Source: a virus
Virus record (IMG/VR): IMGVR_UViG_3300035670_001410
Location: 1 to 21,249 of that record
DNA length: 21,249 nucleotides
Strand: one strand, 5' to 3'
Position numbers and translations under genes: made by a program. Shown here piece after piece: positions 1-21,249 of this stretch (positions within the stretch are counted from its first letter, which is position 1; each line of letters begins with the position of its first letter). The notes beneath the pieces were generated by a model. The model did no database searches. It saw nothing but the letters and a program-made list of their open reading frames with translations, and was not told the DNA's origin.

Positions 1-333
1 GTTGGGTAGCTTGATCTCTAGCTTTGCGTCTGAACACACCGAGATCTCCTCAGGGAGCATAGCCTTGCAGTAGCGATAACCGATCTTGGCTTTCTCCATC
101 GATGGAGCTGTCCACAGGAGATAGAGGTTAGGTGTGGATAAAGCTTCTCTCACGATCCAGATTGAAGAGCCAAAGCTCTTCCCAACTTTAGTCCCACAGG
201 GAGCAACAAAGAATTGAGCACTAGGCTTTTGTTGTTTCCAGTTTAGAAAGATCTCTTGTGCTGTGTATGGTCTAGGTAGAATTATTTTAGCAGACTTAGG
301 CACTGGCTCTTTGCTCTTCTTTTTAAAAGGCAT
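1..333 (-). CDS. Terminase large subunit, N-terminal part (runs off the window)
   Basis: This is the first 111 residues of a protein starting with MPFKKKSKEPVPKSAK at the ATG 331-333 and still open at base 1. Around residues 44-51 it has APCGTKVGKS, a Walker A-type loop in the position of the terminase ATPase, followed by a segment typical of TerL proteins (YLLWTAPSMEKAKIGYRYCK), where the packaging motor reads its DNA substrate. TerL proteins package phage DNA into capsids by ATP hydrolysis and cut concatemers with a C-terminal nuclease; that part lies outside the window. The start directly abuts the stop of the upstream gene (TAAATG), suggesting co-translation with the presumed small subunit. 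The Walker B and nuclease motifs cannot be checked here, so the assignment rests on the P-loop, the position and the neighbour. Confidence 0.75.
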   Translation of the reverse strand, partial: MPFKKKSKEPVPKSAKIILPRPYTAQEIFLNWKQQKPSAQFFVAPCGTKVGKSFGSSIWIVREALSTPNLYLLWTAPSMEKAKIGYRYCKAMLPEEISVCSDAKLEIKLPN

Positions 334-1308
334 TTATCTAATCCTCTTTGGTCTAGGCTTTTCAAATTTCCCTGCTTCTGATACTTCCACCACAAAAGTT
401 GGAATGTCTATCACGTTTTTCTCTAGGTGAGGCTCATCAACTTTAGTTGGCAGATCTACGCCTACATTCTCAGTTGATAGTCCTATAGCTAGACGTTGGA
501 TCTTTTGGATTGAGGTTGCAGCATCTGCCAGACATTTAACCTCGTTAGCTTTTAGATTTGATTTATATTTCATCTTAGGTCTACCGCTAGCATCTAATAC
601 TTCCCTGCCTTTTGCGTCTCTCTCGGGAACAATCACAGTGTTCTCAGCGCATATCATCCTAACGTGATTCCTAAGAGTCTCTGCCATCTTCCAATCCGTA
701 AGAGCTTGGTTCTCTCTCCAACTTTTTATTTGATGCCATGTATCGGCCATGATCTCTGGAGTCTTTTCTCTCTTAACTTCGACTACCTCAGAAACTGGAT
801 TAGAGGCTCTCAGTTTGTCTAGCTCTTTCATAGTCTCTATCTCTTTACGAACTCTCTCTTCAGGCGTAAGAGAGGCTCTCTCCTCTTCTGTGAGTAGTAG
901 ATCTGTGGGAATCGGGACTCTGTTCTTGCGATACCAATCAGTGAGATGATTATAAGCTGGAGAAAAATTGAAATCCTTGTTCTCAAACACATCTGTCAGG
1001 TTGAGGTTGTTTCCGTAGGCTCTAGCAAAGTGTGCGATGAAGGTAGCAGCCATTGCCATGTTAGAAAAGTTTGTGTCTTTTAATTCTTTAATTAGACGCA
1101 TCGGCCAATGCTTAGTCCTAGTAGCACTTGCGCCATGTGAGTAGCCAACTTTGTCATTTAAAAATTTTGATTTTGTCATTCCTGATATCACCCATTGGCG
1201 ATATAAGTCTTCCCAGTCACGGCCTATAGGTAACCTACTCTCTTCTACCTTCTTCTGAAAGTATTCTCTTTTTAATTTCTCTCTTTCCTCCAAACCCTTG
1301 TGTGCCAT
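334..1308 (-). CDS. Probable terminase small subunit or terminase-associated DNA-binding protein
   Basis: A 324-residue protein directly upstream of, and abutting, the terminase large-subunit gene. The ATG at 1308 is preceded by AGGAAAGCC, a good ribosome binding site. The N-terminus is highly charged (about residues 1-35) and is followed by WVISGMTKSKFL (about residues 39-50), which reads like a helix-turn-helix with a conserved Trp, as seen in several phage small terminase and homeodomain-like proteins. The middle is charged and Glu-rich and the C-terminus ends in a basic tail (KPRPKRIR). It is longer than a classical TerS (about 150-200 aa). The role, recognising phage DNA and handing it to the motor, is inferred mainly from gene order; no family signature is certain. 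It could instead be a distinct DNA-binding protein that happens to precede TerL. Confidence 0.55.
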   Translation of the reverse strand: MAHKGLEEREKLKREYFQKKVEESRLPIGRDWEDLYRQWVISGMTKSKFLNDKVGYSHGASATRTKHWPMRLIKELKDTNFSNMAMAATFIAHFARAYGNNLNLTDVFENKDFNFSPAYNHLTDWYRKNRVPIPTDLLLTEEERASLTPEERVRKEIETMKELDKLRASNPVSEVVEVKREKTPEIMADTWHQIKSWRENQALTDWKMAETLRNHVRMICAENTVIVPERDAKGREVLDASGRPKMKYKSNLKANEVKCLADAATSIQKIQRLAIGLSTENVGVDLPTKVDEPHLEKNVIDIPTFVVEVSEAGKFEKPRPKRIR

Positions 1309-1330
1309 GGCTTTCCTGTCTCCAAAAAAT

Positions 1331-1384
1331 AAAGTTTTACCTTATTATTTTCAATTCTTTTAGTTTTACCATATTATTTAATTC
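1331..1384. repeat. Two imperfect tandem copies of an AT-rich motif
   Basis: Read on the plus strand, AGTTTTACC followed by TTATTATTTTCAATTCTT (from about 1333) is repeated from 1362 as AGTTTTACC then ATATTATTTAATTCTT. The copies lie just upstream of the terminase small-subunit-like gene (minus strand). Their core resembles the TTTTAGTTTAC motif found in the leaders at 2108-2118, 12071-12081 and 16099-16108. Function unknown; a binding site for a phage regulator or terminase is possible. Confidence 0.5.
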
Positions 1385-1395
1385 TTGGCGAGTCC

Positions 1396-1453
1396 TTTGA
1401 GAGAGTAAGAAGAGATAGGAAAATATTTTTCGATATCTTCTTAATCTCTCAAA
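1396..1453. repeat. Long inverted repeat (18-base arms, one mismatch) upstream of the terminase genes
   Basis: Arms 1396-1413 (TTTGAGAGAGTAAGAAGA) and 1436-1453 (TCTTCTTAATCTCTCAAA) pair over 17 of 18 positions around a 22-base loop. No T-run follows on either strand, so this is not a standard intrinsic terminator. It occupies most of the 185-base gene-free gap 1309-1493, in which I see no convincing gene. An operator, RNA-processing site or packaging site are all possible; the choice is open. Confidence 0.6.
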
Positions 1454-1493
1454 AGAGGGAGATTGAAAAAACGTGAAACGATTAGATTGTGTG

Positions 1494-1823
1494 CTATGGA
1501 AGGAATACATTAGGATGAGAATCACAAATAGATTTCTCTAGTTTGATGTTTTGCTTGTACCACATGGAGAAGAGCCTATTGATACATATGAGCTTGATAT
1601 CACCTAGCATGACAAAAGGCTCTGAACCACAAGTAGAGCAAGCGTCACAGTCGGATATTATTTTTATAACTATTGGTTGATTGTAAGTATAGCTTATCAG
1701 AGGTTGCCATATTCCTGCTAGTCCTATTTGATCTCTAGGGATAGAGTTCTTGGAGCACAAGACTTTAGACCAGTCAGAGCGCAAGAACTCAGCAAAGACA
1801 TCGCTAGGCACAATCAATTCCAT
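1494..1823 (-). CDS. Hypothetical protein with a Cys pair
   Basis: A 109-residue protein that I do not recognise. A central CDACSTCG (about residues 59-66) gives three closely spaced cysteines, and two more occur near the start and end (VLCSKN, KSICDSH), so metal binding or a small zinc knuckle is possible but not shown. No signal peptide or membrane segment. Its ATG overlaps the end of the upstream gene by 10 bases (TGGAATTGA), so translation is probably coupled; the ribosome binding site is only weakly purine-rich (AGAGAAAAAAGA). It is followed by the 185-base gap ahead of the terminase genes. Confidence 0.6.
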   Translation of the reverse strand: MELIVPSDVFAEFLRSDWSKVLCSKNSIPRDQIGLAGIWQPLISYTYNQPIVIKIISDCDACSTCGSEPFVMLGDIKLICINRLFSMWYKQNIKLEKSICDSHPNVFLP

Positions 1824-2083
1824 TCTTTTTTCTCTTTATCGCTTTTAAAAAAGATCCCTGATGTTATTTGTTCGATTACTTTTTTAAGCACTGTGCAAAG
1901 AGCAGAAGTCAGGTGAAGGATATATTCAACGCTATCTTCTTCTGTGGTTGTCTTGGCTACGATAAAGCCATCGCTCTGCTTTTTAGTGGGATCATATATA
2001 ATTGCTTGGATGAAGACATCAAACTCTTCAGCTAGTTTATGCAACTCATCTTCTATTTTCTTTTCCACGATAGGGATCTCCAT
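1814..2083 (-). CDS. Hypothetical small acidic protein
   Basis: An 89-residue protein of unknown family. Predicted pattern: an amphipathic N-terminal helix (residues 4-22, rich in Glu and Lys), two beta-like stretches (FDVFIQAIIYDP and DGFIVAKTTTEED, residues 21-50), then a helix ending in a charged Lys-rich tail. It looks like a compact alpha/beta protein. The ATG at 2083 lacks a clear Shine-Dalgarno sequence; the leader carries TTTTAGTTTAC (2108-2118 on the other strand), a motif shared with two other gene leaders in this window. The gene overlaps the next one by 10 bases. No function is proposed. Confidence 0.6.
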   Translation of the reverse strand: MEIPIVEKKIEDELHKLAEEFDVFIQAIIYDPTKKQSDGFIVAKTTTEEDSVEYILHLTSALCTVLKKVIEQITSGIFFKSDKEKKEWN

Positions 2084-2107
2084 TAATTTTTAGTGCTACA
2101 AACGAAC

Positions 2108-2118
2108 GTAAACTAAAA
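2108..2118 (-). promoter_or_regulatory. Leader motif TTTTAGTTTAC (copy 1)
   Basis: The 11-base motif TTTTAGTTTAC lies 25 bases upstream of the ATG at 2083. The identical 11-mer is upstream of the gene starting at 12032 (12071-12081), and ten of its bases recur upstream of the plus-strand ruvC-like gene (16099-16108), each in the coding orientation. Function inferred only from recurrence. Confidence 0.35.
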
Positions 2119-2140
2119 TATTCAGGAGATCAATAATTTT

Positions 2141-2554
2141 TTAGGTCAAATACTTGTGATAAGACTCAAGGAGGTACGCTCTTGATGCAATTGATGCATC
2201 AAATAACATTCTAAGTTTTTGATCTTTTAGATAGCAAGACAACAACAAGCGCATGAGGCAGCTAGGTGAGATGCCATATTGAGTAGTTGCTATTTGTTGA
2301 ATCTGCGCCCGAACAGATGGGCGGACTTTTGTATTGAGTATCACAGTTTTTTGACTGTGATAGTCACCGTCAAGTGGCGGCCTTCCACACCTTGGCCTCT
2401 TTGGCGGTTTTACTTTGGGCTTGCGCTTGCGAAGCTTGTAGGGCTTGCGTTTCCTGACTACCTTTTCTTGATCGTCTGGCGACAACGTAGGAGTAGGACT
2501 CAAGCCATCGTTGCATGATGGCTGTAGCAGTGCGTTGCTCTGTTCCTGAGACAT
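2141..2554 (-). CDS. Ribbon-helix-helix DNA-binding protein with a basic AT-hook-like arm
   Basis: A 137-residue protein. Residues 1-30 are Ser/Pro/Gln-rich; residues 31-60 are extremely basic (KVVRKRKPYKLRKRKPKVK) and end in KRPRCGRPP, which resembles an AT-hook (core GRP flanked by basic/Pro residues). Residues 69-112 (KTVILNTKVRPSVRAQIQQI and onward to MRLLLSCYL) have the beta-strand/helix/helix pattern of Arc/MetJ-type ribbon-helix-helix regulators, which bind DNA as dimers through the strand. Probably a phage transcription factor or nucleoid-like DNA binder. The ATG at 2554 has GAGG seven bases upstream (GAGGTTCTTCAATG). Its first 185 bases overlap the upstream gene in another frame, which is unusual; both starts have ribosome binding sites. 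Confidence 0.65.
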   Translation of the reverse strand: MSQEQSNALLQPSCNDGLSPTPTLSPDDQEKVVRKRKPYKLRKRKPKVKPPKRPRCGRPPLDGDYHSQKTVILNTKVRPSVRAQIQQIATTQYGISPSCLMRLLLSCYLKDQKLRMLFDASIASRAYLLESYHKYLT

Positions 2555-2774
2555 TGAAGAACCTCATATGATGGGTTGACCACCAGATAATATAACCGTA
2601 GCTTGTGAAGGACTTAAGCTCCATGATTGCAGTATGGCAAATTGCTTTAGCATCAAGGCTCAGAGAGTCCCACATCTTTTTTAGTGATAGATTTTTTGTT
2701 TGATCTAGCCAAGCCAAAAAATCGGATAGAACTTTTTGTCTTGGATAAATTACTTTTTTAGTTTCAAAAGCCAT
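2370..2774 (-). CDS. Hypothetical protein, strongly overlapping the next gene
   Basis: A 134-residue protein starting MAFETKKVIYPRQKV at 2774, with AGGAATCCAA as ribosome binding site; a longer reading from 2825 would begin inside the promoter and is rejected. The N-terminal 85 residues have normal globular composition with several Trp (MWDSL, YIIWWSTHHMRFF), whereas the last 45 (RRSRKGSQETQALQASQAQA...) are low-complexity. That tail is exactly the part that overlaps the ribbon-helix-helix gene in another frame, so it may be the overprinted part, or the gene pair may hide a frameshift. It is the first gene after a strong promoter (2816-2844). Unknown function. Confidence 0.55.
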   Translation of the reverse strand: MAFETKKVIYPRQKVLSDFLAWLDQTKNLSLKKMWDSLSLDAKAICHTAIMELKSFTSYGYIIWWSTHHMRFFNVSGTEQRTATAIMQRWLESYSYVVARRSRKGSQETQALQASQAQAQSKTAKEAKVWKAAT

Positions 2775-2815
2775 TTGGATTCCTTTTGTTAAAATCACAA
2801 CTAAAGGCAGAGAGT

Positions 2816-2844
2816 ATAATATCATAAAACGAAATTGTAATCAA
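2816..2844 (-). promoter_or_regulatory. Sigma70-like promoter
   Basis: On the minus strand: TTGATT (-35, at 2844-2839), a 17-base spacer, then TATTAT (-10, at 2821-2816). Both boxes are close to consensus and the spacing is ideal. It lies about 40 bases before the ATG at 2774 and overlaps the tail of the terminator at 2843-2880, so one unit stops and the next starts here. Confidence 0.65.
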
Positions 2845-2880
2845 AAAAAAGAAAGCCTCTGATTTCTCAGGGCTTTCTTC
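2843..2880 (-). terminator. Strong Rho-independent terminator
   Basis: Read on the minus strand: AGAAAGCC then CTGA, a GAAA tetraloop, TCAG, a bulged A, GGCTTTCT and a run of eight T. The 12-bp stem with a GNRA-type loop and U-tract is textbook. It lies just beyond the gene ending at 2922 and ends the run of small genes starting near 5095. Confidence 0.9.
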
Positions 2881-2921
2881 TAAGGAAAGAAGTGAATCGC
2901 ACAAAATGGAGGTTCAAATTC

Positions 2922-3206
2922 TCACAACGATGATACTCCATTTTTTGTGGATTCAGTAGGAATATTTTTGCGTGCCTCTTCTGCTTTGAGTCTCGCTATT
3001 CGATTTGCCTCAGCCGTGCGTTTGCGTCTCAAGATCTTCATCCTAAGAGTACAGACTAGGCGTCTCTCATCCTTAGTCTGATCTCTTTTACCGATTACCT
3101 CAAGCACTTTAGCTAGCATAAACTCTAGCTCTTCCAGACGATGGACATCTGAAATTGATAGTTGGCTAGGGATTGTCTTTGCAATCCTATTTTTAATTTC
3201 GCTCAT
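2922..3206 (-). CDS. Hypothetical charged helical protein
   Basis: A 94-residue protein, almost entirely helical by composition: residues 20-50 (HRLEELEFMLAKVLEVIGKR) look like an amphipathic or short coiled-coil helix, residues 50-82 are very rich in Arg/Lys/Ala/Glu, and the tail is Ser/Thr-rich. The basic helix could bind nucleic acid, but there is no recognisable motif. The start overlaps the upstream stop as ATGA (3203-3206), so it is translationally coupled. It is the last gene before the terminator at 2843-2880. Unknown function. Confidence 0.65.
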   Translation of the reverse strand: MSEIKNRIAKTIPSQLSISDVHRLEELEFMLAKVLEVIGKRDQTKDERRLVCTLRMKILRRKRTAEANRIARLKAEEARKNIPTESTKNGVSSL

Positions 3207-3469
3207 ATAGAATCTGTCTCACTAATATATTTTTCAAGCTCCTTTTGCTCCTCCTCGATATCTATTTCGAGGCAAATCTCTTTAATATCTTCAACAGGGA
3301 TAAACCTATATTGAATCTTGTAATCAACATAGGTATCAAGCCGAAAAAATTTATCAGCATGCAATATCAACTCTAGTTGTCTTTTATAAAGCTCCTCAGA
3401 ATACTTGAACCATCTAGTCACAATCCTATATCGATCCTTTAAAATGACTACCACTCTAAGTTTCTTCAT
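3203..3469 (-). CDS. Hypothetical protein
   Basis: An 88-residue protein when started at the ATG 3469 (MKKLRVVVILKDRYRIV). This start has GAGGATTCTCAAA directly upstream; the reading from the GTG at 3484 adds five residues and has no ribosome binding site. Sequence pattern: beta strands at residues 3-18, then amphipathic segments and a Glu-rich C-terminus (EEEQKELEKYISE). It overlaps the upstream gene by 14 bases and the downstream one by 4 (ATGA). No family recognised. Confidence 0.6.
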   Translation of the reverse strand: MKKLRVVVILKDRYRIVTRWFKYSEELYKRQLELILHADKFFRLDTYVDYKIQYRFIPVEDIKEICLEIDIEEEQKELEKYISETDSI

Positions 3470-3968
3470 TTTGAGAATCCTCACTAGTTCTATGAGCTAT
3501 CTGAATATCTATATAATCTCGAACCAGATCAGAAAAGAACTGCTCTTGCTCTTCGCTAAAATTCTCAAATTCTACTCTATACAAATTAAAAAAATCATGA
3601 CTCAAAACCGACTGAATATGAGGAAGCATAAAATGATTATCTCGAACCGATTCTATTTTGTTCCAAAGAACATCTTCATTAGCATGAAAATAAAACCCAC
3701 TTGAGTAACCTCTCCTAGTAAGCAACTCAACATCTACTCGATCCATCTCTTGATGAGCATCCTCAATAAATTGCATCATCAAGGCTTTGATAGCCGACAA
3801 GTATTTCTCCACTACCTTTTTAAACTCTCTTGGCTTCACCTCTCTAGCAATCTCTCGACAAGTGTAATCCTCACAACCCACAGGTTTGTAAAGTTGGAGT
3901 ACCACTCCAGTTGGCTCCAGAGCTGGCTTCATATAGACATAAGTTTTGCCGTGTCTTTCATAGATCAT
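3456..3968 (-). CDS. Hypothetical 170-residue protein
   Basis: The ATG at 3968 is preceded by AAAAAGGAGGACAAGCAAAG, an excellent ribosome binding site. The N-terminus (MIYERHGKTYVYMKPALEPTG) looks like beta strands; residues 45-80 (VKPREFKKVVEKYLSAIKAL) form a basic helix; the second half is rich in Glu, Phe and Tyr and ends in an acidic, Ser-rich tail. Two cysteines (GCEDYTC, residues 31-37) are close together. No catalytic motif or membrane segment is visible. It is part of the run of small unknown phage genes 5095-2922 and overlaps the next gene by 14 bases. Confidence 0.65.
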   Translation of the reverse strand: MIYERHGKTYVYMKPALEPTGVVLQLYKPVGCEDYTCREIAREVKPREFKKVVEKYLSAIKALMMQFIEDAHQEMDRVDVELLTRRGYSSGFYFHANEDVLWNKIESVRDNHFMLPHIQSVLSHDFFNLYRVEFENFSEEQEQFFSDLVRDYIDIQIAHRTSEDSQNEET

Positions 3969-3986
3969 CTTTGCTTGTCCTCCTTT

Positions 3987-4211
3987 TTAACTATTTTTCT
4001 CTTCGTATTCTCTTAGAAATACAGTTAGAAACTCCACTGCTAGATTTTCAAGTGCTAGCACATTCTCTTCATCGACATTAAAATCACGACACGCCATTCT
4101 AATCCAATTCTCGTCTTGCAAACACTGCTCAGCATTTTTTAAAATTATTTTCTTTTGCTCGTCGGAGCTACCTTCGAGCAAAGATTCTATTTTTTCAGTT
4201 ATTTTAATCAT
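3987..4211 (-). CDS. Hypothetical 74-residue protein, paralogue of the N-terminus of the gene at 4358-5095
   Basis: A small acidic helical protein starting MIKITEKIESLLEGSSDEQK. The ATG at 4211 has GAGGAGGAGTTGAG immediately upstream. It aligns by eye along its whole length with about the first 85 residues of the protein at 4358-5095: (I/T)IT.E.I..LL, then QK.EIL.HA or QKKIILKNA, ECL/ACEDGE, a Cys at RMAC or ASIC, and a final LE.L...L..IYEKEN or REYEEKN. The two genes are separated only by a tiny ORF, so a local duplication is likely. Function unknown; such small acidic phage proteins often bind host proteins, but nothing here shows that. Confidence 0.65.
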   Translation of the reverse strand: MIKITEKIESLLEGSSDEQKKIILKNAEQCLQDENWIRMACRDFNVDEENVLALENLAVEFLTVFLREYEEKNS

Positions 4212-4225
4212 CTCAACTCCTCCTC

Positions 4226-4291
4226 TTAATATTTGTTATCAAACCCAAACAACACTAGGAATGCGATCAGAAATCCCAATAGATCATCCAT
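4226..4291 (-). CDS. Tiny hydrophobic protein (21 residues)
   Basis: A 22-codon ORF (ATG at 4291, TAA at 4226-4228) starting MDDLLGFLIAFLVLF and ending in FDNKY. The middle 14 residues are all hydrophobic or Gly, enough to enter or span a membrane. It has an ideal ribosome binding site (AAAGGAGATTCGAG before the ATG) and sits between two genes with strong sites of their own; its stop is followed by the Shine-Dalgarno of the next gene. This fills an otherwise unexplained gap. A small membrane peptide is the likely product; a leader peptide or a chance ORF is possible. Confidence 0.55.
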   Translation of the reverse strand: MDDLLGFLIAFLVLFGFDNKY

Positions 4292-4324
4292 CTCGAATCT
4301 CCTTTCTAATTTTTGTTTGATTGT

Positions 4325-4349
4325 AAAAGTCTAGCGAGTTGCTAGACTT
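4325..4349 (-). terminator. Hairpin with short T-run, weak terminator or attenuator
   Basis: Minus strand: AAGTCTAGC, loop AACTC, GCTAGACTT, then TT before AC (four T including the stem end). A perfect 9-bp stem just after the stop of the gene ending at 4358. The short T-run suggests partial termination. Confidence 0.45.
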
Positions 4350-4357
4350 CCAACTTT

Positions 4358-5095
4358 TCATTCCATGTAAAAGAGGCAGGCTCTTTTCTCTGCATCGGAT
4401 GCAGAGACTAGTCCAGTTAGATCTATATTTTCTATAGTCCTATTTATCCATGCAGGGCTATGCCCTACATGGGAGCAACCTGCACGATGGCAGGCTTCCC
4501 ATTCATCTGCATTTCCAGTAACGGGATTATAGACTAGCCACACCGAAGGTACGACATCGTAGCCTTCTGTATGGTTAATTGTATCTGTTGCTACTATATA
4601 AATTTTCTTTTTTGTCTCTGAAAGAATTTCTACTAAATAGGCAAGAACATCGTGCTGATGATCTCTACTCAACCCCCAAAGTTCAGAATCTTTTTCTACC
4701 GAGGAAGCATCCAGCAGATCCTCAGATCCAAAAATTTCATCTTCAATTTCACTCTCCGAATCAAGTATTCCATCAATAATTTTTTGCTCAATCATTTGTT
4801 GCTGAGCAGAGACAGCTTTTTTGACTGTCAAAAAATTTTGATTTTCTTTTTCATAGATATCTTTCAAAACATCGAGAGATCCTAACACGCATTCCAACTC
4901 TATTGCTCGTGCTTCCTTGCCATCCTCTTGCCAAGGATCTATATCAGGATCTATCCCAAGGCTCTCACATATAGAAGCTAAAAGCTCTCCATCTTCGCAC
5001 GCTATAGCAGCGTGATTCAGAATCTCTTCTTTTTGATAAGCCAAAAAAGGTTTTAAAAGCGTTTTAATTTCCTCAGTCATAGTAATTGTAAACAT
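4358..5095 (-). CDS. Hypothetical 245-residue acidic protein
   Basis: Starts MFTITMTEEIKTLLKPFLAY at 5095, with AAGGAGATTATT as ribosome binding site. Three parts can be seen: residues 1-88, paralogous to the small protein at 3987-4211; residues 90-135, a low-complexity acidic linker (ESEIEDEIFGSEDLLD); and residues 160-245, a compact domain with beta strands (KKIYIVATDTI, VPSVWLVYNPVTG) and two Cys plus several His (ACHRAGCSHVGHS, about residues 201-213) that could bind a metal. It is the first gene of the run that ends at the terminator 2843-2880 and lies downstream of a 330-base control region with a large dyad. Family not recognised. Confidence 0.65.
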   Translation of the reverse strand: MFTITMTEEIKTLLKPFLAYQKEEILNHAAIACEDGELLASICESLGIDPDIDPWQEDGKEARAIELECVLGSLDVLKDIYEKENQNFLTVKKAVSAQQQMIEQKIIDGILDSESEIEDEIFGSEDLLDASSVEKDSELWGLSRDHQHDVLAYLVEILSETKKKIYIVATDTINHTEGYDVVPSVWLVYNPVTGNADEWEACHRAGCSHVGHSPAWINRTIENIDLTGLVSASDAEKRACLFYME

Positions 5096-5130
5096 AATAA
5101 TCTCCTTCTTTCCTTACTTAGTTAATTAAA

Positions 5131-5171
5131 CTTGATTTGACTCAAAACCATTTTGAATCAATCTTGTTTAT
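5131..5171. promoter_or_regulatory. Large imperfect dyad, probable operator
   Basis: TTGACTCAAAA (5137-5147), a 3-base centre CCA, and TTTTGAATCAA (5151-5161) pair with one mismatch. The symmetry continues outwards less perfectly (AAAC...GAT on the left, ATC..GTTT on the right). It lies 40-75 bases before the ATG at 5095, over or just downstream of the presumed promoter, a typical place for a dimeric repressor to bind. Confidence 0.5.
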
Positions 5172-5296
5172 AATATATTTATCGGAACTTTTTAATAAAA
5201 ACTTTAGCTCATTCTATAACTCTATAGAACCATTAAATATTTTATACTTAATTATTTCTTTATTGTAACTTATTGATAACTTTAGACTTTATTGGA

Positions 5297-5403
5297 TATA
5301 GCTAGAGTCTAGCTATAATGGCTCACAATCGCTTCAACTAGCCTCTAGTATCAATCTATAGGCTAGCTTCTTTTAATCTAACTAAATCGATTTTAGCTAG
5401 ATT
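5297..5403. repeat. Cluster of three CTAG-containing hairpins downstream of the ABC-GNAT gene
   Basis: (a) 5297-5317: TATAGCTAG, loop AGT, CTAGCTATA, a perfect 9-bp stem. (b) 5338-5366: CTAGCCTCTAG, 7-base loop, CTATAGGCTAG, 10 of 11 paired, followed on the plus strand by TTCTTTT. (c) 5375-5403: AATCTAACTAAA, 5-base loop, TTTAGCTAGATT, 11 of 12 paired (the odd pair can be G-U in RNA). On the minus strand none is followed by a T-run, so they may act in RNA processing or stabilisation rather than as simple terminators. Confidence 0.55.
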
Positions 5404-5425
5404 TGGATTCCCTTAAATAATATGT

Positions 5426-6502
5426 CTAATCTTTAGACGGTACAAATTCAAATGACCACCATTTCTGTTTATTTCTACAAGATTTGCTCCTTTTATTATC
5501 TGCAAAAAAAACAGCCCCATGAGTAAAATATCCTTCATTTATCAATTTCCAAATTTTTGATTTCATTCTTGTTTTATAAAAAGCGAGGCTAGAAAATTTT
5601 GCTAAAATTCTAAAACCTTGTTCATGCATAAAAAAACTAGTTACATCTACAAATTTTTGTCCTAATCCAAACCCAACATAATCTGGATGAATGACGCAAC
5701 GATTAGAGTGAAGAATCATTTTTTTTGTTTTATCAACATGTGGAACATAATTGCTATACGCTGTAAAACCAATCTGTTTATTATCATCAAACAATCCAAA
5801 AAAATAATTTTTCCCACCAGCTAAGCGATTATTTAAATAATGATACTTGCTAAAATATTTCCAAGATTTTCCGTTTTGAAGTTGTCTAACATCAAATTTA
5901 AGTTTTTCTGTTCGTGGTTTCCGAAGACCCCTCCGAAATTCTTGAATATTACAATCTATAATCCAATCAGGATCAATCCATTCAATTTGTTTTGAAAATT
6001 TTCTTGCATGCTTTTGGATTGTATGACTCATAACTTTTGCGACTGTTCTATCAACCACAGATGTCCATTCATCAATGACACAGATTTTTTCTTCATTGTT
6101 TGCTAATTGCAAAGCAATTTCTGCTCTAAATTTTTGACCGTTTGATAAAGTTTTGGCAGGTCTAACCCAACAAGGAACTTGAGACAAACCAACCGAACAT
6201 AAATATTTAGCACATTCATCATAAGAAAATTTTTTATCAAATTGTTCAAGGACTGGAATATCTTCTTTTAATAAATTACTAAAACAATCTTCAGTATATA
6301 AATATTTTGCTAAAGTTGTTTTTCCAGATCCGCTAGACCCTACAATTAATCCAATATTCCACAATTCAGGAAATTCGCATTCTACTTTAAAATAATGTTT
6401 TAACTTTTCAGACAAGTTGAGATCAACGCTATTAGCAGCTTTAATACAACGAAAAGTTTCAAATGGTTCGCTAATTAATTCAAATTCTATTATATTCTTC
6501 AT
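5426..6502 (-). CDS. ABC-type ATPase fused to a GNAT acetyltransferase domain (COG2401-like; possible DNA-modifying acyltransferase)
   Basis: A 358-residue two-domain protein. Residues 1-190 are an ABC-type ATPase: Walker A GSSGSGKT (55-62), signature LSNGQKFRAEIA (119-130), Walker B KICVIDEW (139-146). Residues about 205-340 look like a GNAT fold: KYHYLNNRLAGG, then FFGLFDDNKQIGFTAYSNYV (strands), and CVIHPDYVGFGLGQKF (269-284), which resembles the acetyl-CoA pyrophosphate loop (R/Q-x-x-G-x-G/A). This ABC-plus-acetyltransferase architecture is a known orthologous group (COG2401), and the phage Mu Mom DNA modifier is also an acyltransferase of GNAT fold, so a role in modifying DNA or RNA is inferred, not shown. 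The start overlaps the ParB-like stop (ATGA, 6499-6502) and lacks its own ribosome binding site, so the two are co-translated. The gene is AT-rich and GATC-poor relative to its neighbours. Confidence 0.8.
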   Translation of the reverse strand: MKNIIEFELISEPFETFRCIKAANSVDLNLSEKLKHYFKVECEFPELWNIGLIVGSSGSGKTTLAKYLYTEDCFSNLLKEDIPVLEQFDKKFSYDECAKYLCSVGLSQVPCWVRPAKTLSNGQKFRAEIALQLANNEEKICVIDEWTSVVDRTVAKVMSHTIQKHARKFSKQIEWIDPDWIIDCNIQEFRRGLRKPRTEKLKFDVRQLQNGKSWKYFSKYHYLNNRLAGGKNYFFGLFDDNKQIGFTAYSNYVPHVDKTKKMILHSNRCVIHPDYVGFGLGQKFVDVTSFFMHEQGFRILAKFSSLAFYKTRMKSKIWKLINEGYFTHGAVFFADNKRSKSCRNKQKWWSFEFVPSKD

Positions 6503-7047
6503 GCTATTTTTACCGCATAGCCTTGATTTTTTAATGATTCAAATAGGTCTTGTTGTTGCGTTTCATTTTCTAGTTCAATAATTAACAGATATTCATTAAT
6601 GATTCTACCTTTGCTAATAAAGTTAGATTGAACATTATTATTAAGAAAATGATTTTCATTAAATCCTATCACATCTAATTTTTCTAATTCAAATTCATCT
6701 ATACTTAACTTTAGATCTTCAATCTCTATTTTTAAAAGATCGTTATCCCACGTGCTGAGTTCTGCAAGTCTATTATCAGCAATGACATAGGCTCGTCTCT
6801 GAGCATCACTAAGATGCTCGGCTCTAACACAAGGCACTTCTTTCCATCCCAAGATCAGAGCGGCTTTATAGCGTCCGTGGCCTGCAATAATCCCGTTATC
6901 TTTATCGATCAAGATAGGAGACAGAAACCCAAACTCTTTTATGCTCTCTGCAATCTTTTGAATCTGATCTTCTGAATGAAGCCTAGGATTATTCTTGTAT
7001 GGTAAGAGCTTTGATAGCTCTATGGTTTCAAACTTTAGATCTTTCAT
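6499..7047 (-). CDS. ParB-like nuclease/DNA-binding domain protein, partner of the ABC-GNAT protein
   Basis: 182 residues. The N-terminal ParB/Sulfiredoxin-type domain shows LLPYKNNPRLH (14-24) and the signature IIAGHGRYKAAL (53-64), then VPCVRAEHLSDAQRRAYVIADNRLAE (71-96), as in the ParB-like modules next to phage DNA methylases and modification enzymes. The family includes CTPases, nucleases and DNA binders; the biochemical role here is unknown. Residues 150-182 (NEYLLIIELENETQQQDLFE, then NQGYAVKIA) form a small alpha/beta unit. Translation couples to the ABC-GNAT gene by ATGA; AGGAAAGTTAAAAT precedes the ATG. Residues 1 to about 120 are encoded in GATC-rich DNA (6 sites in 358 bases) and the rest in GATC-free AT-rich DNA, suggesting a junction inside the gene. 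Confidence 0.85.
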   Translation of the reverse strand: MKDLKFETIELSKLLPYKNNPRLHSEDQIQKIAESIKEFGFLSPILIDKDNGIIAGHGRYKAALILGWKEVPCVRAEHLSDAQRRAYVIADNRLAELSTWDNDLLKIEIEDLKLSIDEFELEKLDVIGFNENHFLNNNVQSNFISKGRIINEYLLIIELENETQQQDLFESLKNQGYAVKIA

Positions 7048-7050
7048 ATT

Positions 7051-7218
7051 TTAACTTTCCTTTTTTGTTTGTATTTCTTTTTTTATTTTAGCGTTGCTCC
7101 CGCAAATACAACACAAGTTACCTTCTACGTGACCGCCACACTCACACTCTAGCCATGTAAAACTCTCTGTCATACATTTACAACGATCACAGATTTGCAC
7201 TTGGATTATCTCTATCAT
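7051..7218 (-). CDS. Small zinc-ribbon protein (55 residues)
   Basis: A 55-residue ORF too short for most gene callers. It starts MIEIIQVQICDRCKC at 7218 and has Cys in the pattern CDRCKC (10-15), CEC (25-27) and CCICG (36-40), which fits a zinc ribbon or rubredoxin-like knuckle with CxxC pairs; the tail is Lys-rich. The start overlaps the upstream stop as ATGA (7215-7218), and its own stop lies three bases before the ParB-like ATG, so it is well integrated in the operon. An adaptor or nucleic-acid contact is plausible. Confidence 0.7.
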   Translation of the reverse strand: MIEIIQVQICDRCKCMTESFTWLECECGGHVEGNLCCICGSNAKIKKEIQTKKES

Positions 7219-7451
7219 AACTTCTTTTCTCCTGATGCTCTGAGAGCCACTAGATACTTGTCATATAGCCTTATGGCTATCTTGATTATATCTGGCTCTA
7301 CCCGTGGCCTTTTAGATTTTAGATAGGCTCTAAGCGTTTCCTTGGCTGTGATATCTTTAGGATGCTCAGGATCTCGTAGCCAGTCGGTAGCGAAATCACC
7401 GAGCAAAGAATCTTTGCCTTTATATCTCAAACAAAACTGATCGAATTTCAT
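7215..7451 (-). CDS. YozE-like (SAM-like fold) small protein
   Basis: A 78-residue protein. MKFDQFCLRYKGKDSLLGDF, then ATDWLRDPEHPKD and a helical ETLRAYLKSK with a C-terminal IRLYDKYLVAL, resembles the YozE/SAM-like family (F-x-Q-x-L-x-R-Y, x-D-x-x-G-x-x-A-x-D, F/H-P-K, YL), which are short helical proteins of unknown function in Firmicutes and phages. The ATG at 7451 overlaps the upstream stop (ATGA) and has AGGAGGCTAGGGAG before it. The downstream zinc-ribbon gene is coupled in the same way. Family match made by eye; function unknown. Confidence 0.6.
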   Translation of the reverse strand: MKFDQFCLRYKGKDSLLGDFATDWLRDPEHPKDITAKETLRAYLKSKRPRVEPDIIKIAIRLYDKYLVALRASGEKKL

Positions 7452-7798
7452 CTCCCTAGCCTCCTACATCCTACAACTATGCAATCGGTTGTGTTAGATC
7501 CCTGATGTTTTAAAGATCCATCCTGAGCCTGATAAACGAGATCCAGAGGCACAAGCAGATCTTTCCTAAATGGCAACGCACTTTTAATAAGAGAGCTCAC
7601 GATATAATAGACTCCCTCTTGAGGATCAGGAAGCCCACCAACTTTTCCGTATGTCACAAGCGAAACAGGCACACCATCGATAGAACTAGAATCGCTATAG
7701 ACTATGGCACATCTAGCACAGCCACGAGATTCAAACTCTCTCGTGATGCCTGTCTCTGAAAGAATTCTAATAGTGTGAGGAGTAAGATTTATAATCAT
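7448..7798 (-). CDS. Conserved phage hypothetical protein
   Basis: A 116-residue protein starting MIINLTPHTIRILSETG. The pattern INLTPHxIxI, then an Arg/Cys turn (ESRGCARCAIV), VDGVPV-like IDGVPVSLVTYGKVGGLPDP, YYIVSSLI, ALPFRKDLLVPLDLV and a C-terminal CIVVGCRRL is one I recognise from many phage genomes as a conserved protein of unknown function. It is all-beta by appearance. It overlaps the next gene by ATGA and starts one base after the end of the ParB-like gene at 7800. Function unknown. Confidence 0.75.
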   Translation of the reverse strand: MIINLTPHTIRILSETGITREFESRGCARCAIVYSDSSSIDGVPVSLVTYGKVGGLPDPQEGVYYIVSSLIKSALPFRKDLLVPLDLVYQAQDGSLKHQGSNTTDCIVVGCRRLGR

Positions 7799-7799
7799 T

Positions 7800-8495
7800 T
7801 TACACGCTCGTAATTTCTGGCTCTTGCATCGAGCTCATGACTTTTACCAAAGCTCTCCAAGCTCCAAGATCTGCTTCGTAATCTGTGATCGGTGCTTTTG
7901 TTGTGCTGATGATCCTAGACCATCTTTGAATCTGTGCTCTAAAGTCTTCTTTGATAGCTGTAGGGATCTCAAGCTTATCTGTGCGCTTATGTTTAATTTC
8001 CTCTTCCTCGATCTCTGGTTCTTCATCTTCCTCGATTTCTAACTCGTCTTCAAACATCTCTTTGATCTTATCGGCATCTATCTCAGGAAATTCAAATCTA
8101 GTTTCTAGCACATCGACATTAATTTCAGATTCTTTTAGATACTCGGCTAGGCTCTTCTCAGTAACAACGCCGTATTGAGAAGCAAAGGCAAGAACTCTCT
8201 CACGAGCTTGACGCTCCGAGGTTGCTTCGATCCATACCACAGGGAGAGCAGGAATCTCGTAGCCTTGAGCCTTGAGCTTAGAGAGTACTGTTAGACGTTG
8301 GTGTCCGTCTAGTATCACATGACTAGTCTCTCCTTTCCAGACAAAGAAAGGCGCAAGAAAGCCTTGTTCAAGAATTTCTTTCTTGAGTTTTTCCTCTGCT
8401 TCTTTGGGAAGCTTCTTAAGCTCTCCTTGCAACGGAACAAGAGACTCAAGAGCTACTGTATCGGCAGCTTGACAAGCGATTTTAATAGTCTTCAT
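7800..8495 (-). CDS. ParB-like protein with acidic C-terminal region
   Basis: 231 residues, the second ParB-type protein of the window. Residues about 15-100 hold the ParB-like core: LESLVPLQGELKKLP, then EILEQGFLAPFFVW and the signature VILDGHQRLTVLSKL (60-74), then LPVVWIEATSERQARERVLA. Residues 155-170 are almost all acidic (ELEIEEDEEPEIEEEE) and would form a flexible linker or DNA-mimicking stretch; a helical domain follows (RAQIQRWSRIIS). Such proteins occur beside phage replication genes and beside modification enzymes; whether this one acts on DNA is not shown. The ATG at 8495 overlaps the upstream stop (ATGA), with GGAGGATCTAAA in front. Confidence 0.8.
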   Translation of the reverse strand: MKTIKIACQAADTVALESLVPLQGELKKLPKEAEEKLKKEILEQGFLAPFFVWKGETSHVILDGHQRLTVLSKLKAQGYEIPALPVVWIEATSERQARERVLAFASQYGVVTEKSLAEYLKESEINVDVLETRFEFPEIDADKIKEMFEDELEIEEDEEPEIEEEEIKHKRTDKLEIPTAIKEDFRAQIQRWSRIISTTKAPITDYEADLGAWRALVKVMSSMQEPEITSV

Positions 8496-8698
8496 TTTAG
8501 ATCCTCCAAATCAAATTCTTTGTTTAAAACTCTAGCGTTTAGGAAATTATAAAAATAGAGATCAAATCTTGATCCCAAGGTAACTAGATATTTTTTTGTT
8601 TTAAAAAGATACTCAATATTTATTACAAACTCATAGTGTGGTTTGACTTTCTTTAAGACTCTGTACTCTTCGAGAGTCACAATAACATGCCTACGCAA
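8492..8698 (-). CDS. Hypothetical small basic protein, TTG start
   Basis: A 68-residue protein if started at the TTG 8698, which has GGAGG seven bases upstream (8706-8710) and overlaps the primase-helicase stop by only eight bases. A longer reading from a TTG at 8755 would lie 65 bases inside that gene and has no ribosome binding site. The product is basic and rich in aromatic residues (YEFVINIEYLFKTKKYLVTL, YFYNFLNARVL), probably alpha/beta. An 18-base direct repeat makes KKVKPH appear twice in the long reading. Couples to the ParB-like gene through ATGA. Function unknown. Confidence 0.55.
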   Translation of the reverse strand: MRRHVIVTLEEYRVLKKVKPHYEFVINIEYLFKTKKYLVTLGSRFDLYFYNFLNARVLNKEFDLEDLK

Positions 8699-8732
8699 AT
8701 AGCGATCCTCCAAATGTGGTTTGACTTTCTTT
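8637..8732. repeat. Exact 18-base direct repeat, 78 bases apart
   Basis: TGTGGTTTGACTTTCTTT occurs at 8637-8654 and 8715-8732. The distance is a multiple of three, so one reading frame gives KKVKPH at both places. One copy is in the tail of the primase-helicase gene and the other in the small gene after it, so the small gene may have arisen or been extended by a local duplication. Confidence 0.7.
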
Positions 8733-10484
8733 GTAATACGGATGAGATTTTTCAAGCTGCACTAGACAGCGTTTTTTAGATTCATATTTGAGCATCACAA
8801 AGCTCTCGTCTGCAATGCCTACAGATCTGCACTTCTCAAGATCAAGACGCCTCGAGTCTTTGAATCTATTTAGCACCAGATAGTTATCCGAGTCTTGGAG
8901 AGCTTGACTTAAACCTTTTTGATTTCCTGAATCGACTTTACTTCTTGAGCTTACCTTGTGTGGCTGCCAGACAGAGATCGCATGGATGTTGTATCTCATG
9001 GCCATCTCGATAAGCGAAGCATAGGCTTGAGCTTTCAACTCGTGGGATCTTGGATCTGTACGAGACATGATGTAATCAAAGTTATCTACGATCACAAGCG
9101 ATGCTCCTGACTCGATCAAGATCTTCACTTCATCGAGGACTTGCTCAACCGTGGTTTTAATTCCTTCGAGTTCAGAAACTAAAAGCTTAGTAGCTACCTG
9201 CGCAAACTCAAAACTCGTGGGCAGGTATCCTGTCCATCCAGAAATCGCTGTGCTCAGATTCTGATCAAGGCTAGCTCGATCTCCTTCGAGAGAGATCAGA
9301 CCCACGGTCACATCTCGCCAAGCTGCATGAATAGCAATCTGATTTACGAATGTTGACTTCCCTATACCTGATGGTGCCAAAATCCCGCTAGTTTGCCTTT
9401 GGATGAATCCCCCACCGAGGAGAGTAGTAAGATAGTGCCATGGTGTCTCGCAAACAATCTTGGAGGCAATAGGCTCGATTTTAGACCCTATTTTTAAAAA
9501 CGCCTTTTGTTTTTTTGTCAGCGAGATTTTACTTTGACCTTTTAGGGTTTCCATAACTTTTTCTTTTGTGAGCATGGGATCTTTCTTAAGCCAGTCGTTC
9601 AAGTCTTTTGTGGGAAGATGAAATCTTGAGACGCCTTCAAACCCAAGCTGGTTGTAGAATTGCTCGGCGCACTTGTCTCCTGCTTCGTCCATATCGACAC
9701 AGAGCCAGACTTCCCATGACTCTGGTATCCACTGCAAAAGGCTCGCTACATATACAGACGAGGCACCGTTGGGTAGCGAGCAGATGTTTCTCAAGCCTAT
9801 CGAGTATCCTGAGAGTGCATCAATCTCGCCTTCTGTGATTATCACAAACTCACCGTTTGACTCATGTAGCAAATGCTGGCCTATCAATAGTTGCGTAGGA
9901 TGATCTTTAAACTCAAACCAGCTTTTCAAGCCTTCTCCAAGACAGCGTTTTATTTTCCCGTTGACGAGAAGCCATCCATCGTCTGACCAGATGTGAAGCG
10001 GAAACCTAATGCACTGTTCGCCGTAACTAGAAACTTTAAAATCATCGAGAGCTTCGACCGTCAAGCCTCTTGCGATTAGATAGTTTAAAAGTGATGGATA
10101 TTTTTCTTGACTCACAAGCACTGGAGGATTCTTGCGTTTCTTTTCGATCTTAGAAATCAACTCTGGCACATCTTCAAAGAAGACTTCATTCTCGAAGGGA
10201 TCTCGTAGAGGCTCACCCATAAGCTGTGTAAGCTTGAACCAACCTCCTGAAGATTGGCAAGAGAAGCAATGCCAAAGCCCAGTGAACGAGTTGATTGTTG
10301 TGGACTCGTTTGTCTTGCTACGCCCACAGGCTGGACAAGGCGAGAATCTAAGCTCTCCTTTGCTTTCACGTTTAAGAACTTTAACTCGCCCAGATAAGAA
10401 GGCTTCGATCTCGCCAACTCTAGGCAAGCGAAATTGACGCCTAGATTTTTTGAACACATTTAGCGGATCTTGTTTATCCCACAT
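8691..10484 (-). CDS. Phage primase-helicase (zinc finger, TOPRIM, DnaB-like helicase)
   Basis: 597 residues in the order of T7 gp4/Twinkle-type enzymes: a zinc-binding domain with CPAC (50-53) and CFSC (73-76); a TOPRIM fold with ITEGEIDALS (216-225) and the DxD-like VDMDEAGD (263-270); then a RecA-like replicative helicase with Walker A LAPSGIGKST (369-378), an acidic residue in SLEGDR (399-403) and Walker B LVIVDNFD (463-470), and VWQPHK later as an H-motif-like stretch. It should unwind the fork and make RNA primers for phage replication. It overlaps the upstream initiator-like gene by 11 bases and the small gene downstream by 8. The length and all key motifs look intact; a primase role depends on the zinc finger being functional. 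Confidence 0.92.
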   Translation of the reverse strand: MWDKQDPLNVFKKSRRQFRLPRVGEIEAFLSGRVKVLKRESKGELRFSPCPACGRSKTNESTTINSFTGLWHCFSCQSSGGWFKLTQLMGEPLRDPFENEVFFEDVPELISKIEKKRKNPPVLVSQEKYPSLLNYLIARGLTVEALDDFKVSSYGEQCIRFPLHIWSDDGWLLVNGKIKRCLGEGLKSWFEFKDHPTQLLIGQHLLHESNGEFVIITEGEIDALSGYSIGLRNICSLPNGASSVYVASLLQWIPESWEVWLCVDMDEAGDKCAEQFYNQLGFEGVSRFHLPTKDLNDWLKKDPMLTKEKVMETLKGQSKISLTKKQKAFLKIGSKIEPIASKIVCETPWHYLTTLLGGGFIQRQTSGILAPSGIGKSTFVNQIAIHAAWRDVTVGLISLEGDRASLDQNLSTAISGWTGYLPTSFEFAQVATKLLVSELEGIKTTVEQVLDEVKILIESGASLVIVDNFDYIMSRTDPRSHELKAQAYASLIEMAMRYNIHAISVWQPHKVSSRSKVDSGNQKGLSQALQDSDNYLVLNRFKDSRRLDLEKCRSVGIADESFVMLKYESKKRCLVQLEKSHPYYKESQTTFGGSLFA

Positions 10485-11550
10485 CTTGGCTATCTCTCTT
10501 TGTGATTTTAATTTCTGCTGCTGGATCGTCCTCGCCTTGATAGTTCAGCACATCGACAGGAAAATGGGCTTCTAGCTCAATGCGTCCATTTTGTGTTGCA
10601 TATGCTTCTACTGTAGGATCTATAAAAATTGAAGTGAGGTTTTTGATAAACTGGCTAGGCTTTCTATCTGGAGACATCAGAAGGTGGGGACGTTCTCGAT
10701 CAAACTTAGGCTTTCCAAACTCGTCCTTGAGATCCGTTTCTCTGGCACATATCGAGAGCCAAGCTGCTCCTAGCTTCTGACCTCCGTATTTTAGGAAGGC
10801 TCTAGCTAGCTCATCGTATTCTTTCTTGGCTGTGCTAGGCAAGCCTCTAGGTTCTTCAGAATACCAGACAGGCATAATTGGCTTGTCGATTGACATTCGG
10901 CCATATTGACATTGTGCTTTCATCCAGAGTTGAGCACATCCCTTCACAAACGCATTAGCAAGTCTAGCTTTCTCTAGGCGTTCTCTAGTGCGAGCTTTGC
11001 GCTCTTCGTGTTCTGTCTGCTTTTTAACCTCTTGATAGACTATCGAGAAGAGAGATCTTTCTTGAGCTGGAAGTTTTGCAACAAGCTCAGGAGTCAACTT
11101 TCTCATGATCTCAACTTCTCCATAATGCACGTGGCTAGTAAAGCCTTGCATGTCATCGCCTTGGAAAACCTCATAGCGATAGGTTCCAAGATTAGCTAGT
11201 CGGATAAGTTGGCGTTGACGCTCTGTGCCTCGTAGCTCTTGACTCGCTACAAGTTTAAGCACATGAGAAACTATGATCTCTGATGAAGTTCTAACAAGAT
11301 CTGATTGATCATATTGGTGATAGACATTGATTAGCCCGTAGTTTGCTAGCTTTTTTAAATATCTTGAAAGAGTTCTTATGCTAGATAGACAATCTTTTTT
11401 TAGCATATTTAAAGAGATAACTTTTCCATATTTCCCTTTATCTTTTGAAACTAGGATTGAGTTGAGTAGCAACACATCACAGGAATTAAATTCGATTTCT
11501 TTTAATTGGGAATTAAGATCTGCTAGAAACTCAGTTATATTTTTAATCAT
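10474..11550 (-). CDS. Winged-helix protein, probable replication initiator (lambda O-like position)
   Basis: 358 residues from the ATG 11550, which overlaps the upstream stop as ATGA and has GAGGTCAAAAA in front (a start 15 bases upstream is less likely). Residues about 15-90 form a winged helix (LNMLKKDCLSSIRTLSRYLKKLANYGLINVYHQYD) closely similar to the gene just upstream. The centre is charged and helical (KKQTEHEERKARTRERLEK), and the C-terminal 130 residues hold a conserved-looking segment (KPIMPVWYSEEPRGLP, LARAFLKYGGQKLGAAWLSI). The gene lies directly before the primase-helicase and after the palindrome-rich control region, the place for an origin-binding initiator, but no origin contact can be proven from sequence. 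Confidence 0.65.
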   Translation of the reverse strand: MIKNITEFLADLNSQLKEIEFNSCDVLLLNSILVSKDKGKYGKVISLNMLKKDCLSSIRTLSRYLKKLANYGLINVYHQYDQSDLVRTSSEIIVSHVLKLVASQELRGTERQRQLIRLANLGTYRYEVFQGDDMQGFTSHVHYGEVEIMRKLTPELVAKLPAQERSLFSIVYQEVKKQTEHEERKARTRERLEKARLANAFVKGCAQLWMKAQCQYGRMSIDKPIMPVWYSEEPRGLPSTAKKEYDELARAFLKYGGQKLGAAWLSICARETDLKDEFGKPKFDRERPHLLMSPDRKPSQFIKNLTSIFIDPTVEAYATQNGRIELEAHFPVDVLNYQGEDDPAAEIKITKRDSQDVG

Positions 11551-12032
11551 TTTTTGACCTCGCATCTTACTAGCTCATAAGATCCAAAGTCAACATCACT
11601 AAAAAACCCTTGTTTGACATAATCTTTATAGGTTTCTAATCTTTGTTTTCCTTTTCCAGCAAACGTTTCAATTAATTTTAGATCTTTAACTTTGCTATAA
11701 TCGTTGTAGAACCAGCACAGCAACAAAGGAGAAACCTCAATCATTGAATGCAATCGCACTTTATGATCTTTGTCATACTGGTGATAGACATTGATTAGCT
11801 TATAGTTTGCAAGTTTTCTTAAATGACGAGAAACTGTTGCCGTACTAGACAATAGTAGCTTTGAAAACTCTTGTAACGACATCTCAAAATAATTTTTTTT
11901 GACTTTAACTGAATTAACACAGATCCCAATAAGCAAACCATCTAGCAAATCAAACTCTTTACTCTTAAGAGTCTTGTTTAATCTAGCACAGAAATCTACT
12001 AGAGCACTCAAATCAGCTTTTTCAAGCCTCAT
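11547..12032 (-). CDS. Winged-helix regulator, paralogue of the following gene
   Basis: 161 residues. The ATG at 12032 is preceded by GCGGAGGTTATT, a very strong ribosome binding site. Residues 50-100 are a winged helix (MSLQEFSKLLLSSTATVSRH, then LRKLANYKLINVYHQYD). The stretch from SRHLRKLANY to INVYHQYD matches the downstream protein almost exactly, and a second shared stretch is FSDVDFGSYELVR versus FTSHVHYGEVEIMR. This shorter copy lacks the long C-terminal part of its neighbour. As the first gene after the control region it may be the local regulator, possibly binding the palindromes at 12548-12607; this is inference. Confidence 0.7.
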   Translation of the reverse strand: MRLEKADLSALVDFCARLNKTLKSKEFDLLDGLLIGICVNSVKVKKNYFEMSLQEFSKLLLSSTATVSRHLRKLANYKLINVYHQYDKDHKVRLHSMIEVSPLLLCWFYNDYSKVKDLKLIETFAGKGKQRLETYKDYVKQGFFSDVDFGSYELVRCEVKK

Positions 12033-12070
12033 AATAACCTCCGCAAAAAGTTAAAATTACACACCTAACG

Positions 12071-12099
12071 GTAAACTAAAACTATTAGATTTTATTATA
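12071..12099 (-). promoter_or_regulatory. Minus-strand -10 box and leader motif for the gene at 12032
   Basis: TATAAT at 12099-12094 (minus) is a perfect -10 box, inside a small dyad (AGATT...AATCT). The expected -35 region (ACTAGA) is poor, so an activator may be needed. The motif TTTTAGTTTAC at 12081-12071 is in the transcript leader and is identical to the one at 2108-2118. Confidence 0.45.
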
Positions 12100-12127
12100 A
12101 TCTTTAACTACAAAAATCTAGTAAATA

Positions 12128-12157
12128 TTGACAAATAGGCTCATTTATATATATAAA
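12128..12157 (+). promoter_or_regulatory. Plus-strand sigma70-like promoter
   Basis: TTGACA (12128-12133) is a perfect -35 box; TATAAA (12152-12157) follows after 18 bases, with TATATA at 16 bases as an alternative. It points away from the gene at 12032, toward a candidate short RNA that ends in a terminator 70 bases downstream; there is no plus-strand gene beyond. Confidence 0.6.
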
Positions 12158-12160
12158 CAA

Positions 12161-12228
12161 GTCATCCCTACAAAATTTTGATCAAATAAGCATAATAACC
12201 TAGCACACCTAGTAGGGATTCTTTTTTT
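12161..12228 (+). ncRNA. Candidate short non-coding RNA (about 65 bases) with intrinsic terminator
   Basis: Starts just after the promoter at 12128-12157. Arm ATCCCTAC (12164-12171) at its 5' end pairs perfectly with GTAGGGAT (12212-12219) at its 3' end, followed by TC and seven T (12222-12228), so the RNA closes on itself and ends in a U-tract. The 40-base loop contains the palindrome TTTGATCAAA and no ORF of note. The transcript is antisense to any long leader of the replication gene at 12032, which would suit copy-number or timing control. The promoter and terminator are visible; expression and function are inferred. Confidence 0.5.
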
Positions 12229-12547
12229 CTGCGCACTTTTTGACCATCGCTTTTGATCTTTTTGATTTCTGCTTGCTTTCTTTTATTTTTAAACCACTAG
12301 GACACAAACACAGGGAAGACTAAAAAGGCTAGCAAAGCTATAGTAATCTAAGATCATAAGCCAGCTAGCCTAGATTAATTGGTAACCGCTAGATTAGTAG
12401 CCTTGTGAGATTGAGATTTTTTGTAGCCTTTTGAGTCTTGGTAATTTTGCTTGCGCAAAATATTTTAACTCTAGGTAACAAGTTACCTAGTTAGGAATTA
12501 GAAGATAGAAGTTAATATTACATATTAACTTCCTTAGAAGATTATTG
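12229..12547. other. Gene-free structured region, candidate replication origin/control region
   Basis: No credible gene is seen. Dyads include AGGCTAGC...GCTAGCCT (about 12326-12369), AATCTA...TAGATT (12345-12376), ATTTTGC-TTGC-GCAAAAT (12444-12461), CTAGGTAAC-AA-GTTACCTAG (12471-12490) and GAAGTTAATA-TTACA-TATTAACTTC (12508-12532). The density of dyads beside initiator-like and helicase genes suggests an origin or a control centre. No DnaA box was noticed. Confidence 0.5.
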
Positions 12548-12607
12548 GGCAACTTGCCATACCCTTTCATTTGGCAACTTGCCAATCCCCCCCTTTGGCA
12601 ACTTGCC
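12548..12607. repeat. Three palindromic repeats GGCAACTTGCC at 24-25-base spacing
   Basis: Exact copies at 12548-12558, 12573-12583 and 12597-12607, each an 11-base palindrome with one central base, usually flanked by TT/T and A. The start-to-start spacing is 25 and 24 bases, i.e. between two and two and a half helical turns. They lie 16 bases after the helicase stop and 515 bases before the replication regulator gene. They look like iterons or operator sites for a dimeric DNA-binding protein. Confidence 0.8.
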
Positions 12608-12622
12608 ATATAACTATACTGA

Positions 12623-14431
12623 TCAAAAATCAGAAAAAGCTCTTCTTTCGATCTCACTTTTAGCCATGAGATATTCTGGCTTTCCCTTGACCCACTCTTG
12701 ATTGAGCAGCCACGTAAGATAGAAATAGGGTACCTCAGAAATGTGGTAGTCTTTATATTTTCCAAACGAAATATAACCACCTTCTGCTTTTTTGTTCATA
12801 TTGAGCCGTAATTCGTTTATGAGCCTAGAGCATTCATGCTTTGTAGCATCCTTGGGGACATCGATGTTATTTCGTGCGAGATAGGCGATTTGTTTATCAG
12901 TGGCAGGATAGAATTTTTCACGGCCAGATAAGAATCTAGCATCGTCTGGATAGTACTGGTCAAGCCACCACTCGCTAGAATTTAACGAGCCTTCAAGCGT
13001 TCGAGACGAATCGATGAAGGTTACCTCTTGCCCACTTCTCCACTCAGCTATATAATCGCCATGACCCGATTGATAGACTACGATTGAGCCAGAATTAAGA
13101 GCCATTCGATATTCGTCATTTAAGACCCACCATAAATATGATCGATCAAGAGTACGTCCAGATTTTGGACTCTCCAGAATACTCATCACATGAGATCTAT
13201 CGCACGCACTCCATAATTCTGATTGTACCGTGATAGTCTGGCCTCTGAGTTGCTCAAGAAACCAAAGACGATCTGCTCTCAAGGATTGACCCATTGAGTC
13301 CCATTGAGGAGGCAACCCCCAAGTTGAGGCAATAGATACCCGCCCCTCAGAAGCACGATCTTGGAAATCGATCAATAGGCAAGTGGGTTTTGATTCTAAC
13401 TTTCTAAGAACTCTACCAGCCATCTGCTCAGCTAAAACTAGGCTCTTAGTCGGACGAGTAAAAAGCCCAAGGTTGACTTGCTCGACATCCCAACCCTCGG
13501 TCAACACTCCACAGCTTGTTAGCATGACATGGTTTTTAGAATATCTTAGAGCGTCATCAGCTTTGCGCCTATCGTCAATCGATGTGCCTGCATGGATAGC
13601 ATAACTCTCCCAGCCATCGGCTTGAAAGTCTTTAGCGAGTTGCAAAGCGTGATCTACGTCAATCGCAAAACATACTCCCTTGGCTAGTGTCTGGCCATGG
13701 GATCTTATTAACTCGCCAATAGCATCGTTTGCCGTAGCAAGGATAAGCTCGTTTCTCTGGTCAACATTCAAAACCTCAGCAAGCTGGCTAGCTACATAAT
13801 CACCCTGAGCCGTTTTCACGCCCTTTAAACTCTCGTATGTGTCAACACGAAAGTGATGAGGATTAGAAAGCTCTCGCTCGTCAACCATGAGTCCTTTGTC
13901 AATCTCAAATCCAACAGCCTCAAACACCGCTCTTAAGTTTTCGCCATCTCCACGGAAAGGCGTAGCAGTAAGACCTAGATGTCTAGTGGGCTTTATCGTC
14001 TCGTAGAAGTTGAGATAGCTATCAGCAAGACAATGATGAGCTTCATCCGTGATTAAGAAAATATCTCGTTTATCCGCCTTTAAATCGCTTGCAAATTTTT
14101 CGAGACGCTTCCCTTTCATACTCGCAATCGAAACGCTCAGGACATCGATAAGGGAGATATCGGCGCACTTCTGCTCGGACATCTCAATTCCAACTCTCAA
14201 AGTAGGATCTACCATGTTCACTTTTTGCGCATTTTGGGTAACTATGTTTTCCCTGTGAGCTAGGATGATCGTCAGAAAGCCTTTATCTCGAAACCGTGAG
14301 GCTAGGTATCCGCTCACTATAGACTTGCCAAAGCCAGTGGGAGCTATACCTAGATGAGAGCTTCCCTTTTCCCAGTTCTGCCGATACTGCTCAAGAGCCT
14401 CGATCTGGAAAGACCTTAATTTTATTTTCAT
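12623..14431 (-). CDS. SF2 DEAH-box helicase with a C-terminal FGKYK-type domain
   Basis: 602 residues. Motifs in order: Q-like RSFQIEAL (6-13), Walker A APTGFGKS (30-37), Walker B DEAH (129-132), motif III LTATP (154-158), then the second RecA domain with TEGWDVEQVNL (311-321) and motif VI QMAGRVLR (336-343). This places it with phage SF2 helicases related to the R subunits of restriction enzymes and UvsW-like proteins, which unwind branched DNA or R-loops. The C-terminal region has PATDKQIAYLARNNIDVPKD and, at residues 551-577, ISFGKYKDYHISEVPYFYLTWL, a pattern seen in the DUF3820/exonuclease X C-terminal family. The start has AAAGAGGAGAACTC before the ATG, immediately after a strong terminator, so expression may depend on readthrough. 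Probably acts in phage replication/recombination. Confidence 0.88.
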   Translation of the reverse strand: MKIKLRSFQIEALEQYRQNWEKGSSHLGIAPTGFGKSIVSGYLASRFRDKGFLTIILAHRENIVTQNAQKVNMVDPTLRVGIEMSEQKCADISLIDVLSVSIASMKGKRLEKFASDLKADKRDIFLITDEAHHCLADSYLNFYETIKPTRHLGLTATPFRGDGENLRAVFEAVGFEIDKGLMVDERELSNPHHFRVDTYESLKGVKTAQGDYVASQLAEVLNVDQRNELILATANDAIGELIRSHGQTLAKGVCFAIDVDHALQLAKDFQADGWESYAIHAGTSIDDRRKADDALRYSKNHVMLTSCGVLTEGWDVEQVNLGLFTRPTKSLVLAEQMAGRVLRKLESKPTCLLIDFQDRASEGRVSIASTWGLPPQWDSMGQSLRADRLWFLEQLRGQTITVQSELWSACDRSHVMSILESPKSGRTLDRSYLWWVLNDEYRMALNSGSIVVYQSGHGDYIAEWRSGQEVTFIDSSRTLEGSLNSSEWWLDQYYPDDARFLSGREKFYPATDKQIAYLARNNIDVPKDATKHECSRLINELRLNMNKKAEGGYISFGKYKDYHISEVPYFYLTWLLNQEWVKGKPEYLMAKSEIERRAFSDF

Positions 14432-14445
14432 GAGTTCTCCTCTTT

Positions 14446-14480
14446 AAAAAAAGCCGAGCAAACTTTGCAATCTGCTCGGC
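14446..14480 (-). terminator. Strong Rho-independent terminator between SSB-like and helicase genes
   Basis: Minus strand: GCCGAGCA, 12-base loop, TGCTCGGC, then seven T. A GC-rich perfect 8-bp stem with a U-tract. It lies after the SSB-like stop (14503) and only a few bases before the helicase ribosome binding site, so it should limit helicase expression from the upstream promoter. Confidence 0.88.
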
Positions 14481-14502
14481 CAAAAAATAGCTAGCCTAAA
14501 AA

Positions 14503-15036
14503 TTAAAATGGAATATCCACGCTAGGTTTTTTAGAGCCTACTACAGGAGAGCTTTTTGCCTTCTCCTGTACCACTACTTTTTGAGGAGCCACAGCTTTTG
14601 GCTGATCTGGTTTGTCTGGAAGTTCTTTCGGTGCGTTAATAAATCCAACTACACCTTTCTCGCCTTGCCGTACAACTAGCCTACACCTTCGACCCATAAG
14701 CTGATATATATTCTCGTAGAGATCTATATCACTTTTAGGAGCCTGCAAGCCTAGCTCAGTGCAAAGTTTAATATGACGAATCAAGGTTTGAGTTAGTTTG
14801 ACTTCTGCTTCGTCTCCATATTTCGCACGCCAGACAGACTCAAGATCTCTCTCGTAAGCTGTCCACAAACTCTCTCTATGCGTGCCATATGCTGTCTTGA
14901 TCTTGATGTCAAAGACTTGGCGTCCTTGAATCTCACGCTCTATTATCTCGACAATCTCACCAGAAAAAGATCCAGTAGGATGAGTGCTGTAACTTGTGTT
15001 TGCTGCTTGTGTTAGGGCTTGTTCAAAAATTGACAT
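14503..15036 (-). CDS. Phage single-stranded DNA-binding protein-like
   Basis: 177 residues. Residues 20-135 are mainly beta (GSFSGEIVEIIEREIQGRQV, KIKTAYGTHRESLW, CRLVVRQGEKGVVGFINA), consistent with an OB-fold protein of the DUF669-like phage SSB type; residues 136-170 are a Lys/Pro/Val-rich flexible tail; and the protein ends in DIPF, matching the conserved C-terminal tip of bacterial SSB that recruits partner proteins. It would coat ssDNA during replication and recombination. It follows the Sak4-like ATPase by one base, and Sak4-type recombinases commonly have an SSB next to them. Followed by the terminator at 14446-14480. The OB fold is inferred from pattern and context. Confidence 0.7.
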   Translation of the reverse strand: MSIFEQALTQAANTSYSTHPTGSFSGEIVEIIEREIQGRQVFDIKIKTAYGTHRESLWTAYERDLESVWRAKYGDEAEVKLTQTLIRHIKLCTELGLQAPKSDIDLYENIYQLMGRRCRLVVRQGEKGVVGFINAPKELPDKPDQPKAVAPQKVVVQEKAKSSPVVGSKKPSVDIPF

Positions 15037-15037
15037 A

Positions 15038-15847
15038 TTATCTGCTCCATTTGCTATGTAGTTTAAAACCTTTTGATAGAACTAACTCTTGATATGCTTT
15101 CTTGACGTGGTCAAAGTTTAGAGGCATCTCGCCTAGCTCTTCTAGGAAGCCTGTGCGGTCTCCTGCTGCCGTTGATGGGTCTCCTTTAAATGAGATCGTA
15201 TAACGTCCTGATGCGTCTTTGCGAACATGACCCATCGAACATATTACTCCGTCAAGATATTGAGCAGCTTTGTTTCCTTTGAAAGTTGGCTGCCATCTTG
15301 TGATCTCTTTCTTAAGACCCTTGTCGGTAAGCAACATAATCTTTTCAGAAGTGCAATGAGATATAAACGTAACATCTACGATAGACATCAAACGCCTCAT
15401 CCAAACTTCCCATTCCTCACGAACCTCTTTCCACGTCTTCCCGAAATCATTCTCAGGAGGATAGTCAATCTGTTTTTTGAGACAGACATAGTTTAAACAA
15501 TGAGCATATAGAGAATCTACAATATCAATTGTAACGCTCTTAATGTTCTTTTCCTCAAGGCTTCCATTCTTTCTTTGCATGTAGAGTTGGCGCACTAGAT
15601 ATTGAAAGCACTCCCATTGAGAGCCTGCCTCTAATCGCTCTTTTAACTCGTCGCCTAGAAAGATAGATCTAGTTTGCACAAAGTCTTGAGCTGGCTCTGT
15701 TGCGATAAACAACGTAGCTGGATCACCTGCGCAAAAAGTTGTCTTGCCTGATTTAGGCTCACCAAATACTAGCTTGATGAGTTCATCAAATGGAGGGACT
15801 CCGATTTCTCGGATACTACTAGGGATCAAATCAGTTTCATCATTCAT
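15038..15847 (-). CDS. Sak4-like RecA-fold ATPase (phage recombination protein)
   Basis: 269 residues. Walker A FGEPKSGKTT (28-37), ATEPAQDF soon after, then Walker B-like SVTIDIVDSL (104-113), and a VDVTFISHCTSEK strand with a His in the sensor position. This is the short RecA/RAD51-core ATPase (AAA_24/Sak4) that many phages use for single-strand annealing and recombination, working with their own SSB, which is the next gene. The protein has no N- or C-terminal extension of note. The ATG at 15847 has a weak purine-rich leader (GAAAGAAAGAAATT); the first gene of the unit would be the small ORF at 15922-16008 or this one. Regulation is through the divergent region 16009-16142. Confidence 0.85.
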   Translation of the reverse strand: MNDETDLIPSSIREIGVPPFDELIKLVFGEPKSGKTTFCAGDPATLFIATEPAQDFVQTRSIFLGDELKERLEAGSQWECFQYLVRQLYMQRKNGSLEEKNIKSVTIDIVDSLYAHCLNYVCLKKQIDYPPENDFGKTWKEVREEWEVWMRRLMSIVDVTFISHCTSEKIMLLTDKGLKKEITRWQPTFKGNKAAQYLDGVICSMGHVRKDASGRYTISFKGDPSTAAGDRTGFLEELGEMPLNFDHVKKAYQELVLSKGFKLHSKWSR

Positions 15848-15921
15848 AATTTCTTTCTTTCCATGAAATTTTTCAACTCAGTTTCAACCCAATTCAATCG
15901 TTTAACAAAACTCTTTTGTTT

Positions 15922-16008
15922 TTAATAACCTCCTTTCAGCGGAAAGATAGACACATCAAGCTTTTCAAGCTTGAGAGTTACCTTAAGTTTTGCTTCTTCT
16001 TGAGCCAT
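15922..16008 (-). CDS. Possible 28-residue protein upstream of the Sak4-like gene
   Basis: The ATG at 16008 opens a 28-codon ORF (MAQEEAKLKVTLKLEKLDVS, then IFPLKGGY) with AGGGAAGCC upstream and a normal alternating beta/amphipathic composition. It ends in TAA just after AAAGGAGG, a perfect Shine-Dalgarno sequence for which there is no ATG at the right distance. In the same frame beyond the TAA a further 25 codons are open (KQKSFVKRLNWVETELKNF...), so the sequence may be two small coding units, a recently split gene or a leader. It fills the 295-base gap before the plus-strand gene. Confidence 0.4.
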   Translation of the reverse strand: MAQEEAKLKVTLKLEKLDVSIFPLKGGY

Positions 16009-16142
16009 CCTTTGGCTTCCCTAAAAAAAGAAGATCTGTTTAATTTTTCGGACTACTGTGGGAAAACTTACTATTTTTTTTATAGATTTTCTACATAATT
16101 TAGTTTACTTTATTAAATAATTTCAGGAAAGGAGTATAAATT
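16009..16142. promoter_or_regulatory. Divergent control region between the Sak4 unit and the ruvC-like gene
   Basis: AT-rich 134 bases with start sites in both directions. On the plus strand TTTAGTTTAC (16099-16108), the leader motif also seen at 2108-2118 and 12071-12081, is followed by AGGAAAGGAG, the ribosome binding site of the TTG at 16143. Promoter boxes are expected on both strands; TATAGA and CATAAT are -10 candidates (plus) but no clear -35 box is visible. Confidence 0.45.
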
Positions 16143-16649
16143 TTGAACATTTGCGGTATTGACTCAGGTAGAAAAGGCGGATGCGTCTTGATAGACCAGC
16201 ATTTGAACGTAATCAGCACATTCCAGCTTAGATATAACCTAGATGGAGTGCTAGTCTACCAACCTTTAATTGATTGGCTGACATCTCAGCCCATAGATAT
16301 AGTAGTGCTTGAGCAGGTAAGAGGCAGAGGAGGAGATCTAGCGGGTTGGGGAGCTACTGGCAACTTCAATTTTGGCGCAAACTATGGCCAGCTACGAGTC
16401 ATCCTAGAGATCTTTATCAATCGTACTAGCTGCAAACTCAAACTCGTAACGCCTGCCTCATGGACTAGCATGACCAAAGGCTATGAAGGTAAGCACCCAA
16501 AAGAAAGAAGTGTGAGCTACTATAACAAGCATTGGCCTCATGACCCTTTGCCTAAAAATAAAGTGGGAAAGGTAAGAGATGGCTTATGTGATGCGCTACT
16601 GATTGCAACTTGGTTTTTAAAAATTGAATCGTTAAAGAAAGGAGCCTGA
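16143..16649 (+). CDS. RuvC-like Holliday junction resolvase
   Basis: 168 residues from a TTG start with AAAGGAG eight bases upstream. RNase H-fold catalytic acids are visible: D7 in CGIDSGRKGG (first strand), E57 in DIVVLEQV, and D146/D150 in VRDGLCDALLIAT, matching the RuvC pattern H/D-x-x-D-A-L-x-I-A. An aromatic Gly-rich stretch (GWGATGNFNFGANYGQL) lies in the middle, as in RuvC proteins. It would resolve four-way junctions formed in phage recombination and clear branches before packaging. It and the next gene are the only plus-strand genes in the window, although the replication partners lie on the minus strand; it is divergent from the Sak4 unit. Confidence 0.85.
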   Translation: MNICGIDSGRKGGCVLIDQHLNVISTFQLRYNLDGVLVYQPLIDWLTSQPIDIVVLEQVRGRGGDLAGWGATGNFNFGANYGQLRVILEIFINRTSCKLKLVTPASWTSMTKGYEGKHPKERSVSYYNKHWPHDPLPKNKVGKVRDGLCDALLIATWFLKIESLKKGA

Positions 16650-16652
16650 CTA

Positions 16653-16844
16653 ATGGAACAAAAAAACTCAGCTTTAACTATGTTGATCCTAGCTTTTGCT
16701 GGAGCCGTTTATTTAGCATCAGAATTTTTTAAAAGATTCCTCCCTAAACGGATTATGCAAGTTGGAGATAAACATTTCAGACAACTTGCCATGACCGATG
16801 GGCTCCTCTTCCCTACAAAAGAGGATAAGAAAAAACTCTCATAG
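16653..16844 (+). CDS. Small single-span membrane protein
   Basis: 63 residues. An uncharged segment at residues 7-24 (ALTMLILAFAGAVYLASEFF) is a likely transmembrane helix, followed by a basic cytoplasmic-type stretch (KRFLPKR, then KHFRQ) and a Lys-rich tail (KEDKKKLS). The positive-inside rule puts the C-terminus in the cytoplasm. AAAGGAG ten bases before the ATG and a three-base gap after the ruvC-like stop indicate co-transcription. A holin-like or spanin-like role is possible given one helix and size but not shown. Its last codons overlap the convergent gene by six bases, inside a terminator hairpin. Confidence 0.65.
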   Translation: MEQKNSALTMLILAFAGAVYLASEFFKRFLPKRIMQVGDKHFRQLAMTDGLLFPTKEDKKKLS

Positions 16845-16878
16845 CTTTTTGGCAAGAAAAAGATTTGAGAGAATTTTT
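16831..16878. terminator. Two-way terminator containing both convergent stop codons
   Basis: AAAAACTCTCA (16831-16841) pairs with TGAGAG and the following AATTTTT (16866-16878); an inner stem CTTTTT...AAAAAG closes the loop. Minus strand: CTCTCA stem then TTTTTT; plus strand: TGAGAG then AATTTTT. The plus-strand stop (TAG 16842-16844) and the minus-strand stop (16839-16841) lie in this hairpin, so the terminator is embedded in coding sequence. Confidence 0.7.
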
Positions 16879-17513
16879 CTCGTTGTGCCTGAGTTGGCTG
16901 CTGTGTAAGTAATTCTCACATAAAGCCCACCGCTTATCTTGGCAGCCAGCAAAGGACAATGACACACTAGCCTTGCATGATCTACCTTGCTAGTCATGAT
17001 CCATTGCTTCTCAACGTAGGTTGAAACGATAGGCCAATCTTCAACCTCTGATCTCATCTCTTCAGGCAACACGCTATCTTTGTCATAGATGCAAGCCGTG
17101 AAATAATCACCTACCTCGGCGTTCTCTATGAGTCCCTCTCCTCCAAATATATATCGCTCTGAACTTACACAATAGTCACAGTTTACAGACTCGTTAGGCT
17201 CGCACTCTGTGGCTGCGATTGCGTTGTGCTTAAGGCAATAGTCTGGAGCAGGGAAAGCAGGGGTTTGAGATACTACTGTCTTTATGGTTTCATTTTTAAG
17301 CCACTGGACAGCTTCTATAATGTCAGAAAAAAATTTATCACCATCGCCTATAGCTGCATAGCCTTCATAGAGATCGTGCATAAAATAAATATTGGTATAG
17401 AAGGACTCTGCTTTTGCTTCGGAATCTAACATCACTTCATCATTTGGAGCAAACTCCGTTAAGCACCAAGTTCTAGTTGAGTCTGAAATATTCTTGATAA
17501 TAATAGTTCTCAT
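16839..17513 (-). CDS. Hypothetical protein, probably virion-associated
   Basis: 224 residues from the ATG 17513, which overlaps the upstream stop as ATGA and has GAGG seven bases upstream; an earlier ATG at 17531 is less likely. The N-terminus looks like beta strands (MRTIIIKNISDSTRTWCLTEFA). Residues about 95-135 hold four cysteines in CLKH...CEPNESVNCDYC, a possible metal site. The segment YDKDSVLPEEMRSEVEDWPIVSTYVEKQWIM and the final VRITYTAANSGTTRKIL read like phage structural or tail-associated proteins. No enzyme motif. Last gene of the virion unit, ending in the two-way terminator. Function unknown. Confidence 0.65.
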   Translation of the reverse strand: MRTIIIKNISDSTRTWCLTEFAPNDEVMLDSEAKAESFYTNIYFMHDLYEGYAAIGDGDKFFSDIIEAVQWLKNETIKTVVSQTPAFPAPDYCLKHNAIAATECEPNESVNCDYCVSSERYIFGGEGLIENAEVGDYFTACIYDKDSVLPEEMRSEVEDWPIVSTYVEKQWIMTSKVDHARLVCHCPLLAAKISGGLYVRITYTAANSGTTRKILSNLFLAKKL

Positions 17514-18016
17514 GGAATCCTCGCAATCCATACGATTAAAGCCAAATCATTTAATGCCGTACCTGTAGGTTTGACGTATTTGATATAAAGACGATCTCCA
17601 GCAGCGAAGTCAATGGTCGAACCTATCGCATCAGGAAACAAATGATAGCCATAGCCCACGGTTCTATCGGCTGCTGGTGCTGTATAGGTATAAACTAGAT
17701 TTCCAGCTACTTGACCGTTCTTATAAAACTCAAAATCAAATGCTCCTAGATTTGTATTATTATTGACCCACGTGATTTCTTTAAGTCTTATCTTGACAGG
17801 AAACAAAATTGCTGGATTAGCTAGCAACTCTGAATAGGTGAGCCATTGGTTGTTAGATACAATTCCGTTATTAGTTAGAGGCAAGCCAGCCCTTGGGAAA
17901 CCCTCAGCATTCTGCTTTGCCTCTACTATTGCGTCATGAACATTTGTCGCTATAAACGTAGCGTCAAAAAAATAGATTGCTCTATCAACCACAGATTTCC
18001 AATATCCACCAAACAT
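17510..18016 (-). CDS. Virion structural protein, beta-rich
   Basis: 168 residues. Starts MFGGYWKSVVDRAIYFFDAT; the rest is mostly beta strands (YTYTAPAADRTVGYGYHLFP, FAAGDRLYIKYVKPTGTALN, DLALIVWIARIP), the pattern of a jelly-roll or tail-tip/fibre-associated protein. The Thr/Gly/Asn-rich composition and gene order (among small beta proteins, before the lysis amidase) support a place in the virion. The start overlaps the upstream stop as TAATG and the next gene starts at ATGA, so all are co-translated. Not a recognised family. Confidence 0.6.
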   Translation of the reverse strand: MFGGYWKSVVDRAIYFFDATFIATNVHDAIVEAKQNAEGFPRAGLPLTNNGIVSNNQWLTYSELLANPAILFPVKIRLKEITWVNNNTNLGAFDFEFYKNGQVAGNLVYTYTAPAADRTVGYGYHLFPDAIGSTIDFAAGDRLYIKYVKPTGTALNDLALIVWIARIP

Positions 18017-18339
18017 TATGAAAGCTCCTGAATGACAACGCTTACAGTTGCACCGCTCTCAGCGATAGCATAGATCGCTACATCGCCGATGGGATAAGAA
18101 GCCGTTTGTCTTGGGTAGAGAGTATCTCCTTTAGTTGATCCCGTTGCCGTAACGTCTAACTTGCCGATAAATATATTCTTTGAGTTATCGTCATTAGTGA
18201 TTATTAAAACTTGGCGTCTAGGGTTCCTAGAAACGCCACAGAATAGCTCAACAGCACTAGCTGATGTGATAGATAGCACCTTGGTATCAAGGCCAACAGA
18301 GTTGACGTCCGCACGATCTGGAGACTCATTAAGAGGCAT
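18016..18339 (-). CDS. Small beta-sandwich virion protein (domain shared with the gene at 18685)
   Basis: 107 residues. RRQVLIITNDDNSKNIFIGK, then LDVTATGSTKGDTLYPRQTASYPIGDVAIYAIAESGATVSVVIQ, closely matches the last 80 residues of the protein at 18685-19524 (RIRVLIQNLGNKAVFVGSSD, then VTASGATGG, EIPLGENVALYGISESGNLDVRWLQ). Such repeats of an Ig-like or decoration-type domain are common in phage tail and head surface proteins. The ribosome binding site AACAAGGAGCCTACTAG precedes the ATG at 18339. Likely surface decoration or fibre-related; the exact role is unknown. Confidence 0.7.
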   Translation of the reverse strand: MPLNESPDRADVNSVGLDTKVLSITSASAVELFCGVSRNPRRQVLIITNDDNSKNIFIGKLDVTATGSTKGDTLYPRQTASYPIGDVAIYAIAESGATVSVVIQELS

Positions 18340-18354
18340 CTAGTAGGCTCCTTG

Positions 18355-18591
18355 TTATTTTTTCTTTTTGATAGTCGTAACGACAGGCTCAACTATCTCA
18401 GGTTCTTTTATTTCTTGTTGTGGCTGCTTTAGAGCCTCTTTCTTTTGGGTAATATAAAGAGCTAGCCAATTGAAGAGTTGATAAGCAGGGAGGATCTCAT
18501 CGCCTTTTAGCGTGATCTCTGAGCGTTTTATAAATTTAAAAATATTTTCTAGGTTGAGAATTTCTTCTTGAACAGTTTTGTCTTGATTCAT
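18355..18591 (-). CDS. Hypothetical small helical protein
   Basis: 78 residues, starting MNQDKTVQEEILNLENIF: an amphipathic helix with Leu/Ile at heptad-like spacing (residues 8-30), a middle segment (ILPAYQLFNWLALYITQKKE) with some hydrophobic residues, and a Pro/Glu-rich tail ending in KKKK. No membrane span. It could be a chaperone-like or assembly factor in the tail module, which is guesswork. Its ribosome binding site (AAGGA) lies inside the arm of a 14-bp hairpin, so its translation may be controlled. No family recognised. Confidence 0.6.
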   Translation of the reverse strand: MNQDKTVQEEILNLENIFKFIKRSEITLKGDEILPAYQLFNWLALYITQKKEALKQPQQEIKEPEIVEPVVTTIKKKK

Positions 18592-18596
18592 ATTAA

Positions 18597-18672
18597 GAGG
18601 TTCCTTGTTTTGTTCGGTGTTTATTTTCTACATGATAAATCATGTCAGCAAAATGTTCAAACAAGGAACCTC
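18597..18672 (-). promoter_or_regulatory. Hairpin that hides the ribosome binding site of the gene at 18591
   Basis: Arms 18597-18610 and 18659-18672 are perfect 14-base inverted repeats (AAACAAGGAACCTC in the RNA, ten bases before the ATG, against GAGGTTCCTTGTTT). The second arm contains AAGGA, the Shine-Dalgarno sequence. A second hairpin (ACATGAT...ATCATGT, 18630-18645) fills the 48-base loop. Translation of the small gene would need this to open. Confidence 0.6.
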
Positions 18673-18691
18673 AGCCTAATATAATTAGGCT
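18673..18691. repeat. 8-bp hairpin around the stop of the gene at 18685
   Basis: AGCCTAAT (18673-18680), loop ATA, ATTAGGCT (18684-18691), a perfect pair, spans the stop codon of the tail protein gene. No T-run follows, so it is more likely to stabilise or block the RNA than to terminate it. It stacks next to the 14-bp hairpin at 18597-18672. Confidence 0.55.
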
Positions 18692-19524
18692 AACTGTAAC
18701 CATCTCACGTCAAGGTTTCCCGATTCAGAGATCCCATAAAGAGCTACGTTTTCTCCTAGAGGGATTTCCATGTTAGAACCACCAGAGACTTTAATCCCAC
18801 CAGTAGCTCCAGAAGCTGTCACGTCCGAGCTTCCAACAAATACTGCTTTGTTGCCAAGGTTCTGAATCAAAACTCTTATGCGTCCTGCGATTGCTGTGCA
18901 AATAGCAGTGGCAGTTGTATCAGGGATTGAAGTCGAGCCTTGGTCTAGCGAAATATTTGGAGAGTCCACAACTCTCATCCTGCGATAAAGATCAGAGATC
19001 ACATCTGCTCTATCACCTGTAGCAGATACGGCAGACAAAGCACCACTTAAGGCTCTCATACCAATCTTTAAAGGATTACCTGCATCAACGGTATCATCGG
19101 CTACAGAGCCTTGGACATAAACGCCGTTAGAAGATCCACCCAAACGATCCCAACTTGTGCCGTTATAGACCATCGCAAAAGCATTGACGTCTAACCCGTG
19201 AATGTTTGCAGCAGTCAACCCATCGGCATTGGCTGTGCCTCCTGTAGATCTAAAAACTTGCTCTACTGCGCTAGGAGTTGCCGCTCTTGTATGAGCTATC
19301 ACGCCTACGTTGTCAGGCGTCTCGTTAGTAGTTACGGCATAAACACCATCAAGATCAACGGTCAAAGATCCACCAGCAACATTGACGTCTAAAGCTTCAA
19401 TGCCACCAATAGTTGTTGAGGTTAGTTTCCCACCAGATCCATAAAGATAGGAAGCTACGCTATCCCCATCGTCTGGAGTTGTCCCGTTATAAATAAGCTT
19501 GTCCTTGCCTACACCTATCCCCAT
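18685..19524 (-). CDS. Virion protein (tail fibre or head decoration type)
   Basis: 279 residues, Gly/Ser/Thr/Asp-rich, typical of phage surface proteins. Residues 35-90 (IEALDVNVAGGSLTVDLDGVY, then VTTNETPDNVGVIAHTRAATP) and 105-140 (IHGLDVNAFAMVYNGTSWDRLGG) are the repetitive beta motif found in many phage structural proteins; residues 200-279 (RVLIQNLGNKAVFVGSSDVT... to DVRWLQLA) are the same domain as in the gene at 18016-18339. The ATG at 19524 has AAGGGAGGGTTTTAAA before it. Probably one of the main receptor-binding or decoration proteins. No catalytic site. Confidence 0.7.
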   Translation of the reverse strand: MGIGVGKDKLIYNGTTPDDGDSVASYLYGSGGKLTSTTIGGIEALDVNVAGGSLTVDLDGVYAVTTNETPDNVGVIAHTRAATPSAVEQVFRSTGGTANADGLTAANIHGLDVNAFAMVYNGTSWDRLGGSSNGVYVQGSVADDTVDAGNPLKIGMRALSGALSAVSATGDRADVISDLYRRMRVVDSPNISLDQGSTSIPDTTATAICTAIAGRIRVLIQNLGNKAVFVGSSDVTASGATGGIKVSGGSNMEIPLGENVALYGISESGNLDVRWLQLA

Positions 19525-19602
19525 TTTAAAACCCTCCCTTGGTCTTTAATTGTTTGATTGATACTTTTATTTTAACAGATCTCTCAGAAGTTGAAAAGTC
19601 TA

Positions 19603-19950
19603 CTAGATCCAATACTCCAGCGAGACCTTGGCACCAGCCATTTTAGAACGGATGTAAAGATTTATTGGCACAGTTACTTTGATATTATCTCTCGCATACG
19701 ATGATCCTGCTCCGAGCTCAAGCGTCTCGTCTATCGCTCCCGATTGATATGTGAAACTGATAGGCGCACTCCCCTTGGGCTTGATAACAAAAGATCTAAC
19801 GCCTACTGGTAGAATGACGTTATAGTCTGTGTTTGCTAGCACACAATCAATGATCGATATCGTAGGAGTGCCAGCAGCAGCCACATCAAAGGTAATCGTA
19901 TTAATGACGTTCACATCTTGGACTGGTAGTTCTATGACTCCATAACTCAT
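19603..19950 (-). CDS. Small beta-sandwich virion protein
   Basis: 115 residues from the ATG 19950, which overlaps the upstream stop as ATGA; an earlier ATG at 19998 would overlap by 52 bases and is rejected. All-beta composition: MSYGVIELPVQDVNVINTIT, then ISIIDCVLANTDYNVILPVG, FVIKPKGSAPISFTYQSGAI and INLYIRSKMAGAKVSLEYW. The FVIKPKGSAPI...LYIRSKMAGAKV part looks similar in strand order to the domain shared by the genes at 18016 and 18685, though weaker. AGGAAAGATCAGCCG lies upstream. Structural, surface type; exact role unknown. Confidence 0.6.
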   Translation of the reverse strand: MSYGVIELPVQDVNVINTITFDVAAAGTPTISIIDCVLANTDYNVILPVGVRSFVIKPKGSAPISFTYQSGAIDETLELGAGSSYARDNIKVTVPINLYIRSKMAGAKVSLEYWI

Positions 19951-20303
19951 CGGCTGATCTTTCCTATTGCAATGGCTGAGAGCGTTCCCGTTGAACATGT
20001 GCCATGAAGATAAACAACTCGCACATATCTATAACCAATCATTCCAAGATCCCACAACTTTGTAAGCCTTGGCGTGTCTATAGTTGTTGGGCTTCCTTTG
20101 ATCTGATCCCAGTGCTCAGCATCACAGGAAGCTTCTAAAGATAACGCACCGTCAATCGTATCGTTACCCGTCCAAAACGCTTGGATAGACCCACAGACCA
20201 TCTCTTTAAAATCCGCTATGTGAGATGTCTGGTCACTGGCCATCGATACGTCAGAGAACAAATAGGCTCGATTTACGTTGCGTGGCGTTACCTTTTCACT
20301 CAT
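19947..20303 (-). CDS. Small virion protein, beta-sandwich
   Basis: 118 residues. Contains FKEMVCGSIQAFWTGNDTID, GALSLEASCDAEHWDQIKGS and YRYVRVVYLHGTCSTGTLSA, a pattern of strands ending in a conserved-looking Tyr/Arg/Val-Tyr strand that I know from small conserved phage structural proteins of unknown function. The next gene overlaps its stop (ATGA, 19947-19950), and it follows the amidase gene by one base, so it belongs to the virion/lysis operon. No enzymatic residues are recognised. Possibly a tail or decoration component. Confidence 0.6.
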   Translation of the reverse strand: MSEKVTPRNVNRAYLFSDVSMASDQTSHIADFKEMVCGSIQAFWTGNDTIDGALSLEASCDAEHWDQIKGSPTTIDTPRLTKLWDLGMIGYRYVRVVYLHGTCSTGTLSAIAIGKISR

Positions 20304-20304
20304 A

Positions 20305-20577
20305 CTATTTGCTCACTAAAAATAAAGAAGCAGTTTTTAAAACGATCTCGCTCATTTTCTCTACGATCTCTTTAATCTCTTCAGCATCCAAATCAGCAAG
20401 CTCATCTTTCACGTCTGAGATTCCTGCTAAAGTCTCTGGAAGCTTGGTCATGGCTGGCACAAACTTGGCAAAGTCTGCTAACGTGATCTTGTCATCATCT
20501 TTCTTGGCTTCGATAATACCATCGATAATAGATTCTAACTGCTCTAGCACGTCCATAGTTTCATTGATATCAGTCAT
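20305..20577 (-). CDS. Possible in-frame internal start: separate 90-residue product
   Basis: The ATG at 20577 is in the amidase frame (residue 206) and has AGGAG eight bases upstream (GAGGAGACACAAGAG before the ATG), better than many true starts here. The product would begin MTDINETMDVLEQLESIIDG and cover only the C-terminal helical domain. Phages do make nested in-frame products (for example lambda C/Nu3), but this one is inferred from the site alone. Alternatively the codons for EETQEM simply happen to look like a ribosome binding site. Confidence 0.35.
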   Translation of the reverse strand: MTDINETMDVLEQLESIIDGIIEAKKDDDKITLADFAKFVPAMTKLPETLAGISDVKDELADLDAEEIKEIVEKMSEIVLKTASLFLVSK

Positions 20578-21249
20578 CTCTTGTGTCTCCTCTAAAATTG
20601 TTTTTGATGATTCTAATAGAAACATACTACTTGAACTTGGCTCTCCAATCAAATAATCGTAGATAACTTTTGCGCCAGCTTTCATCCCCTTTTTAATTCT
20701 CTCTTTAATAGGCTCATTAGATATCTCGTCATCTACAAACTCTAGCTCACTTAAGATACAACACGGACAACCTGAACGCTCGGCAGCGTTTAGAACAGAA
20801 AGACCAGCAGCCATCACGCCTCTAGGATAACCAACCGTGCCAGAGAAAACATTGTTACCTATCGCTTTAGCCGTCTCGATTGCAAACTTTGAAGCTACAT
20901 AGATCGATGCTTTCTTGGCATACTTGGAATGCACCATCGCACATGTGTAAAATTCTTTGCCCTTGCTAGCGTTGAGATGCAGACTCAAAAAGAAATCATA
21001 ACCCTTGGCCTTGCTTCCTATCTCATAGAGATCATCCTCTAGTGGATCATAGATATCACTGGCAATGCCTAGCTTCTCTAGCTCTTCTTTCATTACCTGA
21101 GCTTGGAACCTATTGAGATCCTCTTCTTGCACGCTTGGAGACTTACCTCTTGCCCCCACTTTGTGCTCGCTGTGACCTGCATCCAATAACACTTTGTAAG
21201 AAAGCTTAGGAGATTCTTTATCTATAGGCTTCTCAGGAATATGCTTGGC
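20305..21249 (-). CDS. N-acetylmuramoyl-L-alanine amidase (Amidase_3), start outside the window
   Basis: The frame is open up to base 21249 and reads through the GTG at 21192 (preceded by KPIDKESPKLSYK), so the N-terminus lies outside. The zinc-amidase motifs are all present: DAGH (His 7 when the GTG is residue 1), the Glu ligand in QEEDLN (23-24), SLHLNA (His 72) and the catalytic Glu in LSELEFVDD (about 149). It hydrolyses the amide between MurNAc and L-alanine in peptidoglycan, i.e. lysis or virion entry. After residue 205 comes a 90-residue acidic helical region with an ITLADFAKFVPAMTKLPETLAG motif that occurs elsewhere in phages as a protein of its own, by my recollection. An upstream domain or signal cannot be seen. 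Confidence 0.85.
   Translation of the reverse strand, partial: AKHIPEKPIDKESPKLSYKVLLDAGHSEHKVGARGKSPSVQEEDLNRFQAQVMKEELEKLGIASDIYDPLEDDLYEIGSKAKGYDFFLSLHLNASKGKEFYTCAMVHSKYAKKASIYVASKFAIETAKAIGNNVFSGTVGYPRGVMAAGLSVLNAAERSGCPCCILSELEFVDDEISNEPIKERIKKGMKAGAKVIYDYLIGEPSSSSMFLLESSKTILEETQEMTDINETMDVLEQLESIIDGIIEAKKDDDKITLADFAKFVPAMTKLPETLAGISDVKDELADLDAEEIKEIVEKMSEIVLKTASLFLVSK

What the first reader, a model, noticed from the sequence alone, without database searches (positions are those of the whole stretch)
5426..7047. ParB-like protein coupled to an ABC-ATPase/GNAT fusion: candidate DNA-modification or nucleic-acid acetylation module
Seen: ATGA overlap and no own ribosome binding site for the ABC-GNAT gene; Walker A, signature and Walker B; GNAT-like acetyl-CoA loop. 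Known: ABC-acetyltransferase fusions (COG2401) exist, and phage Mu Mom is a GNAT-fold DNA modifier. Inferred: the ParB-like domain guides or activates an ATP-dependent acylation of phage DNA, perhaps to evade restriction. No methyltransferase is in the window, so this would be a stand-alone modification unit. A third partner could be the 55-aa zinc ribbon just upstream.
Basis: partly seen in the sequence, partly recalled or inferred. Interest (0 to 1): 0.75.

Follow-up and report, generated by a model that had tools for sequence, protein, structure and literature searches.

The report
Phage ParB–ABC–acetyltransferase gene pair
Two overlapping phage genes encode a ParB-like protein and an ATPase fused to an acetyltransferase. 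Many phages carry this pair, and it probably tags the phage's own DNA to protect it from bacterial restriction enzymes, although nobody has shown the chemical tag.

Summary
Genes 6499-7047 (ParB_N) and 5426-6502 (ABC ATPase + GNAT), both on the minus strand, overlap by ATGA. Structure prediction confirms both folds.

The pair is a widespread phage cassette, not a curiosity. ParB precedes ABC-GNAT in all 67 IMG/VR relatives with enough upstream sequence. One Gemmataceae protein fuses all three domains. A terminase-like gene family lies just downstream in 92 loci.

An ABC-GNAT DNA-modification system was already predicted in the literature, so this is a new member of a known, untested kind.

New support for a DNA-modification role:
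- The ParB domain's nearest relatives are the N-termini of phage ParB-DNA-methyltransferases.
- In Porphyromonas prophages an ABC-GNAT cassette occupies the site where a sister phage carries Mom.
- A Microbacterium phage pairs ParB with Mom directly.

Two refinements:
- The constant partner of ABC-GNAT is the ParB's ~35-40-aa C-terminal tail, a stand-alone mini-gene where the ParB domain is lost.
- Firmicutes phages encode the fusion in two frames, probably joined by -1 frameshifting.

The GNAT has no clear counterpart of Mom's SFAD...YQA motif, so it is not a Mom member. The upstream zinc ribbon is not conserved. The window's copy uniquely lacks the ATPase H-loop (57/57 others have it) and may be hydrolysis-defective.

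The parts
5426..6502 (-). ABC ATPase-GNAT fusion protein, 358 aa
   Evidence: ORF; ABC_tran 4.5e-8, GNAT families; PHROG 11143 full length 7e-64; model pLDDT 84, Foldseek GNAT hits
6317..6340 (-). Walker A GSSGSGKT (residues 55-62)
   Evidence: read directly; G55, S57, G58, G60 and K61 invariant in 58 members
6134..6148 (-). ABC signature LSNGQ (residues 119-123)
   Evidence: L119, S120, G122 invariant in 58 members
6065..6088 (-). Walker B KICVIDEW (residues 139-146)
   Evidence: D144 and E145 invariant in 58 members
5983..5984 (-). junction where 10 residues (relatives: e.g. VLLSCHYDVA), a core strand plus the H-loop His, are missing
   Evidence: alignment A1/A2: His present in 57/57 other members, absent only here; low pLDDT around residues 141-180
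5528..5896 (-). GNAT domain (about residues 203-325)
   Evidence: Pfam Acetyltransf_7/1 and Foldseek
5834..5863 (-). family hallmark WKYFSKYHYL (residues 214-223) at the start of the GNAT domain; HY positions align with Mom's HY
   Evidence: W214, F217, Y222, L223 invariant, H221 57/58; Mom alignment
5660..5689 (-). acetyl-CoA loop HPDYVGFGLG (residues 272-281)
   Evidence: P273, G277, G279, G281 invariant
6499..7047 (-). ParB-like protein, 182 aa
   Evidence: ParB_N 2.1e-10; N-terminal part resembles phage ParB-methyltransferases; Foldseek ParB/Noc
6502..6600 (-). C-terminal tail of ParB (residues 150-182), independently folded adaptor-like module
   Evidence: pLDDT 87-98 after a disordered linker; stand-alone 40-43-aa homologues directly before ABC-GNAT; phrog_28816
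6499..6502 (-). ATGA stop/start overlap, probable translational coupling
   Evidence: sequence; same 4-nt overlap in 36 of 63 relatives in which a start next to the ParB stop was found

Best explanation
The pair is one member of a phage ParB-ABC-GNAT cassette that most likely puts an acyl group on bases of the phage's own DNA before packaging, shielding it from restriction nucleases, as Mom does for phage Mu. Proposed working: (1) the two proteins are made in a coupled way [shown: ATGA overlap]; (2) the ParB tail docks on the ABC-GNAT protein and the ParB domain brings it to DNA or a nucleotide [inferred; supported by tail conservation and natural fusion]; (3) the ABC domain dimerises on ATP and clamps or distorts DNA, presenting a base [inferred from the fold]; (4) the GNAT, with an intact acyl-CoA loop and a near-invariant HY pair, transfers an acyl group, probably to an exocyclic amine [inferred; chemistry unknown]. 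In this record step 3 may be impaired because the H-loop is missing.
For: ParB upstream in 67 of 67 evaluable viral relatives, mostly overlapping, and in most bacterial-genome relatives. Natural ParB-ABC-GNAT fusion L147. ParB's best relatives are N-termini of phage adenine methyltransferases (PADLOC MTase_II 1.8e-32 over residues 5-129). Porphyromonas prophages: flanks 83% identical on both sides, Mom in one, ABC-GNAT cassette in the other. Enterococcus phages: Mom present in Q69 and absent at the matching point of 9184, which carries ABC-GNAT nearby in the DNA polymerase gene. Microbacterium phage Antuna pairs ParB with a true Mom. TerL-like gene family in 92 loci, mostly 1-4 genes downstream, 93/93 same strand. 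Both folds confirmed. ABC+GNAT DNA modification predicted earlier, naming phage pT24 (PMC7824862), whose protein is a relative of ours (37% identity).
Against: No nucleoside data from any phage with the pair was found. GNATs often acetylate proteins, tRNA or small molecules. The GNAT's closest solved folds are protein/small-molecule acetyltransferases; Mom (8bv8) is not in the first 50. Mom's SFAD...YQA motif has no clear counterpart (one search compared). The window's ABC lacks the H-loop.
Confidence: 0.62

Rival explanations
1. The ABC-GNAT acetylates a host protein or tRNA (host takeover or anti-defence), and ParB targets the complex to the nucleoid or to a protein.
For: Nearest solved folds are protein/small-molecule GNATs. 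Phage GNATs that acetylate host RNA polymerase exist (Rac, cited in PMC7824862).
Against: Exchange with Mom at one site; ParB kinship with DNA methyltransferases; placement beside terminase fits a DNA substrate better.
Confidence: 0.18
2. The cassette modifies or regulates the packaging machinery or DNA ends (terminase-linked), or is a partition/maintenance device, rather than protecting DNA.
For: Close and strand-constant association with a terminase-like gene; ParB fold.
Against: The cassette also lies away from terminase (after tail genes in Porphyromonas; near DNA polymerase in Enterococcus; among replication-type genes in this window). No ParA partner was recognised. The ParB domain is lost in some lineages.
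Confidence: 0.1
3. It is a phage-borne defence system against other phages (superinfection immunity).
For: ParB/ABC combinations occur in defence islands (general knowledge); weak PADLOC mad3 match in the ABC part.
Against: No nuclease or other effector was recognised in the cassette; found in a lytic phage, LE4; no PADLOC system model covers it.
Confidence: 0.07
4. This particular copy is a decaying or mis-assembled gene, so no function should be read from the window itself (compatible with the best explanation for the family).
For: The H-loop strand is absent only here; low model confidence around the gap.
Against: The reading frame is intact; GNAT motifs and ParB are fully conserved; the gap is an exact multiple of three.
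Confidence: 0.35

Closest known systems
Predicted GNAT + ABC-ATPase DNA acyl-modification system (Iyer/Aravind 2013, restated in PMC7824862 for Tenacibaculum phage pT24)
   Same: ABC ATPase coupled to GNAT; the pT24 protein is a direct relative (37% identity)
   Different: The 2013 paper was not held, so whether it describes the ParB link, the tail mini-gene or frameshifting could not be checked; this copy lacks the H-loop
Mom of phage Mu (Pfam PF25680, PDB 8bv8)
   Same: GNAT fold, HY motif at the same place, exchange at one locus; a small upstream partner gene overlaps in both (Com or the ParB tail)
   Different: No clear SFAD...YQA motif, canonical acyl-CoA loop kept, ABC domain added; profile match sub-threshold
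Phage ParB-DNA methyltransferase fusions (PHROG 498)
   Same: N-terminal ParB domain (2.9e-45 over residues 3-133)
   Different: The enzyme part is ABC-GNAT in a separate gene; the ParB carries an extra tail
DpdB/DndB, ParB-like helpers of DNA modification
   Same: ParB-like protein next to a DNA-modifying enzyme (described in PMC12839542 and PMC10853773)
   Different: Partner enzymes are unrelated (transglycosylase; sulfur transfer)

Membership tests
ABC-type ATPase | Walker A, signature and Walker B | tested here: met
   key residues invariant in 58 members, present in window
ABC-type ATPase | H-loop histidine | tested here: not met
   57/57 other members have it, the window protein does not
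GNAT superfamily | GNAT fold and acyl-CoA loop | tested here: met
   Foldseek E 2e-5 to HP0935; HPDYxGxGxG loop; family members up to 5.6e-10
Mom family (PF25680) | Pfam gathering score | tested here: not met
   16.6 bits versus cut-off 27.1; 3/58 members weakly
Mom family (PF25680) | HY motif at the start of the domain | tested here: met
   WxxFxxYHYL near-invariant; domain aligned by hhalign, P=73%
Mom family (PF25680) | SFAD...G.xYQA motif (from memory, contains Mom's proposed catalytic Asp and Tyr) | tested here: not met
   no clear counterpart; the region reads KFSS in the family
ParB/sulfiredoxin superfamily | ParB_N profile, GxxR motif and fold | tested here: met
   2.1e-10; G56/R59 conserved; Foldseek 6sdk 4e-8
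ParB/sulfiredoxin superfamily | CTP/ATP hydrolysis or nuclease activity | not testable with these tools
   needs a biochemical assay
ABC-GNAT DNA-modification system (Iyer 2013) | ABC ATPase coupled to GNAT, homologous to pT24 protein | tested here: met
ABC-GNAT DNA-modification system (Iyer 2013) | modified nucleobase in phage DNA | not testable with these tools
   needs mass spectrometry
COG2401 | match to the COG profile | not tested
   no COG library; no paper held mentions it

The most novel reading that the evidence does not exclude
ParB-ABC-GNAT is an ATP-dependent DNA acyl-hypermodification system with chemistry different from Mom. A ~35-40-aa adaptor (the ParB tail) is its essential and transferable partner, and many Firmicutes phages set the ABC : ABC-GNAT ratio by -1 frameshifting at the inter-domain linker.
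Probability: 0.4. Interest if true: 0.75.

Novelty: new member of a known kind. Interest (0 to 1): 0.5.

Why it matters
The system was predicted years ago and, as far as the searched papers show, never tested, yet it is widespread in phages of many hosts, several of them culturable (Leptospira LE3/LE4, Pasteurella Pmp13, Lactococcus P335, Streptococcus and Porphyromonas prophages). Locus exchange with Mom makes a DNA-modification role directly testable, and would add a new type of phage DNA protection with its own ATPase and adaptor.

Tried and rejected
Zinc ribbon as conserved partner: rejected (2/58, dissimilar). Membership in Mom: rejected by Pfam cut-off and motif. Defence system: no PADLOC system model. 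'ABC iron siderophore transporter' and 'DNA modification methylase' annotations in Gram-positive phages: misleading (in Oenococcus the latter is the ParB alone; Streptococcus products are similar). COG2401 text search: no paper held. Serratia phage eta as chemical evidence: the paper reports no modified base and no ABC or GNAT. Wheat-phyllosphere phage paper: no ABC or acetyltransferase mentioned. Leptospira LE3/LE4 paper: no DNA-chemistry data found. Iyer 2013 and Karambelkar 2020 could not be read.

Full report
Observation. Two minus-strand genes, 6499-7047 (182 aa) and 5426-6502 (358 aa), overlap as ATGA without a ribosome-binding site for the second. Pfam finds ParB_N (2.1e-10) and ABC_tran (4.5e-8); the GNAT hits are sub-threshold in the window protein but strong in relatives. 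AlphaFold models (mean pLDDT 84 each) match solved GNATs for the C-terminal half (E 2e-5) and CTP-binding ParB/Noc for the partner (E 4e-8).

Distribution. There are 78 relatives in IMG/VR, 57 phage records and 323 confirmed stretches in bacterial genomes, of which 80 were kept. ParB lies upstream in 67 viral loci; in the other 11 the match begins within 109 nt of a contig end, so 67 of 67 evaluable loci have it. In 36 of the 63 in which a start next to the ParB stop was found, the overlap is the same 4 nt. In one Gemmataceae locus the three domains are a single 611-aa protein (L147). By a strict adjacency rule 52 of 80 bacterial-genome loci have ParB directly upstream; most others have it slightly further off, are truncated, or have the tail only. 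A gene family whose representative is terminase large subunit occurs in 92 loci, mostly 1-4 genes downstream and always on the same strand; only the representative was tested. Many of the bacterial copies therefore look like prophages.

DNA-modification context. The ParB N-domain is most similar to the N-termini of phage ParB-methyltransferases. Two Porphyromonas prophages share 83% identical DNA on both sides of one site; one carries Mom, the other a tail mini-gene, ABC-GNAT and a formyltransferase-like gene. In Enterococcus, Mom lies between DNA polymerase and a small gene in Q69 and is absent there in 9184, where ABC-GNAT sits inside the polymerase gene. Microbacterium phage Antuna pairs ParB with a true Mom (Pfam 1.2e-46). 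A published survey states that ABC+GNAT was predicted earlier as a DNA acyl-modification system and names phage pT24 (PMC7824862), whose protein is our relative.

The tail. A profile of the last ~43 residues of ParB finds the tail in most ABC-GNAT-partnered ParBs but not in those partnered with Mom (L085) or with the Acinetobacter/Cupriavidus ABC (L081, L082). Some divergent ParBs next to ABC-GNAT (e.g. Nonomuraea) also fall below threshold. In Porphyromonas, two Bacteroidales loci and two faecal phages the tail is a 40-43-aa gene immediately before ABC-GNAT with no ParB domain detected nearby. In the model the tail is confidently folded after a disordered linker. I infer that it docks on ABC-GNAT.

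Frameshift. In Oenococcus, Streptococcus, Lactococcus P335 and Enterococcus 9184 phages, and in several IMG/VR loci, ABC and GNAT lie in 0 and -1 frames with 88-136 nt overlap. The conserved W..F..YHYL motif is read only in the -1 frame, and the ABC stop codon is embedded in the YHYL codons. In-phase A/T homopolymer heptamers are enriched in the overlap windows (12/306 versus 10/1735 positions, Fisher p=1.7e-5). The slip site is unclear in Streptococcus phages, and homopolymer assembly errors are possible for the metagenomic cases. The window's own gene is in one frame.

GNAT versus Mom. The HY motif and overall layout align (hhalign P=73%), but the acyl-CoA loop is canonical and Mom's SFAD...YQA motif has no clear counterpart. 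From memory, that motif holds Mom's proposed catalytic Asp and Tyr. It may work like Mom, but it is not a Mom.

Defect. The window protein lacks ten residues between I173 and E174, including the H-loop His found in 57/57 others; model confidence drops around there. From general knowledge of ABC ATPases, loss of this His usually blocks ATP hydrolysis but not binding.

Verdict. The most likely function is phage DNA acyl-modification for restriction evasion (0.62). Fold, pairing and context are shown; substrate, chemistry, adaptor role and ATP use are inferred.

Noticed in passing
L084, L208, L209, L210, L069, L070, L071, L073, L077: ABC and GNAT encoded in 0/-1 frames with slippery-type sequences at the linker; probable programmed -1 frameshift.
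   Followed up: partly
L181:7741-7872, L190:3756-3887, L207:2370-2498, L217:2501-2626, L218:2453-2575: Stand-alone 40-43-aa ParB-tail mini-genes directly before ABC-GNAT; annotated 'acr candidate' in Porphyromonas phages.
   Followed up: partly
L081:954-3671 and L082:4332-7082: Acinetobacter and Cupriavidus plasmid-borne phages: ParB, ABC, thioredoxin/glutaredoxin and a 317/325-aa GNAT-like protein as separate genes.
   Followed up: partly
L207:3625-4098 and L181:8992-9477: Formyltransferase-fold gene overlapping or directly following ABC-GNAT in Bacteroidota phages (Formyl_trans_N 1e-10 to 2e-13).
   Followed up: no
L210:3016-3846: In Enterococcus phage 9184 the GNAT frame continues into the displaced C-terminal 80 aa of DNA polymerase, as if the cassette had inserted into the polymerase gene.
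   Followed up: no
window 7800-8495: A second ParB-like protein (weak DUF262/GmrSD_N and ParB-methyltransferase matches) just upstream, function unknown.
   Followed up: no
window 12623-14431: 602-aa SF2 helicase (ResIII/DEAD) and, further on, a Sak4-like protein (15038-15847) and a Holliday junction resolvase (16143-16649, + strand): phage replication/recombination module.
   Followed up: no
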